Origin: Candidatus Polarisedimenticolia bacterium
GTDB lineage: Bacteria; Acidobacteriota; Polarisedimenticolia; Gp22-AA2
Direction: 5' to 3'
Length of the DNA stretch: 64,000 nucleotides
Assembly (NCBI GenBank): GCA_036001465.1
Contig: DASYUH010000040.1
Coordinates: 75,466 to 139,465 of the forward strand
The notes under the pieces were generated by a model. The model was not told the origin of the DNA. It saw nothing but the letters and a program-made list of their open reading frames with translations, and did no database searches. The translations under genes were made by a program, and so were the position numbers. Below, in pieces: positions 1-64,000 of this stretch (positions are counted from its first letter, which is position 1; each line of letters opens with the position of its first letter).

Positions 1-670
1 CTCCGGCCTCCATCGCCTCACGCGCGTTGGGGGTCACCACGGTCGCGGGCCCGTAGTGCCGGAACAGTCGCATTTTGGGGTCGACGATGACCGGAAGTCG
101 GCGCCTGGACGCCTCGGGCAGGAGGCTCGCCAGGAGCATGGGGGAGAGGGCCCCCTTGTCGTAGTCCGAGACGATCATCCCCTGGACGCCATCGAGAAGC
201 TCCAGCGCCCGTTCCTGCAGTCGACGGGTCACGGGGTCTTCGGGCGGAGTGTCGACCTCGCGGTCCATGCGCACCACGTGCTGTCCGTGGGCGATGACCC
301 GCGTCTTCACGGTCGTGGGCCGGCCGGGGGCCACGACGATCCCCCCGGTGGGAAGCCCTGCCTCCCGGCAGAATGTCTCGATGAGGTCGCCGAAGCGATC
401 GTCGCCGCGCACGCCGGCCGGGATCGCCCGCGCGCCGAGCGCGAGCAGGTTGCTGACCACATTGCCGGCGCCGCCGAGACGGGAGCTCTCGCGTTCCAGG
501 CGGACCACCGGCACGGGGGCTTCGGGTGAGATGCGGGAGACGCCGCCCCACAGGTACTGGTCGATCATCAGGTCGCCGACGACGAGAAGCGTGAGACTGG
601 GAAACCGGGATGTGATGGCTGCGGCGCGCGCGGCGCTCAGATTCGCACCGGGGATCTGCGGGACGCTCAG
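1..670 (-). CDS. hldE: D-glycero-beta-D-manno-heptose-7-phosphate kinase (HldE/RfaE1 kinase domain), N-terminal part, runs off left edge
   Basis: The minus strand reads open from about 670 to the window edge, giving about 220 residues of a PfkB/ribokinase-fold sugar kinase. The N-terminal signature VVGDLMIDQYLWGGVSRISP, followed by EAPVPVV and a GGAGNV substrate loop, matches HldE closely. The enzyme phosphorylates D-glycero-D-manno-heptose 7-phosphate in ADP-heptose synthesis for the LPS core, in line with the heptosyltransferases next door. The C-terminal anion-hole/ATP motif lies outside the window, so whether a nucleotidyltransferase domain follows cannot be seen. The start is unclear: no in-frame ATG, GTG or TTG precedes the conserved N-terminus, and a CTG at 670-668 overlapping the upstream stop is the nearest candidate. 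Confidence 0.85.
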   Translation of the reverse strand, partial: MSVPQIPGANLSAARAAAITSRFPSLTLLVVGDLMIDQYLWGGVSRISPEAPVPVVRLERESSRLGGAGNVVSNLLALGARAIPAGVRGDDRFGDLIETFCREAGLPTGGIVVAPGRPTTVKTRVIAHGQHVVRMDREVDTPPEDPVTRRLQERALELLDGVQGMIVSDYDKGALSPMLLASLLPEASRRRLPVIVDPKMRLFRHYGPATVVTPNAREAMEAG

Positions 671-849
671 GAACCGTCTCCGGGAAGGATGGTGGCCTCC
701 TCCACGAGCATGATCGGGATATCGTCGACGATCGGGTACCGCCTCCGGCACTCGCGGCACACGAGGCCGGTGCCGTCCGGAGTCGGCTTGACCTCCGTTT
801 TGCACAGAGGGCATGCGAGGATTTCGAGAAGTCGCGGGTCGACGGACAT
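667..849 (-). CDS. Trm112/YcaR-like small zinc-ribbon protein (UPF0434)
   Basis: This 60-residue protein has the Trm112/YcaR layout: an N-terminal LLEILACPLCK segment, a second CRECRRRYPI knuckle and the closing DDIPIML motif. The two CxxC pairs should bind one zinc ion. Trm112 proteins activate methyltransferases in eukaryotes and archaea; bacterial YcaR copies often sit with LPS genes and their role is not settled. The ATG at 849 has an AGGAG five bases upstream. The stop overlaps the presumed hldE start, so the two are probably co-transcribed from the promoter at 872-900. Confidence 0.85.
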   Translation of the reverse strand: MSVDPRLLEILACPLCKTEVKPTPDGTGLVCRECRRRYPIVDDIPIMLVEEATILPGDGS

Positions 850-871
850 GAGGCTCCTCTTTCGGCCGCGA

Positions 872-900
872 CTTATAGCCCCGGACGAATTATTTGTCAA
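872..900 (-). promoter_or_regulatory. Sigma70 promoter for ycaR-hldE
   Basis: On the minus strand a perfect TTGACA (900-895) is followed by a 17-bp spacer and TATAAG (877-872), about 23 bp before the ycaR start codon. This is seen directly; its activity is inferred. Confidence 0.75.
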
Positions 901-931
901 ACCACCGTGCGACCACCCCGGGCGATGTAAG

Positions 932-2050
932 ATGCGGATCTTCATGAGCCGCCGGGATCACCGCCTCGACGAGCGCGATCGCGTCCTGCTCATCCGACTG
1001 GGAGCGGTGGGCGACGTCCTGCGGACACTCCCCGCCCTGCACCTGATCCGGAAGACCTTCCCCGCCGTCCACCTGGCCTGGATCGTCGAGGACCTGTCGC
1101 GCGAGCTCCTGGACGGGCACCCCGAAATCGACGAGGTCATCCGGTTCCCGCGCCGCGAGATCCGTGAGACGGCGCGCCGCCCGCGAGCGCTGATGGCCCG
1201 CCTCATCGTGCTCCGCCGGGAGCTGCGCGCGCGACGATTCACGGCCGCCGTCGATTTCCAGGGAAGCCTGAAGAGCGGCGTCCTGGGCCTCCTATCGGGG
1301 GCGCCGCGGCGCATCGGCTTCGCCCCGGGTCATTGCCGGGAGTTCAGCTTCCTTCTCACCAACGAATGGGTGCGCCCGCACGGCCGGCGCCTGAACCGGG
1401 TGGAGAAGAACTGTCTCCTGGCCGAGGCCTTGGGGGCCGCGGGGGACGAGATCGAGGTGGTGCTTCCGGAGCGCCCGGAGGAGGGGCGTCAGGCGGAGTC
1501 GATGGTCCGCTCTCTCAATCCGGGTCGGGCTCCCCTGGCGGTCCTCTCTCCCGGCACCAGCCGCCGGCAGGCCGCCAAGCGATGGCCGCCCGTGTACTTC
1601 GGACGCCTGGCCTCCCTGCTGGCCGGCTCGTCGGGTGCGTTGCCGCTCGTCGTCTTCGGGCCGGGCGAGGAGACGCTCGCCAGGGAGGCCGTGTCGGCGT
1701 CCGGAGGGCGGGCCGTCCTGGCGCCGCCGACCTCCCTGCGGCTTCTGGCTGCCGTCCTTCGGCGGTCGGCCCTGTTCGTGGGCGCCGACACCGGCCCGAT
1801 GCACCTGGCTTGGACTGTCGGGTGCCCGGTCGTCGCGTTGTTCGGACCCACCGATCCGGCCCTGAACGCGCCTCTCGGCCCGATGCATGCCGTCCTGAGA
1901 GAGGGCCGGTCGACGGCCCGCATCAACCCCGACCAGGCGTACGAGGCGGCCCGCCGTCTCCTGCCTCCGCGGTCGCTGGCGCACGCCTCGGGAGCCCCCC
2001 GCCTGTCGCGCGCCGCCCTCTTCGCCGGCGCATCCGGCCCCGGACGATGA
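932..2050 (+). CDS. Glycosyltransferase family 9, heptosyltransferase I-like
   Basis: This 372-residue protein has the two-domain GT-B fold of GT9 ADP-heptose:LPS heptosyltransferases. The N-terminus LLIRLGAVGDVLRTLPAL is typical of WaaC/RfaF. The C-terminal half carries the donor-site segments LSPGTSRRQAAKRWPP and GADTGPMHLAW followed by ALFGPTDP. It should add heptose to the Kdo-lipid A core at the inner membrane. Two in-frame ATGs (932 and 944) are possible and neither has a good Shine-Dalgarno. The last bases overlap the next start as ATGA, implying translational coupling. WaaC versus another GT9 role cannot be decided from sequence alone. Confidence 0.85.
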   Translation: MRIFMSRRDHRLDERDRVLLIRLGAVGDVLRTLPALHLIRKTFPAVHLAWIVEDLSRELLDGHPEIDEVIRFPRREIRETARRPRALMARLIVLRRELRARRFTAAVDFQGSLKSGVLGLLSGAPRRIGFAPGHCREFSFLLTNEWVRPHGRRLNRVEKNCLLAEALGAAGDEIEVVLPERPEEGRQAESMVRSLNPGRAPLAVLSPGTSRRQAAKRWPPVYFGRLASLLAGSSGALPLVVFGPGEETLAREAVSASGGRAVLAPPTSLRLLAAVLRRSALFVGADTGPMHLAWTVGCPVVALFGPTDPALNAPLGPMHAVLREGRSTARINPDQAYEAARRLLPPRSLAHASGAPRLSRAALFAGASGPGR

Positions 2051-3129
2051 GACCGATCGACCCCGCGTCCGTCCGCCGCATCCTGATCCGGGTCAACAAT
2101 TGGATCGGCGACGTGGTGATGATCTCGCCGGCGATGCGCGCCATCCGCGCGCATTTCCGGGAGGCCCGCATCGCCATCCTGGCCAAGAGCTGGGTCCTGG
2201 AAACGCTCTCCGGCGACCCGTTCTACGACGACCTGATCGAGTACGACGACGGCGGCAGGCACCGCGGCGTGATGGGCCGCATGCGGCTCGCGGCGCTGCT
2301 GCGACGGCGGCGCTTCGATCTGGCCATCCTGTTCCAGAAGGCGTTCGATGCGGCGGCCCTGGCCTTTCTCGCGGGGGTCCGTCGGCGCATCGGATATGCC
2401 ACCGATCGCCGCTCCTGGCTGCTCACGCACGCTCTGGATCTCCCGCCACCCGGCACGCACCACATGGAGGCCTTTCTGGGGATCGCCCGGGCCCTCGGAT
2501 GCCCGGTCACCGATCCGCGCCCGGCCTTTCACCTCAGGCAAGAGGACCGCAGGCAGGCGGAGGCGATTCTCGAACGGGCCGGGCTGCTCGGGCATGCCCC
2601 CCTGGTGGCGCTGCACGCGGGAGCCTCGAAGGAGCCGCGGTCCTGGCACCCTGAACGCTTCGGACTGCTGGGGCGCCGCCTGGTGGAGCGACATGCCGCC
2701 CGGATCATCCTGCTGGGGAGCGCGTCCGAGCGCGGCCTCCTGGACCGGGTCGCCGCGGCCATACCGCGGCAGGGAGTGCTCCTGCCTGATCCGATCCTGT
2801 CGATCAAGACCACCGGCGCCGTCCTCGAGCGCTGCCATCTCTTCGTGGGAAACGACAGCGGCCCCATGCATGTGGCGGCGGCCCTGGGCGTTCCCACGGT
2901 CGCGATCTTCGGACCCGGGACGCCCGGGAAAACGGCGCCCGCCGCGGCGCGCGCCCCCGTCGTGGCGATCTCCAAGGACTACCCCTGCTCCCCGTGCCGG
3001 CAGGATTTCTTCCGGGAGTGTCCCCCCTCGCCGGCCGGCAGGCCGTTCTGTCTGGAGGAGATCTCGGTCGAGGAGGTCGAGCGCGCCGCGGCCGGGCTAC
3101 TCGAGGGGGCGCGCCAGCCGGTCTTCTGA
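2047..3129 (+). CDS. waaF: ADP-heptose:LPS heptosyltransferase II (WaaF-like)
   Basis: This is a 360-residue GT9 protein. Its N-terminus RILIRVNNWIGDVVMISPAM matches WaaF, the second inner-core heptosyltransferase. Donor-site motifs GASKEPRSWHPERF and VGNDSGPMHVAAALGVP lie in the C-terminal Rossmann domain. A small cysteine cluster near the C-terminus (CSPC, then C and C within 40 residues) is common in WaaF. It starts at an ATG overlapping the upstream GT9 stop. Its end overlaps the convergent Kdo-kinase gene by about 30 bp. Together with hldE and the Kdo kinase it makes a small LPS inner-core block. Confidence 0.9.
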   Translation: MRPIDPASVRRILIRVNNWIGDVVMISPAMRAIRAHFREARIAILAKSWVLETLSGDPFYDDLIEYDDGGRHRGVMGRMRLAALLRRRRFDLAILFQKAFDAAALAFLAGVRRRIGYATDRRSWLLTHALDLPPPGTHHMEAFLGIARALGCPVTDPRPAFHLRQEDRRQAEAILERAGLLGHAPLVALHAGASKEPRSWHPERFGLLGRRLVERHAARIILLGSASERGLLDRVAAAIPRQGVLLPDPILSIKTTGAVLERCHLFVGNDSGPMHVAAALGVPTVAIFGPGTPGKTAPAAARAPVVAISKDYPCSPCRQDFFRECPPSPAGRPFCLEEISVEEVERAAAGLLEGARQPVF

Positions 3130-3975
3130 ACGCAGGAGCTCGCGCAGGCGCCACGCGAGCCGCCGCGCTCCGAGGCGCCTGCGGTAGCGGCCCAGTCGCG
3201 TGGCGAGCAGGAGCACAAGCGCGCGATCGCCGCGGGCATAGCCCAGGAGGAAGCGGACCTCTTCCCGAGGGGTCAGCCGGTGGGGTCCGGCCACCCACTT
3301 CTCGCAGGAGCGCACGAGTCGGGCGAGTGCCTGGATGCGGCCGCCCGCACGGATCGGGTCGGCGAACCGGCCCCGCTCGAGGTCGACCACGAAGAGCGTC
3401 TCTCCGGCAGGACCTCTCCCCCAGACCAGGTTGGCCAGGTTCAGGTCGGCATGCTCGAAACCGGCATCATGCATGTCGCGCAGGACGCCGGCGGTCCGGT
3501 CGAGAATCTCCCTTCGCCGGGCTCCGGAGAGGGGCTCCCCTGCCAGGCCGTGCAGGTTCCGGGCGTCCGGGATTTCCCGGGCGACAATCGCCTGGGCGTG
3601 CAGGATCCCGGCCACCCGTCGAGTGCCGACCGCCAGGATCTCGGGCGTCGGCACGCCCGCCTGCGCCAGACGCACCGAGGCACGCAGCTGATCGATGGCG
3701 CGACGTCTTCCCAGGTAGAGCCCGCCGAAAAGGGGGCCGAGGAGGCCCCCATGGAGCGCTCGTTTGCCGACGGCGGGGATCCCCGCGAGCGTGAGCCGCG
3801 CCAGGGGCCCGCGCCCGGAGCCCGCCGCCGTCTGTCGCGCTCCCGCTCCCGACAGGATGAAGTCGGCCTCTCCCCTCGCGATCGCCGCGGCGCAGGCCCG
3901 CCTCGCGATCCAGTCCCCGGCGGCGGAGCGGACCTCGACGCAGTCGGGCGGCAGGCCGGGAACCCGATGGCCCAC
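3097..3975 (-). CDS. Lipopolysaccharide kinase, Kdo kinase (KdkA/WaaP)-like
   Basis: This 292-residue protein is an eukaryotic-like lipopolysaccharide kinase. It has the glycine-rich segment HGGLLGPLFGGLYLG, the catalytic loop GFEHADLNLANLVW (Asp plus Asn) and the metal-binding FVVDLERGRF. KdkA phosphorylates Kdo in the LPS inner core on the cytoplasmic side. I chose the GTG at 3975 because an AGGAGGAG lies 6 bases before it; a longer reading would run into tatC. The gene converges on waaF with overlapping 3' ends and follows tatC on the same strand. Confidence 0.82.
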   Translation of the reverse strand: MGHRVPGLPPDCVEVRSAAGDWIARRACAAAIARGEADFILSGAGARQTAAGSGRGPLARLTLAGIPAVGKRALHGGLLGPLFGGLYLGRRRAIDQLRASVRLAQAGVPTPEILAVGTRRVAGILHAQAIVAREIPDARNLHGLAGEPLSGARRREILDRTAGVLRDMHDAGFEHADLNLANLVWGRGPAGETLFVVDLERGRFADPIRAGGRIQALARLVRSCEKWVAGPHRLTPREEVRFLLGYARGDRALVLLLATRLGRYRRRLGARRLAWRLRELLRSEDRLARPLE

Positions 3976-4010
3976 GCGATCTCCTCCTGGGTGGTCCTGC
4001 GTGTCGGGGC

Positions 4011-4778
4011 TCACTCCTCCCCGGCCCCCGGCCGGGCGGCGGGCTCTCGCCCGAAGACGTGGGCCACGAGGATGCCGATGAGATACAGGACGATCATCGG
4101 GCCGGCGAACAGGCATTGGGTCACGACGTCGGGCGTCGGCGTGATCAAGGCGGCGACGATGAAGATGATCAGGACGGCGTATTTCAGATTGCGCCACAGG
4201 AACCCGGCGGTGATCAGCCTCAGCCGGGCGAGAAAGTAGATCACGGTCGGGAGCTCGAACACCAGGCCCATCCCGAGCACGATCTTGCTCTCGAAGCTGA
4301 ACAGGCTGCTGATGCGCAGCGCCGGCGTGAATCCCTCCGCCACGCCGAGGAGGAACCGACAGGCCGCCGGGAATCCCACGTAATAGCCGAACGCTCCGCC
4401 CAGCAGGAAGAAGAGCGTGGCGAACACCACGAACGGCAGGGCGTAGTGGCGTTCCCCCGGGTAGAGCCCCGGCCTGATGAAGGCCCAGACCTGGTACAGC
4501 ACGAACGGCGATGCGAGGAACAGCGCCACCAGGAAGGACACCTTCATGTACAGAAGGAACGGCTCGGCCACCTCGAGGAAGACCGGCTTTTGATCCCCCA
4601 GGAGCGGCCGGATGGGTGCCAGGAAAAAGCCCAGGATCTGCCGGGAATAGGCGAGCGCCAGGGCGAAGGCGACCGCGATCGCGACAACCGACCGCAGCAA
4701 CCGCTTCCGGAGCTCCTCCAGGTGCTCCAGGAAGCTCATGGTCGGCAGGTCAGGTGTGCTCGTCCCGCGCTTTGGCAT
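4011..4778 (-). CDS. tatC: Sec-independent protein translocase TatC
   Basis: This protein of about 255 residues has six predicted membrane segments and the signature cytoplasmic N-terminus SFLEHLEELRKRLLRS. The conserved periplasmic loop segment SPFVLYQVWAFIRPGLYP-GER and the Phe/Glu-containing loop before the third helix are present. TatC is the twin-arginine signal receptor of the Tat pathway. The start is either ATG 4778, overlapping the tatA 3' end by about 30 bp, or ATG 4739; neither has a strong ribosome-binding site. The tatA-tatC pair probably forms one transcript. Confidence 0.93.
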   Translation of the reverse strand: MPKRGTSTPDLPTMSFLEHLEELRKRLLRSVVAIAVAFALALAYSRQILGFFLAPIRPLLGDQKPVFLEVAEPFLLYMKVSFLVALFLASPFVLYQVWAFIRPGLYPGERHYALPFVVFATLFFLLGGAFGYYVGFPAACRFLLGVAEGFTPALRISSLFSFESKIVLGMGLVFELPTVIYFLARLRLITAGFLWRNLKYAVLIIFIVAALITPTPDVVTQCLFAGPMIVLYLIGILVAHVFGREPAARPGAGEE

Positions 4779-5022
4779 CGTCTGCCGGGGCCTCATCCGG
4801 CTTCGCGGACGGGTCGGTCGGAGGCTTGTCCGCGGGAGGCTTGAGCTCCGCCCGGGCCACCTCGGCGTCGAGCGTGTCGCGCATGTCGGTGGCCGCCTTG
4901 CGGAACTCCGCGATCCCCTTGCCGAGAGTGCGTCCCAGATCGGACAGCCGCCGGGGTCCAAAAATGAGGAGGGCGATGGCGAAGATGACCAGCAGTTCCG
5001 GGCCGCCAATCGAGCCGAACAT
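4750..5022 (-). CDS. tatA: Twin-arginine translocase subunit TatA/TatB
   Basis: This is a 90-residue protein with one N-terminal membrane helix (GGPELLVIFAIALLIFGPRR), the FGP hinge, and an amphipathic helix LSDLGRTLGKGIAEFRKA. A Pro/Lys/Asp-rich cytoplasmic tail follows. The Glu in the membrane helix and the spacing to the hinge fit either TatA or TatB; with one copy here it may serve both roles. The ATG at 5022 is preceded by GGGAGGG at about 8 bases. A longer upstream reading is not needed. tatC follows with a short overlap. Confidence 0.9.
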   Translation of the reverse strand: MFGSIGGPELLVIFAIALLIFGPRRLSDLGRTLGKGIAEFRKAATDMRDTLDAEVARAELKPPADKPPTDPSAKPDEAPADDAKARDEHT

Positions 5023-5188
5023 GCCGCATCCCTCCCGATCCGCCGGCACGACGGGGGTTGCGAGGCCGCTCCGGAGCCGCACGACGGAGCCGACATCTTA
5101 GCACCATCGTCAGCCCGGCGCCGGGGCGCGACACGCCACGGACGCTCCACCGGGGCAACGGAAATAAGTGCTCTATTTCCATCGTTTC

Positions 5189-5217
5189 TTTACACGGGCC
5201 GGATCGGGCACTATAAT
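5189..5217 (+). promoter_or_regulatory. Sigma70 promoter of the S41 protease gene
   Basis: TTTACA (5189-5194), a 17-bp spacer and a perfect TATAAT (5212-5217). The expected transcription start near 5224 leaves only about a dozen bases before the ATG at 5236, and no Shine-Dalgarno is visible, so the message may be almost leaderless. Confidence 0.8.
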
Positions 5218-5235
5218 TTGCCTACAGTGCCATTG

Positions 5236-6816
5236 ATGGAGACGCGGGTGCGCCGGAAAGCGGTTCTGGGAGGATTGGCTTTCATCATCGCCGGCGGGCT
5301 CGCCGGCGGGCTGCTCGGCGGCCGTGCCTCGACGGTGTCGGAGAGGACGGGCGAGCAGCTCTCCACCTACACCCACCTCCTCAGCATGGTCCAGACGCGC
5401 GCCGCCGACGCCGTCGATTCGCGCGTGGCGATCGAGGGATCGATCCGCGGCATGCTCCGGACCATGGATCCCCACTCCAATTACCTCGATCCCGACGACT
5501 ACAAGCACATGATCGAGGAGCAGCAGGGGAGCTTCTCGGGGCTCGGGATCGTGATCTCGAAGCCGTCCAATGACAAACCTCTCACCGTCATCTCCCCGCT
5601 CGAAGGGACCCCGGCATGGAACGCCGGCATTCGCGCCGGAGACATCATCTCCCAGATCGAGGGGGTGGATACCCTCGACATGACGATCGACGACGCGCTG
5701 CGCCGGTTGAAAGGCCCGAAGGGGACGCGCGTGACCATCACCGTGACCCGGCCGGGCGACCTGGAGGTCCTGCATTTCACGATCACCCGCGACGACATCC
5801 CCACGAACAGCATCCGCCAATCGTTCATGGTGAGGCCAGGCGTCGGCTACGTGAAGATCGAGAACTTCACCCGCACGACCGACAGGGAGCTCGAGGAGAG
5901 GGTGCGCGCGCTGCAGAGCCAGGGCCTGACGCGGCTCATCCTCGATCTGCGGCGCAATCCGGGAGGCCTGCTCGAGCAGGCGGTCCGGGTCGCCGATCGG
6001 TTCCTGCGGAAGGACCAGCTCATCGTGTACACGCACGGCCGCATCAGCGGTGCCGATCAGGAGTACAAGGCCACGGGTGCCGGCAACCCGATTAACCTGC
6101 CGCTGGTCGTGCTGGTCGACAAGTTCAGCGCCAGTGCCTCCGAGATCGTCGCCGGCGCGATCCAGGACCACGACCGCGGCCTCATCGTGGGTGAAACCAC
6201 CTGGGGCAAGGGGCTGGTGCAGACGGTCTACCCGCTCAGCCAGGACGCCGCGCTGGCCCTCACGACGGCGCGCTACTACACGCCGAGCGGGCGCCTCATC
6301 CAGCGCGACTACAACTCCCTCGAGGACTACCTGTCGCACGAGGAGAGCGACCAGGAGCTGATCAGCCTCTCGAAGGACATCCGGCGCACCGATGCGGGTC
6401 GGACCGTCTACGGCGGGGGGGGCATCCGTCCCGACGTCGTGGTGACCGATCCGACGCCGCCGTTCATCGACCAGCTCGAGCGCGCCCAGATTTTTTTCCA
6501 CTTCGCCGTGGACTTCAATTCCCGGCACAAGGGGACCCAGCGGGCCTTCGACGTGACGCCAGCGGTGATCGCGGAGTTTCAGGAGTTCCTGAAGGCCCGC
6601 AAGGTGAAGTGGTCGCCCGCCGACATCGAGGCGAACGGCGATAGGCTCAGGGGGGAGATCAAGGAAGCGATCGTCCTGGCGCTCTGGGGCCTGGAGGAGT
6701 CCTACAAGGTGCACGCCGAAATCGATCTCCAGCTCCTGAAGGCGCTGGATCTCTTTCCCCAGGCGCAGGAGCTGGCCGCTCTCGGCGGGTCCCCGCCGCC
6801 TGCCCGGGAGCACTGA
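5236..6816 (+). CDS. C-terminal processing peptidase, S41 family
   Basis: This 526-residue protein has an N-terminal membrane anchor or signal (about residues 8-30), then a PDZ domain (about 100-180; GLGIVI, GTPAWNAGIRAGDIISQIEG). The tail-specific protease domain carries SASASE at residues 298-303 and the general-base lysine K325 in ETTWGKG. S41 CTPases cut periplasmic proteins at their C-termini. About 150 extra C-terminal residues follow the usual GGGIRPDV end and look mostly helical. The ATG at 5236 (or GTG at 5227) follows the promoter at 5189-5217. Confidence 0.92.
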   Translation: METRVRRKAVLGGLAFIIAGGLAGGLLGGRASTVSERTGEQLSTYTHLLSMVQTRAADAVDSRVAIEGSIRGMLRTMDPHSNYLDPDDYKHMIEEQQGSFSGLGIVISKPSNDKPLTVISPLEGTPAWNAGIRAGDIISQIEGVDTLDMTIDDALRRLKGPKGTRVTITVTRPGDLEVLHFTITRDDIPTNSIRQSFMVRPGVGYVKIENFTRTTDRELEERVRALQSQGLTRLILDLRRNPGGLLEQAVRVADRFLRKDQLIVYTHGRISGADQEYKATGAGNPINLPLVVLVDKFSASASEIVAGAIQDHDRGLIVGETTWGKGLVQTVYPLSQDAALALTTARYYTPSGRLIQRDYNSLEDYLSHEESDQELISLSKDIRRTDAGRTVYGGGGIRPDVVVTDPTPPFIDQLERAQIFFHFAVDFNSRHKGTQRAFDVTPAVIAEFQEFLKARKVKWSPADIEANGDRLRGEIKEAIVLALWGLEESYKVHAEIDLQLLKALDLFPQAQELAALGGSPPPAREH

Positions 6817-6852
6817 GGACCGGCCGCCCCACCTGTCCGGCCCGCAAGCCCC

Positions 6853-7515
6853 TCAGTTCATGCCCGGCTGGTGCAGGTTCTCCGCGAATGGCCGCCGGTG
6901 AAAGCTCCTGATTTCGGCCCGGCGCCTCTCGACGGGCAACCTCTCCAGGCGCCTGAGATACCTCCAGGCGAGGCGCGCCGCGTCGCGATAGCGGGCCTCC
7001 TCCACTCCTTCGTCCGAGGCATATCTCTCGAAGAGGTGGTGCCGCGCCCACTGCTTCAGCGCCTCATCGACCTTGACCCGGCCCGTCTGCTTTCCCAGGA
7101 AGTGCATGACGGTGAGGTATTTGGTGACGTTGGCGTGGTGTTCCAGCTCGAGCAGACTCACCGTCCTCCCCTCGACCGCGCGGCTCGCCAGGGTCAGGAG
7201 GTGGTCGACCTCCTCCACGAGAATCGCGAAGGCGCTGATGTTGATGTCCCCCAACCCGTTGATGGGATTGAACCTCTCGAGATGGCGGACGAGGGCGTCC
7301 GGGTAGTAGACGACGGCCCGCACCGATTCGCCGGATTGCCGCACGAGGAGCCTGGCCCCCGCCTGCCCGGACGGGTCGTGCGAGCCGCCGTAGAGCTTTC
7401 TAAACCCTTGATCTCCCACAATATAGGGCCCGACCTCTCCGATGACTTGCGTGAGGCCGTAGGTCCTCTGGATGATCGACCTGATGACTTCGACGAGCGG
7501 CCGGCCGTGGGTCAT
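6853..7515 (-). CDS. Conserved protein of unknown function
   Basis: This 220-residue soluble protein has no signal peptide or membrane segment. The N-terminal half (TYGLTQVIGEVGPYIVGDQG) looks alpha/beta. The C-terminal half is helical, with a histidine/glutamate-rich stretch (EVDHLL, then LELEHHANVTKYL) that could hold a metal or form a helical bundle. I do not recognise the family. It lies between the S41 protease and the divergent groES promoter. Base composition and codon use look native. Confidence 0.7.
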   Translation of the reverse strand: MTHGRPLVEVIRSIIQRTYGLTQVIGEVGPYIVGDQGFRKLYGGSHDPSGQAGARLLVRQSGESVRAVVYYPDALVRHLERFNPINGLGDINISAFAILVEEVDHLLTLASRAVEGRTVSLLELEHHANVTKYLTVMHFLGKQTGRVKVDEALKQWARHHLFERYASDEGVEEARYRDAARLAWRYLRRLERLPVERRRAEIRSFHRRPFAENLHQPGMN

Positions 7516-7578
7516 GCATCCCCCTGGGACTGCTGTCTCTCGTGAGCCAGTATAGGGCCGGAAATGCGCGATTGGCTA

Positions 7579-7607
7579 TTGACAAGCCGGGAGGGCCTGG
7601 CTATCAT
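7579..7607 (+). promoter_or_regulatory. Sigma70 promoter of groES-groEL
   Basis: Perfect TTGACA (7579-7584), 17-bp spacer, TATCAT (7602-7607). The -10 abuts the CIRCE operator, the standard geometry for HrcA repression. Confidence 0.88.
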
Positions 7608-7633
7608 TAGCACTCTGTCGCATCGAGTGCTAG
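7607..7633 (+). promoter_or_regulatory. CIRCE operator (HrcA-binding inverted repeat)
   Basis: TTAGCACTC, nine bases, GAGTGCTAG: the canonical CIRCE palindrome with one mismatch in the last base of the right arm. It overlaps the start of the groES transcript. This implies an HrcA repressor elsewhere in the genome, since none is encoded here. Confidence 0.95.
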
Positions 7634-7706
7634 CAGGACCGGATTGTCAACAAGAGTCGCTGACCCGGGATACGCCAGGGTCAAAACCCAGCAGGAGGGA
7701 TACACG

Positions 7707-7994
7707 ATGAAAGTGAAGCCTCTGCACGACCGCATCCTCGTCAAGAGGGTGGAGGCCGAGGAGAAGGTCAAGGGCGGCATCATCATCCCGGACACGGCCA
7801 AGGAGAAGCCGCTGGAGGGGAAGGTGGTCGCGGTCGGGGCCGGACGCCTCGACGACAACGGCAAGCGGATTCCGCTCGACGTCAAGGTCGGGGATCGCGT
7901 GCTGATCGGCAAGTACGCCGGAACCGAAATCAAGATCGAGGACGTGGAGCACGTCATCGTCCGGGAAGAGGAAGTCCTCGGAGTCATCGGCTGA
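7707..7994 (+). CDS. groES: Co-chaperonin GroES
   Basis: This is a 95-residue GroES of standard length. It starts [16 protein letters not shown] and has the mobile-loop segment [14 protein letters not shown] and the C-terminal strand [16 protein letters not shown]. It caps the GroEL cage during ATP-driven folding in the cytoplasm. A GGAGGG lies about 7 bases before the ATG. It is followed 56 bp later by groEL in one CIRCE-controlled operon. Confidence 0.97.
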
Positions 7995-8035
7995 TCGAGG
8001 CCTCGGCCCCGTCACCCTGCAGTTCAAAAACTTAA

Positions 8036-9685
<1,650 letters not shown>

Positions 9686-9750
9686 TCCCCCGCGGCCGGA
9701 TGCATGTTACCCGGCCGCACGGATCGAGTCACCGTCGTTCCGGAAAGTCA

Positions 9751-9782
9751 GAGCCCCTCGCGTTGCGAGGGGCTCTTTTTTT
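9751..9782 (+). terminator. Rho-independent terminator after groEL
   Basis: A perfect 11-bp stem (9751-9761 with 9765-9775), a 3-base GTT loop, then seven T residues. Confidence 0.95.
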
Positions 9783-9819
9783 GTCCGGGAGACTGCCTGT
9801 CGGGGGATCCGGCCGGCGC

Positions 9820-10581
9820 CTAGAAGCTCTGCTCGCCCAGCGAGAAGCCGTTGAAGGAGTCCGACACCACGACGTCCTTGGGAAGCTCCAGCCGGAAGCG
9901 ACCGGCCGCCACGTCCACGTTCGAGCGCAGGTCGTGGAAGGTCAGGAGGGTCGAATCGCCGTCGGCCTCGACGTATTGCAGCTGCCGCGGCAGGTGGGTG
10001 GCATCATCCACCCAGATCTTCATCTCCGCGACACGGTCGCGCAGCTTCTTCTTGCGCGGCACCAGCACCAGGAGATGCGTGTCCTTGAGCTCGTTGCGGG
10101 TGGCGAGCTGGAATTCGTAATACTTCCCCAGCTCCTCGATGGACTGGCCCAGCCCGATGAACCGGAACAGTCGCTTGCCCACGAATTTCTTGATAGGGAC
10201 CTCTTCCGCCCGCTTCAGCGCCGGGTAGTAGGCCATGTACCGGTCCTCGGTGATCACGAAGACCTTCCGGTCGGGCTCGAGGTACTCCCATCGGACCTGG
10301 TTGGGGCGGTTGTAGTAGAGCTCTCCGCGCGAGATCACCGGACGTGCCAGGAGCCGGAGGTCCTTCTTCTCCGTGAACCGCGCCACCAGGGTCGAGGTGT
10401 CCCGCTGCGCTTGATCGAACTCCTGGAGGATGCGGGCCAGGATCGGATCCGCCGGGGCCGGAGATGGAGCGTGACCGTTCTTGTCACCGGCCGGCTCCTG
10501 GGCCGGCGCCGGCAGGGCCGGCGAGGCGCACAGAAGCGCCACCACCAACGGCACAGGCGCGAGTCGCATCCGGATCGTCAT
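9820..10581 (-). CDS. lolA: LolA-like outer-membrane lipoprotein carrier
   Basis: This 253-residue secreted protein has a signal peptide ending near residue 27 (ALPAPAQ). A LolA-type half-barrel follows, starting LARILQEFDQAQRDTSTLVARF and continuing with the typical strands GELYYNRPNQVRWEYLEPD and FVITEDRYMAYYP. LolA ferries lipoproteins through the periplasm to LolB or the outer membrane. It is slightly longer than E. coli LolA because of a proline-rich linker after the signal. It is transcribed from its own promoter, divergent from the thioredoxin-like gene. Confidence 0.82.
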   Translation of the reverse strand: MTIRMRLAPVPLVVALLCASPALPAPAQEPAGDKNGHAPSPAPADPILARILQEFDQAQRDTSTLVARFTEKKDLRLLARPVISRGELYYNRPNQVRWEYLEPDRKVFVITEDRYMAYYPALKRAEEVPIKKFVGKRLFRFIGLGQSIEELGKYYEFQLATRNELKDTHLLVLVPRKKKLRDRVAEMKIWVDDATHLPRQLQYVEADGDSTLLTFHDLRSNVDVAAGRFRLELPKDVVVSDSFNGFSLGEQSF

Positions 10582-10611
10582 CGAGATCCTCCGCGGAAAC
10601 GAGACAGGGTC

Positions 10612-10640
10612 AATCTAACAGACGAAGATCACTCCGTCAA
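10612..10640 (-). promoter_or_regulatory. Sigma70 promoter of lolA
   Basis: On the minus strand TTGACG (10640-10635), 17-bp spacer, TAGATT (10617-10612), about 31 bp upstream of the start codon. Confidence 0.7.
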
Positions 10641-10689
10641 GCAACGCCGCGCGCGACAGACGCGGCGCGGCCCGGCATGTCGCCGACGA

Positions 10690-10719
10690 TTGACAATCCA
10701 GCCGGCGCCGGCGGATGAT
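10690..10719 (+). promoter_or_regulatory. Probable sigma70 promoter of the thioredoxin-like gene
   Basis: TTGACA (10690-10695), 18-bp spacer and GATGAT (10714-10719), 18 bp before the ATG. The -35 is perfect; the -10 is only fair. Confidence 0.5.
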
Positions 10720-10736
10720 CCGCGGCGGGAGGATGC

Positions 10737-11246
10737 ATGCCGCCTGCGATTCGACGCACCGCCCTGATCCTCGTTGTCGTTGGGGTCGTTCTGGTCACCG
10801 CCTCGTTCAAGGCCTGGACCGCCGAAGAGGTCCTGCTCGGCCGGGTGCACGCCGCGACCCTGCCCTCCATCTCGGAATCGTGGGAGAAGGAGTACGACGC
10901 ATACGAGCCGTCGGCGGAGGACCTCCGCACGCTGGCCACGTTGAAGGGCCCCGCGGTTCTGGATGTCTATTTCGGCAGCTGGTGCTCCGACAGCCGGAGG
11001 GAGCTGCCGCGCCTCATGAAGATCCTGGACCGCGCCTCCCCCCCGGGCCTGCGGGTCCGGTTCTTCGGCCTGGACCGGAGCAAGAAGAAACCGGCGCGGC
11101 TGGCGCGGCGCGGGGCGATCGAGAGAGTCCCGACCCTGGTCCTTTCCGCCGGGGGACGGGAGATCGGACGCATCGTCGAGAGCCCGCGCTCCACCCTGGA
11201 GCACGACCTGGCCCAGCTCGTCGCGAGCCTCGGGGCCGGCTCCTAG
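10737..11246 (+). CDS. Membrane-anchored thioredoxin-like protein
   Basis: This 169-residue protein has an N-terminal hydrophobic anchor or signal (about residues 8-25). A thioredoxin fold follows, in which the active-site position reads GSWCSDSRRELPRL. The usual CxxC is replaced by CSDS, so only one redox cysteine remains. The cis-Pro segment RVPTLVLSAGG is present. It may be a periplasmic thiol protein that does not cycle a disulfide by itself. GGGAGGA precedes the ATG. Its stop overlaps the convergent HD-GYP gene by 4 bp. Confidence 0.75.
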   Translation: MPPAIRRTALILVVVGVVLVTASFKAWTAEEVLLGRVHAATLPSISESWEKEYDAYEPSAEDLRTLATLKGPAVLDVYFGSWCSDSRRELPRLMKILDRASPPGLRVRFFGLDRSKKKPARLARRGAIERVPTLVLSAGGREIGRIVESPRSTLEHDLAQLVASLGAGS

Positions 11247-12346
11247 AAGCGCGTCTCGGTGCGCGTCATCACGTCCTGCATGACCTTGCGGTGAATCTCG
11301 GCCCAGTCGTCCTCCGGGATGGCGAGGAAGGCCTGCACGACGTCCGGATCGAACTGCGTGCCGCTGTACTTGCGGATTTCCTCACGGGCCGCCTGCTGCG
11401 ACAGCGCCTTGCGGTACGGCCGGTCGCTGGTCATCGCGTCGAGGGTGTCCACCACGGCGAAGATGCGCGCGCCCAGGGGGATCTCCTTCCCCTTGAGCCC
11501 GCGGGGGTAGCCGGATCCGTCATAGCACTCCTGGTGGCTGAGGACGACCTCCCGCGACGCCTCCAGGAAGTTGATCCCCTGCAGGATGCGGTAGCCGATT
11601 TCGGGATGCCGTCGCATCTCCACCCATTCCTCCGTGGTGAGCTTCCCCGGCTTGCGCAGGATGGCGTCGGGAATGCCGATCTTGCCGACGTCATGCAGGA
11701 GGGCGCCGCGATAGATGTCGGTCAGCTCCGGCTCGCTCACCCCCATGCTGCGGGCCACGGCGGCCGTGTAGGAGGCGACGCGCAACGAATGGCCGAGGGT
11801 CTCCGTGTCGCGCGTGTCCAGGGCGGTGGCCAGGGCCTCCAGGGTGGTCTGGTAGGAGTCCTTCAGGCGGTTGAAGAGTTCCTCGACCTCACGGTTCTTC
11901 CGGCTCAGCTCGGCCGTGCGCTCCCTGACCTTGACCTCGAGGTTCCTCTGGTACTCCCGGTTCTCGCGCACCAGCCGCTGCTTTTCCAGGGCTCTCTCGA
12001 CGGTGATGCGCACTTCGGCGAGATGGAACGGCTTGGTCAGGTAGTCCGAGGCCCCCAGTCGCATCGACTGGATCGCGGTGTCGACGTCCACCACGCCGGT
12101 GAGCATGATGATCTCGGTGTCGGGACGGAGCCTCTTGATCTCCTGCAGGAGCCCGACGCCGTCCAGCACCGGCATGTCGATGTCGCTGACCACGAGCGCG
12201 AACCCGTTCGATTTCAGCTTCTCCAGGCCCTCCGCGCCGTCGCGGGCGGTGTCGCAGCGGTAGCCGCTGTCCGACAGACCTTCCGAGAGGACCTCACGAA
12301 TCGCAGGGTCGTCGTCGACGATGAGGATGTGGATCGGTTCGGGCAT
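11243..12346 (-). CDS. Response regulator with HD-GYP c-di-GMP phosphodiesterase output (RpfG-like)
   Basis: This is a 367-residue two-domain protein. The REC domain (about 5-120) has the acidic pair in HILIVDDDP, the phospho-acceptor Asp in VVSDIDMP and Lys in YLTKPF. A coiled-coil linker (about 125-175) follows. The HD-GYP domain has HDVGKIGIPD and the GYP element GSGYPRGLKG. Such proteins degrade c-di-GMP when phosphorylated. No partner kinase is adjacent. It works in the same signalling network as the EAL and GGDEF proteins at 47-50 kb. Confidence 0.93.
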   Translation of the reverse strand: MPEPIHILIVDDDPAIREVLSEGLSDSGYRCDTARDGAEGLEKLKSNGFALVVSDIDMPVLDGVGLLQEIKRLRPDTEIIMLTGVVDVDTAIQSMRLGASDYLTKPFHLAEVRITVERALEKQRLVRENREYQRNLEVKVRERTAELSRKNREVEELFNRLKDSYQTTLEALATALDTRDTETLGHSLRVASYTAAVARSMGVSEPELTDIYRGALLHDVGKIGIPDAILRKPGKLTTEEWVEMRRHPEIGYRILQGINFLEASREVVLSHQECYDGSGYPRGLKGKEIPLGARIFAVVDTLDAMTSDRPYRKALSQQAAREEIRKYSGTQFDPDVVQAFLAIPEDDWAEIHRKVMQDVMTRTETRF

Positions 12347-12462
12347 CCGGCCTGTCCGCAGGTCGGTGCGGCAGCGCGCCGTACCGGTCGCACCCGGAAT
12401 CTAGGTTGCGGCGAATTCCGGCGCAACCGGGCCGTTTTTCGGGACCGGAGGAGCGGTCGATT

Positions 12463-15171
12463 TCAATCTTTGGATTCGATGCGCTTCATTTCGAGCCAGT
12501 TGGGGCCGGCTTTGAGGTCGGCCACCAGCGGAACGGCCAGCTTGTACACGCCCTCCATGACCTCCCGGACCCTCCGGACGGTCGCCTGCAGCTCTCCCTG
12601 GGGCACCTCGAGGACCAGCTCGTCGTGCACCTGAAGGGTCATGCGCGAGCCGCTCCCGGCCTCCTTCAGGCTGCGGGAGAGGGCGACCATGGCCAGCTTG
12701 ATGAGATCGGCGGCGCTTCCCTGGATCGTGGTGTTGACCGCGGCCCGCAGGGCCTGCTGCCGGGCGTTGCGGTCCCCCCCCTGGATCTCGGGAAAGTAAC
12801 GGACGCGGTGCAGGAGCGTCCGGACGCGCCCCTCGGACTCCGCCTGCGCCGCGGTCGCGTCGAGGTACTGCTTCACCCTGGGAAGCCGCTTGAAGTAGGC
12901 CTCGATGAACTCTCCCGCCTCTTTCTGGGATATCCCCTGCTCGCGCGCCAGGCGCTGCGAGCCCATGCCGTAGATGATGCCGAAGTTCACCACCTTCGCC
13001 CGCCGGCGCATCTCCTCGCTGATCCCGTCGAGCGGCACCCCGAAGACCTCGGCCGCGGTGCGCCGATGGATGTCCTCCCCGGCGCGGAAGGCCTCGACCA
13101 GGGCGGGATCGCCGCAGAGATGAGCCAGGACGCGCAGCTCGATCTGGGAATAGTCGGCGGACAGGAGGACGCATCCCGGCTCGGTCACGAACGCGCGCCG
13201 GATCTGACGGCCCTGCTCGGTGCGGACCGGAATGTTCTGGAGATTGGGATCGCTGCTGCTGAGGCGCCCGGTGGCCGCGACCGCCTGATTGAAGGAGGTG
13301 TGGACCCGGCCGGTCCGGGGGTTGATGAGCGCGGGCAGGCTGTCGACGTAGGTCGACTTCAGCTTCTGCAGGCTCCGGTAGTCCAGGAGCTTTCGCGGCA
13401 GCTCGTGCTCCTCCGCCAGCTCTTCGAGGATCTCGACGCTCGTCGAGAAGGAGCGGGTCTTCTGCGTCTTGCGGCCGGGAGTCAGCTTCAGCGTCTCGAA
13501 CAGGATCTCCCCCAGCTGCCGCGGCGAATTGATGTTGAACTCCCTGCCGGCGAGGACGTGGATCTCCCGGGTCAGGCCGGCCAGGCGGCCCTCCCATTCG
13601 GCGGACAGGGAGGCGAGGAATGCGGTGTCGATGCGCACGCCGGCCGTCTCCATCTCCGCCAGGACCGAAGCGAGCGGCAGCTCCAGCTCGTTGAGGAGCG
13701 CCAGGAGGCCTTCCTCCTCGAGGCCGCGCTCGAGCGGCTCGCGGAGGGCAAGGATGGCCCCCACGCGCGCGCAGACCAGCTCCGCGGCGCGGTCGATGTC
13801 GAGGTCGGGCAACGGGAGGCTCCGGGCTCCCTGGCCCAGGACCGACTCGTACGACGGGACCGCCAGGCCGCTGATCTCCTGGGCCACCGCGTCGAGCGCG
13901 TGGCTGCGACGCGAGGGGTTCAAGAGGTAACTGGCCAGCATGGTGTCGAATTCCACCGCCGGGACCGGCCAGTCGAGGCTGCGCAGAAGCACCTCGTCGC
14001 TCTTCACGTTGTGCCCGGCCCGGCGCACCCGAGGGTCCTCGAGGAGGGGGCGCAGGAGACGCAGCACGGTGCCTGCGTCGATCGGCGCGGGCGTCCCCAG
14101 ATGCCGGTGGGCCAGGGGCACGTAGAGGCTCTCCCCTCCGGGGCCGGCCAGGGCGATTCCCACCAGCGCCGCGCGCATGGGCTCCCTGTGGTCTCGCTCC
14201 AAGTTGATTGCCAGGATGCCTCCGCCTCGCAACCGGGCCACGGCCTCCTCGAGCTCCCGGGCGTCCTGGACGACCGTCGCGGCGACCGGACGCGTCGCCA
14301 CCGGCGCCGCGTACTCGCGCGCCAGGGCGCCGAACTCCAGCTCCAGGAAGATCCGCCGGGCCGCCTCGTGATCCGCCGGCCTCACCCGCAGGGAGTCGAA
14401 GTCCCAATCGCCCGGGACGTCGTAGCGCAGGGTGGCCAGGTCGCGGCTCAGACGGGCCTCCTTCTCGTGATTCTGCAGCCCCTCCCGGTAGCTCTTGCGG
14501 GACAGGCTGTCCTTCGCACGGAGCACCCCCTCCAGGTCGCCGAACTGACGGACCAGATCCTTGGCCCCCTTCTCGCCGATCCCCGGAACGCCCGGGATGT
14601 TGTCCGAGGCGTCGCCACACAGGGCCAGCACGTCGCGCACCTGCGACGGCTTGACGCCGAAGACCCGCTCCACCCCTTCGTCGTCCAGCAGCTCGTCATG
14701 GACCGGGTTGTAGACCAGCACGCCGTCCCCCACCAGCTGCAGCAGGTCCTTGTCGGTGGCCACGATGACGATCGGCCGGCCGTCCTTCCGCCCGCGGTCG
14801 GTGAGGGTGGCGATGAGGTCGTCCGCCTCGTATCCCGCGCTCTCGATCACGCGGACGCCCAGGATCCCGCAGACCTGCTTGACGAAGGGGATCTGCGCGA
14901 TGAGCTCCTGCGGGGTCTCCGGGCGGTTCGCCTTGTAGTCGGCGTACGCCTCGTGCCGGAAGGTGGGGCCCGCCAGATCGAAGGCGACCGCCAGAAAGCG
15001 CGGCTGGTGCTCCCGCAGGAGCTTGCGAAGCATCGAGGTGAAGCCGAAAATCGCGTTGGTCGGCAGCCCCTTGCTGTTGCTCAGTCCGCGGATGGCGAAG
15101 AAGGCCCGGTACAGGTTGTTGCTGCCGTCGACGAGGTAGATCGCCCGTTCGGGATCAGGACGCTGCGCCAT
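12463..15171 (-). CDS. polA: DNA polymerase I
   Basis: This 902-residue protein has an N-terminal 5'-3' exonuclease domain (about 1-300; IYLVDGSNNLYRAFFA, ESAGYEADDLIATL), a 3'-5' exonuclease-like domain (about 310-490) and the polymerase domain. Polymerase motif A is LLSADYSQIELRVLAHL, motif B KVVNFGIIYGMG and motif C LQVHDELVLEVP. In the proofreading domain the first metal-binding Asp is Asn (N323 in LAINLERD), while Glu and the GHNVKSD Asp remain, so proofreading may be weak. GGAGGGAGGG precedes the ATG at 15171. The gene overlaps the upstream siroheme-synthase-like gene by 17 bp. Confidence 0.96.
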   Translation of the reverse strand: MAQRPDPERAIYLVDGSNNLYRAFFAIRGLSNSKGLPTNAIFGFTSMLRKLLREHQPRFLAVAFDLAGPTFRHEAYADYKANRPETPQELIAQIPFVKQVCGILGVRVIESAGYEADDLIATLTDRGRKDGRPIVIVATDKDLLQLVGDGVLVYNPVHDELLDDEGVERVFGVKPSQVRDVLALCGDASDNIPGVPGIGEKGAKDLVRQFGDLEGVLRAKDSLSRKSYREGLQNHEKEARLSRDLATLRYDVPGDWDFDSLRVRPADHEAARRIFLELEFGALAREYAAPVATRPVAATVVQDARELEEAVARLRGGGILAINLERDHREPMRAALVGIALAGPGGESLYVPLAHRHLGTPAPIDAGTVLRLLRPLLEDPRVRRAGHNVKSDEVLLRSLDWPVPAVEFDTMLASYLLNPSRRSHALDAVAQEISGLAVPSYESVLGQGARSLPLPDLDIDRAAELVCARVGAILALREPLERGLEEEGLLALLNELELPLASVLAEMETAGVRIDTAFLASLSAEWEGRLAGLTREIHVLAGREFNINSPRQLGEILFETLKLTPGRKTQKTRSFSTSVEILEELAEEHELPRKLLDYRSLQKLKSTYVDSLPALINPRTGRVHTSFNQAVAATGRLSSSDPNLQNIPVRTEQGRQIRRAFVTEPGCVLLSADYSQIELRVLAHLCGDPALVEAFRAGEDIHRRTAAEVFGVPLDGISEEMRRRAKVVNFGIIYGMGSQRLAREQGISQKEAGEFIEAYFKRLPRVKQYLDATAAQAESEGRVRTLLHRVRYFPEIQGGDRNARQQALRAAVNTTIQGSAADLIKLAMVALSRSLKEAGSGSRMTLQVHDELVLEVPQGELQATVRRVREVMEGVYKLAVPLVADLKAGPNWLEMKRIESKD

Positions 15172-15817
15172 GCCGCGTCCCTCCTCCCTCCGGAAGTCCC
15201 GCGGCGCGGCCGGCGGTCCGCCAGGCCTCCCGCCTGCGCCCCGAGCGCAGCCTCGCCAGAAGCGCCACCGACGGAATCCGCCGCAGGCGCCGGGCGCGGT
15301 CGCGAGGATCGACCACGGCCAGCCGCAGTCGCCGGCGAACGGAGCCAACGATGCGCAGGTACTCGCCGTACTCGGGGCCGATGCGCGCCCCAAGATCGTC
15401 ACGCAGAGAACGGGCGAGGGTGGGGCTCAATCCCGAAGTCGACACCGTGACGAGAAGATCGCCTCGCCTGAGGATCGCCGGCATGACGAGCGTGCAGAGC
15501 CCGGGGTCGTCCGCCACGTTGACGAACAGGCCGAGGCGCCGCGCGTCGCGCGCCACCCGGCTGTTGGTGGCCGGGTCGGAGGTGGCGGCGTACGCCAGAC
15601 TGGCCTTTCTCAGGCAGGAGGGATGGTAGTCGGTCCGGCGCCAGCCGAGTCGCCGGCGTCCGGCAAGGGACCGGATGCGGGCGGTGACCTCCGGAGCGAC
15701 GACCAGGAGATCCGCGCCGGACGGCATCAGCGCCGCGATCTTGCGCTCCGCGACCCGGCCGCCTCCGACGACGACGCAGCGCCTCCCGGCCAGATCCAGG
15801 ATCACGGGGAGGCCCAT
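15155..15817 (-). CDS. Precorrin-2 dehydrogenase / siroheme synthase N-terminal domain protein
   Basis: This 220-residue protein matches the NAD-dependent dehydrogenase-ferrochelatase module of CysG/Met8. It opens with a Rossmann motif VILDLAGRRCVVVGGGRVAERK, then has AATSDPATNSRVARDAR and FVNVADDPGLCTLVMPAI, and STSGLSPTLARSLR. It should make sirohydrochlorin or siroheme from precorrin-2. The methyltransferase half of CysG is absent here. In some lineages this gene sits with hemA and hemC, but here its neighbours are glyA and polA. The ATG is at 15817; the 3' end overlaps polA. Confidence 0.85.
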   Translation of the reverse strand: MGLPVILDLAGRRCVVVGGGRVAERKIAALMPSGADLLVVAPEVTARIRSLAGRRRLGWRRTDYHPSCLRKASLAYAATSDPATNSRVARDARRLGLFVNVADDPGLCTLVMPAILRRGDLLVTVSTSGLSPTLARSLRDDLGARIGPEYGEYLRIVGSVRRRLRLAVVDPRDRARRLRRIPSVALLARLRSGRRREAWRTAGRAAGLPEGGGTRHGAAS

Positions 15818-15837
15818 CGACGTCCGGCCTCCGGGTC

Positions 15838-17124
15838 TCAGGAGGGCCCGCCCGGGGCGGAGCCATGAGCGCCCCCGCCCGGCAGCCAGTCGTAGATCGG
15901 GAAGGCGCGGCAGAGGGCGGAGACACGCTCGCGGATGGCGCTCATCCGCACCGCGTCCGGCTCCTCGGCGAGGGTCTCCAGGATCAAGCGGGCGATCTCC
16001 TCCATCTGGGACGGACCCATCCCGCGGCTGGTGACCGCGGGGGTGCCGATGCGCACGCCGCTGCTGATCATCGGTTTCTCGGGATCGAACGGGATGGCGT
16101 TCTTGTTCAGCGCGATGCCCACCTTCTCGAGCCGCTGCTCCGCCGCGCGGCCGGTCAGCTTCTTCGGCCGCAGGTCGACGAGGAACAGGTGGGTCTCGGT
16201 CCCGCCCGAAACGATCCGCAGTCCGCCGTCCGTCAGAAGCGCCGCCAGGCGCGCCGCGTTCTCGACGGTGCGCGCCTGGTCCCTCCGGAAGCCTTCGGTC
16301 ATGGCCTCTTTGAGCGCCACCGCCTTGGCGGCGATCATGTGCACCAGCGGGCCCCCCTGCGTCCCCGGAAAGACCGCGCTGTCGATGGCCTTGGCATGCC
16401 GCTCCCGGCACAGGATGAGGGCGCCGCGAGGCCCGCGCAGGGTCTTGTGCGTCGTGGTGGTCACGTAGTCGGCATGGGGCACCGGGTTGGGGTGGACGCC
16501 GGCGGCGATCAGTCCGGCCACGTGGGCGATGTCGGCCATGACCAGGGCCCCGACCTCGTCGGCGATCCGCCGGATGCGCGGGTAATCGATGACGCGGGCG
16601 TAGGCGCTGGCGCCGGCCACGATCATCCGCGGCCGGTGGGCGCGGGCCAGGCGCTCCATCTCGTCGTAGTCCAGGATCTCGGTGTCGCGGCTCACGCCGT
16701 ACGGCACGACCTTGAAGTACCGGCCGGAGAAATTGAGCGGGTGGCCGTGCGTCAGGTGCCCCCCGTGCGCCAGGTCCATCCCGAGGATCGTGTCTCCGGG
16801 CTTCAGCGCCGCGATGTACACCGCCATGTTGGCCTGGGACCCCGAATGGGGCTGGACGTTGGCGTGTTCCGCCCCGAAGATCGCCTTCGCCCGATCGATG
16901 GCGAGGCGCTCCACCGTGTCGGAGTGCTCGCAGCCGCCGTAGTAGCGGCGGCCCGGGTAGCCTTCGGCGTACTTGTTCGTGAACACCGAGCCCATCGCCT
17001 CGAGCACGGCGCGCGAGGCGAAATTCTCCGAGGCGATCAGGACGAGCGTGTCGGCCTGCCGGGCGATCTCCGCCTCGAGCGCGGCCGCCACTTCGGGATC
17101 GGTCTGTCGCAAGGCATCCAACAC
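15838..17124 (-). CDS. glyA: Serine hydroxymethyltransferase
   Basis: This is a 428-residue fold-type I PLP enzyme. It has the N-terminal [18 protein letters not shown] and the quinonoid-pocket segment [18 protein letters not shown]. The PLP lysine lies in [13 protein letters not shown]. It interconverts serine and glycine while charging tetrahydrofolate, and is of standard length. The start is the GTG at 17124 (VLDALRQ), supported by GGGGAGG about 6 bases upstream; an ATG a few codons on is not in frame. It is first in the glyA-cysG-like-polA run. Confidence 0.97.
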
Positions 17125-17334
17125 GAGTTCCTCCCCACCGCGTTCCTGTCAGGCGGCGTCCATGCGGAGCGTCGAACCACCCTCGGCGGGAGAACGCGGA
17201 TCGACTGCGCGAACTGCTGGGCTCGACGGGCACGCCATCATAGGACAGCCGTCGAAGACAGATCAAGCCGGCCGCTTCCGGCCGCGTGGTATGATCGCGG
17301 CCCCGCGCGGGCGGACCGCCGCGCAGTGTCGCGC

Positions 17335-18198
17335 ATGATGAGACCGCCCAACGCCCTCAACTACCTCGAGAAAGGGAACCCGCGGGGGCCCGTCCTCCTG
17401 TTCCTGCACGGCATCACCGGCTCGCGCCGCTATTTCGACAAGAAGGTCCGCCCGCTGGAGCGCGACTACCGCCTGGTGATCCCCGATCTCCTGGGGTTCG
17501 GGCTGTCTCCCAAACCGTACGTCGAATACACCCTGGACCTGTTCCGCGATAGCGTGCGCGCGTTCATCGAGGAGCGCGGCCTGGCCGCGGGACCGCTGAC
17601 GATCGTCGGCCACTCGCTCGGCGGCCTGATCGCCCTGGAGTACGCCTCGCGGTACCGGGAGCACGTTCGCCGGATGATCCTGGTGAGCCTCCCCCGGTAC
17701 AGCGACCCGGTCTCCGCCCATGCCCTGTTCTGGCGGGGCTCCCCCCACTATCGCCGCCTGCTGAACGAGCACTCCCTCGCCGAGACCCTGGCGCAGATGA
17801 AGCGCAGCGGCCTGGAGATCACCCTGCGCTATCTCCTGCGCTTCCCCTGGGCGGTCCTCATCGACAGCCACAAGTTCACCTTCAAGTCCCTCACCTCCAC
17901 ACTGGAGCACTGCCTCCTGAACTATCAGGTGGACGGGATCCTGCCCTCCGTGCCGCCGGTCCCGACGCTTCTGATCCACGGCGAGCAGGACTCGGTCGCA
18001 CCCATTGATCACGTCCGCCCGCTTCCCCTCCTCTACCCCTCCCTGCGACTGCATGCGGTACGCGGCACGGGACACCATCTCTTCCTGACCCACACGAGGA
18101 CGTGCATCGACCTGATCCGGGAGTTTCTCGAGGAGGAGCCGGCAGGAAGGCAACTGGCCGGCGGAGTGGGAAATGGGCTCGCTTCGAGCCGAAGTTGA
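17335..18198 (+). CDS. Alpha/beta-hydrolase fold protein
   Basis: This 287-residue cytoplasmic hydrolase has an oxyanion segment LLFLHGITGSRRYF, the nucleophile elbow GHSLGG, the acid in HGEQDSVAP and the catalytic His in GTGHHLF. The substrate cannot be named; candidates include esters, lactones and C-C bond substrates. Two adjacent ATGs (17335, 17338) are possible starts. A TATGAT lies 40 bp upstream without a recognisable -35. The gene is followed by the AT-rich clpB control region. Confidence 0.85.
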   Translation: MMRPPNALNYLEKGNPRGPVLLFLHGITGSRRYFDKKVRPLERDYRLVIPDLLGFGLSPKPYVEYTLDLFRDSVRAFIEERGLAAGPLTIVGHSLGGLIALEYASRYREHVRRMILVSLPRYSDPVSAHALFWRGSPHYRRLLNEHSLAETLAQMKRSGLEITLRYLLRFPWAVLIDSHKFTFKSLTSTLEHCLLNYQVDGILPSVPPVPTLLIHGEQDSVAPIDHVRPLPLLYPSLRLHAVRGTGHHLFLTHTRTCIDLIREFLEEEPAGRQLAGGVGNGLASSRS

Positions 18199-18214
18199 TC
18201 TTGATTAATTGCGT

Positions 18215-18247
18215 AAGCTATTGATATGTATCGAAATATCTTAGCTT
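18215..18247. promoter_or_regulatory. Imperfect inverted repeat in AT-rich clpB upstream region
   Basis: AAGCTATTGATAT (18215-18227) and ATATCTTAGCTT (18236-18247) pair at both ends of each arm. This sits just upstream of the clpB -35 in a short AT-rich island that stands out from the surrounding high GC. It may be an operator, but it matches neither CIRCE nor the HspR repeat. Confidence 0.4.
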
Positions 18248-18254
18248 GCAAATG

Positions 18255-18283
18255 TTGACAATGACACGCTCAAGGTTCATAAT
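18255..18283 (+). promoter_or_regulatory. Sigma70 promoter of the clpB heat-shock cluster
   Basis: Perfect TTGACA (18255-18260), 17-bp spacer and CATAAT (18278-18283), about 42 bp before the clpB ATG. No CIRCE is present, so control differs from groESL. Confidence 0.75.
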
Positions 18284-18325
18284 TCTCCGCGTAACATTTG
18301 ACAGCCCAAGGAGACGAACCGGTCG

Positions 18326-20953
<2,628 letters not shown>

Positions 20954-21002
20954 GCGCCGGCCCGGGCCGCCGCGGCACGGTCGCGGCGGAAGGGAGCCCA
21001 GG

Positions 21003-21413
21003 ATGGCGGTAGCAAAATGGACGGACCATCGGAAGCCCGATCCCCTGGCCGATGCGGGGCACGGGGAGCACCCTGCGGGAACGTGGTGCCCGCCCGTCGA
21101 CATCTTCGAGGCCCACGACCGCGTCGCGCTGCGCGTCGACCTCCCCGGCGTGGCCCGGGAAGACTTCGAGCTGCGCGTGGAGGACGGCGTCCTCGTGCTG
21201 CGCGGCCACAGGCGGCCCCCCGGAGACGTCCGGCCCGAGGAGATGCACCGTGCCGAACGGCCGCACGGCACCTTCATGAGGTCGTTCAGCCTGCCGCAGG
21301 GGATCGACCAGGCCCGCATCCGGGCCGTGTACAGGAACGGCGTGCTTGAGATCGTCCTGCCCAGGATTCAGGAATCAAGGGCAAGGTCCATGACCATCGA
21401 GGTGGAACGATGA
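21003..21413 (+). CDS. Small heat-shock protein Hsp20/alpha-crystallin family
   Basis: This is a 136-residue sHSP. The alpha-crystallin domain begins PPVDIFEAHDRVALRVDLPGV and includes ELRVEDGVLVLRGHR and the closing GVLEIVLPR segment. It holds unfolded proteins for ClpB and DnaK. The N-terminal arm is short, and no full IXI motif follows the domain, which may limit oligomer size. It starts 49 bp after clpB and its stop overlaps the htpX start as ATGA. Confidence 0.93.
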   Translation: MAVAKWTDHRKPDPLADAGHGEHPAGTWCPPVDIFEAHDRVALRVDLPGVAREDFELRVEDGVLVLRGHRRPPGDVRPEEMHRAERPHGTFMRSFSLPQGIDQARIRAVYRNGVLEIVLPRIQESRARSMTIEVER

Positions 21414-22249
21414 ACGCGGTGAAGACGGCCTTTCTGCTCGGGCTGCTGTCGGCCCTGATCGTGGCACTCGGCAGCGTGTTCGGTGGCCCCCGGGGCATGA
21501 TCCTCGCGCTCGGCCTGGCGGCGGTCATGAACTTTTTCTCCTACTGGTTCTCCGATCGCATGGTCCTGGCGTGGCACCGTGCCCAGCCCGTATCCCGGGA
21601 GCAGGCACCCCAGCTGTACGAAATTCTCGAGCGCCTCACGGCCCGCGCCGGCATCCCGATGCCCCGGGTGTACGTCCTCCCCGAGGAGGCCCCCAACGCG
21701 TTCGCCACCGGACGCAACCCGCAGCACGCCGCCGTCGCGGTGACCCACGGCATCCTCCGGCTGCTGAACGCCGAGGAGCTGGAAGGAGTGCTGGCCCACG
21801 AGCTGTCCCACGTGAAGAACCGCGACATCCTCATCGGCTCCATCGCGGCGACCCTGGCGGCGGCCGTGATGGTGATCGCCAACATGGCCCGCTGGGCCGC
21901 CTTCTTCGGAGGGGGGCAGCGCGACGACCGTGGAGGGACGAACCCTATCGCCTTCCTGGCGACGGTGATCCTGGCTCCGATCGCGGCGACGCTCATCCAG
22001 CTCGCGGTGTCGCGCTCGCGCGAGTTCCAGGCGGACGCGACGGGCGCCGAGATGACCCACAATCCGTACGGGCTGGCGAACGCCCTGCAGAAGCTGGAGG
22101 ACTCCAGCCGGCGGATCCCGATGCAGACCGCGGGACCGGCCTCGAGCCACCTCTTCATCGTGAAGCCTTTCACCGGTGGAGCGCTCACCAACCTGTTCAG
22201 CACGCACCCGCCGATCCGCGAGCGGATCCGGCGGCTGACCGGGCGCTGA
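21410..22249 (+). CDS. htpX: M48 membrane zinc protease HtpX
   Basis: This 279-residue integral membrane protease has two N-terminal helices, the metal-binding motif VLAHELSHVKNRD with a downstream Glu in REFQADATGAEM, and two further helices after the motif. HtpX degrades misfolded inner-membrane proteins. The ATG overlaps the hsp20 stop, implying coupled translation. A second, longer M48 protein with a zinc ribbon lies at 33.4-34.4 kb. Confidence 0.95.
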   Translation: MNAVKTAFLLGLLSALIVALGSVFGGPRGMILALGLAAVMNFFSYWFSDRMVLAWHRAQPVSREQAPQLYEILERLTARAGIPMPRVYVLPEEAPNAFATGRNPQHAAVAVTHGILRLLNAEELEGVLAHELSHVKNRDILIGSIAATLAAAVMVIANMARWAAFFGGGQRDDRGGTNPIAFLATVILAPIAATLIQLAVSRSREFQADATGAEMTHNPYGLANALQKLEDSSRRIPMQTAGPASSHLFIVKPFTGGALTNLFSTHPPIRERIRRLTGR

Positions 22250-22266
22250 GTCGGGCGCATCCGGAC

Positions 22267-22893
22267 ATGAACGATCGAAGCGAGACCGCCAAGGACAAGG
22301 GGAACGGGAGGACCAAGGGACGCGAGCCGGCCTTCTCGGTCATCGACCGCAGGTCCACGTCCGCAGACCCCGCCGCGGCCGACGCGCCCCCCCGCCTTCC
22401 CACCTATGTCGAGGAGCTGAAGGCCCGCGCCGAGGAAGCGGAGCGGCGGGCCCGGGAGATTTCGGCGGCCTACCGCCGCATCGACGAAGAACGGGACGCG
22501 TTCCGGGAGCGCCTGTCGCGCGATCTGGATCGGCGTCTCGAGATGGCCCGTGGCGACCTCCTGCGGAAGACCCTGGACGTCCTCGACGACCTCGACCGGG
22601 CGATCGCCGCCGCGCGCGCCGCCACCGATCCCGCCCCGCTCCTGGCCGGGGTGACGCTGATCCGCGACCGCCTGTTCCAGGTGCTCGCCTCGGAGGGGGT
22701 GGAGGCCGTGGCGACGGCGGGCCAGAAGTTCGATCCGGCCGTCGCGGAGGCGATTGCGACCGAAGAGACCCCCGATGCCGAGCGGGACGGGCTGGTCCTC
22801 GAGGAGTCCTCCAGGGGCTACACCCTGGGCGGGACCCTGCTACGGCCGGCGCGCGTCAGGGTGGCGCGCTACCGCCCGCCCGAGCCGGGCTGA
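22267..22893 (+). CDS. grpE: Nucleotide exchange factor GrpE
   Basis: This 208-residue protein has a long N-terminal helix (about 45-110; EELKARAEEAERRAREI) followed by the compact beta domain ending FDPAVAEAIAT and GYTLGGTLLRPARVRVAR. GrpE releases ADP from DnaK. It lies last in the clpB-hsp20-htpX-grpE cluster; dnaK is not in the window. The ATG at 22267 follows the htpX stop by 17 bp. The beta domain is somewhat divergent, but the C-terminal motif is clear. Confidence 0.88.
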   Translation: MNDRSETAKDKGNGRTKGREPAFSVIDRRSTSADPAAADAPPRLPTYVEELKARAEEAERRAREISAAYRRIDEERDAFRERLSRDLDRRLEMARGDLLRKTLDVLDDLDRAIAAARAATDPAPLLAGVTLIRDRLFQVLASEGVEAVATAGQKFDPAVAEAIATEETPDAERDGLVLEESSRGYTLGGTLLRPARVRVARYRPPEPG

Positions 22894-23919
22894 TCAGATC
22901 CGGACAAGATAGGCCGCCGCGAATCCGACCTGGGCGCACATCATCATCAAGTACATGTGCGTCCAGGAGGGATGGTTCTCGGATCGCGCCAGGGCCTGGG
23001 GATCTCGCAGGATCAGGCGGGCGGTCCAGGCGCCCCACGCGCAGAGGACGAGGCCCAGAAGGGTCAGGAGGACGCGGTCGCCCGTCAGGATCGGCCCCCG
23101 GCCGAGCGGGTCGGGGAGGAACGCCCCGATCGGGATGAGCAGCCACGGCAGGACGAAAAACGGCGCGATGAAGCGCGCCGCTCTCTCCACCCCCATTCGG
23201 ATCGGCAGCGTCATGCAGCCGTGGGCGGCGTCCCCTTCCATGTCGGAAAAATCCTTGCTCGAGGTCGCGCCGAGAAGAAACAGCAGGAAGATGGCGCCGA
23301 TGTACCACGCTTCTACATGGACCACGCTTGCGACCATGGACCAGCCGGCGACCTTCAAGAGACACCCGCGCGGCACGGCGATGGTGAGGTTCGCCCAGAT
23401 CCCGAAGCGCTTGGTGCGCCCCCAGGCGGGGTCGGAGTAGACCAGCGTGAACAGCAGGCCGGCCAGATAGACGAAGAAGCACTGGTGCTCCCGCAGGGGG
23501 GCCGTCGCCTTCTCCCAGAGCGTGACCCTCGGGTGGACGACGATCAACCAGGTCGGCACGATCGCCAGGACGTAGAGCAGGGCGGCAAACCGCATCCCGG
23601 TGGACGGCCGGATCGCTCCGGAGACCAGGGGCCTCTGCGGCTTGTTCCGGCGATCGATTTCCAGATCGTGGTACTGGTTGATGACGTTGCTCGCCGCGTT
23701 CAGCAGGGCGGCGGTCAGGGACCCGAGGGCGATCATGAGGACGACGGCCAGCGAAAGCCGCCGATCGGGATCGGGGTTGTGCGCGGATCCGAACGCGCAG
23801 AGCGCCCCCGAGACCACCCCGAAGGTCGGCGGCAGGAGCGTGAACGGCCGCGTGAACGCGAAATACAGCCGCGCTCTCGAGGCGAAGCTCCTGACCGAGG
23901 GGACCCGTGGCCAACCCAT
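22894..23919 (-). CDS. UbiA-family prenyltransferase
   Basis: This 341-residue membrane protein has 8-9 predicted helices and the two Asp-rich Mg-diphosphate motifs: NVINQYHDLEIDRRNKPQRP and KDFSDMEGDAAHG. It joins a prenyl diphosphate to an acceptor. The acceptor is not evident; homologues make quinone precursors, chlorophyll-type side chains or archaeal-type ether lipids. Directly upstream on the same strand is a fused phytol-kinase/DUF92 protein that could supply a prenyl diphosphate, so the pair may act in one pathway. Its end abuts the convergent grpE. Confidence 0.88.
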   Translation of the reverse strand: MGWPRVPSVRSFASRARLYFAFTRPFTLLPPTFGVVSGALCAFGSAHNPDPDRRLSLAVVLMIALGSLTAALLNAASNVINQYHDLEIDRRNKPQRPLVSGAIRPSTGMRFAALLYVLAIVPTWLIVVHPRVTLWEKATAPLREHQCFFVYLAGLLFTLVYSDPAWGRTKRFGIWANLTIAVPRGCLLKVAGWSMVASVVHVEAWYIGAIFLLFLLGATSSKDFSDMEGDAAHGCMTLPIRMGVERAARFIAPFFVLPWLLIPIGAFLPDPLGRGPILTGDRVLLTLLGLVLCAWGAWTARLILRDPQALARSENHPSWTHMYLMMMCAQVGFAAAYLVRI

Positions 23920-23933
23920 GAGGGCTCCCAGTC

Positions 23934-25253
23934 CTAGGACAGCGCCAGGAGCCCGATCCCGCTCAGGGCGCCGACGAGCGTATTGGAGAAGTTCACCGCT
24001 TCGTTGTCGATGAGCCCGCGGGTCTCGAGCGTGGCCCCGAGGATCGAGTCGGCGGTCGAGCCGATGAATGCCGCCGCCAGCACGAGAGGCGTCCGCTCCG
24101 TCGGGATGAAACCGGTGGCCGTTGCGATGGCACAGAGGACCCACGCCGCGGCGAGCCCGGCCAGGGTCCCCGCCCAGGAGACCCCCCCGTCGGTGCCGGC
24201 CGGGACCGGACGCAGGGTCGTGATCAGGACCGGCCGGCCGCCGTACGCGCGGCCGATCTCGCTGCTGACGGTGTCGAATGCGGCCGTGGCATAGGCGCAG
24301 ACGAACGCCAGGGCGAACATCGCGGGCTCGGCCGCCGAGAGGACCAGGAACGCCAGGTAGACGGCGACGCCGCAGTTCGCCAGCGCGTGCCGGGCCGAGC
24401 GCGCCCCTTTCTTCTCCTGGGCGATGCCCAGGCGCTCCTTCCGGCGTCGGCCGAGGCGCGTCGCGCCGGAACCAAGAACGAAGAACGCGACCAGGATGAG
24501 GAAACCCCGCCAGCCCGCAAACACCATGGTCAGGACACCCACGAACAGTCCGGCGATCATGCCCGAGCTGTCCACCATGCCGCTGCGCCTGAAGCCGAAG
24601 GCCAGGACCGTGTTGATCCCCACGGCCAGAAGAAACAGGGGACCGAGCGTCGGCGCCGCCGCCTGGAGACGCTCCGGGTCGACCTCGAGCAGACCCGCCA
24701 GGAACGCCGCCGACAGGAGCGGAACCGTGAGGTTGTCGTCCAGCCGCCACGGAAGGGACTCCATGAAGGCGGCGAACAGGGAGGCGGCGGCCGCCAGGAC
24801 AGCCGCTCCCATTGCGGGTCGCCCCATGAACACCAGGACGGCCCAGGAGAACAGCCAGGCCGCCAGCGCGAAGGCGATCGATCCTTCCACCGTTTTGGCC
24901 CGATTCCAGGGAATCGGGCGCCGCCCGAGGCGCCGCCCGATCCATCCGGCGGCGCTGTCCCCGGCCGCCATGATCCCCCAGGCCGCCGCGACGATGTCCA
25001 TGCGGCGGTGGAAGACCAGCACCAGCAGGAGAACGGCGATGGGGTAGATCACGATCCCGGATCGCCAGGGGGATCCCCGCTCTCCTTCCCGGAAGAGCGA
25101 TGGGGCCAGACGCGGCAGGACGAACAGGTTGAAGAGGACCGCGCCCCCGGCGGCCCCCGCGGCCTCGAGAGGCGACAGCCACGGGAGGAGGAAGGCCAGC
25201 CCCCCCATGGCGAGGTGGACCGCCCTGCGTTGCGTTTCGCCGCGCCCCCTCAC
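23934..25253 (-). CDS. Fused phytol/dolichol-kinase-like and DUF92 (VTE6-like) membrane protein
   Basis: This is a 439-residue membrane protein with about 12 helices. The N-terminal half has the SEC59/VTE5 polyprenol kinase pattern: TQRRAVHLAMGG at the start and GDSAAGWIGRRLGRRP followed by KTVEGSIAF. The C-terminal half is DUF92/TMEM19 (VSSEIGRAYGGRPVLITTLR, GTDGGVSWAGTLAGLAAA, GSTADSILGATLE). In plants VTE5 and VTE6 successively phosphorylate phytol to phytyl diphosphate; here both are in one chain. The GTG at 25253 keeps the conserved RRAVHL segment; ATG 25208 would remove it. The substrate is inferred. Confidence 0.8.
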   Translation of the reverse strand: MRGRGETQRRAVHLAMGGLAFLLPWLSPLEAAGAAGGAVLFNLFVLPRLAPSLFREGERGSPWRSGIVIYPIAVLLLVLVFHRRMDIVAAAWGIMAAGDSAAGWIGRRLGRRPIPWNRAKTVEGSIAFALAAWLFSWAVLVFMGRPAMGAAVLAAAASLFAAFMESLPWRLDDNLTVPLLSAAFLAGLLEVDPERLQAAAPTLGPLFLLAVGINTVLAFGFRRSGMVDSSGMIAGLFVGVLTMVFAGWRGFLILVAFFVLGSGATRLGRRRKERLGIAQEKKGARSARHALANCGVAVYLAFLVLSAAEPAMFALAFVCAYATAAFDTVSSEIGRAYGGRPVLITTLRPVPAGTDGGVSWAGTLAGLAAAWVLCAIATATGFIPTERTPLVLAAAFIGSTADSILGATLETRGLIDNEAVNFSNTLVGALSGIGLLALS

Positions 25254-25261
25254 CGGTCCGC

Positions 25262-26263
25262 TCAAGCCTTCCCCGTGGGGCGGCCGCCCCCGCCCCGCAT
25301 GGCCTCGAGGGTCGCGCGCAGCCCTTCCCGCAGGGGCGTGATGCGGTAGCCGAGCTCGCGGACCGCGCGCTCGCTGGCATAGGCCCAGTGGTGCCGGAAC
25401 GTCCTGATGGCCCCGTCCGTGAACTCCGGTGTCCGGCCGGTGAGCCGGGCCCTCACGCGCTGCACCCGGCCGGCCGTTTCCGCGACCCAGAAAGGGACGG
25501 TGGTCCGGGGCGGCGCGATGCCCGTCAACTCCTGAAGCCGGGAGAACAGCTCGTCCTGCGTGGCGTTTTCCCCCCCCAGAATGTAGCCTCTCCCGGGGGT
25601 TCCTTTCTCGAGCGCCAGCAGATGCCCGGCGGCGACGTCCGCGGCGTAGGCATAACAGATGCGGGTCGGCCGGCCTCCCAGGCGGGTCCGCGTCCGTCCC
25701 GCGGCATAGTCGGCGAAGACCCTTTCCATGAGGTTCCCCTGCGTCGCGGCTCCCGGCCCGTAGACGACCCCCGGGTAGAGAATCACGATCGGGTGCCCTG
25801 CCGAGGCCCGCTCGACCGCCAGCCTCTCCGCGGCCCACTTGCTGCGCTCGTAGTCGGTCCTGAAGTTGAACTCGGTGCGCGCGCAGGTCTCATCGCGCGC
25901 CTCGGGGCCGGTCGGCCCCAGGGCCGCGATCGTGGAGGTGTAGACGATCCTCGAAACGCCGCGCCGCTCGGCGGCGCGCAGGACCGCCGCGAGCCCCTCC
26001 ACGTTGACCCGGTCGAACTCGCGCGGGTCGCGGACCCACATCTTGACCAGGGCCGCCATGTGCACGCACGCGTCACAGCCGGCGAGCGCCCGCTCGAGCG
26101 AGGGCGGGTCGAGCACGTCCCCCGCGACCGGGGAGCAGCCCGGCGGGCCGGCGGCCTCTCTTCCGCGGCGCACCAGGGCCAGGACGGAGTGTCCGGCCCC
26201 CGCGAGACGCGCGGCGACGTGCGCCCCGAGGTAGCCGGTCGAGCCCGTGATCAGGACCTTCAC
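25262..26263 (-). CDS. Extended SDR NAD(P)-dependent epimerase/reductase (HpnA/dihydroflavonol-reductase-like)
   Basis: This 333-residue extended short-chain dehydrogenase has the Rossmann motif ITGSTGYLGAHVAARL and the catalytic Tyr/Lys in YERSKWAAE. Its segments (YPGVVYGPGAATQGN, ILGGENATQDELF) are typical of the hopanoid-associated HpnA and dihydroflavonol-reductase subfamily. No hopanoid cyclase is present, so the substrate stays open. It starts at a GTG overlapping the rmlD-like stop as GTGA and lies 9 bp before the DUF92 fusion, so it is translated within the same operon. Confidence 0.82.
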   Translation of the reverse strand: MKVLITGSTGYLGAHVAARLAGAGHSVLALVRRGREAAGPPGCSPVAGDVLDPPSLERALAGCDACVHMAALVKMWVRDPREFDRVNVEGLAAVLRAAERRGVSRIVYTSTIAALGPTGPEARDETCARTEFNFRTDYERSKWAAERLAVERASAGHPIVILYPGVVYGPGAATQGNLMERVFADYAAGRTRTRLGGRPTRICYAYAADVAAGHLLALEKGTPGRGYILGGENATQDELFSRLQELTGIAPPRTTVPFWVAETAGRVQRVRARLTGRTPEFTDGAIRTFRHHWAYASERAVRELGYRITPLREGLRATLEAMRGGGGRPTGKA

Positions 26264-27141
26264 GCGTGCGCCTCCCCCGCCGGCGTGGCGACGAGATACT
26301 CGCGGAGCGCCTCCTGCCACGTGCGGGGCGCCTTTCCCGCCAGGCGGGTGTAGCGCGTCGCGTCCAGCGCCGAAAAGGCGGGCCGGACGGCAATCCGCCC
26401 GGCCTCGGCGGTCTGGATCGGCTGCAGCGCCACCCCCCGGAAGCCCCCGGCGTCGAGGATGAACCGCGCCATCTCGAAGCGCGAGCAGATGCCTGAGTTC
26501 GCGAAGTGAATGAGACCGCGGACCTCGCCGTCGACCAGGCGGCACAAGGCGCGCGCCAGGTCGAGCACGTAGGTCGGCGAGCCGAGCTGATCGTCCACCA
26601 CGCGGAGCGTTCCGCCGTTCCTGGCGCGGGCGCGGATGGCGTCCACGAAGTTGGGGCGTCCGGCGCCGTACAGCCATGCGGTCCTCACGATCAGGTGATC
26701 CGGAGCCAGCGCGGCCACCTCCCCTTCGCCTTCGAGCTTGCCGCGACCATACTCCGACAGCGGCGCCGGCGGGTCGTCCTCGGTGTAGGGCCGACGGGCG
26801 CGACCGTCGAACACGAAATCGGTGCTGACGTGCAGGATCCGGCAACCGGCCGCCGCCGCCGCGCGCGCCGCGTTTCCGGCCCCTTCGACATTGATCCGCC
26901 TCGCCGCTTCCGGATCGGCTTCGCAGCCGTCCACGTCGGTATAGGCGGCGCAGTTGATGATCGCGTCGGGACGCAGCCGCTCGATCTCCGTCTCCAGGCG
27001 AAAGCGATCCGTCACGTCGGCCTCGGCGCGGGTGGCGGAAATGGTGCCGGGAAAGACCTCCTCCAGGACCTCCACCAGCACGCGCCCGAGCATGCCGCCG
27101 GCCCCGAGCACCATCGGGACGAACTCGGCGCGGGTCTTCAT
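26260..27141 (-). CDS. rmlD: dTDP-4-dehydrorhamnose reductase (RmlD)-like
   Basis: This 293-residue SDR has GAGGMLGRVLVEVL at the N-terminus, INCAAYTDVDGCEADP, STDFVFDGRARRPYTEDD and the catalytic YGRGKLEGE, all typical of RmlD. It makes dTDP-L-rhamnose, a surface-polysaccharide precursor. rmlA, rmlB and rmlC are not adjacent, so a related deoxysugar reductase is possible. The ATG overlaps the lptD stop (ATGA) and its own stop overlaps the next start, showing tight coupling. Confidence 0.85.
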   Translation of the reverse strand: MKTRAEFVPMVLGAGGMLGRVLVEVLEEVFPGTISATRAEADVTDRFRLETEIERLRPDAIINCAAYTDVDGCEADPEAARRINVEGAGNAARAAAAAGCRILHVSTDFVFDGRARRPYTEDDPPAPLSEYGRGKLEGEGEVAALAPDHLIVRTAWLYGAGRPNFVDAIRARARNGGTLRVVDDQLGSPTYVLDLARALCRLVDGEVRGLIHFANSGICSRFEMARFILDAGGFRGVALQPIQTAEAGRIAVRPAFSALDATRYTRLAGKAPRTWQEALREYLVATPAGEAHA

Positions 27142-29837
27142 GGGACGATGCCCGGGAAGGTCCCCGGCAGCGCCCCCGAGGAGCCCGACTGGAAGTCGAT
27201 CACGTTCCCCACCCCCTTCAGGTTGATGAGAAAGCGGAACTCGCGCTGGCTGGTGCCCAGGAAATTGCGGTTCAGCACCTCCAGCTGGAAGCCGCAGCAC
27301 TGCGTGTTGTAGCCGAACCGGTAGCGCTGATCGCGGAGCCGCGGCTCGCCGGGAAGGACGTCTCCCAGCTCGTAGTTCGTCTGCATTCCGAGGAGAACCC
27401 GCCGGCCGAGGAAGTTGGTCTCCCCCTGGAGGCCGATCTGGTTGCGGTCGAACGCCTCGCTGAAGGCGAGCCCCTTGTCGAAGGCCGCCCTGCCTTCCAG
27501 GTCGCGCACCATGGACCAGGTGAGATCGACGAACCCGCGCCGCGTGCTGCGCAGGTTGGCGCTCAGGCTGGCCTCGCGGATCTGCCGGAACAGAATGTCG
27601 AACGAGCCGCGCACGTCGAGGCTGGCGTGGATCGACGGGTTGATCCGCAGGGTCGCGCGCACCGGCGAGACCGGGCTCGTCACCGGATCGTCGGGGAAGC
27701 CGAGCGCGGTCGAGGAGCTGAGCGGCCCCAGGAACGAGTAGTCCTGGCTGATCTCGAGCGTGGCGATTTCGACAGTGCTGAGCTTCTTCTTGTCCTCCGT
27801 GGATTCGGGGGCAGGGACGCCCGTTGCACCGCGGGCAGCCTCCGACTTGCGGCGTAATATCTGCGCCGCCTGGGCGAGGGCATCGCCTCCGCCACCACCG
27901 CCCACGAACGTCGCGTTCGAGGGCCCCAGAAGCGCCCCGAGATCGGCGGTCCCGGCCACGGGGCGCTTGGCGTAGAGGCGGGTGACCAGGGCGTACGTGA
28001 CACGGTTGGTGTTCGCCCGCACGGCGTCGATCTCGTCGAACGGGACGACCCGATCGGTGTCCTCGACCCGTGAGAGATAGCTGTAGCGGATCTGCGGCTC
28101 GAAGGCGTGCTTGTACTGCGGCGAGAAATGCGAGCCCGGCCGATCGAAGACCCGGCTGAACCGCGGACCGATGAGAGTCAGGCCGGCCTGGTAGTTGTGC
28201 CGGTTGAATGACTCGTTGGAGGGCAGCGCCCTCTCTTCGTCGCGAATCCCGTTTCCCTGGCCGAAATCGATCGTCAGGGCATTGTTGTCGCACCCGATGT
28301 CGTCCCCCGCGTCGAAGAAGCCGTCCAGGTTCTCGTCGTGCTCGCTGTTGTCCTTGCCGTCCCCTTCGCCGAAATCGCCCGTGCCGGGGATGCCGTCGCA
28401 GCCGGCATCGGTAATCTGGCTGGCGGAGTAGAAGGTGTTCCTGTATCCCAGGCTGGCGTCGATGTCGAGCCAGGGCAGCGGCGAGAGCTGCGACGAGAAC
28501 AGGGGAAAGGCGTCGAAGCGGGTGTAGCCGGGGCCGCCGACCCCCTTGTCGAAGTAGTTGGCCGACGATTCGAGCGTCATGAAGAGGGGCGTCCGGCCAA
28601 GCCGCTGCCGCCGGCCGCGCAGCTCGACCTTCGGCTTGATCCAGCGGGTGATCGTCTCCTCCTCGGTCAGGGAAAACGAGTCGCCGATAAGGGGCTCCAC
28701 CGGGACGTTGATCAGCTGCTCGCGCCTCTCCCCTCTCAGGTTCAGCGTGTAGAAACCCCAGGTGCGGGTCACGAACACGTTGCTCAGGGCCTGCGGGTTC
28801 GTCGACAGCCTCAGATCCCGTTCGAAGTCCCGGTAATAGTCAAAGTCGCTGATGAAATTCGCGTTCGCGACGAAGCGCCAGCCAGGAAGAAATTCCTGGT
28901 TGTGTCCATAATTGATCACCCAGCGGTCGATCGGGACGCCCTCCTTCTGCTCCTCCTTGGCCACCTGGTCGCGGATGTAGTAGCCGGTGAAGTACCCCCG
29001 GCCGCTCTCGCTGGGGACGTAGCGGTACTCGAGCCCCGTGCCATACCCGGCCAGGGACAGGTAATCCAGGTAAAAGGTCGCGTCCATGTTGCGGCGCATC
29101 GCCCAGTACAGGGCGTTGCTGATGATCGTTCCGCCGCGGCGCGAGAAGCCGAATTCCGGGAACAGCAGGCCGGATGCCCGGTCGGACTTGACCGGCCAGA
29201 CCAGGTACGGAGAGTAGAACACGGGGACGCGCCCGATCTTGAATCGGAGATTGTGCAGGTAGGCGTAATCGTTCTCCCGGATGAGCCCCCGGCCGACCCG
29301 AAAGCTCCAGTAGGGCACCGGCTGCGTGCAGGCCGTGAAGGTCGCATCGTAGAGGACCATCTCGTTCCCGGAGATCTTCTCGACACGCGCTGCCTCGAAA
29401 TAGTAGGAGGGCTCGGCGTAGCCGCGCGCGGCGTAGAAGGTGCCGGTCTCCGTCCCCAGGTTGTAGGTGAGCTTCTCGGCGGTGAGCCGCGAGGTCCCCT
29501 GGTCGAGGATGACGTTCCCCAGCGCCGTGATTTCCTTGGTGGAGGGGATGTACCGCACGAAATCGGCCTGGACCCTCGTGTCCCCATACTTGATGTCGAC
29601 ATACTCCTTGAGGACGAGCTCGTCCTTGCCTATGACCGATCCAGGACCGGCCGCGATCTCGAGCGTCTTTCCCCCCTCCTCCGCGCTGACGATCTTGCGC
29701 TGGCGCTCCGGCGCGGCAGAGGGGGGCGGACCGGGTGGGGGGTCCTGCGCGGTCGCGCTGCCGCAGAGGACGGCGAGCAGGGAGAGGCCCGTTGCAAGCC
29801 TCCCGGCCGGATGCATGCGTCGCCGGCTTCCCCTCAC
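27138..29837 (-). CDS. lptD: LPS-assembly protein LptD
   Basis: This 899-residue outer-membrane protein has a signal peptide (to about residue 30) and an OstA-type beta-jellyroll (about 60-200; GDTRVQADFVRYIPSTKEI). A large barrel begins at PVFYSPYLVWPVKSDRASG, the conserved LptD insertion point. LptD with LptE puts LPS into the outer leaflet. Residues about 477-535 form an Asp/Gly/Asn-rich insert with calcium-loop-like repeats, unusual in LptD. The start is the GTG at 29837 overlapping the MEMO-like stop; an ATG seven codons later would also leave a full signal peptide. Confidence 0.92.
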   Translation of the reverse strand: MRGSRRRMHPAGRLATGLSLLAVLCGSATAQDPPPGPPPSAAPERQRKIVSAEEGGKTLEIAAGPGSVIGKDELVLKEYVDIKYGDTRVQADFVRYIPSTKEITALGNVILDQGTSRLTAEKLTYNLGTETGTFYAARGYAEPSYYFEAARVEKISGNEMVLYDATFTACTQPVPYWSFRVGRGLIRENDYAYLHNLRFKIGRVPVFYSPYLVWPVKSDRASGLLFPEFGFSRRGGTIISNALYWAMRRNMDATFYLDYLSLAGYGTGLEYRYVPSESGRGYFTGYYIRDQVAKEEQKEGVPIDRWVINYGHNQEFLPGWRFVANANFISDFDYYRDFERDLRLSTNPQALSNVFVTRTWGFYTLNLRGERREQLINVPVEPLIGDSFSLTEEETITRWIKPKVELRGRRQRLGRTPLFMTLESSANYFDKGVGGPGYTRFDAFPLFSSQLSPLPWLDIDASLGYRNTFYSASQITDAGCDGIPGTGDFGEGDGKDNSEHDENLDGFFDAGDDIGCDNNALTIDFGQGNGIRDEERALPSNESFNRHNYQAGLTLIGPRFSRVFDRPGSHFSPQYKHAFEPQIRYSYLSRVEDTDRVVPFDEIDAVRANTNRVTYALVTRLYAKRPVAGTADLGALLGPSNATFVGGGGGGDALAQAAQILRRKSEAARGATGVPAPESTEDKKKLSTVEIATLEISQDYSFLGPLSSSTALGFPDDPVTSPVSPVRATLRINPSIHASLDVRGSFDILFRQIREASLSANLRSTRRGFVDLTWSMVRDLEGRAAFDKGLAFSEAFDRNQIGLQGETNFLGRRVLLGMQTNYELGDVLPGEPRLRDQRYRFGYNTQCCGFQLEVLNRNFLGTSQREFRFLINLKGVGNVIDFQSGSSGALPGTFPGIVP

Positions 29838-30643
29838 GAGACGGCGACGCCGGCGTACCCGACGACCGATCGGCCGTCACCCGTGGTCTCCCCCGAGTGA
29901 CCGTAGGCGACGAGCAGCCCCCCGGAGGCGCCCAGCCGACGTGCCGCCTCCAGCCCGGCGACCGCCGGAGCGATTCCGCACATGCTGATCGCCTCCTCCC
30001 GCACGACGCGGTGCAGCCCTTCGGGGTCGATCGCGAGCAGGCGGTCGATCGCCTTCCGATCCTGTCTCCTGGCCACTTCCGCCGGCACGTAATGGGACAT
30101 GTCGCTGCTGATGATCGTCAGGATGTCGTCCCCGCCGTCTCCGATCGCCGCCGCCAGAGCGCGCCCCAGGTCGAGCAGTGTGCCGAGGTGCATCGTGCCG
30201 ACGCAGATCGGCACGAACCGGAACTCGCCGACGAGGTGCTGCAGGAACGGGAGCTGCACCTCCAGGGAATGCTCGCGGCCGTGCGCCCGGGCGTCCACCC
30301 GGGCGTGCGGGCAGCGCTCCAGGATGGCGCGCGCCAGAGGGACGTCGATCGGGACACGGCCCAGGGGAGTCTCCCAGTGCCCCTCGTCGTTCATCGCGAT
30401 CGGCTCTCCGACACCCGTATGGTTCGGGCAGAGGATGACCGCACGCCGCGGCAGGCGCGTCGAGGTGTACGTCGCGCCCGCCACCCGGCCCGAATACATG
30501 TATCCCGCGTGGGGCACGAGGAGGGCAATCCCCCGTGGCCCGGCCGGCGACGGCTGCCCGTCCGTGAGCGCTGTGAGGTCGCGCCTCAGTGTCTCCGGAT
30601 CGGCTGCGTAGAACTGGCCGGCGACGGCGGGCCTGCGGATCAT
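29834..30643 (-). CDS. MEMO1-family protein (AmmeMemoRadiSam system protein B-like)
   Basis: This 269-residue protein matches the MEMO1 family, a relative of class III extradiol dioxygenases. It has RRPAVAGQFYAADPETL at the N-terminus, LVPHAGYMYSGRVAGATY, EHSLEVQLPFLQHL and ISSDMSHYVP. Conserved histidines may bind a metal. Family members often co-occur with a radical SAM protein and AMMECR1; here neither is adjacent, though an unrelated B12-binding radical SAM protein lies 1 kb away. It is the first gene of the lptD operon, and its stop overlaps the lptD start. Confidence 0.88.
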   Translation of the reverse strand: MIRRPAVAGQFYAADPETLRRDLTALTDGQPSPAGPRGIALLVPHAGYMYSGRVAGATYTSTRLPRRAVILCPNHTGVGEPIAMNDEGHWETPLGRVPIDVPLARAILERCPHARVDARAHGREHSLEVQLPFLQHLVGEFRFVPICVGTMHLGTLLDLGRALAAAIGDGGDDILTIISSDMSHYVPAEVARRQDRKAIDRLLAIDPEGLHRVVREEAISMCGIAPAVAGLEAARRLGASGGLLVAYGHSGETTGDGRSVVGYAGVAVS

Positions 30644-30731
30644 CTCGGTTTCCGGTGCTCCCCGCGATCCGGGGAGCGGCCGCCATGCTACCAGATGAAT
30701 GTGCCAAATTCAACAAAATGGGACACTTGCA

Positions 30732-30760
30732 TTGTTTCGTTGGCCTGCCTGTGCTACGAT
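30732..30760 (+). promoter_or_regulatory. Possible sigma70 promoter of the nitrilase-type gene
   Basis: TTGTTT (30732-30737), 17-bp spacer, TACGAT (30755-30760), 40 bp before the ATG. The 157-bp divergent gap with the MEMO-like gene also holds an imperfect inverted repeat (30701-30726, GTGCC-AAATT versus AAAT-GGGACAC) that could be an operator. Confidence 0.45.
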
Positions 30761-30800
30761 TCGCGCCTTCATCCCAAGCTCACCACGGAAGGCGGGAGGA

Positions 30801-31709
30801 ATGGCGCGGCAGCGAGCGGTGGATCGATCCGGCGGCCGGCTCCGGGTTGCCGTGGCGCAGATCGAGCCGGTCCTCGGCGATCTGAAGGCCAACGTGTCCC
30901 TGCATGCCGACTGGACCCGCAGGGCGCTCCGGCGCGGCGCGGATCTCGTGGTCTTTCCGGAGCTGAGCCTGACCGGCTACCTGCTTCAGGACCTGGTCGC
31001 GGAGGTCGCCCTGCCGCTCGCGGATCTCGGCGACCGCCTCCGCCCGCTCGTCGACCTCAGCCGGAGAATCGCCATCGTGGCCGGCTTCGTCGAGGAGTCG
31101 CCGGGGCACCGCTACCACAACAGTGCCATGTTTCTCGAGGGGGGCCGCGTGCGTCACGTGCACCGGAAGGTCTACCTGCCGACCTATGGGATGTTCGACG
31201 AGGGGCGCTTTTTCGCCGCCGGAGATCGTCTGCAGGCCTTCAGCACGCCGCTGGGCCGCATGGGCATTCTGATCTGCGAGGACTTCTGGCACCCTTCCAC
31301 CTCGCTCGTCCTCGCGCAGGACGGCGCCGACTACCTGGTGGTGCTGTCGGCGGGGCCCACGGAAGGGATGGACCGGCGCGGGCTGGCGGTCCACGCGACC
31401 TGGAGGAACCTCGCCCGGGTGACGGCGCAGATGCAGACGCTCTACGTGATCTACGCCAACCGCGTCGGCTTCGAGGACGGCATCAACTTCAGCGGCGGAT
31501 CGTGCGTCGTGGATCCCGCAGGCGAGGCGCTGGCCGAAGGCCGGCTGATTCAGGAGGAGCTCGTGGTGTGCGACCTGCCGCGTGCCTCCCTCCGCCGCGC
31601 CCGCACCGTGCTGCCGCTCCTGCGCGACGAGCGGCTCCCGGTCCTGGCGCGCGAGGTGCAGCGGCTGCTCGCGGTGCCGGACGCGGGCTCGCCGCGGAGG
31701 AAACGATGA
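30801..31709 (+). CDS. Nitrilase-superfamily carbon-nitrogen hydrolase (NadE glutaminase-domain-like)
   Basis: This 302-residue protein has the nitrilase catalytic triad: E54 in FPELSLTGY, K123 in HRKVYLPTYGMFDE, and C159 in LICEDFWHP. The GMFDEGRFF and ICEDFWHP segments resemble the glutaminase half of glutamine-dependent NAD synthetase. A separate ammonia-type NAD synthetase lies at 39.2 kb. It may therefore be a stand-alone amidase feeding ammonia, or an unrelated amidase. GGGAGGA precedes the ATG at 30801. Its stop overlaps the start of the radical SAM gene. Confidence 0.82.
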   Translation: MARQRAVDRSGGRLRVAVAQIEPVLGDLKANVSLHADWTRRALRRGADLVVFPELSLTGYLLQDLVAEVALPLADLGDRLRPLVDLSRRIAIVAGFVEESPGHRYHNSAMFLEGGRVRHVHRKVYLPTYGMFDEGRFFAAGDRLQAFSTPLGRMGILICEDFWHPSTSLVLAQDGADYLVVLSAGPTEGMDRRGLAVHATWRNLARVTAQMQTLYVIYANRVGFEDGINFSGGSCVVDPAGEALAEGRLIQEELVVCDLPRASLRRARTVLPLLRDERLPVLAREVQRLLAVPDAGSPRRKR

Positions 31710-33358
31710 AGATCCTCCTCGGCTACACCTGTCACGACCTGGGAAAGATGGAGTTCTACTCCCGCTTCACGCCGCTCGGGCTGGGCACGCTCAACGCCGT
31801 CCTCAGGCGCGACGGCTTCAACGCCCGCATCGTCAACTGCAGCGCCTGGAGCTGGCGGCGCACGGAGCGTTTCCTCGACGCCGAGCGCCCCGATCTGTTC
31901 GGCGTCTCGGTGTTCACCTTCAATCGCCACGAGGCGATGCGCCTGGCGGCCCTGGCCAGGGCCGCCAACCCGCGCTGCGTGATCGTCGCGGGCGGGCCGC
32001 ACGCCACGCACCTGCCCCACCACCTCCTGGCGCACTACCCCCAGGTCGACATCGTGGCGCGCGGCGAGGGGGAAGACACCCTGCTCGAGCTGGCGCGGGC
32101 CCACGCGCGCGGGAATCTCCTCGAGGCGCTCCCTCTCATCTCCGGAGTGACGTTTCGAGGCCGCACTCCGGGCCCCGGGGCCGCCGGGTTCATCGACACC
32201 CCCGAGAGGCCGGTCATCCTGGATCTCGACACGCTCCCCCACCCCTCGGCCGATCCGGCCTCGGTGGGCGTCGATCCAACGACCCAGTTCGAGTTCATCA
32301 TCACGTCCCGCGGCTGCCCCGCCGCCTGCACCTTCTGCTCCTCTCCCGATTTCTGGGGCCGTGGGATGCGCTTCCGATCGGCGGCGAACATGATCGAGGA
32401 GGTGCGCCTGCTGCGCGAGAAGCACGGTGTCGTCTATGTTTCGGTGCGCGACGACACGTTCACGGTCAACAAGAAGCGCGTGATCGATTTCTGCCGCGGC
32501 CTCGTCGACGCGAACATCGACCTCCTGTGGGACTGCCAGTCGCGCGTCAACGCGGTGGACGAAGAGCGCCTGGCGTGGATGCGCCGCGCCGGCTGCACGC
32601 ACATCCAGTACGGGGTCGAGTCCGGGTCGCCGCGCATGCTGCAGCGGCTGAACAAGGGGATCACGATCGATCAGGTGCGGGCGGCCGCCGCGGCCACGCG
32701 CAAGGTCGGACTCGGGCTCTCCATCTACCTGATCACCGGCATCGAATCGGAGACCGACGGGGACCTCGAAGCGACCATCCGCCTCATCGAGGAGATCAGG
32801 CCGCACGATGGCCTGGTCTCCCCGATGACCATCTACCCGGGCACCGCCCTCCACGAGGAGGCCCGCGTGCGGCACGGGCTCACGGACGACTACTGGGTGA
32901 AGGAGCGACGCGAGGCGTTCTATGTCCGTGAGGACCCCTGGACCCGCCGCTCGATCCGCACGCTCCTGTCGACCCTGCGCCGCGTCGGCCGCCTGGCCGC
33001 CTATGGGCCCGGAGATTTCGACCGGCAGCGCGCGGTCGTCGGCGACTGCTACGCGCTCCGGTTGTCGGCCGGCGAGCACTGGCAGCGCCGTGGGGCCCTC
33101 GCCTCGGCCCGGAGGGAATACCTCGCCATCCTGGAGGCCGATCCTCGATCTCTCTGGGCGCGCATGCGGCTCGGGGCCCTGGCGATGCGGCAGAGACGCC
33201 ATGCGGAGGCGGCCGATCAGTATCGGGCCGCCTCGGATATCGTGCCGTCCTTCGCCCTGGCCAGGACGCAGCTCCGCGCCGCCCTCCTGGCCGGGCGACG
33301 CCGCGTGACGATGGCCGCGTCCGTCGGCGGCGCGCGCGCGACCGCGGCGCCGGTTTAG
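31706..33358 (+). CDS. B12-binding radical SAM protein with C-terminal TPR-like region
   Basis: This is a 550-residue protein. The N-terminal cobalamin-binding Rossmann domain (about 1-140) ends in IVAGGPHATHLP. The radical SAM domain has the cluster motif RGCPAACTFC (C204, C208, C211) followed by GVESGSPRMLQRLNKG. The C-terminal 100 residues form helical repeats (REYLAILEADPRSLWARMRL). Such enzymes methylate or rearrange unreactive carbons or form lipid-type products; this substrate is unknown. Translation is coupled to the nitrilase-like gene by ATGA overlap, suggesting a shared pathway. Confidence 0.88.
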   Translation: MKILLGYTCHDLGKMEFYSRFTPLGLGTLNAVLRRDGFNARIVNCSAWSWRRTERFLDAERPDLFGVSVFTFNRHEAMRLAALARAANPRCVIVAGGPHATHLPHHLLAHYPQVDIVARGEGEDTLLELARAHARGNLLEALPLISGVTFRGRTPGPGAAGFIDTPERPVILDLDTLPHPSADPASVGVDPTTQFEFIITSRGCPAACTFCSSPDFWGRGMRFRSAANMIEEVRLLREKHGVVYVSVRDDTFTVNKKRVIDFCRGLVDANIDLLWDCQSRVNAVDEERLAWMRRAGCTHIQYGVESGSPRMLQRLNKGITIDQVRAAAAATRKVGLGLSIYLITGIESETDGDLEATIRLIEEIRPHDGLVSPMTIYPGTALHEEARVRHGLTDDYWVKERREAFYVREDPWTRRSIRTLLSTLRRVGRLAAYGPGDFDRQRAVVGDCYALRLSAGEHWQRRGALASARREYLAILEADPRSLWARMRLGALAMRQRRHAEAADQYRAASDIVPSFALARTQLRAALLAGRRRVTMAASVGGARATAAPV

Positions 33359-33387
33359 GAGCCTGTCCGAGTATTGGGCCGGCTCCT
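33357..33387. repeat. Dispersed repeat copy between two convergent genes
   Basis: AGGAGCC-TGTCCGAGTATTGGGCC-GGCTCCT: a copy of the sequence that ends the MITE-like element at 58764-59014. Here it is closed by a 7-bp inverted repeat and starts at the stop codon of the radical SAM gene. A partial second copy (GAGCCTGTCGGCG) follows at once. Confidence 0.75.
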
Positions 33388-33411
33388 GGGAGCCTGTCGG
33401 CGTCCTCGCGC

Positions 33412-34428
33412 TCACATCATCGATTCGAGGATCCGGATGCGCGCCTCGATCGGCGGGTGGGTGCTGAGAAGCGCGCTCGAATCGATCCCGTACGACTTCA
33501 GCGGATTCACGATGAACAGGTGCTGCGTGGCCCGGTTGGCGACCTCCAGGCCGGCCGGATCGGCCGCGATCGTGCGCAGGGCGGCGGCGAGGCCGCCCGG
33601 GTTGCGGGTCAGCTCCACGGCCGAGGCGTCCGCCAGCAGCTCGCGGCGGCGGGAGATGGCCATCTGGATCAGCCGCGACGCCAGGGGCGCGAAGATCGCG
33701 AGGACGAGCGCCAGGAGGACGATCACGAGGCCGGCGCTGCCGGAGGACCGGCGGCCACCGCGGAATCGCCAGGAGCGCCAGCCCCAGTCGCAGAGGAGGG
33801 CGACCGTCCCGACCAGGATGCCTACGATGGTGGCGAACCGCATGTCGAGATTGCGCACGTGGCTCATCTCGTGAGCCAGCACCCCCTGCAGCTCCTCGCG
33901 GCTCAGCTTCTGGAGAAGACCGCGGGTCACCGCCACGGAGGCCGTGGCCGGATCCCGCCCGGTGGCGAAGGCGTTCGGGGCGGACGACTCGATGATGTAG
34001 AGGCTCGGCTTCGGCATCCCCGAGGCCAGGCACAGCTCCTCGACGATGTTGTGCAGCACCGGCTCCCGGTCGGCGGACGCTTCCACGGCGCCGCTGGCGG
34101 AGAGGACCATCCGATCCCCCGCGTAGTAGGCCAGAAGCGCACCCGCCGATCCGAAGGCCAGGCCGAACAGCAGGCCCACCGGCCCGAGGCCCGAGGCTTC
34201 GCCGGCCACCCAGGCGACGAGGACGACCAGCCCGATGAAGGCGGCCATGAGGATCCAGGATTGCCTCGAGTTCGCCGCCTGCTCGCTGTAGAAATCCCGC
34301 CGGGGCGCGGGGGGCGGCGCGGCGGGCGCGCCGGTCCCCTCCCCCCGAAGCGGCGATCGGCACAGGTCGCAGGCCGCGTACGAGGCGGGGTTCCGGTAGC
34401 CACACGTCGGGCAGGCAACCCGCGGCAT
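33412..34428 (-). CDS. M48 family membrane protease with N-terminal zinc ribbon (HtpX2)
   Basis: This 338-residue protein has a zinc ribbon (CPTCGYRN, then CDLC) at residues 6-23, a proline-rich linker and two membrane helices. The M48 catalytic motif GVLAHEMSHVRNLD and the third ligand in RRRELLADASAVELT follow. It resembles HtpX but adds the ribbon. It is encoded 8 bp after lemA on the same strand; LemA-HtpX pairs are common, but the function of the pairing is unknown. The 3' end lies next to a dispersed repeat. Confidence 0.9.
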   Translation of the reverse strand: MPRVACPTCGYRNPASYAACDLCRSPLRGEGTGAPAAPPPAPRRDFYSEQAANSRQSWILMAAFIGLVVLVAWVAGEASGLGPVGLLFGLAFGSAGALLAYYAGDRMVLSASGAVEASADREPVLHNIVEELCLASGMPKPSLYIIESSAPNAFATGRDPATASVAVTRGLLQKLSREELQGVLAHEMSHVRNLDMRFATIVGILVGTVALLCDWGWRSWRFRGGRRSSGSAGLVIVLLALVLAIFAPLASRLIQMAISRRRELLADASAVELTRNPGGLAAALRTIAADPAGLEVANRATQHLFIVNPLKSYGIDSSALLSTHPPIEARIRILESMM

Positions 34429-34436
34429 GTCCGGCT

Positions 34437-34991
34437 CTACCTCAGATCGACCTTGACCGGTTGCTGCTCCTCGGCGGGGATTTCGAAGTAGGCCTCGTCC
34501 TTGAAGCCGAAGAACGAGGCGAGGAGGTTCGAAGGGAACACCTGGATGCGGGTGTTGTAGCGCATCACCATGTCGTTGTAGAACTGCCGCGCGAAGGCGA
34601 TGCGGTTCTCGGTCGAGGTCAGCTCCTCCTGAAGGCGCGACACGTTCTCGTTCGCCTTGAGCTGCGGATAGGCCTCGACGACCGCGAAGAGCGAGCGCAG
34701 CGCGCCGGTCAGGGCCCCTTCCGCCGCCGCCGTGCCCTGGACTCCCGTCGCGGAAAGCGCCTGGTTTCGCGCCCGGATGACCTTGTCGAGCGTCTCCTGC
34801 TCGTACCCCATGTAGTCCTTCACGACCTCGACCAGGTTCGGGATCAGATCGTGCCGCCGCTTCAGCTGCACGCCGATCTGCTGCCAGGCGTTGCGCACCT
34901 GGTTGCGCAGCGTGACCAGGCCGTTGTAGATGCCCACCAGAGTCAGGCCGAAGACCCCCAGAAGCACGAGCAGGACCACGAAGGCCGCCAT
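34437..34991 (-). CDS. lemA: LemA family protein
   Basis: This 184-residue protein has one N-terminal membrane helix (AAFVVLLVLLGVFGLTLVG) and a helical-bundle domain. It carries the family signature NQVRNAWQQIGVQLKRRHDLIPNLV, split here as WQQIGVQLKRR and DLIPNLVEVV, and ends with FPSNLLASFFGFK. The N-terminus faces out with a short periplasmic tail. The ATG at 34991 has GGAGGG upstream. It is paired with the HtpX2 protease gene. Confidence 0.95.
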   Translation of the reverse strand: MAAFVVLLVLLGVFGLTLVGIYNGLVTLRNQVRNAWQQIGVQLKRRHDLIPNLVEVVKDYMGYEQETLDKVIRARNQALSATGVQGTAAAEGALTGALRSLFAVVEAYPQLKANENVSRLQEELTSTENRIAFARQFYNDMVMRYNTRIQVFPSNLLASFFGFKDEAYFEIPAEEQQPVKVDLR

Positions 34992-34992
34992 C

Positions 34993-35802
34993 TCATCCCT
35001 CCGATTGGATCGGCGCCGCTTCCACACGGTTCGTCAGGCGGCCGATCCCGTCTATTGATACGGTGACTTCGTCCCCGGGTTCCAGGGGACCGACCCCCTC
35101 CGGGGTCCCGGTCGCGATCAGGTCCCCGGGAAGGAGGGTCATGATATGCGAGACGAAGCTGACGAGGGCGTCGATGCCGAAGATCATGCTCGACGCCGGC
35201 GCGGACTGACGGCGCTCCCCGTTCACGAAGGTCTCGATCCGAAGCGCGTCGGGCTGCAGGCCGACCGCGATGGCAGGCCCGAAGGGGCAGAACGAGTCGA
35301 ACCCCTTGGCGCGCGTGAACTGCCCGTCCTTCTTCTGCAGATCGCGGGCCGTGACATCGTTCACGCAGGCATACCCCAGGATGAAGTCCCTCGCCCGGGA
35401 CTCCGGGACGTCCCGGGCCGTCCGGCCGACCACCACGCCGATCTCCCCTTCGAAATCGACGCGCCGGCTGTCCCGGGGCAGCCGGATCACGCCCCCGGGC
35501 GGAAGGAGCGCGGACGGGGGCTTCAGGAAGAGAAGCGGCACCTCGGGCACCGCGTGGCCGAGCTCGGCCGCGTGGTCCCGGTAGTTGCGCCCGACGCCGA
35601 CGATCTTGGACGGCCGGCAGGGGGGCAGCCACTCCCAGCCGTCCACCGGCAGGGCCGGGCCCTTGACCCGTGCCAGGGCCGCGAAGGGGTCGGATTCGAA
35701 GGGATCGGCGGACAACGGCCGGGCGCGCCCGTCGTTCTCGAGGAGGGCGTAGAAGGAGCGATCCTTGTCCCGGAAGCGCGCCAGCCGGAGGAGGTCCGCC
35801 AC
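34993..35802 (-). CDS. Fumarylacetoacetate hydrolase (FAH) family protein
   Basis: This 269-residue protein has the FAH-family core: KIVGVGRNYRDHAAELGHAVP, the metal-binding acids in VDFEGEIGVVVGR and GYACVNDVTARDLQ, and the C-terminal LPGDLIATGTPEGVG. Relatives hydrolyse or decarboxylate acylpyruvates and 2-hydroxyhepta-2,4-diene-1,7-dioate. The true substrate cannot be read from sequence. It sits between efp and lemA on the minus strand with only 1 bp to lemA, so the three are likely co-transcribed. Confidence 0.88.
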   Translation of the reverse strand: MADLLRLARFRDKDRSFYALLENDGRARPLSADPFESDPFAALARVKGPALPVDGWEWLPPCRPSKIVGVGRNYRDHAAELGHAVPEVPLLFLKPPSALLPPGGVIRLPRDSRRVDFEGEIGVVVGRTARDVPESRARDFILGYACVNDVTARDLQKKDGQFTRAKGFDSFCPFGPAIAVGLQPDALRIETFVNGERRQSAPASSMIFGIDALVSFVSHIMTLLPGDLIATGTPEGVGPLEPGDEVTVSIDGIGRLTNRVEAAPIQSEG

Positions 35803-35811
35803 CCGGGGGCC

Positions 35812-36372
35812 CTACTTGGCCCGCTCCAGGTACTTCCCCTCGGCGGTGTCGATGCGCACCACCTCCCCCACGTCGATGAACTGGGGGACCATGACCTGGA
35901 GGCCGGTTTCGAGCACGGCCGGCTTGCCGCTGTTGCTGGCGGTTGCCCCCTTCATGCCGGGGGCGGTCTCGACCACGCGCAGATCGACTGTCACCGGAAG
36001 CTCGACCCCCACCGGCCGGTGCTCATAGAACTCCACCATCGCCTTGGTGTTGGGCACCAGGTAGTGGACGGCGTCTCCCAGGTCGTCGCGGTGGATCGCC
36101 ACCTGCTCGTACGACTCGGTGTTCATGAAATGAAAATCGTCCCCCGCGGCGTACAGGAACTCCATCTCGTGCTCCTCGAGGTCCGCCTTCTCCACCCGAT
36201 CCTCGGAGCGGAACCTGTACTCGAAGCTGTTCCCGCTCTTGAGATTCCGGAGCTTCGCCTGCACCATGCCGCGCCAGTTGCCGGGCGTGATGTGCTGCAC
36301 GCTGAGGACGCGGCAGAGGGTTCCCTCGTGCAGGATCGCCATGCCGCTGCGCAATTGTGTCGCCTGAATCAT
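35812..36372 (-). CDS. efp: Translation elongation factor P
   Basis: This is a 186-residue three-domain OB/KOW protein of EF-P length. It starts MIQATQLRSGMAILHEG and ends DVGEVVRIDTAEGKYLERA. EF-P relieves ribosome stalling at polyproline. The tip of the first loop reads TPGNWRG: N32 takes the place of the modified Lys (beta-lysylated) or Arg (rhamnosylated) of the best-studied types, so a different or absent modification is expected. No epmA or earP gene is nearby. The promoter at 36430-36458 lies just left of the IS insertion. Confidence 0.93.
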   Translation of the reverse strand: MIQATQLRSGMAILHEGTLCRVLSVQHITPGNWRGMVQAKLRNLKSGNSFEYRFRSEDRVEKADLEEHEMEFLYAAGDDFHFMNTESYEQVAIHRDDLGDAVHYLVPNTKAMVEFYEHRPVGVELPVTVDLRVVETAPGMKGATASNSGKPAVLETGLQVMVPQFIDVGEVVRIDTAEGKYLERAK

Positions 36373-36400
36373 GCCGCTCGAGTCCCTTGTGCGGGGTCCT

Positions 36401-36420
36401 GGCCGGCCCGGAGGCCGGCC
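36401..36420. promoter_or_regulatory. GC-rich hairpin in the efp leader
   Basis: A perfect 8-bp palindrome GGCCGGCC on each side of a CGGA loop, between the efp -10 and start codon. It could slow or regulate translation initiation; no known leader family is recognised. Confidence 0.4.
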
Positions 36421-36429
36421 GGAGGGCGC

Positions 36430-36458
36430 ATTATAGCGGCGTTGCGGCCTGCCCGCAA
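36430..36458 (-). promoter_or_regulatory. Sigma70 promoter of efp
   Basis: Minus strand TTGCGG (36458-36453), 17-bp spacer, perfect TATAAT (36435-36430). The IS target site begins 8 bp upstream of the -35, so the insertion leaves the promoter intact. Confidence 0.7.
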
Positions 36459-36465
36459 GCCGCAT

Positions 36466-36473
36466 CACGCGCG
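36466..36473. repeat. Left copy of the 8-bp IS target-site duplication
   Basis: CACGCGCG, repeated exactly at 39121-39128 on the other side of the element. An 8-bp duplication fits IS1-family insertion. Confidence 0.88.
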
Positions 36474-36497
36474 GGTAGTGGGCTAGGAGTGTGTTGC
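36474..36497 (+). repeat. Left terminal inverted repeat of the IS
   Basis: It starts GGTAGTGGGCTA and ends GTGTTGC. Thirteen bases inside it (36482-36494, GCTAGGAGTGTGT) also match the outer end of the MITE-like element at 59005-59017. Confidence 0.88.
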
Positions 36498-36502
36498 TGA
36501 AT

Positions 36503-36865
36503 CTAAATCGGTTTCTCTGGTCCCGGATCGGCGTTTGGATAGTAGGCGCGGATGGAAGCAAGGATCTGCTCACCGAGTCCGGATGCCACAAAGTGCGGTC
36601 GCGGGTTGCCTTGAAATAGCATGTCAAAGGTCAGGTCAGCCATGCGACCGTGGGATTCTAGAACGCCAACGACCATGCTCGCGTCGTCTGCTGTCGGGCT
36701 TTCTAGGTTTGCAAAAACGAAGAACTCCTCCGGGTTGTCTTTGAACCCACGAGCAAATACGGCCAGCCCAACCAACTTTCCCTGATACATCGGATCAAGC
36801 TCGCGAATGGCGGTCGCTGCCGCCCTCGCGTCCGGGACCTGGTAGATGAACGACTTCTCAGCCAC
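36503..36865 (-). CDS. IS cargo protein 2, unknown function
   Basis: This 120-residue soluble protein is encoded inside the IS element, 4 bp downstream of cargo gene 1 if the GTG at 36865 is used (GGCGGA upstream); a longer start at 36907 would overlap that gene. The fold looks alpha/beta, with segments MYQGKLVGLAVFARGFK and EEFFVFANLESP. No family is recognised and no catalytic motif is evident. Base composition is clearly lower in GC than the surrounding chromosome, supporting transfer with the element. It ends just inside the left terminal repeat. Confidence 0.7.
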   Translation of the reverse strand: MAEKSFIYQVPDARAAATAIRELDPMYQGKLVGLAVFARGFKDNPEEFFVFANLESPTADDASMVVGVLESHGRMADLTFDMLFQGNPRPHFVASGLGEQILASIRAYYPNADPGPEKPI

Positions 36866-36869
36866 GCGA

Positions 36870-37736
36870 CTATTCCGCCTTCGGTTCGGCCTTTGAGATC
36901 CGCTCAACCTTGCGAATGACCAGGGTGAGCCAATCCTTTAACTCGGCAACGCCATCGGCCGTTAGCTGGGCCGGCCATTGGAGAATTGCCTCTCCGTTGT
37001 CCAGGGCGAACACTTCTCGGCGGACTCCGCTCTTGGGCAGATCCTTCAGACCACTACCCTGCGTGCTCTGGCCGAGCGTCTCGGCTTCTACCTTCACGAG
37101 TTGATTCACCGGAATCCCCGCAGGAGTCCCTTCAACGAAAGCATGGGTCCGGTCGTCGCTGAAACCCTTTATTTTCAATGGTGTCTGAAACTGGAAAATC
37201 CCTTGAGATTCCCACTGAACAGTGTCACCGACGACCAATTTATTGCCAGACCCGTTCCCGTCGCGAGGAGTATACGGGGAATCTTGGAGTTTGGCAACAG
37301 CCATTGTTTCACGAAACGCTTTGATAAGTTGCCGTGCTCCAGGGTCAGAAAAGGCCTTCTTAGTGACAAGATAGGCCCGAAGGGCATCATCTGACGCATT
37401 TTGGTGGGTCTTGTAGAGTTCCTGAAACAGTTCCGGCTCTTTGGCGGCAGCTTGCATCGCCTCTTGATACTCCTGCGTGTCCGCTTTATAGTTGACGATC
37501 TGAACGGCACGCTGTGACAGACGCATCCCGTCCGTGGTTTGTTCCAAGAGCCCGTACTTCTTCATAGCCGAAACCTTGGTTCGCACCGGTCCACTGAGGC
37601 TCTTGTACCCCCACGCCTTGGCGATCACGTCTGGCGAAACAGAGGTTCGCTGCTCAATCTTCCAGAGTCGTCGCGCCAGGTCTATGGCCTCGGTCAAGCC
37701 CGTGGCCGGGTAGTTCGGACTTCGCTGCTTACCCAT
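36870..37736 (-). CDS. IS cargo protein 1, winged-helix-like N-terminus, unknown function
   Basis: This is a 288-residue soluble protein. Residues about 12-65 (AIDLARRLWKIEQRTSVSP, then AKAWGYKSLSGPVRTKVSAM and KKYGLLE) look like a winged-helix DNA-binding domain. The middle (95-150) is helical, and the C-terminal half is beta-rich with LTADGVAELKDWL near the end. It could regulate the element or protect its host; that is conjecture. GAAAGGAGG precedes the ATG. A near-consensus promoter lies at 37757-37785. GC is lower than in flanking genes. Confidence 0.75.
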   Translation of the reverse strand: MGKQRSPNYPATGLTEAIDLARRLWKIEQRTSVSPDVIAKAWGYKSLSGPVRTKVSAMKKYGLLEQTTDGMRLSQRAVQIVNYKADTQEYQEAMQAAAKEPELFQELYKTHQNASDDALRAYLVTKKAFSDPGARQLIKAFRETMAVAKLQDSPYTPRDGNGSGNKLVVGDTVQWESQGIFQFQTPLKIKGFSDDRTHAFVEGTPAGIPVNQLVKVEAETLGQSTQGSGLKDLPKSGVRREVFALDNGEAILQWPAQLTADGVAELKDWLTLVIRKVERISKAEPKAE

Positions 37737-37756
37737 GCTTGCCTCCTTTCCGGCAG

Positions 37757-37785
37757 AGCATAGGATAACCCAGGCAGCTTGTCAA
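37757..37785 (-). promoter_or_regulatory. Sigma70 promoter of the IS cargo genes
   Basis: Minus strand perfect TTGACA (37785-37780), 17-bp spacer, TATGCT (37762-37757), about 20 bp from the cargo gene 1 start. Confidence 0.8.
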
Positions 37786-37851
37786 TAGGCAACAAGGCAA
37801 TATTACGAGTCTGTCAGCCTTGGATATGTGCGAATTAGCCTTTAATTATCC

Positions 37852-37880
37852 TTGACAGGGCGATCTGGTGGGTATATAAG
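37852..37880 (+). promoter_or_regulatory. Sigma70 promoter of the structured leader and transposase
   Basis: Perfect TTGACA (37852-37857), 17-bp spacer, TATAAG (37875-37880). It reads toward the transposase, whose ATG is 268 bp downstream. It is back to back with the cargo promoter, separated by 66 bp of AT-rich DNA. Confidence 0.82.
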
Positions 37881-37886
37881 GATCCG

Positions 37887-38148
37887 GTCACTGGAGGTTG
37901 CCCGATGAGGAGAGTCACAGTCCCCCGCGTTCATAGTGCCCGCCGATGCGGGGGGCGACACACGCGAAGGCCCATCCCTGTGGCTCCTGCCGGGGCAGAG
38001 GGATGGGCCGTGGTGGGCTTCTCAATTCAATGCCCGGTCAGCCGCGTCAACGGCTGGCCGGGCCGATCTAAACCACGCGGGGTAAGCCGCATGGCCCAGA
38101 CACAGAGCCATTATCGGCCTTCCCCGCCTCTTCTGCAAGGGGCGGACT
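37887..38148 (+). ncRNA. Structured RNA leader upstream of the IS transposase
   Basis: From the expected transcript start to the transposase ATG I find five hairpins by eye: 37922-37954 (7-bp stem), 37969-38009 (perfect 11-bp stem GGCCCATCCCT/AGGGATGGGCC with an inner CTGC/GCAG hairpin), 38033-38062 (12-bp stem), 38073-38094 (7 bp plus a C-A mismatch) and 38124-38145 (9-bp stem, CTGC loop). The last one pairs the AAGGGG Shine-Dalgarno of the transposase. I recognise no known RNA family. It could be a translational control leader or an RNA with its own role in transposition. Confidence 0.55.
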
Positions 38149-39111
38149 ATGACCTGCCTGAAATGTCAGCACGGCCGGGCCAAGCGTTTTGGCTTCGCTA
38201 AGAACCGCATCCAGCGTTACCGTTGCCACACCTGCCGCGTCACGTTCCTTGAGCCTCGGGCGAAGCCGCTCGGGAACCACTACACCGACATGGAGAAGGC
38301 GATCCAGGTAGTTAGCTTTATCACCGAGGGGATGAGCATCCGGGCCACCAGTCGCCTGACCGGGCTCCACAAAAACACGGTCATGGCGATCCTCCTGACC
38401 ATCGGCCGGAACTGCGAACGCCTTCTGGACGTGAAGATGACCGGCGTCCGGGCGCGGTTCGTGCAGGCGGATGAGGCATGGTCCTACATCCATACAAAGG
38501 GAAAGCGCGTCCGCCGGACCGACCCTGCCGAGTGGGGCGACTGCTACGTGTGGGCGGCGCTGGATTCCGAGACGAAGGCGATCCTCTCGTACCACGTCGG
38601 GAAGCGTGACAGCGTGTCAGCCTACGAATTCATCGAAGGGCTGCGCCGCCGCGTTGACGGGATTTTCCAGCTCAGCACGGACGGCTTGAACTGGTACGTT
38701 CCTGCCGTGGAGGAGCATTTCGGCGCGGACGTTCATTATGGTCAGCAGACGAAAGTGTTCGGCCAGCCTGAGACGCCGAGCGCTCCCGAGTGGTACAAGC
38801 CAGCGCCGAAGGTGATCGGGGTGTTCCGAAGAATCTTCTCAGGCGACCCTGACCCGTCCCGAATCTCCACCTGCCATATCGAGCGGGCGAATGGCATTCT
38901 GCGCCAGCACATCCGCCGGGTGGGCCGACTCGTGAACGCCTTCAGCAAGACACTGGAGGGCTTCAAGGCGGCCGTGGCACTCTTCGCGGCGTGGTATAAC
39001 CTGTGCCTCGTTCACTCCGCGACCCGAGTCACGCCGGGCATGGGAAGCGGAATCACGGATCACGTTTGGACGGTGCGCGAGCTACTTGAGGCGGCGGCAA
39101 CACTCACTTAG
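38149..39111 (+). CDS. IS1-family DDE transposase (single-ORF type)
   Basis: This 320-residue protein starts with a zinc finger (CxxC at 3/6 and 26/29), then a helix-turn-helix (GMSIRATSRLTGLHKNTV). The DDE catalytic core has D108 (QADEAW), D178 (STDGLNW) and E245 (CHIERANG). IS1 itself needs a frameshift between insA and insB; here both parts are one frame. The Shine-Dalgarno AAGGGG eight bases upstream lies in a 9-bp hairpin. The stop codon is inside the right terminal repeat. No lesions are seen, so it is probably active. Confidence 0.92.
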   Translation: MTCLKCQHGRAKRFGFAKNRIQRYRCHTCRVTFLEPRAKPLGNHYTDMEKAIQVVSFITEGMSIRATSRLTGLHKNTVMAILLTIGRNCERLLDVKMTGVRARFVQADEAWSYIHTKGKRVRRTDPAEWGDCYVWAALDSETKAILSYHVGKRDSVSAYEFIEGLRRRVDGIFQLSTDGLNWYVPAVEEHFGADVHYGQQTKVFGQPETPSAPEWYKPAPKVIGVFRRIFSGDPDPSRISTCHIERANGILRQHIRRVGRLVNAFSKTLEGFKAAVALFAAWYNLCLVHSATRVTPGMGSGITDHVWTVRELLEAAATLT

Positions 39112-39120
39112 CCCACTACC
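39097..39120 (-). repeat. Right terminal inverted repeat of the IS
   Basis: Read on the minus strand it starts GGTAGTGGGCTA and ends GTGTTGC, like the left end, with about three internal differences. It contains the transposase stop codon. Confidence 0.88.
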
Positions 39121-39128
39121 CACGCGCG
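39121..39128. repeat. Right copy of the 8-bp IS target-site duplication
   Basis: CACGCGCG, identical to 36466-36473. Confidence 0.88.
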
Positions 39129-39149
39129 CGCTTCACCCGCCGCCCCTCG

Positions 39150-39179
39150 TTGACAGTGCGTCTGCGGGCGGCATACCCT
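39150..39179 (+). promoter_or_regulatory. Sigma70 promoter of nadE
   Basis: Perfect TTGACA (39150-39155), 18-bp spacer, TACCCT (39174-39179). It begins 22 bp right of the IS duplication, so nadE keeps its own promoter. Confidence 0.6.
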
Positions 39180-39236
39180 CTGCCCGTGATCGCGCGCCGC
39201 CCCGGGACACCCTTCGAGCCGCCGGCGGGCCTGGCG

Positions 39237-40043
39237 ATGGACGCTTCGACGGCCTCCGCCCTGCTCGTCGATTTCATCCGGCGTGAGACGAAGAAGGCCG
39301 GCTTCAGGCGGGCGGTCCTCGGACTCTCGGGCGGCGTGGACTCGGCCGTCGCGGCCGCGCTCGCCTGCCGCGCGCTGGGCCCCGCGAACGTGCTGTGCGC
39401 CCTGCTGCCGTACCGCGCGTCGAGCCCCGGAAGCCTGCGGGACGGCCGGAGGGTCGCCCGCCTCCTGCGCGCGCGGAGCGTCCGCGTGGACATCACGCCG
39501 ATGATCGATGCCTATTTTCGCCCGCGGGGTGGCGCCTCGCGTCTCCGCCGCGGCAACAAGATGGCCCGCGAGCGCATGGCGATCCTCTACGACCTGTCGG
39601 CCCGGAGGCGGGCCATGGTCATCGGGACGAGCAACAAGACGGAGATCCTCCTGGGATACGGCACGATTTTCGGGGACCTGGCATCGGGCATCAACCCGCT
39701 CGGCGATCTCTACAAGACCCAGGTCCGGGCGCTGGCCCTGCATCTGGGCATCCCCGAGGACATCGTGTTCAAGGCCCCGACCGCGGATCTGTGGGCGGGC
39801 CAGACCGACGAGAAGGATATCGGCTTCACGTACGAGCAGGTCGACCGGCTGCTGGTGCTCCTGATCGACCGTCGCGAGCGCCCGGAGCAGGCGATCGCGG
39901 CGGGTTTTCCCAGGCGCATGATCGAGACGATCATGCGGTCCATCGCGTCCTCGCAGTTCAAGAGACGGACGCCGCTCATCGCCAAGGTCTCCGCGCGCAC
40001 CGTCGGAGTCGATTTCCTCTATCCCCGCGACTGGGGACGGTGA
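39237..40043 (+). CDS. nadE: NAD synthetase, ammonia-type NadE
   Basis: This 268-residue protein is an N-type ATP pyrophosphatase. It has the P-loop LGLSGGVDSAVAAAL and the NAD synthetase signature GTSNKTEILLGYGTIFGDLASG, then KAPTADLWAGQTDE. It amidates nicotinate adenine dinucleotide to NAD. There is no glutaminase domain, so free ammonia or a partner amidase is needed; a nitrilase-type protein is encoded at 30.8 kb. I chose ATG 39237 by length; a GTG at 39186 would add 17 residues. rsmI and smpB follow closely. Confidence 0.92.
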   Translation: MDASTASALLVDFIRRETKKAGFRRAVLGLSGGVDSAVAAALACRALGPANVLCALLPYRASSPGSLRDGRRVARLLRARSVRVDITPMIDAYFRPRGGASRLRRGNKMARERMAILYDLSARRRAMVIGTSNKTEILLGYGTIFGDLASGINPLGDLYKTQVRALALHLGIPEDIVFKAPTADLWAGQTDEKDIGFTYEQVDRLLVLLIDRRERPEQAIAAGFPRRMIETIMRSIASSQFKRRTPLIAKVSARTVGVDFLYPRDWGR

Positions 40044-40053
40044 GGCCCACGGA

Positions 40054-40944
40054 GTGCCCGACACGATCCGCAGCAGCGAGCCCCGCGGCACCCTCTATGT
40101 CGTCGGGACACCCATCGGCAATCTTGACGATCTGACGCCGCGCGCCGTCTCCGCCCTCGCCGAGAGCGATCTGGTCGCCTGCGAGGACACCCGGAGGACC
40201 CGCGTGATCCTGTCCCGGCACGGTCTCGCGAAACGCACCGTCAGCTGCCACCGGCACAACGAGACCCGCCGCCTGCCGCAACTCCTGCTGGAGCTGCGTC
40301 GCGGGTCGAGGGTCGCGCTGGTGACGGACGGCGGGACGCCCGGGCTGTCCGATCCCGGCGCCCTCCTGGTGCGCGCCGCGCGCCTGGAGGGACACCGGGT
40401 CGTCCCGGTGCCGGGGGCGTCCGCGCTCACGGCTCTTCTCTCGGTCAGCGGGTTCGATCCGGGGCCCTTCACGTTCATCGGATTCCTGCCGCCGCGCCAG
40501 GGGGAGCGCCGCCGCGCCCTGCAGGCGCTGCGCTCCGAGCCGCGCCCGCTGGTCTTCTTCGAGTCGCCGCGGCGCCTGGTTACGATGCTCGCGGACGCCC
40601 TCGAGGCCCTGGGGGATCGCGAGGCGGTCCTCGGACGGGAGATGACGAAGGTCCACGAGGAGTTCGTGGCCGGGACCCTGGGGTCGATCCGCGCCAGCTT
40701 CGCCGGTCGCCCCCTCAAGGGGGAGATCGCCCTCCTCGTGGCCGGCGCCCCCGCCGATGCCGCGGCGCGGGAGCTGCCGGCGGGCGGCGCGCTTCCCCGG
40801 GAGTCGATCGCCGCCCGGGTCCGCCGGCACACCGAGGCCGGACTCGCCCGCAAGGAGGCGATGCGGCGGGTGGCGCGCGAGACCGGCCTGTCGCGCCGCG
40901 ACGTCTATCGCGACATGCTGCGCGAGCGCGAGGACGAGGAATGA
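40054..40944 (+). CDS. rsmI: 16S rRNA 2'-O-ribose C1402 methyltransferase RsmI
   Basis: This 296-residue SAM-dependent tetrapyrrole-methylase-fold enzyme has the motifs TLYVVGTPIGNLDDLTPRAV, ACEDTRRTRVIL, VTDGGTPGLSDPG and the C-terminal KEAMRRVARETGLSRRDVY extension found in RsmI. It methylates C1402 in the decoding centre of 16S rRNA. It starts at a GTG 10 bp after nadE. The last codons overlap smpB as ATGA. Confidence 0.95.
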   Translation: MPDTIRSSEPRGTLYVVGTPIGNLDDLTPRAVSALAESDLVACEDTRRTRVILSRHGLAKRTVSCHRHNETRRLPQLLLELRRGSRVALVTDGGTPGLSDPGALLVRAARLEGHRVVPVPGASALTALLSVSGFDPGPFTFIGFLPPRQGERRRALQALRSEPRPLVFFESPRRLVTMLADALEALGDREAVLGREMTKVHEEFVAGTLGSIRASFAGRPLKGEIALLVAGAPADAAARELPAGGALPRESIAARVRRHTEAGLARKEAMRRVARETGLSRRDVYRDMLREREDEE

Positions 40945-41420
40945 GCCCAAAGGAGAAGGACCCCGCCGCGCGCGTCCTGGCCTCGAACCGGCAGGCCTTC
41001 CACCACTATTTCATCGGCGACCGCTTCGAGGCCGGGATCGCGCTTCTCGGCACGGAGGTCAAATCGCTGCGCGACGGGAATGCCAATCTCAAGGATTCCT
41101 TCGCCCGCGTCGACGGGCGCGAGGTCTACCTGCACAACTGCCACATCTCCCCCTATTCGCACGGCGGCTACGCCAACCACGATCCCCTGAGGCCGCGCAA
41201 GCTCCTGCTGCACCGGGCCGAGATCCTGAAGCTGGCCCAGAAGACGCGCTCCGGTGGCCAGACCCTGGTCCCGCTCCGGCTCTACCTGTCGAAGGGCCGG
41301 GTGAAGGTCGAGATCGCCCTGGCCAAGGGGAAGAAGCTCTGGGACAAGCGGGAGGCGATCAAGGAGAAGGACCAGGCGAAGGAGGCGCGCGCCGCCATCC
41401 GCGAGAGGCGCCGGGCCTGA
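40941..41420 (+). CDS. smpB: tmRNA-binding protein SmpB
   Basis: This 159-residue protein starts with the conserved ASNRQAFHHYFIGDRFEAGIAL-type segment, followed by GTEVKSLRDGNANLKDSF and HNCHISPYSHGGYANHDP. Its C-terminal tail KKLWDKREAIKEKDQAKEA inserts into the empty mRNA channel. SmpB delivers tmRNA to stalled ribosomes. The ssrA gene is not visible in this window. The ATG overlaps the rsmI stop. Confidence 0.97.
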   Translation: MSPKEKDPAARVLASNRQAFHHYFIGDRFEAGIALLGTEVKSLRDGNANLKDSFARVDGREVYLHNCHISPYSHGGYANHDPLRPRKLLLHRAEILKLAQKTRSGGQTLVPLRLYLSKGRVKVEIALAKGKKLWDKREAIKEKDQAKEARAAIRERRRA

Positions 41421-41465
41421 GCCCGGCGGGGCCCCGTTCTCCGGTGCGGCGGCGGGACGTCGCCT

Positions 41466-42245
41466 TCAGCGCAGGAGGCCCTCGATCGGGCTGCTGGCGG
41501 CGGCGCGCAGCTTCCTCGGGATGCGCCCGGCCTCGGCGGCCAGGCGCCCCGCCTCCACGGCGAGGCGCATCGCCTTGGCCATCTTGACGGGATCGCCCGC
41601 GCCCGCGATGCCGGTGTTCATCAGCACGCCGTCCGCGCCCATCTCCAGGACCACGGCCGCGTCCGAGGCGGTCCCGACCCCCGCGTCCACGATCACCGGA
41701 ATGTCCCGGATCTCCTCCAGAATGAGCATCAGGTTCAGCACGTTCTGGATCCCGAGCCCGGACCCGATCGGCGACGCCAGAGGCATCACCGCCGCCGCGC
41801 CGGCGTCGCGCAGCCGTTTCGCCACGACCAGGTCGTCATTGGTGTAGGGCAGGACCGTGAAGCCCTCCTTGACCAGGACGCGGGTCGCCTGGAGCAGACC
41901 TTCGGTGTCGGGGAAGAGGGTCTTCTCGTCGCCGATCACCTCGAGCTTGATCAGATCGGAGAGGCCGGCTTCCCGCGCCAGGCGGGCGGTGCGCACGGCC
42001 TCCTCCGCCGAATAGCATCCCGCCGTATTGGGAAGGAGCGTCACCTTGTCGAGGTCGAGGTGGTCGAGGAGCGATTCGCCGCCGCGCCGGGACAGATCGA
42101 CGCGCCGCACGGCGACGGTGACCATGCCCGCTCCCGACGCCTCGATGGCCAGCCGCATGACCTCGAGGCTGGGGTACTTTCCCGTACCAACGATCAGCCG
42201 GGATGCATAGCTCTTTCCGGCGATGGTGAGCCTGTCGGTCTTCAT
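41466..42245 (-). CDS. thiG: Thiazole synthase ThiG
   Basis: This 259-residue TIM-barrel enzyme has [18 protein letters not shown], the [19 protein letters not shown] segment, the Schiff-base Lys in [16 protein letters not shown] and phosphate-binding GSGLGIQN. It builds the thiazole phosphate of thiamine from DXP, dehydroglycine and ThiS-thiocarboxylate. It lies 7 bp after thiS on the same strand. No thiamine pyrophosphate riboswitch is visible upstream of the operon. Confidence 0.96.
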
Positions 42246-42252
42246 GCGGCCT

Positions 42253-42453
42253 CTAGCCCCCTCCGACGAACTGGACCACTTCGACCCGGTCGTCCTCGCG
42301 CAGGAGCGCCCCGGCGAACTCCCCGCGACGGGTGACCCTGCCGTTGATCTCGACCGCCACCCGCCCCGGGGAAAGGCCGATCGTCTCGAGCAACGCCAGG
42401 ACCGAGATCCCCCCCGGAGCTTCGCGCCTCTCGCCGTTGAGAACGATGGTCAT
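42253..42453 (-). CDS. thiS: Sulfur carrier protein ThiS
   Basis: This is a 66-residue ubiquitin-like protein. It starts [20 protein letters not shown] and has [12 protein letters not shown] and the C-terminal VVQFVGGG, whose terminal Gly-Gly is adenylated and thiocarboxylated. It donates sulfur to ThiG, encoded directly downstream. The conserved unknown protein upstream is separated by 7 bp. Confidence 0.93.
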
Positions 42454-42460
42454 CGCCTGC

Positions 42461-43120
42461 TCAGCCGGCCGCCTTGCGCACCGGTTTCTTGATCAGCTGC
42501 TTGATCTCCGCGCTCTCCTTGCCCGCGGAGGCCTGGATGATCAGGGCCGCGGTCCCCTCCTCCAGCAGCGGCAGGGCGCAGGTCAGGGAGACGTCCCCCG
42601 CGTCGCCGGTCTTCCCCTCGACCAGCGTGCGCGGCTTGTCCACGGTGCTGATGAGCCGGACCTTGACCTTCGCCCCGGCGAGCCCCTTCCCGCTCGTCGC
42701 CTGACACACCAGCAGGTCGAGGCGCGCGGTCTCCCCCTCGATGAAGCCGTCCGAGCCGGTCATCTGCAGGGAGATGCCGTCCGCGGCCGCCTGCGACCTG
42801 AGATAGTCGATCACCACCTCGTCGAAGCTCTTGCTCGAGATGATCCCCTCGCCGAAGGGACGGTTCTTCTTGCTGTCGTACCGGCCGTCCCGGATATCGA
42901 GGATCATGCGGTTGTGCTGGGCCTCGATCCTCTCGGCGATCTCCTTCTCGCTCACGCCCTGCGCGAGCAGATCGGCGTAGGAGGTCCGGCGGGCCGCCAG
43001 GATCTCTCCGCCCACGTAGATCAGCGTCTCGATGATCGGGTTGTTCGTGCCCTTGTCCTCGGTCTGGACGTGGTAGGTCTTGCCGTCGTGCCGCACGTCC
43101 GTATTGAATCCCGTGACCAT
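42461..43120 (-). CDS. Conserved protein of unknown function preceding thiS-thiG
   Basis: This is a 219-residue soluble protein. The N-terminal half starts MVTGFNTDVRHDGKTYHVQT and includes NNPIIETLIYVGGEILAARRTSY, a pattern I recall from proteins of unknown function in acidobacterial and myxobacterial genomes. The C-terminal half (about 125-205) looks like an immunoglobulin-type beta sandwich (VKVRLISTVDKPRTLVEGKT) with a Lys-rich tail. It is first in an apparent operon with thiS and thiG; the link to thiamine synthesis may be chance. It has its own promoter at 43127-43156. Confidence 0.75.
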   Translation of the reverse strand: MVTGFNTDVRHDGKTYHVQTEDKGTNNPIIETLIYVGGEILAARRTSYADLLAQGVSEKEIAERIEAQHNRMILDIRDGRYDSKKNRPFGEGIISSKSFDEVVIDYLRSQAAADGISLQMTGSDGFIEGETARLDLLVCQATSGKGLAGAKVKVRLISTVDKPRTLVEGKTGDAGDVSLTCALPLLEEGTAALIIQASAGKESAEIKQLIKKPVRKAAG

Positions 43121-43126
43121 GACGGC

Positions 43127-43156
43127 ATCTTAGGGCAAGCGTCAAAAGGGCGTCAA
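43127..43156 (-). promoter_or_regulatory. Sigma70 promoter upstream of the thiS-thiG cluster
   Basis: Minus strand TTGACG (43156-43151), 18-bp spacer, TAAGAT (43132-43127), 7 bp from the start codon, which implies a nearly leaderless message. Confidence 0.5.
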
Positions 43157-43202
43157 GGACGGACCCGTGGCGGCTTTCACCTGTGCTACAGTCCACCGCA
43201 TC

Positions 43203-44282
43203 ATGGCCGAGAAGGGTTTCGACGGAACGGCGGTCGTGCTGTGCGAGGGGGCGTTCGCGAGCACCGAAGGAAAGACGGCGCACGGCCTGGTCCGCCACAC
43301 AGAACGATACCGCGTCCTGGCGGTGATCGACAGCGGCCTGGCCGGGCGCGACGCGGGCGAGGTCCTGGATGGGCGGCCGGCCGGCATCCCGATCGTGGCC
43401 GACCTCGACCAGGCGATCCGCGCCCTGGGGCGGGGCCCGGACTACCTGGTCGTCGGTGTCGCCACGCACGGCGGGGTCCTTCCCGGCGCCCTGCGGCCGG
43501 CGATCCGCCAGGCCCTGTCGCTCGGGATCCACGTCGATTCGGGTCTGCACGAGCTGCTCGGCGACGATCCCGAGTTTTCCGTCCTGGCGAAGGCCAAGGG
43601 CGCGCGCATCCGGGACGTGCGCCGCACGCCGCCGCGCGAGGCGATGCATCCGTTCACCGGCGGCATCCTGGAGGTGGCGTCGGTCCGGTTGGCCGTCCTC
43701 GGGACCGATTCGGGGGTCGGCAAGCGGACGACCTCGGTCCGTCTCGTGCAGGGATTGAACGCCGCCGGTTGCCGGGCGGTTCTGGTCGGAACGGGCCAGA
43801 CCTCCTGGATGCAGGGCGTGCGGTACGGGCTCATCATGGACAGCCTGGTGAACGACTTCGTGTCGGGTGAAATCGAGCACCAGGTGCTGCGGGCGTTTCG
43901 CGAGGAGCGCCCCGATGTCATCGTCGTCGAGGGCCAGGGCTGCCTCACCCACCCCGCCTATCCGGGCGGGTTCGAAATCCTGGCGGGCGCGCGCCCCGAT
44001 GCCGTGGTCCTGCAGCACGCTCCGGCGCGCGCCCACTACGACGGGTTTCCCGATTTCCCGCTCGCGGGCGTGGATCGGGAGATGGAGGTCATCCGGCTCC
44101 TGAGCGGCACGCCCGTCCTGGCGATCGCCCTCAACCACGAGGGCCTGCAACCGGAGGAGGCGCGCCGGCATGCGGAGTCGATGCGAGCGCGCCACGGCAT
44201 CCCCTGCGTCGATCCGCTCCGGGACGGGGTCGGGCCGATCCTTCTGGAGCTCCGCCGCCGGTTCCCCCGACTGCCGGGATGA
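43203..44282 (+). CDS. DUF1611 P-loop protein, DgcN-like (putative D-glutamate N-acetyltransferase)
   Basis: This 359-residue protein has an N-terminal Rossmann-like domain (VVLCEGAFASTEGKTAHGLVR) and a C-terminal P-loop NTPase-like domain with GTDSGVGKRTTSVRL and VVEGQGCLTHPAYPGG. DUF1611 members paired with an enolase-superfamily epimerase have been reported to catabolise D-glutamate (DgcN acetylates it, DgcA racemises the product). The same pairing occurs here, with the stop overlapping the epimerase ATG. The function is inferred from that pairing. A start at 43167 is possible but less likely. Confidence 0.8.
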   Translation: MAEKGFDGTAVVLCEGAFASTEGKTAHGLVRHTERYRVLAVIDSGLAGRDAGEVLDGRPAGIPIVADLDQAIRALGRGPDYLVVGVATHGGVLPGALRPAIRQALSLGIHVDSGLHELLGDDPEFSVLAKAKGARIRDVRRTPPREAMHPFTGGILEVASVRLAVLGTDSGVGKRTTSVRLVQGLNAAGCRAVLVGTGQTSWMQGVRYGLIMDSLVNDFVSGEIEHQVLRAFREERPDVIVVEGQGCLTHPAYPGGFEILAGARPDAVVLQHAPARAHYDGFPDFPLAGVDREMEVIRLLSGTPVLAIALNHEGLQPEEARRHAESMRARHGIPCVDPLRDGVGPILLELRRRFPRLPG

Positions 44283-45352
44283 TCCGCATACTCCACGTCG
44301 AGGCGATTCCGATCTCCTTCCGCCTGGCCGAGGGGTATCGAATCGCCGGACACACCTACACCACGGCCGACAACATCCTCCTCAAGGTGGACACCTCGGA
44401 CGGGCGGACCGGGTTCGGCTGCGCCGCCCCGGCCGCCGAGGTCACGGGCGAGACGGCGGCGGCCGCGCTCCTGGCCCTGCAGGATCGGCTCCTGCCGCTC
44501 CTGCGGGAATCGGACGCCGCCGATCCGGCGGGGTTCGCCCGGCGCGCCCGCGACGCGGCCCCCGGGGCCCCTGGCGCCCGGGCGGCGGCCGAGATGGCGC
44601 TCTACGATCTCGCGGGGCGCCGGGCCCGCGTGCCCCTCATGCGCCTCCTCGGCATGCGGCGCGATCGCCTGCCGACCAGCATCACCCTCGGCATCGACGA
44701 CGAGGCGGCGACCCTCGACCGGGCCCTGCGATTCAGGGACGCCGGCTTCCGCATCCTGAAAGTCAAGATTGGAGAGGACTGGGAGCAGGACCTGAAGACC
44801 CTGCGCTCCCTGCGACGGTCGCTGGGGCCCGCAATCGTTCTGCGCGCCGACGGCAACCAGGGATATCGCGTCGATCAGGCGCGTCGATTCCTCGCGGCGC
44901 TCGAGCCCGGCGAGATCGAGCTCCTGGAGCAGCCGACGCCCGCGGACGACCTCGAGGGGATGCGGCGGCTCGCCGACGAGTTCGCGACACCGATCATGGC
45001 GGACGAGTCGGTCCAGGACGCCCGGGACGCCGCGCGCCTCGTCGAGGCGCGCGCGGCCGACCTGGTCAACATCAAGCTGATGAAATCGGGGGGCATCGGA
45101 GAGGCGATGGAGATTGCGCGCCGCACCGGCGGCGCCGGGCTGGGCGCGATGATCGGTTGCATGGACGAGTCGCGCATCGGCATCGCCGCCGCCCTGCACT
45201 TCGCCCTGGCGGCGCCGAACGTCGAGCGCGCCGACCTCGACGGGCATCTCGATCTGGTGGACGACGTGGCCCGGGGCGGAGTCCTCATCGACCACGGGGA
45301 CATCCTGCCGCTCCACGACGAGGACGGCCTGGGCGTCCGGGTCAACCTTTGA
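44279..45352 (+). CDS. Dipeptide epimerase / DgcA-like enolase-superfamily enzyme
   Basis: This 357-residue protein belongs to the muconate-lactonizing subgroup of enolases. The catalytic lysine pair is in LKVKIGEDW and NIKLMKSGG. The metal-binding acids lie in LRADGNQGY, ELLEQP and MADESV. The family contains L-Ala-D/L-Glu epimerases of murein recycling and N-acetyl-D-glutamate racemase. Coupling to the DUF1611 gene favours a D-glutamate or murein-peptide role. The 3' end overlaps the convergent sigma54 activator by 11 bp. Confidence 0.88.
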   Translation: MIRILHVEAIPISFRLAEGYRIAGHTYTTADNILLKVDTSDGRTGFGCAAPAAEVTGETAAAALLALQDRLLPLLRESDAADPAGFARRARDAAPGAPGARAAAEMALYDLAGRRARVPLMRLLGMRRDRLPTSITLGIDDEAATLDRALRFRDAGFRILKVKIGEDWEQDLKTLRSLRRSLGPAIVLRADGNQGYRVDQARRFLAALEPGEIELLEQPTPADDLEGMRRLADEFATPIMADESVQDARDAARLVEARAADLVNIKLMKSGGIGEAMEIARRTGGAGLGAMIGCMDESRIGIAAALHFALAAPNVERADLDGHLDLVDDVARGGVLIDHGDILPLHDEDGLGVRVNL

Positions 45353-46739
45353 AGGCCGCCGGGCGGCGACCGCGGGACGAGGGCATGCGGATGCCGTACG
45401 ACTGGATCTTGCGCTGCAGGGTGCGGACCCCGATCCGGAGAGCGCGCGCCGCGTGCGTGCGGTTCCCCTCGTGCCGGGACAGGGTGCGCCGGATCAGCTC
45501 GCGTTCCATCTCGCGCAGCGTGGACCCGGCGCGTGTCCGGCCGCCGGGTGACGGGGAGGACGCATTCACGCTCAACCGGTTCGGGAGATCCGATTCGCGC
45601 AGGACCTCCCCGGCCCGGGTGATCGCCGTGCTCTCCAGGACGTTCTTGAGCTCGCGCACGTTGCCCGGCCAGGAATAGCGCTGCAGAGCGGCCGTGGCGC
45701 GGGCGGTCAGTCGCCGGCGCCTGAGACCGTTTTCGCGGCAGATCTGCTCGAGCAGGACGCGCGCCAGCTCGGGAATGTCCTCCTGCCGATCGCGCAGCGG
45801 CGGGACGAAGATGCCGATCACCTTCAAGCGGAAGTAGAGGTCCTCGCGGAACCGCCTCCGGCGGATCAGATCCTCCAGATCGGTGTTGGTCGCCGCGACG
45901 ACCCGCACGTCGACGCGCACCTCGCGCCCTCCACCCACCCGCATGAAGGCGCGCTCTTCGAGGACCCGCAGGAGCTTCGCCTGGGTCAGCAGGTCCATGT
46001 CCCCCACCTCGTCGAGGAGAATGGTCCCACCGTCCGCCAGCTCGAACTTTCCCTTCTGCCGCCCGACCGCCCCCGTGAACGCGCCGCGCTCGTGCCCGAA
46101 CAGCTCGCTCTCGATCAGATTGACGGGAATGGCGGAGCAGTTGATGGCGATGAACGGCGCCTCGCGCCGGGGGGAGTTGTAATGGATCGCCTTGGCGACG
46201 AGCTCCTTGCCGACGCCGCTCTCCCCCATGATGAGAACGGTGCTGCGGGCGCCTGCGACCTGCAGGATCTGGTCGCGCACCCGCTGCATGCCTTCCGAGC
46301 GGCTCACCAGGTTGCCGACGAGATACTTGCGGCTCAACTCTTCCTGCAGGTGGACCGCGCGATCGCCGGCATGCTGCCATTCGAGGATGCGGCCCAGGCG
46401 CGCCACCACCTCCGACCGGTCGAGCGGCCGCACCAGGTAGTCGTCGGCGCCGTGCTCGAGAGCCCGAATGGCGCGGCGCACCGACTCCTCTCCCGTCAGG
46501 ACCAATATGGAAGGAACCGATTGTCTCGCACGCAGCCGCGCCAGGATTCCGTCCGCGCCGCTGCCGGAGAGTCCCACGTCGACCAGGGCCATGTCGAACT
46601 CCTCGCGGGAGACCGCCTCGAGCGCCGCATCGACCCCGTTGACCGGCCGGACCTCCATGCCGAGCCCGCGCATCAGCGACTCGGTCTCGTGGCGGGTTAC
46701 CGGGTCGATGAGCAGGATCTGCTTTCCATGAAAGGACAC
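45342..46739 (-). CDS. NtrC-family sigma54-dependent response regulator
   Basis: This is a 465-residue three-domain protein. REC (about 1-115) has the acceptor Asp in ALVDVGLSG, but the usual acidic pair is reduced to a single Asp (LLIDPVTR), so phosphorylation may be altered. The AAA+ domain has GESGVGKELVAKAI, the sigma54 loop GAFTGA and GGTILLDEVGDM. A Fis-type HTH (GNRTHAARALRIGVRTLQRK) ends it. I chose GTG 46739 because GGGAGGG lies 7 bases upstream; ATG 46784 has none and falls in an inverted repeat. No kinase is adjacent. A sigma54 promoter lies divergently at 46954. Confidence 0.92.
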   Translation of the reverse strand: MSFHGKQILLIDPVTRHETESLMRGLGMEVRPVNGVDAALEAVSREEFDMALVDVGLSGSGADGILARLRARQSVPSILVLTGEESVRRAIRALEHGADDYLVRPLDRSEVVARLGRILEWQHAGDRAVHLQEELSRKYLVGNLVSRSEGMQRVRDQILQVAGARSTVLIMGESGVGKELVAKAIHYNSPRREAPFIAINCSAIPVNLIESELFGHERGAFTGAVGRQKGKFELADGGTILLDEVGDMDLLTQAKLLRVLEERAFMRVGGGREVRVDVRVVAATNTDLEDLIRRRRFREDLYFRLKVIGIFVPPLRDRQEDIPELARVLLEQICRENGLRRRRLTARATAALQRYSWPGNVRELKNVLESTAITRAGEVLRESDLPNRLSVNASSPSPGGRTRAGSTLREMERELIRRTLSRHEGNRTHAARALRIGVRTLQRKIQSYGIRMPSSRGRRPAAFKG

Positions 46740-46764
46740 GTCGGGCCCTCCCGCAGGCGCGGAA

Positions 46765-46793
46765 AGTCTGTCACTTTGACGCATTTAAGTCAA
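46765..46793 (-). promoter_or_regulatory. Probable sigma70 promoter of the sigma54 activator gene
   Basis: Minus strand TTGACT (46793-46788), 17-bp spacer, CAGACT (46770-46765). One arm of the 46770-46815 inverted repeat overlaps the spacer and the -10 edge, which would allow autoregulation. Confidence 0.45.
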
Positions 46794-46815
46794 CCGGACG
46801 GTGCGTCAGAGTGAC
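46770..46815. promoter_or_regulatory. 13-bp inverted repeat, candidate enhancer/operator of the sigma54 activator
   Basis: GTCACTTTGACGC (46770-46782) and GCGTCAGAGTGAC (46803-46815) match in 12 of 13 positions across a 20-bp spacer. It lies in the activator's own promoter and roughly 140-185 bp upstream of the divergent sigma54 promoter, a normal distance for an NtrC-type enhancer. Confidence 0.6.
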
Positions 46816-46953
46816 GGAGTCGGTCCGTGCCGGCAGCCGGATGCTCGTTTCATGGCCCCCGGACAGGCCCGAGTGACTCACGAAAGCCCATTCTGCTCAA
46901 TCAGTTGTGAAATGGTCCAGCCCCCTGCACGATGTGGCACCGGACTGGATCGT

Positions 46954-46970
46954 CTGGCAGGAATATTGCT
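46954..46970 (+). promoter_or_regulatory. Sigma54 (-24/-12) promoter
   Basis: TGGCAG (46955-46960), then TTGCT (46966-46970); the invariant GG and GC are exactly 10 bases apart, as required. The expected start near 46982 is about 20 bp before the GTG of the small downstream gene. Confidence 0.85.
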
Positions 46971-47001
46971 CTATATGTAGTCAACTTCGGGAGGACGCTT
47001 G

Positions 47002-47211
47002 GTGATCAAAAAGGGCTCGGGAGTCGCCAGGAAGAAATCGTCGCAGTCGCAGAACGGGATGATTAATTTCAGCTTCGCAAACGTTTCATACCAGATCGAC
47101 CCGTCCCGCCGGAAGGTCTATCACCGGTGGATCGAGGTCGAGACTGCCAAGACCTGCCAGATCATGGGAGCGTGGAGCCAGTCCCGTTCGCAGGAGAAGC
47201 GGGCGGTCTAG
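47002..47211 (+). CDS. Small basic protein of unknown function under a sigma54 promoter
   Basis: This is a 69-residue protein starting at GTG 47002, nine bases after GGGAGGA. The first 20 residues are Lys/Ser-rich (KKGSGVARKKSSQSQNG). The middle reads INFSFANVSYQIDPSRRKVY and could form a beta hairpin; the tail is basic. There is no signal peptide, membrane segment or cysteine pair, and I recognise no family. A -24/-12 promoter upstream and a terminator downstream show it is a single-gene transcriptional unit, probably controlled by the adjacent NtrC-type regulator. Confidence 0.72.
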   Translation: MIKKGSGVARKKSSQSQNGMINFSFANVSYQIDPSRRKVYHRWIEVETAKTCQIMGAWSQSRSQEKRAV

Positions 47212-47286
47212 AAGGCACGAGCCCTTCTCTTACCAGTCCGAGAGGGCTGAGATACGTAACAACAACCACGACAGATCCTCAGAATG

Positions 47287-47324
47287 GAGCCGCTTCTGTA
47301 CGCATGAAGCGGCTCTCCTCTTTT
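47287..47324 (+). terminator. Rho-independent terminator of the sigma54-controlled gene
   Basis: Perfect 10-bp stem GAGCCGCTTC/GAAGCGGCTC (47287-47296 with 47306-47315), 9-base loop, then TCCTCTTTT. A weaker stem-loop lies upstream at about 47220-47256. Confidence 0.8.
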
Positions 47325-47358
47325 ACGGCGTCCTTCGCGAGAAAACGCCCGGAACGCC

Positions 47359-48708
47359 TCAATCATCGATGCCGCTGAGGTCGGCCTCGGGGAACGGCGG
47401 CCCGGGCCGGGCGAACAGGAACCCCTGCGCATAGCGGACCCCGAGGGACTGCAGGCAACGGAGCTCGTCGCTGGTTTCCACGCCTTCGGCGATCAGTGTG
47501 ATGCCTGAGCTGGTCGAGAACCGGGAGATCGTACCCGTGAGGTCCTGCTTGATCGGGTGCAGGTGGATGTCGCGAATGAGCGCCATGTCGATCTTGATGA
47601 AGTCCGGCTTGATCTCCGCGATCGATTTGAGACCGGAATACCCCGATCCCACGTCGTCCACCGCCAGCCGGAAGCCATGGAACTGAAGGTAGTTCAGAAG
47701 CTGGCGCAGCGCCGTGAAGTCGCGCACCGCCGAGTGCTCGGTCATCTCCAGGACCACCTGCGTGGGCTTGAGGCCCATGTCCCTGAGCAGGGCGAAGGTT
47801 GTTTCGGAGCGCAGGGCGGGGTCGTGGATGGAATCCGGCTCCAGGTTGAGGAACAGGAGCTCGTCCTCCCTCAGGCCCTGCGCGCCCCGGATCGCGCGCT
47901 CCCGGCACAACCGGTCGAGCTTCCAGACGGCATCGTTGTCGTAGGCGGCCTGGAACAGCTGGTCCGGACCCGGGAAGCTGTTGTCGGGGACCCGGATGAG
48001 CGCCTCGTAGCCGACCACCCGCTTTTCGAGGACGTCGATGACCGGCTGGTACACGGCGCGGAGCGCCTCCGCCCGCAGCACCGTCCGCAGGCGGATGGTT
48101 GCGTCGTGCTGCTCCTTCTTCCTCTGCAGGAGCGAGTCCGTGAAGGCCTGCTCCAGCGCGGAGTAGACCAGCCGCTCGAAGCGCACCGCCGGGTCCTGGG
48201 TCAGGACGGTGCAGCCGACATACAGGCCGACGGTCTCCTTCACCTCGGCGGGCAGCTGGTCGCGGACGAAGCGTTCCATCTGGAGGGCCACCCGGCAGCG
48301 CACCTTGTCGATGTCGGAATAGGAGATGCTCTGCTCGCCCCGTGGCGGCGACAGGAGGATGACGAACGCGTTGCCGCTGATCATGACTTCGGAGATGTAG
48401 TCGTCGCGCCGCAATGCCACCCTCTTGATCTCGACCAGGAAGGAGGCCACGCCGCGCACCAGCGACTCGTAGCCCTGCCACCCGAGGGTCTGCACCCCGC
48501 GCTCGTTCTGCAGAACGCTGATCGACAGGAGGCCGAGCTGGTGGGACGCCTTGAGCATGCGCCGGATCCGGCCCAGGAGGAGGGGCACGGTCGGCAGATC
48601 GGTCATCTCGTCGTACAGCAGGTCGGTCAGGGCGCCGGCGGTGCTCACGCCGCGCAGCTCTCCCCTGTCCTTCAGATCCTTCATCAGTTTCTTGCGCCGA
48701 CTCTGCAT
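47359..48708 (-). CDS. EAL-domain c-di-GMP phosphodiesterase with degenerate N-terminal domain
   Basis: This is a 449-residue cytoplasmic protein. The N-terminal 200 residues resemble a GGDEF fold without the GG(D/E)EF signature. The EAL domain keeps the catalytic set: YEALIR, FLNLEPDSI, EMTEH, AVDDVGSGYSG, FIKIDMALI, AEGVET and QGFLFARPGPPF. It should hydrolyse c-di-GMP to pGpG. It lies 20 bp downstream of a GAF-GGDEF cyclase on the same strand, so synthesis and breakdown are co-encoded. Confidence 0.93.
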   Translation of the reverse strand: MQSRRKKLMKDLKDRGELRGVSTAGALTDLLYDEMTDLPTVPLLLGRIRRMLKASHQLGLLSISVLQNERGVQTLGWQGYESLVRGVASFLVEIKRVALRRDDYISEVMISGNAFVILLSPPRGEQSISYSDIDKVRCRVALQMERFVRDQLPAEVKETVGLYVGCTVLTQDPAVRFERLVYSALEQAFTDSLLQRKKEQHDATIRLRTVLRAEALRAVYQPVIDVLEKRVVGYEALIRVPDNSFPGPDQLFQAAYDNDAVWKLDRLCRERAIRGAQGLREDELLFLNLEPDSIHDPALRSETTFALLRDMGLKPTQVVLEMTEHSAVRDFTALRQLLNYLQFHGFRLAVDDVGSGYSGLKSIAEIKPDFIKIDMALIRDIHLHPIKQDLTGTISRFSTSSGITLIAEGVETSDELRCLQSLGVRYAQGFLFARPGPPFPEADLSGIDD

Positions 48709-48727
48709 CGACCGTCCGACTCCCGCC

Positions 48728-50005
48728 TCAGCCGTTGTTGACGCCGTAGTAGGCGTCTTCGGAGCCGTCCGAGAAGTACTTCGTCTCGGCCCGCATGACC
48801 CTGTTGCGCCCGGCCTGCTTCCCCCGGTAGAGGGCGGCGTCCGCCGAGGCGATCAGGTCGGTGCCGTTGCGCCCGTCGTCGGGGAATGTGGCCACGCCGC
48901 CGCTCAAGGATACGGTCTTCAGCGGCTGGCTCTCCCGGTTCGGATACGGGTGCGACGCCACCCTGGCGCGGATGCGCTCGGCCGCCACCATGGCCCCCTC
49001 CTTGGGCGTCTGCGGCAGGATGACGATGAACTCCTCCCCGCCGTAACGTGCGGGGGTGTCGTCGGGACGCACCATCTCGCGCAGGATCTGGCCGGTCATC
49101 TTGAGCACCTCGTCCCCCGCCTGGTGCCCCTGGGTGTCGTTGTAGTGCTTGAAGTGATCGAGATCGAAGATGAACACCGAAACCGGATAGTGGCCCTTCT
49201 CCGCCTTGATGATCTCCATCGACAGCTGGTCCATGAAGAACCGCTTGTTGTAGAGCTTGGTGAGCCCGTCGGAGTTCGCCATCTCCTGGACCTGCGAGAA
49301 CAGCGTGTTGTTGTGCAGGGCGATGCTGCCGAGGTCGGCGATCAGGTTGAGCATCGTCTTTTCGTACTTGTAGTGGCGCGTGATTCCACCCACGCTGATC
49401 ACGCCGAGAATGCGCCCCTCGTGCACCATGGGCGCGCACAGCTCGGTCTTGAAGCGGAAGTGGCCCGGCACGTCCAGGCTCGCCCCCGATTGCCGCATCT
49501 CGCGAATGAAGTCGTTGGTGTCCATGGGGACCTTGTGCTCGGCGACCCAGCCGATCCGACCCTCCCCCATCTTGACCTGGAAGCCGATCTTCACGTCGTC
49601 GGCCAGTCCTCGCTGCTGCTGCAGGATGAGCTTGTTGACCCGTTCGTCCAGGATGAACATCAGGACCTGGGTCGGCGCGAACAGGCGCTCGGTGATCTTC
49701 ACGAGCAGGGGGGCGATGGCGCGCCTCTCCATGCGCGAATTGATCTCCTTGGTGAAATCCGGCAGGAGCAGGAAGAAGTTGGAGAGGGCCGTGTTCTCCG
49801 CCTCGAGGCGCGCGACGCTCGACCTCAGGTCACGCAGGGCGGAGAGCTCGCTCTCGTCGCGCACCGGGCGGCGCGCGGGCCGGCCCCGGCGGCCGGCGAT
49901 TCGACCCATGAGCCAGCCGAGGACGATCCCTCCCGGGACCGCGCAGGCCCATCCCCAGGGCGGCACCGTTCGAAGGATCGCGAGAAGACTGTTGAGGAGA
50001 TTCAT
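48728..50005 (-). CDS. GAF-GGDEF diguanylate cyclase with N-terminal membrane anchor
   Basis: This is a 425-residue protein. It has an N-terminal membrane helix (about 12-35; WGWACAVPGGIVLGWLMG) and a short coiled coil. A GAF domain follows (about 85-245; APTQVLMFILDERVNKL). The GGDEF domain has active site RYGGEEF, preceded by an inhibitory RxxD (RPDD) five residues upstream, so product feedback is likely. It makes c-di-GMP in response to a ligand or redox cue at the GAF. The ATG at 50005 is preferred; a GTG at 50053 would add 16 residues. Confidence 0.93.
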   Translation of the reverse strand: MNLLNSLLAILRTVPPWGWACAVPGGIVLGWLMGRIAGRRGRPARRPVRDESELSALRDLRSSVARLEAENTALSNFFLLLPDFTKEINSRMERRAIAPLLVKITERLFAPTQVLMFILDERVNKLILQQQRGLADDVKIGFQVKMGEGRIGWVAEHKVPMDTNDFIREMRQSGASLDVPGHFRFKTELCAPMVHEGRILGVISVGGITRHYKYEKTMLNLIADLGSIALHNNTLFSQVQEMANSDGLTKLYNKRFFMDQLSMEIIKAEKGHYPVSVFIFDLDHFKHYNDTQGHQAGDEVLKMTGQILREMVRPDDTPARYGGEEFIVILPQTPKEGAMVAAERIRARVASHPYPNRESQPLKTVSLSGGVATFPDDGRNGTDLIASADAALYRGKQAGRNRVMRAETKYFSDGSEDAYYGVNNG

Positions 50006-50215
50006 CCGATCCCGATGTCCCGTCGCCTCCCATGGAAGGAGACTGAATGACACAAAGATAGCGGCGCAAACGTAACGTCCGGTGGGGGGTCAATTCAAGG
50101 AATCGGCGGAGGATCCCCGGGCCGCCCTGGCTCGGGCCGGAGCACCGCCCGATGTTGTCCCACCGCTCCCGTCAAAATATTGGATAGCGGCTCCATCCTG
50201 GGAGGAAGGGCTTCC

Positions 50216-50244
50216 TTGACAGGCCGGTCCCCCCGCTCTAGAGT
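50216..50244 (+). promoter_or_regulatory. Sigma70 promoter of the binding-lipoprotein gene
   Basis: Perfect TTGACA (50216-50221), 17-bp spacer, TAGAGT (50239-50244), 27 bp before the ATG. The upstream gap 50006-50215 shows nothing else I can name; no cobalamin riboswitch core is visible. Confidence 0.65.
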
Positions 50245-50271
50245 GGCCGGCCCGGTTCACGGGAGCCCCCA

Positions 50272-51213
50272 ATGACCGCGAGCCATGCCAACCGCCACTG
50301 GATTCGGGCCCTTCCGACCACCGCTCTGCTGGTCGCGTCGTGCCTTCCGGGCCTCCTGCCGTCCTGCCGCCGCGAGGCCCCCGAGAGGACCCGGGCGGTG
50401 CACGATGGGCTGGGGCGCACGGTCATGGTGCCCCTCCATCCCCGGCGAATCGTATCGCTCGCGCCCAGCGTGACCGATTCCCTGTTCGCCCTGGGGGCGC
50501 AGGGGCGGGTCGTGGGCGTGAGCGATTTTTGCGAGCTGCCCGCCGGGAGCGCCGCGATCGCCCGAGTGGGCGGCCTCCTGAACCCCAGTCTGGAAACGAT
50601 CCGCAGCCTGGAGCCGGACCTTCTGATCGGCACGACGAGCGGCAACGATCCTTCCCTGAGCGGGCAGGCGGCGGCGCTTGGCCTGCCCCTGTACACGATC
50701 GACACCCCCAACGTGGAGCGCGTCCTCGGAGCGCTTCGCGATCTCGCCTCGCTGCTCGGCGAGGAACAGGTCGGGAACGACCGCGTGGGCCGCCTGCAGG
50801 CCCGCCTCGACACGGTCCGGGCCAGGGTCTCGAAGCAGCCCCTCCCCCGAATCCTGTTCATCGTCTGGGGAGAGCCGCTGGTCGTGCCCGGACGGTCGGC
50901 CTTCCTCACCGATGCGCTCGCTCAATCGGGCGGCGAGTCCATCACCGCGGATGCGCCGGCGGCCTGGCCTTCGTTCGACGTCGAGTCGGCCATCGGGCGC
51001 GCCCCCGAGGTGATCCTGACCACGCCCCAGAACCGGGACTTCCTGGAACGAATGAAGCGTGATCCGGCCTGGGCTTCGGTGCCGGCGGTCAGGAGCGGCC
51101 GGCTGCTGGTCGTCAGCGAGGCGATCGAACGCCCCGGCCCGAGGGTGGTCGCGGGCATCGAAGAGGTCGCCAGGGCGCTGCACCCGGCGGCCTTTCCGGA
51201 AGCGGGACCCTGA
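50272..51213 (+). CDS. Periplasmic cobalamin/iron-siderophore-type binding lipoprotein (BtuF-like)
   Basis: This is a 313-residue lipoprotein. Its signal sequence ends in a lipobox-like LLPSC near residue 32. The class III binding-protein fold starts RIVSLAPSVTDSLFALGAQGRVVGVSDFC-like (RIVSLAPSVTDSLFALG, VVGVSDFC) and ends VVAGIEEVARAL. Such proteins deliver vitamin B12 or ferric siderophores to an ABC importer. No permease or ATPase gene is adjacent, so it may serve a distant transporter. Window enzymes that need cobalamin include the B12-binding radical SAM protein. Confidence 0.82.
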   Translation: MTASHANRHWIRALPTTALLVASCLPGLLPSCRREAPERTRAVHDGLGRTVMVPLHPRRIVSLAPSVTDSLFALGAQGRVVGVSDFCELPAGSAAIARVGGLLNPSLETIRSLEPDLLIGTTSGNDPSLSGQAAALGLPLYTIDTPNVERVLGALRDLASLLGEEQVGNDRVGRLQARLDTVRARVSKQPLPRILFIVWGEPLVVPGRSAFLTDALAQSGGESITADAPAAWPSFDVESAIGRAPEVILTTPQNRDFLERMKRDPAWASVPAVRSGRLLVVSEAIERPGPRVVAGIEEVARALHPAAFPEAGP

Positions 51214-51225
51214 AATAATGAGGAA

Positions 51226-51252
51226 GCCGTGCGGGCCACCGGCCCGCACGGC
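51226..51252. terminator. Perfect 12-bp hairpin after the binding-lipoprotein gene
   Basis: GCCGTGCGGGCC, ACC loop, GGCCCGCACGGC. There is no T run, so it is either an atypical terminator or an mRNA 3'-end stabiliser. The rest of the gap 51253-51486 holds one dispersed repeat (51371-51398) and a GGGAGGT near 51428. Confidence 0.55.
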
Positions 51253-51370
51253 AGGGGGAAATCGGAGAGTGGCACCCGTCTGCCCTCCCCAATGCAAGAT
51301 TCTCCCATGGGGGCCCGTCGACGACCATGCCGGGGCGATTCTTCCGGTGCATTCGTGCAGCGGGGCTTCC

Positions 51371-51398
51371 TGCCTGTCCGAGTTTTCGGCCGGCTTGC
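51371..51398. repeat. Dispersed repeat copy upstream of the DoxX gene
   Basis: TGCCTGTCCGAGTTTTCGGC followed by CGGCTTGC: a divergent copy of the MITE end sequence (one T for A in the core). Confidence 0.6.
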
Positions 51399-51486
51399 AA
51401 CATGGTAGGATGCCCGCCGTCCCGGATCGGGAGGTCGCGTCATCGGATTTCTCAAGGGCCGGATTGAAGACTACAGCTCACCCCTC

Positions 51487-51921
51487 GTGGGGGTGCCGGC
51501 ACGACTGTACGCCGGCTATTTCATGCTGCGGTTCGGCCTCGAGAAGCTGGAGGGGGACTTCGGCGGCGCCCCCCTTCGCGAAACCCTGGTCAAGTGGGCC
51601 GGCGGGGAGGCGTACGACTTCTACGTCCCGTTTCTGCAGAAGGTCGTGATCCCCCACGCGGAGATTTTCGCCCACCTCGTGGTCTTCGGAGAGGTGGCCG
51701 TCGGCGCGGCCCTTCTGCTGGGGTGTGCCACGCGGCTGGCGGCAATCGGGGGCCTCTTCCTCTGCCTGAATTACCTCCTGGCGGGCGGGACGCCTCTCCT
51801 GAGCACCGATCGCCCCGTCGTGTTCGCCCTTCTCCTGGTCACGGCCTACCTGACTGCCGCGGGGCGCTCTCTGGGGCTCGATGTCCTCCTGAAGCGGAAG
51901 CTGCCCCGTTGGGCCGCCTGA
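51487..51921 (+). CDS. DoxX-family membrane protein
   Basis: This membrane protein of about 144 residues has four predicted helices and the DoxX pattern: YAGYFMLRFGLEKLEGDFGG, PHAEIFAHLVVFGEVAVGAALLLG (split here by length) and GLFLCLNYLLAGGTP. DoxX proteins are redox-linked membrane proteins of unclear role. Conserved-looking in-frame sequence extends upstream to about 51441, where a GGGAGGT precedes an ATC codon. The real start may therefore be non-canonical and earlier than the GTG given here. Confidence 0.78.
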   Translation: MGVPARLYAGYFMLRFGLEKLEGDFGGAPLRETLVKWAGGEAYDFYVPFLQKVVIPHAEIFAHLVVFGEVAVGAALLLGCATRLAAIGGLFLCLNYLLAGGTPLLSTDRPVVFALLLVTAYLTAAGRSLGLDVLLKRKLPRWAA

Positions 51922-51936
51922 AGGCCGATTGCCCGC

Positions 51937-52443
51937 ATGCTCCATAACGTTCCGGTGGCGCGCATCCTCGGGTTCCTTTATGTCGCGAGCGTGATCCTGC
52001 TCGGGTGGATCACCTACGACGGCTTCCGGACGTCCGCGGGCACCCTCGGGCCGGGGGCACACATCCGGTTCGCGCTCTTCGGGATCGTCATCGTGCTGTT
52101 CACCCATACGATGACCCTGTTCTACTTCGTCGGAACGGGCAGCCGCATCAAGAAGGTGGTCCATCAGTACGTCCTGCCGGTCTCGCTGACGGAACGCACC
52201 GTGAGGTTCAAGGCCCGCCTTTTCCCCTGGCTGACCTTCACTCCGCTCGTGACCATGGCGGCCTTCATCCTCGGAGGCGGGGCGCACACCCACGCGCTGC
52301 CCGGCTGGGTGCACGGGTCGCTCGCGCTTCTCGCGCTCGGGATGAACCTGATCACGGCCGCCCTGGCCGTCCAGTGCATCTCGGACAACGTCGTTCTCAT
52401 CGACGAGATCGACGCGCTCCTGCCGGACACTGCGGGGGAATGA
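51937..52443 (+). CDS. Four-helix membrane protein of unknown function
   Basis: This 168-residue protein has four predicted membrane helices: VARILGFLYVASVILLGWIT, FALFGIVIVLFTHTMTLFYF, WLTFTPLVTMAAFILGGG and the segment from LALLALGMNLITAAL onward. Two histidines (FTHTMT and GGGAHTHALPGW) sit near membrane borders and could bind metal or haem. No family is recognised. It follows the DoxX gene by 15 bp and is probably co-transcribed. Confidence 0.72.
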   Translation: MLHNVPVARILGFLYVASVILLGWITYDGFRTSAGTLGPGAHIRFALFGIVIVLFTHTMTLFYFVGTGSRIKKVVHQYVLPVSLTERTVRFKARLFPWLTFTPLVTMAAFILGGGAHTHALPGWVHGSLALLALGMNLITAALAVQCISDNVVLIDEIDALLPDTAGE

Positions 52444-52455
52444 GGGGGGCGTGAA

Positions 52456-53196
52456 TCAGGCGCCGCCCAGCACCAGGGTCAGGGCGATGCCGGCCTCGAG
52501 GTGGTCCTGCTGCGTGCGGGACGAGGAATCGTAGCGCACCTGACGGATATCGAACCGCAATCCGGCCTTCTCGCTGCCGAAGAACCGGATGCCGGCGCCG
52601 TAATTGAACATCAGCGAGTTCTCGTCGCCGACCAGCCCGTCGAGGATCGGCTGCAGGTCCGGATCGGCCGTTTGTCCGAAGATGCTCGTGTTGACGATCC
52701 CGATGCCTCCCGTCACGAAGCCGACCACCTTGCCGCGATGGTGCATGAAGAAGTTGTAGACGTAATTCGCATGACCGACGATGAGGTCGATGCTGACGTT
52801 TTCGCTCTTGGTGACGTCGCTCGTCACGGTGTCGGGGGGCGGGTCGGTCGTATCGAACACCGTCTTGTGGGCCTGGAACACGCCGTCGGTGGCCGTTCCG
52901 CTGAAGCCGAATTCGATCATCTGGCTCTTCGTCCAGTGATATCCGAAGCGGAATCCATAGGACAGGCTGTCGTCGATGTCCGACGTGACCACCGTGACCT
53001 CGCGCCGGGGCGGGATGGCCAGCGGCGCGAGCACGACCGTGGTGCCGTCACCGAGGTGCGGCGAGCCGAACTGGATCCAGCCCAGCTCGGGCGTCACCTC
53101 CCACGCCTTGTCCCGGTTCTGCGCCCAGGCATGGCCCGAGAGCACGGCCGCCATGAACGCCAGCAGAAATCCCCTGAAGACGATCGTCCTTCTCAT
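52456..53196 (-). CDS. Outer-membrane beta-barrel protein (OmpA/opacity-like)
   Basis: This 246-residue protein has a clear signal peptide (cleavage after about residue 25, GHAWAQ). Alternating amphipathic strands suggest an 8-stranded barrel: YGFRFGYHWTKSQMIEFGFS, GKVVGFVTGGIGIVNTS, NYGAGIRFFGSEKAGLRFD. It ends with the hydrophobic strand EAGIALTLVLGGA. The function is not known. It converges on the four-helix membrane protein, and GAGGGAGCG precedes the ATG. Confidence 0.78.
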   Translation of the reverse strand: MRRTIVFRGFLLAFMAAVLSGHAWAQNRDKAWEVTPELGWIQFGSPHLGDGTTVVLAPLAIPPRREVTVVTSDIDDSLSYGFRFGYHWTKSQMIEFGFSGTATDGVFQAHKTVFDTTDPPPDTVTSDVTKSENVSIDLIVGHANYVYNFFMHHRGKVVGFVTGGIGIVNTSIFGQTADPDLQPILDGLVGDENSLMFNYGAGIRFFGSEKAGLRFDIRQVRYDSSSRTQQDHLEAGIALTLVLGGA

Positions 53197-53411
53197 CGCT
53201 CCCTCGCGCAGTCGGCCGTCCGATGTGTCGGAATGACGGCATACCTTTGCAGAACCCCGTGCCTCTGTCAAGATCAAAGTGGCCGCAGCGGATCCCCCCG
53301 CGGGGCCCGCGCAGCGGCCCTCCCGGGGGGCTCGCGGAGGGCTGCACCCGGGAGTTTTCCGAGCGAGCCGGCCCGTCCCGCGCGCGGGGAATCCGCTAGA
53401 ATGGCTTCACG

Positions 53412-54224
53412 ATGCCCCGCGACCCCGTGGAGTTGAAATCGATCTGGAAGGTCCGTGACGGCAGGGCCACCGAGCTCTCCGACTGGATGGTGGTCGAGGA
53501 ACCCCTCGAGATCAGGGTCCGGGGAGAGGCTCTGGCCGTGATCATGCGCACCCCGGGTCACGACATCGAGCTGGCGGCCGGATTCTCCCTGACCGAGGGG
53601 GTCGTCCCCTCCTTCGACGCCATCGAGTCCATCCGGCAGTGCCAAAGCGGCGAGGCCGGGGAGGCGAACGTGGTCGACGTGACCCTCGCGCCCGGCGCCG
53701 GGTTCGACCCCGGGAGGATGCGCCGGAACCTGATGGCGAGCGCCGCGTGCGGCCTGTGCGGCAAGGCCTCCCTGGAGGCCCTCGCGACCCGGGCGCGTCC
53801 GGTCGAGTCCGGGCTGACGGTCAGGCGGGAGGTGCTCGCGTCGCTCCCCGGCACCCTGCTGGAGGCGCAGGAAAGCTTCGGGCGCACCGGGGCGCTCCAT
53901 GCGGCGGCCCTCTTCGATCCGGGCGGGCGGCTGCGTGTCTGCCGCGAGGACGTGGGACGCCACAACGCAGTCGACAAGGTGGTGGGACGGATGGCTCTCG
54001 ACGGCCTGGGGACCGGCGACTCCATCCTCCTCGTCTCGGGCCGCACCTCCTTCGAGATCCTGCAGAAGGCCGCCGTCGCCGGCATCCCCATCGTATGCGC
54101 CATCTCCGGCCCGACGACCCTTGCCGTCGACACCGCCCGCGCCTTCCGCATCACGCTGGTCAATTTCCTGCGCGACTCCGACATGAACATCGCCTCCTGC
54201 CCCGAGCGCGTGGCCGGCATCTGA
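53412..54224 (+). CDS. fdhD: Formate dehydrogenase accessory sulfurtransferase FdhD
   Basis: This 270-residue protein has the FdhD motifs: VVEEPLEIRVRGEALAVIMRTP-type substrate segment, the CGLCG cysteine pair in SAACGLCGKASLE, CREDVGRHNAVDKVVG and SGRTSFEILQKAAVAGIP. FdhD passes sulfur from IscS to the bis-MGD cofactor, activating formate dehydrogenases. None is encoded in the window. TAGAAT at 53397-53402 gives a start only a few bases before the ATG, so the mRNA may be leaderless. Confidence 0.95.
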   Translation: MPRDPVELKSIWKVRDGRATELSDWMVVEEPLEIRVRGEALAVIMRTPGHDIELAAGFSLTEGVVPSFDAIESIRQCQSGEAGEANVVDVTLAPGAGFDPGRMRRNLMASAACGLCGKASLEALATRARPVESGLTVRREVLASLPGTLLEAQESFGRTGALHAAALFDPGGRLRVCREDVGRHNAVDKVVGRMALDGLGTGDSILLVSGRTSFEILQKAAVAGIPIVCAISGPTTLAVDTARAFRITLVNFLRDSDMNIASCPERVAGI

Positions 54225-54289
54225 GGGCGGAAGCCATCGTGTAGAATGGGCGTCGGACGAGTGCATCGGACGGGGCGACGGTGGGCGGG

Positions 54290-55483
54290 ATGGGCGACGT
54301 GTCTTACTTCCAGAAGGGGTTCGGGCTCCGTGAGGAGATCAAGCCCGAGCTCCGCGCCGATTATCACAGCGCCATCGTCGAGCGCTTGAAGGCCTCCGGG
54401 CTCCGGCTCGAGGCGGGGCCGTTGACGTTCCTGCTCGCCCGCGAGTTCGGGTTCTGTTACGGGGTCGATCGGGCGGTCGAGTATGCGTACGAAACCCGCA
54501 GGAAGTTCCCCGGCCACACCATCTACCTGACCGGCGAAATCATCCACAACCCGCACGTGAACGCGCGGCTGAAGGAGATGGGAATCCTCTTCCTGCGTGA
54601 GGCCGACGGGCTGGGCCCCGGCCTCGAGGCGGTGCGGCCAGGAGACGTGGTCATCCTGCCCGCCTTCGGGGTCACCATGCAGGAGCTGGAGAGCCTGCGC
54701 CAGGCCGGCTGCATCCTGGTCGACACCACGTGCGGTTCGGTCCTCAACGTCTGGAAGAACGTCGATCGGTTCTCCGCCACCGGCTTCACCGCCCTCATCC
54801 ATGGCAAGTACGCGCATGAGGAGACCCGGGCGACGGCGTCGCGCACCACGCAGTATCCGGGCGGGAGGTACCTGGTCGTGCGCGATCGCGCCGAAGCGCA
54901 ATGGGTGTGCGACTACATCCGTCGAGGCGGAGACTGTGCGGCGTTCCTGCAGAAATTCGCCGCCGCATGCTCGGCCAACTTCGACCCCGACGCGCATCTG
55001 GGCCGGATCGGGCTGGCCAATCAGACCACGATGCTGTCGTCGGAATCGCTCGAGATCCAGGACATGATTCGCGCCGCCCTGGCCGACCGTCACGGTGCGG
55101 ACGCGCTGGACGACCGCTTCCGCGCCTTCGACACCATCTGCAGCGCCACGCAGGATCGGCAGGACGCCGTCCTGGAGCTCATCGACAGGAAACCGGACCT
55201 GATGGTGGTCATCGGGGGCTACAACAGCAGCAACACCAGCCACCTCGCGGCGCTGTCCTCGCGCCACGTTCCGACCTTCCACATCGAGGAAGCCGCCTGC
55301 ATCGAGAGCGCCGAGGTCATACGCCACAAGCCCTTCGGGAGCGGCGGCGAGGCGATCGCGCGCGACTGGCTGCCGGGCCGGCCGACGACCGTCGGGCTCA
55401 CCGCCGGCGCCTCGACGCCCAACAACAAGATCGGTGAAGTGGTGGCGCGCATCGCCTCCGTGCGCGGCGTCGCACCGTTCTAG
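54290..55483 (+). CDS. ispH: 4-hydroxy-3-methylbut-2-enyl diphosphate reductase IspH, long cyanobacterial/plant type
   Basis: This 397-residue IspH carries the three [4Fe-4S] cysteines C56 (FGFCYGVDRA), C148 (VDTTCGSV) and C284 (DTICSATQDRQDA). It makes IPP and DMAPP in the MEP pathway. The length, the N-terminal YFQKGFGLREEI segment, HGKYAHEETRAT and GLANQTTMLSSES place it with the cyanobacterial/plant form rather than the 310-residue enterobacterial type. A TAGAAT lies at 54242-54247. The start is ATG 54290; GTG 54281 is an alternative. Confidence 0.95.
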   Translation: MGDVSYFQKGFGLREEIKPELRADYHSAIVERLKASGLRLEAGPLTFLLAREFGFCYGVDRAVEYAYETRRKFPGHTIYLTGEIIHNPHVNARLKEMGILFLREADGLGPGLEAVRPGDVVILPAFGVTMQELESLRQAGCILVDTTCGSVLNVWKNVDRFSATGFTALIHGKYAHEETRATASRTTQYPGGRYLVVRDRAEAQWVCDYIRRGGDCAAFLQKFAAACSANFDPDAHLGRIGLANQTTMLSSESLEIQDMIRAALADRHGADALDDRFRAFDTICSATQDRQDAVLELIDRKPDLMVVIGGYNSSNTSHLAALSSRHVPTFHIEEAACIESAEVIRHKPFGSGGEAIARDWLPGRPTTVGLTAGASTPNNKIGEVVARIASVRGVAPF

Positions 55484-55497
55484 TCACGCATTCCGGT

Positions 55498-56190
55498 TCA
55501 GTGAACGTCCGAGCCGGACGGAGCGTGCCGGCCCGCCTCGATCAGGGCGATCTCCCTCCAGCGCTCCTCCAGAAGTCTCACCAGGGCGCGGCAGCGCTCC
55601 ACCACGTCGTCCATGCCCAGGAGCTGCATCTTGGTGCCGGTCTCCATGATCAGGCTCTGGCAGAGCGTGTTGACCGCCGCGACGAACGGGACGCCGCTGT
55701 CCGCGGCGAAGGGCCGCGCCGCGCCCCCCGAGATCTCCTGGAGGAGTCCGGAGCAGAAGGCCAGCAGCCGCTTCTTCTCCTCCGCGACGAGGGGCCCATC
55801 CTCCTCGTTCCGGTCCTGAAGCACCCGCACCGCGGCGATCCGATAGGGGCTCTCCTGGACGAAGGAGCGGATCTCCACCCGGGCCAGCCCGCGCAGCCGG
55901 ATGTTGAATCGGCCGCCCGGGAGGAGAACCTCCTCCTCGATGACTCCGGCGCAGGCCAGAGGGAAGACCTCGGGACTGCCGTCGTAACCGCTCTCCCACC
56001 CGGGCTGGAGGAGGGCCATGGCGATCATCCGGTCGCCGCGCAGCGCGTCCTCCACCATCAGGCGGTAGCGCGGCTCGAAGATGTGCAGCGGCAGGGCGGC
56101 GTGCGGAAAGAAGACGAGATCGGGGAGGGGGAAGACCGGAACGGTCCCCCGCGATATCAGGCTCTCGAGAGCGCTCGTGTGCGCATCCAT
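55498..56190 (-). CDS. Lon N-terminal (substrate-binding) domain protein without protease
   Basis: This 230-residue protein has a LON-SB domain (about 15-200): VPVFPLPDLVFFPHAALPLHIFEPRYR, split as FPLPDLVFFPHAALPLHIF and EPRYRLMVEDAL, then ACAGVIEEEVLLPGGRFNI. There is no AAA+ or protease domain. Stand-alone LON-domain proteins are widespread, and their role is unknown; they may bind misfolded proteins. It is convergent with ispH, and GAGGGG precedes the ATG. Confidence 0.88.
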   Translation of the reverse strand: MDAHTSALESLISRGTVPVFPLPDLVFFPHAALPLHIFEPRYRLMVEDALRGDRMIAMALLQPGWESGYDGSPEVFPLACAGVIEEEVLLPGGRFNIRLRGLARVEIRSFVQESPYRIAAVRVLQDRNEEDGPLVAEEKKRLLAFCSGLLQEISGGAARPFAADSGVPFVAAVNTLCQSLIMETGTKMQLLGMDDVVERCRALVRLLEERWREIALIEAGRHAPSGSDVH

Positions 56191-56295
56191 CAATCGACCC
56201 CTCCGAGCCCAGTCTACCCCGCCGGCCGCCCGGACCGGCGCATTGTTTCCGCCGCGCGCCTTATGATACTTTGCCTCCTCGGGCGAGAGGAGCCG

Positions 56296-56685
56296 ATGGG
56301 ACAGTACCGGCGCCATGTGTTCGTATGCACTCACGGGGAGTACTGCCCCTTCGACGGATCGGCGGAGATCCACCGCGTCCTCAAGGAGGCGGTCGCTGCG
56401 CGCGGCCTCAAGACGGAGATCCGGGTGAACAAGGCGGGGTGCTTCAACCAGTGCGGGAACGGTCCGATGGTGGTGATCTATCCGGACGACGTCTGGTACG
56501 GGCAGGTCACTCCCGAGAAGGCGCAGCGGATCGTCGACGAGCACCTGGCGGGCGGGCGGGTGGCCACGGATCTCGTCTATGCCGCCCCGCCCGGGCCGCA
56601 CAAGAATCCCGCGCGTATGGCGGAAATCCAGAAGGCGCGCGCCGAGGCGGCGCCCCCCGTTGCAGGTCCGGAGGAGCCCCGATGA
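56296..56685 (+). CDS. Thioredoxin-like [2Fe-2S] ferredoxin
   Basis: This 129-residue protein has the NuoE/Shethna-type fold with the cluster cysteines C in FVCTHGEYCPFDGS and C in NKAGCFNQCGNGPMVVIYPDD. It is an electron carrier or assembly factor; the partner is unknown. GAGAGGAG lies four bases before the ATG at 56296, and a TATGAT at 56262-56267 may be its -10. Its stop overlaps the start of the histidine kinase gene, so a redox-sensing link between the two is worth considering. Confidence 0.88.
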   Translation: MGQYRRHVFVCTHGEYCPFDGSAEIHRVLKEAVAARGLKTEIRVNKAGCFNQCGNGPMVVIYPDDVWYGQVTPEKAQRIVDEHLAGGRVATDLVYAAPPGPHKNPARMAEIQKARAEAAPPVAGPEEPR

Positions 56686-57683
56686 AGAAGCGCCACTCAC
56701 CATGGAGCTCCCGCAGCGCCGCCGCCGGCGCCGTCGCCGGTACGGCCCTGGCGGTCGGCGTCTGGCTCCTCCCCGTGTCCCGGGGCGCCACACTGCGCGC
56801 CCTTGCCGGAGTGGCGGTCGCGCTCCTGGCCTACACGTCCGGAGTCCTTCGCGCATCCAGGCGACAGGAATCCGAGGACGCCCGGACCCTGCTCGAATTG
56901 CGCGAGGAGCTCCGCCTGAGCCAGGACCACATCATGGCCGGAGAGACGTACCGATCGCTGGGGGCCTATGTCGAAATCGCCTCCCACCAGATGAAGGAGC
57001 CGCTGCAGGCGGTGGTGGGAGCGGCCGCGGCGATCGCTTCGCGCCCCGACCTGTCCTCCGACCTCCGCAAGCAGGTCGACGCCCTGAAGGCGGGCGCGGA
57101 CGGCCTGGCCGGGACGCTCCGCCACCTCGCTGGCTACACTCTGGCACGACCCGGCCGCGCGCCGTTCAGCGTCAACGTCCTGTTCCGGGAGGCCATCCTC
57201 CTGTGCCGGCGCCGGGCGGGCGAGAAGAACATCGTGTTCGAAGAGCGCTACGGGGACATCCCGCCGGTGATGGGCCCGGCAGCGCGCATCCACCAGGCGA
57301 TCCTCAACATCATCGTCAATGCCGTCGAGGCCATGCCGTTCGGCGGCGGGACGATCGTCATCACGACCACCCACGAAGGCGAGCACGTGACGGCCAGGGT
57401 GAGCGATTCAGGGATTGGCATCAGGCCGGAGCACCAGGGGCGCATCTTCGAGCCGTTCTTCACGACCAAGCCCGAGAAAAAGAGCGCCGGCCTCGGCCTC
57501 TGGGCCGCCCGGCAGATGCTCGACATCATCGGCGCCGACATCTCGGTCGTGAGCGCCCCTTTCAAGGGGACCGAGGTGACCCTGGTCTTCAGGCAGGCTG
57601 CGCCCATCCGAGCCGGCCGTGAAGGGACCGTCCATCCCCCGGAGATACCGCGCAACACCGCGGACGATCGCGAGATTGCCTGA
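56682..57683 (+). CDS. Membrane sensor histidine kinase
   Basis: This is a 333-residue protein with two N-terminal membrane helices (about 12-60) and almost no periplasmic loop. The HisKA-type dimerisation helix has phospho-acceptor His in EIASHQMKEPLQAV. The catalytic domain has NIIVNAVEAM, DSGIGIRPEH, EPFFTTKPEKKSAGLGLW and GTEVTLVF. With so little outside the membrane it probably senses the membrane state or a cytoplasmic partner. No response regulator is adjacent. Its ATG overlaps the ferredoxin stop. Confidence 0.92.
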   Translation: MKKRHSPWSSRSAAAGAVAGTALAVGVWLLPVSRGATLRALAGVAVALLAYTSGVLRASRRQESEDARTLLELREELRLSQDHIMAGETYRSLGAYVEIASHQMKEPLQAVVGAAAAIASRPDLSSDLRKQVDALKAGADGLAGTLRHLAGYTLARPGRAPFSVNVLFREAILLCRRRAGEKNIVFEERYGDIPPVMGPAARIHQAILNIIVNAVEAMPFGGGTIVITTTHEGEHVTARVSDSGIGIRPEHQGRIFEPFFTTKPEKKSAGLGLWAARQMLDIIGADISVVSAPFKGTEVTLVFRQAAPIRAGREGTVHPPEIPRNTADDREIA

Positions 57684-57706
57684 GGCGCTCCCCGGCCTCC
57701 CCGGCC

Positions 57707-58617
57707 TCAGGACGGGGCCGGGCGGCGGCCGAGCAGGTTCATCAGGACGTATCCCGCGATGCGCGGGTTCTCCTTCAGCCGCCTCAGGGAGTAGGCGTAC
57801 CAGTGCGGGCCGTAGGGAACGTAGACGCGCAGGCGATGACCGTCCCTGCGCACCAGCCCGCGAAGCTCCTCGTCAACCCCCAGGAGCATCTGGAACTCGT
57901 ACCGATCGGGGCCGGCCCGCTTCAGGTCGACAAGCCGCATCCCCTCCCAGATCAGATCCTCGTCGTGCGTGGCGATGCCGACGTAGGCGCCTCGATCGAG
58001 AAGCTCCTCCAGGATGCGGACGTAGTTCTTGCTGATCACCCGGCGGTCGTGGTACGCGAGCGCCCGGGGCTCGACGTAGATGCCCTTGCAGATCCGGACG
58101 TTCGAGCGCTCGGGGAGGGCCCGGGCGTCCGCGAGGCTGCGTCTGAGGCAGGCCTGCAGGACCACGCCGACATTGTCGATTCCCTCTCTCCGGAGGGAGC
58201 GGTACAGGTCCAGGTTCGCGGAGGTGCAGGTCGAGTCCTCCATGTCGATGCGCACGAAGTTCCCGCGCTCCCCCGCCGCGAGAGCCAGGGCGCACGTTGG
58301 CGAGGCAGAACTCGGGGTCGAGCTTGAGGCCGATCTGGGTCAGCTTGACCGACACATTGGAGTCGATCCTCTCCTCGCGGATGGCGCGCAGGGCCCGCAT
58401 GTAGTCGCCCACCGCACCTTCCACCAGCTCGCTCCGGGTCCACGCTCTCGCCCAGGACGTCGAGGGTCGCCATGTAACCGTCGCCGTTCAGCCCGCGCAC
58501 CACTCGCACGGCGTCCTCCAGGGCGTCCCCCGCGATGTAGCGCCGCGAGAAGGCCCTGACCACCCCCCGTGGAACGAAGGGCAGGGATCGGGAGATCAGA
58601 TAGTCCAGGACCGCCAC
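57707..58617 (-). pseudogene. Proline dehydrogenase, broken by two frameshifts
   Basis: Three consecutive minus-strand frames together spell one proline dehydrogenase (about 300 aa). Segment 1 runs from GTG 58617 (GGAAGGAGG upstream; RAFSRRYIAGDALEDAV) to about 58435. Segment 2 (VSVKLTQIGLKLDPEFCLANV) runs to about 58291. Segment 3 has the FAD/substrate motifs NFVRIDMEDS, GIATHDE and the end YGPHWYAYSLRRLKENPR. Both breaks shift the frame the same way (one extra or two missing bases each). It is either a recent pseudogene or two sequence errors. Proline oxidation would be lost if the breaks are real. Confidence 0.88.
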
Positions 58618-58647
58618 GCAGCCTCCTTCCCGGGCGAGCCAGCCCGG

Positions 58648-58677
58648 GCGTCTGTCCGAGCATTCGGACCGGCTCCC
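58648..58677. repeat. Dispersed repeat copy upstream of the proline dehydrogenase
   Basis: GCGTCTGTCCGAGCATTCGG followed by ACCGGCTCCC: a divergent copy of the MITE end sequence, 31 bp before the broken proline dehydrogenase start. Confidence 0.65.
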
Positions 58678-58715
58678 GGATGGCCGGCGCGCGGGATCAT
58701 AATGGAGAATCCCGT

Positions 58716-58745
58716 TTGACACTCCGCGAGACCATTGGCTATAGT
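58716..58745 (+). promoter_or_regulatory. Sigma70 promoter of acs
   Basis: Perfect TTGACA (58716-58721), 18-bp spacer, TATAGT (58740-58745). The MITE-like element begins 18 bp further on, so it lies inside the transcribed leader. Confidence 0.75.
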
Positions 58746-58763
58746 CGGCGCCCTGCCCGCTCC

Positions 58764-59014
58764 AGGAGTGTGTCCGAGTATTCGGCCGGGCCGCGCGCAT
58801 GGGGCTGCGGTTCGCAGACAAGGAGCGAGGAGGAAAGCGATGCGGGTTCATCGCCGACGACGAGCGACGCGGTATGCGGCCGCAATCCCCATGCGCCCTT
58901 CGGGTTCCGGCGGCGTGGGGCCGTCTGCTTCGTTGCCGCGCCTCGACGATGCTCGGGCATCGGACATCGGCGCGGCGCCTCGCATCACCCGGCCCAATAC
59001 TCGGACACACTCCT
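58764..59014. mobile_element. MITE-like element, 251 bp with 27-bp terminal inverted repeats
   Basis: The ends AGGAGTGTGTCCGAGTATTC (58764-) and its mirror ending at 59014 match in 26 of 27 positions. The 197-bp interior has no plausible gene. I see no clear target duplication. No transposase with these ends is in the window, so it would be a non-autonomous element. It fills most of the 418-bp gap between the proline dehydrogenase and acs; the remainder is the acs promoter, a dispersed repeat and the acs ribosome-binding site. Confidence 0.75.
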
Positions 59015-59035
59015 AGCTTGCAGACGAGGTGAATC

Positions 59036-60994
<1,959 letters not shown>

Positions 60995-61372
60995 TCAGCC
61001 GGCGATTCGGGCGGCCTTGTCCAGGTCGCTGACCACCATCACCACGACCGCCTTCCCCGCCGCCTGCGTGATGCCCGTGTAGGCATAGTCGATGTTGATC
61101 CCGGCACCCGTGAGCCGGGCGCAGATGTCTCCCAGAGAACCCGGGTGGTCGGTCATGTCCACCGTCAGGCAATCCTCGATCGACGCGTAGAGCCCCTCTT
61201 TCTGGAGCGCGTCCCTCCCCTTCGCCGGATCGTCGGCGATGATCTTGGCCCGGCCCTCGAACACGGCCAGCGCCCGCATGTTCACCTTGGCCTTGCCCAG
61301 GGCCTGGGCGACCTGGGCCAGCGTCCCGGGCTTGTTGGCCAGTTGAACGGTCAGCTGCTTGGCTCGCGGCAT
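60995..61372 (-). CDS. Two-ACT-domain protein
   Basis: This 125-residue protein consists of two ACT repeats: KQLTVQLANKPGTLAQVAQAL and MTDHPGSLGDICARLTGAGI, each with the ligand-binding Gly turn. It should bind an amino acid or similar ligand and regulate a partner. None is fused. It stands between acs (convergent) and the sdhB gene (upstream by only 4 bp), so it is likely the last gene of the succinate dehydrogenase operon and might tune it. Confidence 0.85.
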   Translation of the reverse strand: MPRAKQLTVQLANKPGTLAQVAQALGKAKVNMRALAVFEGRAKIIADDPAKGRDALQKEGLYASIEDCLTVDMTDHPGSLGDICARLTGAGINIDYAYTGITQAAGKAVVVMVVSDLDKAARIAG

Positions 61373-61376
61373 GGCG

Positions 61377-62117
61377 TTACCTCCTGAAGATCGTCCGGCG
61401 CAGCCACAGGAGCGGATCGTAAAAGCGATCCACCACCCGCTCCTTGAGAGGAATGATTCCGTTGTCGGTGATTTCGATGTGCTCGGGGCAGACCTCGGTG
61501 CAACAGCGCGTGATGTTGCACAAGCCGGACCCGAAGTCCTTGCGCACGGCGGGGATGCGGTCCTCCGTGTCCAGCGGGTGCATCTCCAGCGACGCGAGAC
61601 GGATCATGAACCGCGGCCCGACGAAGGCGTCCTTGCGCGACTGATCGCGCAGGACGTGGCAGACATCCTGGCACAGGTAGCATTCGATGCATTTGCGGAA
61701 CTCCTGCACCCGGTCCACGTCCGCCTGGAGCATGCGGTGCTGCCCGTCCGCGCCCCTTGGCCGCGGGCGGAACGGCGGGATGCGCTTGTTCTGCTCGAAG
61801 TTCCACGAGACGTCCGTCACCAGATCCTTGACGACCGGAAAGGTCTTCAGCGGCTGGATCGTGATGGCGTCCCCCGCCGTGTACAGGTTCATGCGTGTCA
61901 TGCAGGCCAGCCGTGGCCGGCCGTTGATCTCCATGCTGCAGGATCCGCACTTTCCCGCCTTGCAGTTCCAGCGGATCGCCAGGTCGTTCGCCTGCTTCGC
62001 CTGGATGCGATGGAGGACGTCGAGAACGACCATCCCCTCGTCCACCTCGATGCGATGCTCCACGAACGAGCCGCCGGCGGCGGTGCCGCGCCAGATTCGA
62101 AACGTGCGCTCAGACAC
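61377..62117 (-). CDS. sdhB: Succinate dehydrogenase/fumarate reductase iron-sulfur subunit
   Basis: This 246-residue protein has an N-terminal plant-type [2Fe-2S] domain (CKAGKCGSCSMEINGRPRLAC) and a C-terminal domain for [4Fe-4S] and [3Fe-4S] clusters (CIECYLCQDVCHV and CNITRCCTEVCPEHI). It transfers electrons between the flavoprotein and the membrane quinone. The ATG overlaps the 3' end of the flavoprotein gene by 8 bp. Direction (oxidation or fumarate reduction) is not decidable from this subunit. Confidence 0.95.
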   Translation of the reverse strand: MSERTFRIWRGTAAGGSFVEHRIEVDEGMVVLDVLHRIQAKQANDLAIRWNCKAGKCGSCSMEINGRPRLACMTRMNLYTAGDAITIQPLKTFPVVKDLVTDVSWNFEQNKRIPPFRPRPRGADGQHRMLQADVDRVQEFRKCIECYLCQDVCHVLRDQSRKDAFVGPRFMIRLASLEMHPLDTEDRIPAVRKDFGSGLCNITRCCTEVCPEHIEITDNGIIPLKERVVDRFYDPLLWLRRTIFRR

Positions 62118-63942
62118 GGCCGGCCTCCAGATCTTCGATCGTGGCGTGGGCGATCGCCGCGAGCGCCGCGGGCGGATCCCGTCGGGTCTCGACCCGGGTC
62201 TCCATCGTCCCGTCCTTCCCCTTGCGCACGATGACGTTCACTTTCTGCCATTCCTCGCGCTCGCTGAAGTGATCGAGGCGTGTGTGCGCCCCCCGGCTCT
62301 CCTGCCGCACGAGGGCGGCGCGCGTGACGGCCTCGGCCGTGATCAGAAGGGAGCGGAGATCCAGTGCCTCGTGCCAGGCGGCGTTGTATTGCGATGCGCC
62401 CGTGGCTTTCACCGCCGCAGCGTCCGCTTTCAGCCGATCGATCTCCCTGACGGCCGCCTGGAGATCCGCCTCGTTGCGCACGATGCCGACGTACCGGCCC
62501 ATGACACCCTGCAGATCCTCGTGGACGACGTACGGATTCGGGCCCGCCTCGCGGTTGAGGGGGAGGATCGCCCTCCGGACGGCCGACCGGACCTGCTCGT
62601 CGTCGACGCGCGGCGCCGCGCCGGGGCCCTTCACGTACGCCTCGGCCCCGACTCCGGCCAGGCGACCGAACACCAGGAGGTCGGAGAGCGAGTTGCCCCC
62701 CAGCCGGTTCGCGCCGTGCATCCCGGCCGAGCACTCGCCTGCGGCGAACAGCCCGGGGACCGAGGACATCTGCGTGTCGTCATCGACGCGCACGCCGCCC
62801 ATGAAGTAGTGGAGGGTCGGCCCGACCTCCATCGCCTGCCGGGTGATGTCCACCTCGGCCAGCTCCTTGAACTGGTGATACATGGAGGGGAGCTTCTTCC
62901 GGATCGACTCGGCCGGCAGGCGCGAGGCGATGTCGAGGTAGACGCCGCCGTGCGGCGAGCCGCGCCCTTCGTTGACCTCCTGCGTGATGGCGCGGGCGAC
63001 GACGTCGCGCGTCAGGAGCTCCGGCGGCCTGCGGGCCTGCTTGTCGCCGGCGAGCCAGCGGTTCGCCTCCTCCTCGGTGGCGGCGGTCTCGACGGCGAAT
63101 TTCTCCGGAATGTAGCGGAACATGAAGCGTTCCTTCTTGCTGTCCAGGAGCACGCCGCCGTCCCCTCGCACTCCCTCGGTCACCAGGATGCCGCGCACCG
63201 AGGGGGGCCAGACCATTCCGGTGGGGTGGAACTGGGTGAACTCCATGTCCATCAGCTCCGCCCCGGCGTCGTAGGCCATGGCGGTTCCGTCCCCCGTGTA
63301 CTCCCAGGAGTTCGACGTGACCCGCCACGCCCGTCCTCCGCCGCCGGTCGCCAGGATGACGGCGCGCGTCCTGAACAGCACGAACCGGCCCGACTCGCGC
63401 CAGTAACCCAGAACGCCCGCGACACGACCGCCGTCGAGAAGCAGTTCCAGGGCCGTGCACTCCATGTAGATCCCGAAGCCCTTGTGCACGGCGTGATCCT
63501 GCAGCGTGCGGATGATCTCGAGTCCCGTGCGATCTCCGACGTGCGCGAGGCGCGGGTACCGGTGGCCTCCGAAATTGCGCTGGCTGATGAGGCCGTCCCG
63601 GGTGCGGTCGAACACCGCGCCCCACTCCTCCAGCTCGCGCACCCGGTCGGGCGATTCCCTGGCGTGCAGCTCCGCCATGCGCCACTGGTTGAGAAACTTG
63701 CCGCCGCGCATCGTGTCCCGGAAGTGGACCTTCCAGCTGTCACGGCGGTCCACGTTGCCAAGCGCCGCCGCCACCCCTCCCTCGGCCATGACCGTGTGGG
63801 CCTTGCCCAGAAGCGACTTGCACATCAGCCCGGTGTTCAGGCCGCGCGCCGAGCATTCGATGGCGGCGCGCAGGCCGGCGCCTCCGGCGCCGATCACCAG
63901 GACGTCGTGCTCGAAGGTCTGGATCTCGGAGACGTTGAGCAT
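62110..63942 (-). CDS. sdhA: Succinate dehydrogenase/fumarate reductase flavoprotein subunit
   Basis: This is a 610-residue FAD protein. The Rossmann motif is VLVIGAGGAGLRAAIECSARG-like (LVIGAGGAGLRAAIE), and the flavin-linking His region is KAHTVMAEGGVAAALGN. The substrate-binding segment is MDMEFTQFHPTGM, and the capping/active-site region includes HGANRLGGNSLSDLLVFG. It interconverts succinate and fumarate at the cytoplasmic face. A short gap of 3 bp separates it from the upstream gene cut by the window edge, probably the membrane anchor. Confidence 0.96.
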   Translation of the reverse strand: MLNVSEIQTFEHDVLVIGAGGAGLRAAIECSARGLNTGLMCKSLLGKAHTVMAEGGVAAALGNVDRRDSWKVHFRDTMRGGKFLNQWRMAELHARESPDRVRELEEWGAVFDRTRDGLISQRNFGGHRYPRLAHVGDRTGLEIIRTLQDHAVHKGFGIYMECTALELLLDGGRVAGVLGYWRESGRFVLFRTRAVILATGGGGRAWRVTSNSWEYTGDGTAMAYDAGAELMDMEFTQFHPTGMVWPPSVRGILVTEGVRGDGGVLLDSKKERFMFRYIPEKFAVETAATEEEANRWLAGDKQARRPPELLTRDVVARAITQEVNEGRGSPHGGVYLDIASRLPAESIRKKLPSMYHQFKELAEVDITRQAMEVGPTLHYFMGGVRVDDDTQMSSVPGLFAAGECSAGMHGANRLGGNSLSDLLVFGRLAGVGAEAYVKGPGAAPRVDDEQVRSAVRRAILPLNREAGPNPYVVHEDLQGVMGRYVGIVRNEADLQAAVREIDRLKADAAAVKATGASQYNAAWHEALDLRSLLITAEAVTRAALVRQESRGAHTRLDHFSEREEWQKVNVIVRKGKDGTMETRVETRRDPPAALAAIAHATIEDLEAGRV

Positions 63943-63945
63943 GGC

Positions 63946-64000
63946 CTAGCCCCACGTGCTCAGGTCGCGGATGAGACCCATGGAGACGAGGCGCACGTAC
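63946..64000 (-). CDS. C-terminal end of the gene upstream of sdhA, probably the membrane-anchor subunit
   Basis: The last 18 codons of a minus-strand frame end at TAG 63948-63946, three bases before the sdhA ATG; the sequence is YVRLVSMGLIRDLSTWG. The position suggests the cytochrome b anchor of succinate dehydrogenase, but too little is visible to identify it by sequence. Confidence 0.5.
   Translation of the reverse strand, partial: YVRLVSMGLIRDLSTWG

Follow-up and report, generated by a model that had tools for sequence, protein, structure and literature searches.

An IS1-related element with two cargo genes and its cargo-carrying relatives

The element and its genes

The window (the whole 64-kb stretch of DNA that was analysed) holds a self-contained element, with the following features.

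36466–36473, no strand: left-hand copy of the duplicated 8-bp target site, CACGCGCG, read in the sequence and independently recovered by script
36474–39120: complete element, 2647 bp, with ends, duplication, transposase and two minus-strand cargo genes
36474–36497, plus strand: left terminal inverted repeat, containing an exact GGTAGTGGGCTA, 21/24 against the right end
36503–36865, minus strand: cargo B, 120 aa from a GTG at 36865, no family match
36870–37736, minus strand: cargo A, 288 aa, two predicted winged-helix-type domains at about residues 8–150
37757–37785, minus strand: promoter-like site for cargo A and B, TTGACA-17-TATGCT, 10/12, a consensus match only
37852–37880, plus strand: promoter-like site facing the transposase, with TTGACA-17-TATAAG scored by eye as 11/12; its final G keeps it off the scan's list
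38149–39111, plus strand: single-frame IS1-type DDE transposase, 320 aa, with an N-terminal zinc-finger motif
39097–39120, minus strand: right terminal inverted repeat, from the sequence and the ranked search
39121–39128, no strand: right copy of the 8-bp duplication, CACGCGCG, likewise recovered by script

The left end (GGTAGTGGGCTAGGAGTGTGTTGC) and the reverse complement of the right end (GGTAGTGGGCTAAGTGAGTGTTGC) are identical at 21 of 24 positions, including all of the first 12, and the window contains exactly two copies of GGTAGTGGGCTA, one at each of these ends. When inverted repeats with duplications were searched over 16 kb around the transposase, the pair at 36474–39120 ranked clearly first. 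In two genomes of the same genus (G287 and G208) the site is empty, with flanks about 51 and about 13 bp apart and the element absent. Together with the exact duplication, these observations uphold the complete IS1-type element of the original prediction. The host genome has only one intact copy; it also contains a decayed element that encodes a protein with a Fic motif. A composite transposon was ruled out, since there is a single transposase with a single pair of ends and no two flanking IS copies. An Rfam search of the element (36474–39120) gave no match.

The single-frame transposase that had been proposed is confirmed by Pfam DDE_Tnp_IS1 (27.6 bits, above the gathering cut-off of 24.1) and by a frame of 320 codons whose D108, D178 and E245 are invariant among relatives in our sequence comparison. 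The NCBIfam IS1 model matches it at 1.8e-25 with 90 bits, below the 100-bit equivalog cut-off, and on this score we class the protein as related to IS1 but outside NCBI's core IS1. The InsA/InsB two-frame layout with its programmed frameshift is absent. Single-frame IS1 members are known, and the single frame therefore excludes only the classical two-ORF IS1 subgroup.

Cargo B was listed as an ORF of 134 aa (36503–36907, TTG start at 36907), but translation more likely begins at the GTG at 36865, which lies four bases past the stop of A. AAAGGAGG precedes the ATG of cargo A, and the two divergent promoter-like sites place their -35 boxes about 67 bp apart; the near-consensus promoter announced for the minus-strand genes is indeed there, as far as a consensus match goes. 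Both proteins are as unrecognisable as first reported: Pfam, NCBIfam, PHROGs and PADLOC returned nothing above chance for either, known toxin and antitoxin families included. B is an unclassified small protein that probably shares the message of A. For A, a winged-helix-like N-terminus had been noticed, and the predicted model (pLDDT 78, above 90 across most of the N-terminal 150 residues) contains two such domains, followed by a predicted variable linker/barrel segment with a VQWES motif and a C-terminal beta hairpin and helix. By its model, cargo A is a probable DNA binder with a pair of winged-helix-type domains.

A family in which cargo is the rule

We delimited 137 distinct relatives of the element across eight phyla, and also on plasmids and viral contigs. 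They measure 1897–7450 bp (median 3293); 107 of them have GGTAGTG on both ends and 113 an exact duplication of 8–9 bp, the 24 that lack one being mostly those on viral contigs. Every one of the 137 contains non-transposase DNA, at least 906 bp and with a median of 2348 bp, and in 131 a cargo ORF of at least 110 aa was called besides the transposase, K and S (two accessory families described below), by a simple script some of whose calls are spurious. Boundaries accepted with a duplication were found in 0 of 103 reversed decoy loci; calls on repeats alone, at 16/20, can err (9/103 decoys accepted). Two relatives, in Sphingomonas (L263) and Methylocapsa (L079), have no delimitable boundaries, and a RES/Xre toxin-antitoxin pair near an Acidiphilium transposase was rejected as cargo, the delimited element stopping just past the transposase with the pair outside. 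Transposase and ends are constant, whereas cargo varies between copies, with different genes in nearly every one. On this sequence evidence, carrying cargo is the rule in the transposase clade, which is a widespread and apparently undescribed branch of IS1. The reading as a transposon is therefore right, and stronger than first claimed.

The gene content of these elements points to two layers, small accessory K or S genes and, above them, exchangeable cargo. K occurs in 87 and S in 20 of the 137 elements, almost mutually exclusively, and the element in the window has neither. On the transposase tree, the states K, S and none require 11 changes against a shuffled mean of 45.3, from which we conclude that K and S are co-inherited with the transposase. 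The predicted structure of S has a pLDDT of 91.6, and neither Foldseek nor a sequence search against the PDB found a match worth naming. The two families offer a way to ask how an IS1-type transposase functions without a zinc finger of its own.

Cargo A behaves differently from K and S: its 12 occurrences among the 137 elements (11 besides the window's) require 10 changes against a shuffled mean of 11.7, a near-random scatter that indicates swapping. The hosts are Acidobacteriota, Alphaproteobacteria, Desulfobacterota, Myxococcota and viral contigs. The expectation that in various hosts the cargo would again neighbour an IS1-type transposase with GGTAGTG ends therefore holds for A and fails for B, which is absent from all other delimited elements and has no convincing homologue among plasmids and 396 genomes of the phylum (best hit 5e-4, 23% identity, partial). 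Nor is a conserved cargo pair supported, as no partner gene of A is constant across its 12 elements. That the cargo might reside outside such elements proved true in part: in the 396-genome sample, nine genomes have homologues of A, inside such elements in three, elsewhere in five, and in one adjoining a K gene in an apparently decayed element. A profile search of viral contigs for A gave no confirmed match.

Exchangeable cargo, as annotated by family models, is enriched in toxin-antitoxin and defence-type genes relative to flanking genes. Among 260 cargo ORFs we found HTH_3 (22), Peptidase_M78 (14), Panacea (6) and ClpP-like (6) proteins, along with DNA methylases, TIR and others; Gp49/HigB-like proteins also occur in sister elements. 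PADLOC matched RmrA in about nine (best 3e-191) and PD-Lambda-2_B in ten, and further capP, capH, ThsB and MTase_II. HTH_3, M78, RmrA and PD-Lambda-2_B are not among the leading families of 130 flanking ORFs, in which 44 PADLOC families matched, versus 226 and 297 in the cargo comparison. These are counts per family, not shares of elements.

What the element and its cargo may do

Our preferred reading, which we consider very probable, is that the window holds a member of a broad IS1-related clade of self-contained units, each made of a transposase, GGTAGTG-type repeats and frequently swapped passengers among which defence and addiction genes are favoured, with A and B as the cargo of this copy. 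The transposase would bind both ends and move all the DNA between them, and any captured gene would therefore turn into cargo. Cargo would often be exchanged between copies, and protective or addictive genes (toxin-antitoxin, restriction and other defence modules) would be favoured because they aid the persistence of the element. Neither A nor B is matched by Pfam, NCBIfam or PADLOC, so any defence or addiction role is read for them from the other cargo of the family. Cargo A, which would be transcribed divergently from the transposase, most likely has a stand-alone role in defence or regulation, or else represses the promoter region that the two genes share.

A role of A as a stand-alone factor against phages or of restriction type, resembling the part of FokI or BrxA that recognises DNA, is a serious possibility, though one we would stop short of calling probable. 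The best structural matches of its model are the FokI recognition domains (Z 8.4, 147–149 residues), N.BspD6I (about 145 residues) and BrxA (Z 7.5, 143 residues), and the family cargo is rich in defence genes; however, these Z values are near background, chance matches of common folds reaching 7–8, no Foldseek match has an E below 0.001, A has no nuclease domain and PADLOC does not match it. Among its relatives, one runs on into a nucleoside-deoxyribosyltransferase-like domain and another adjoins, on a plasmid from Tistrella, a large restriction gene of methyltransferase-like type (by eye), both of which would fit such a role.

A broader proposal strikes us as doubtful: that this cross-phylum IS1-derived clade is a dedicated defence and addiction vehicle whose transposase lacks a zinc finger in most lineages, that separate K or S proteins, previously unrecognised, are essential for transposition (for example in end binding or regulation), and that A represents a new family, defensive or regulatory, disseminated by the clade.

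A main role of A in regulating transposition, as a winged-helix repressor acting on the promoter region it shares with the transposase, is unlikely. The predicted DNA-binding domains and the closely spaced divergent promoter-like sites would suit this, as would the divergence of A from the transposase in 9 of its 12 elements, but that orientation is ordinary (taking all cargo together, 61 elements have a divergent gene nearest upstream and 49 a codirectional one), and we rejected a special preference of A for it. Moreover, A is found outside elements in other genomes, and 91% of the family lacks it, so that it is not a needed regulator.

We find it less likely still that A and B form a toxin-antitoxin pair that stabilises the element through addiction. 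Their operon-like spacing and promoter-like site, the RmrA-type antitoxins, Gp49/HigB-like and Panacea proteins of sister elements and the Fic-motif protein of the decayed element are all compatible with it; yet 11 other elements have A but neither B nor a consistent partner gene, B has no homologue, and neither protein matches known toxins or antitoxins. Finally, an ordinary IS1 that once captured two neighbouring genes, with no broader pattern, is highly improbable: the single intact copy, the uniqueness of B and the cargo-free state of distant IS1 elements would fit, but the extra DNA of all 137 relatives contradicts it, A recurs in 11 other elements, and 137 boundaries would have to be wrong, contrary to the decoy control.

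Universal cargo in the clade we favour would blur the boundary between insertion sequence and transposon, and would make this broad IS1 relative a compact vehicle with easily drawn limits, one that ferries toxin-antitoxin and defence genes among phyla, plasmids and viral contigs. Because its ends are so regular (GGTAGTG and an 8–9-bp duplication), new small defence modules could be sought in this family, and much of its cargo, A and B of the window included, matches no known family.

Comparison with known systems

Textbooks present IS1 as the minimal insertion sequence, devoid of cargo. The element in the window has the 8–9-bp target duplication and GGnnnTG-type inverted repeats of the IS1 family, but not its compact, passenger-free size, as it spans 2647 bp with two cargo ORFs and all 137 relatives exceed 1.89 kb. 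Distant IS1s of 858–1225 bp, from Acaryochloris, Leptolyngbya and Deinococcus, have GGTAGT-type ends and no cargo. Single-ORF members of the family (for instance in Acaryochloris and Leptolyngbya) share the IS1-type DDE transposase, these ends and mostly 8-bp duplications with our clade, but are cargo-free and 0.9–1.2 kb long, whereas the clade spans 1.9–7.5 kb, always with cargo and often with K or S. One IS1 subgroup in ISfinder, ISMhu11, reaches about 4.6 kb, and IS elements with passenger genes, for instance within IS1595, are termed transporter IS (tIS). The likeness to tIS lies in an IS-type transposase and ends with genes dispensable for transposition, and in its anatomy and cargo variation the window element has just this, one transposase and IS-type ends with passengers between. 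Cargo in 137 of 137 elements and the K/S layer would exceed an occasional passenger. A search of the open literature on ISMhu11, on tIS within IS1 and on cargo-carrying IS1 in Acidobacteria found nothing, though a prior description may exist.

RosmerTA is among the toxin-antitoxin defence systems that contain an ImmA protease (PMC10440598). The strong matches of about nine cargo proteins to RmrA antitoxin models recall it, a likeness limited to sister elements, as A and B of the window match no such model. A parallel to systematic, exchangeable and defence-rich cargo within transposon ends is offered by Tn7-like transposons, 96% of which carry cargo enriched for defence and toxin-antitoxin genes (PMC8649781). 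The difference lies in the machinery: Tn7 relies on several proteins, while the clade described here has one IS1-type transposase, makes 8–9-bp duplications and is mostly 2–5 kb in size.

The element and its insertion site

Judged by its sequence, the IS1-type transposon of the window is a bounded unit with a duplicated target, and it belongs to a clade that keeps its transposase and ends while exchanging the genes in between. The features concerned are:

36474-39120: the transposon, 2647 bp
36503-36865, minus strand: cargo gene B, 120 aa from the likely GTG start
36870-37736, minus strand: cargo gene A, 288 aa
37969-38009: hairpin ahead of the transposase

The original prediction had placed the transposon exactly, and the imperfect 24-bp inverted repeats and exact duplication it described are indeed there: the ends, GGTAGTGGGCTAGGAGTGTGTTGC and, read from the opposite side, GGTAGTGGGCTAAGTGAGTGTTGC, are identical at 21 of 24 positions, CACGCGCG immediately flanks both, and exact occurrences of GGTAGTGGGCTA in the 64-kb window are confined to the two element ends. 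By eye, the translation of the gene to its left reads as elongation factor P and that of the gene to its right as NAD synthase; in two genomes of the same genus (G287 and G208) the matching flanks lie ~51 and 13 bp apart, without the element. This is the only full copy in its genome. On the same contig, ~30 kb upstream of the window, positions 4316-6047 of locus L276 (G000:C40:38000-50000) appear to be a decayed second element: part of a transposase is left there, together with a gene of the small accessory family K and an ORF whose product has the Fic motif HPFSDGNGR.

The transposase, predicted to be a single-frame IS1-type DDE enzyme, is encoded by an open frame of 320 aa, with D108, D178 and E245 as invariant acidic residues in an alignment of nine relatives. 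The Pfam IS1 model exceeds its cut-off, and the NCBI IS1 model reaches 1.8e-25, yet stays under its curated cut-off. The strong hairpin (GGCCCATCCCTGTG...CAGAGGGATGGGCC), which lies in the long leader ahead of the transposase and has no T run, could have an effect on transposase expression. The two minus-strand genes were also correctly foreseen: A and B form one operon, with a promoter-like site and then a strong ribosome-binding sequence upstream of A, and B most likely starts at a GTG four bases past the A stop codon. Both proteins proved as unrecognisable as anticipated, without a match above chance in Pfam, NCBIfam, PHROGs or PADLOC.

The element family and its cargo

Transposase relatives occur in 71 of 396 same-phylum genomes, and scripts exploiting the regular element ends delimited 33 elements in this sample (the window's counted), nearly all with 8-9-bp duplications. 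Scanning plasmids as well as genome and viral contigs raised the number to 137 distinct elements, which span eight phylum-level groups by record titles. Besides Acidobacteria, the hosts named are Verrucomicrobia, Alphaproteobacteria (including plasmids of Mesorhizobium loti, Hoeflea and Acidiphilium), Desulfobacterota, other deltaproteobacteria, Nitrospira, Pirellulales, Acidimicrobiia and Myxococcales. The shortest element measures 1897 bp and the longest 7450 bp, with a median of 3293 bp (n=137); 113 elements have exact duplications, 107 carry GGTAGTG at both ends, and every one holds at least 906 bp of non-transposase DNA. When 103 reversed loci were used as a control, none was accepted with a duplication and nine passed by repeats alone, so that repeat-only members warrant some caution.

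Many copies on IMG/VR contigs (e.g. L175, L193, L209, L219, L238) have near-perfect inverted repeats without the target duplication, in contrast to chromosomal copies; this may reflect rearrangement, the assembly, or insertion with another outcome. In L197, also on an IMG/VR contig, a K gene accompanies an XRE-M78 protein in the cargo, and the left 20 nt of this element are identical to the left end of the window element, although the transposases are only ~38% identical. A 542-bp internally deleted derivative (L278 in G055, 5924-6465), with inverted repeats and the duplication AAGAATAA, retains a K gene and a transposase remnant and resembles a non-autonomous copy.

We compared 260 cargo ORFs with 130 flanking ORFs, called identically and counted per family. 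The Pfam matches of the cargo are led by HTH_3 (22), IrrE/ImmA-type peptidase M78 (14), Panacea (6) and ClpP-like proteases (6), alongside several DNA methyltransferases, DUF5343, TIR, AAA/AbiEii-like, Schlafen AlbA and proteasome-like domains. PADLOC recovered RmrA (~9 proteins, up to 3e-191) and PD-Lambda-2_B (ten), as well as RmrT, capP/capH, mad2/mad8, ThsB and methyltransferases; RmrA and RmrT are the proteins of RosmerTA, an anti-phage toxin-antitoxin system (PMC10440598). The cargo's leading Pfam and PADLOC families are not among the leading families of the flanking ORFs, in which 44 PADLOC families were matched versus 226 and 297 in two cargo sets. The transposase would act at both ends and move the whole unit, and cargo would persist where useful to the element or the host, which may account for addiction and defence genes being over-represented.

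The accessory proteins K and S

K proteins are small and basic and share the motif GGLKGGKARA...RKEIAKKAAEARW; annotated 'histone H1' in M. loti, K is present in 87/137 elements, near the left end and on the transposase strand in 70 of 94 gene calls. S (~100 residues, unrelated to K) is found in 20/137, and the two co-occur in 2 elements versus 12.7 expected. Neither has a Pfam family, and the confident S model (pLDDT 91.6) has no clear match in the PDB. K or S accompanies 93 of 107 transposases without an N-terminal zinc-finger motif and 12 of 30 with it (Fisher p ~7e-7, optimistic as the sequences are related, the motif being scored by pattern). Mapped onto the tree of transposases, the K/S/none label takes 11 changes versus 45.3 in shuffles, and by our own count from listed matches 38 of the 53 K-bearing genomes in the 396-genome sample also have the transposase (9.5 expected). 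The window element has neither K nor S. P63C-type cargo proteins of three loci (L056, L062, L047) cluster with the K family via a K-like motif, suggesting that K may be a module able to fuse to cargo.

Cargo A and known relatives

The expected recurrence of the cargo beside such transposases stood in part. By profile search A is present in 12/137 elements, but we found no constant neighbour gene among them, and of nine genomes with A homologues in the unbiased 396-genome sample only three have them within elements; five carry them elsewhere, and in G049 the homologue adjoins a K gene with the transposase absent, apparently a decayed element. One homologue outside elements (G289) runs on into a nucleoside-deoxyribosyltransferase-like domain. 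On the tree of transposases A takes 10 changes versus 11.7 in shuffles, close enough to indicate that it was gained repeatedly and does not belong to the element core.

In the model of A the N-terminal 150 residues are confident (pLDDT mostly >90) and the linker is weak. Foldseek returned nothing at E <0.001; a second structural aligner matched these N-terminal residues to FokI (Z 8.4, 147-149 residues), N.BspD6I and BrxA of BREX (Z 7.5, 143 residues), in each case to the DNA-recognition domain, all barely above the chance level for common folds. Our reading is that A is probably a DNA-binding protein that has two domains of the winged-helix type. That it serves as a stand-alone DNA-binding defence factor is a tentative reading, and that it regulates transposition is rather doubtful. 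It is less likely still that A and B, although one operon, are a toxin-antitoxin pair, and we place most weight on a stand-alone defence or regulatory role of A.

Distant IS1 relatives from cyanobacterial and Deinococcus plasmids share similar ends and, mostly, 8-bp duplications with the family, but at 858-1225 bp they are too short for cargo. ISfinder has an ISMhu11 subgroup of IS1 with sizes up to 4.6 kb; our search of the open literature found nothing on ISMhu11. Insertion-sequence transposases with passenger genes are already known under the established concept of tIS; what appears to be undescribed is the systematic, defence-rich cargo together with the K/S layer.
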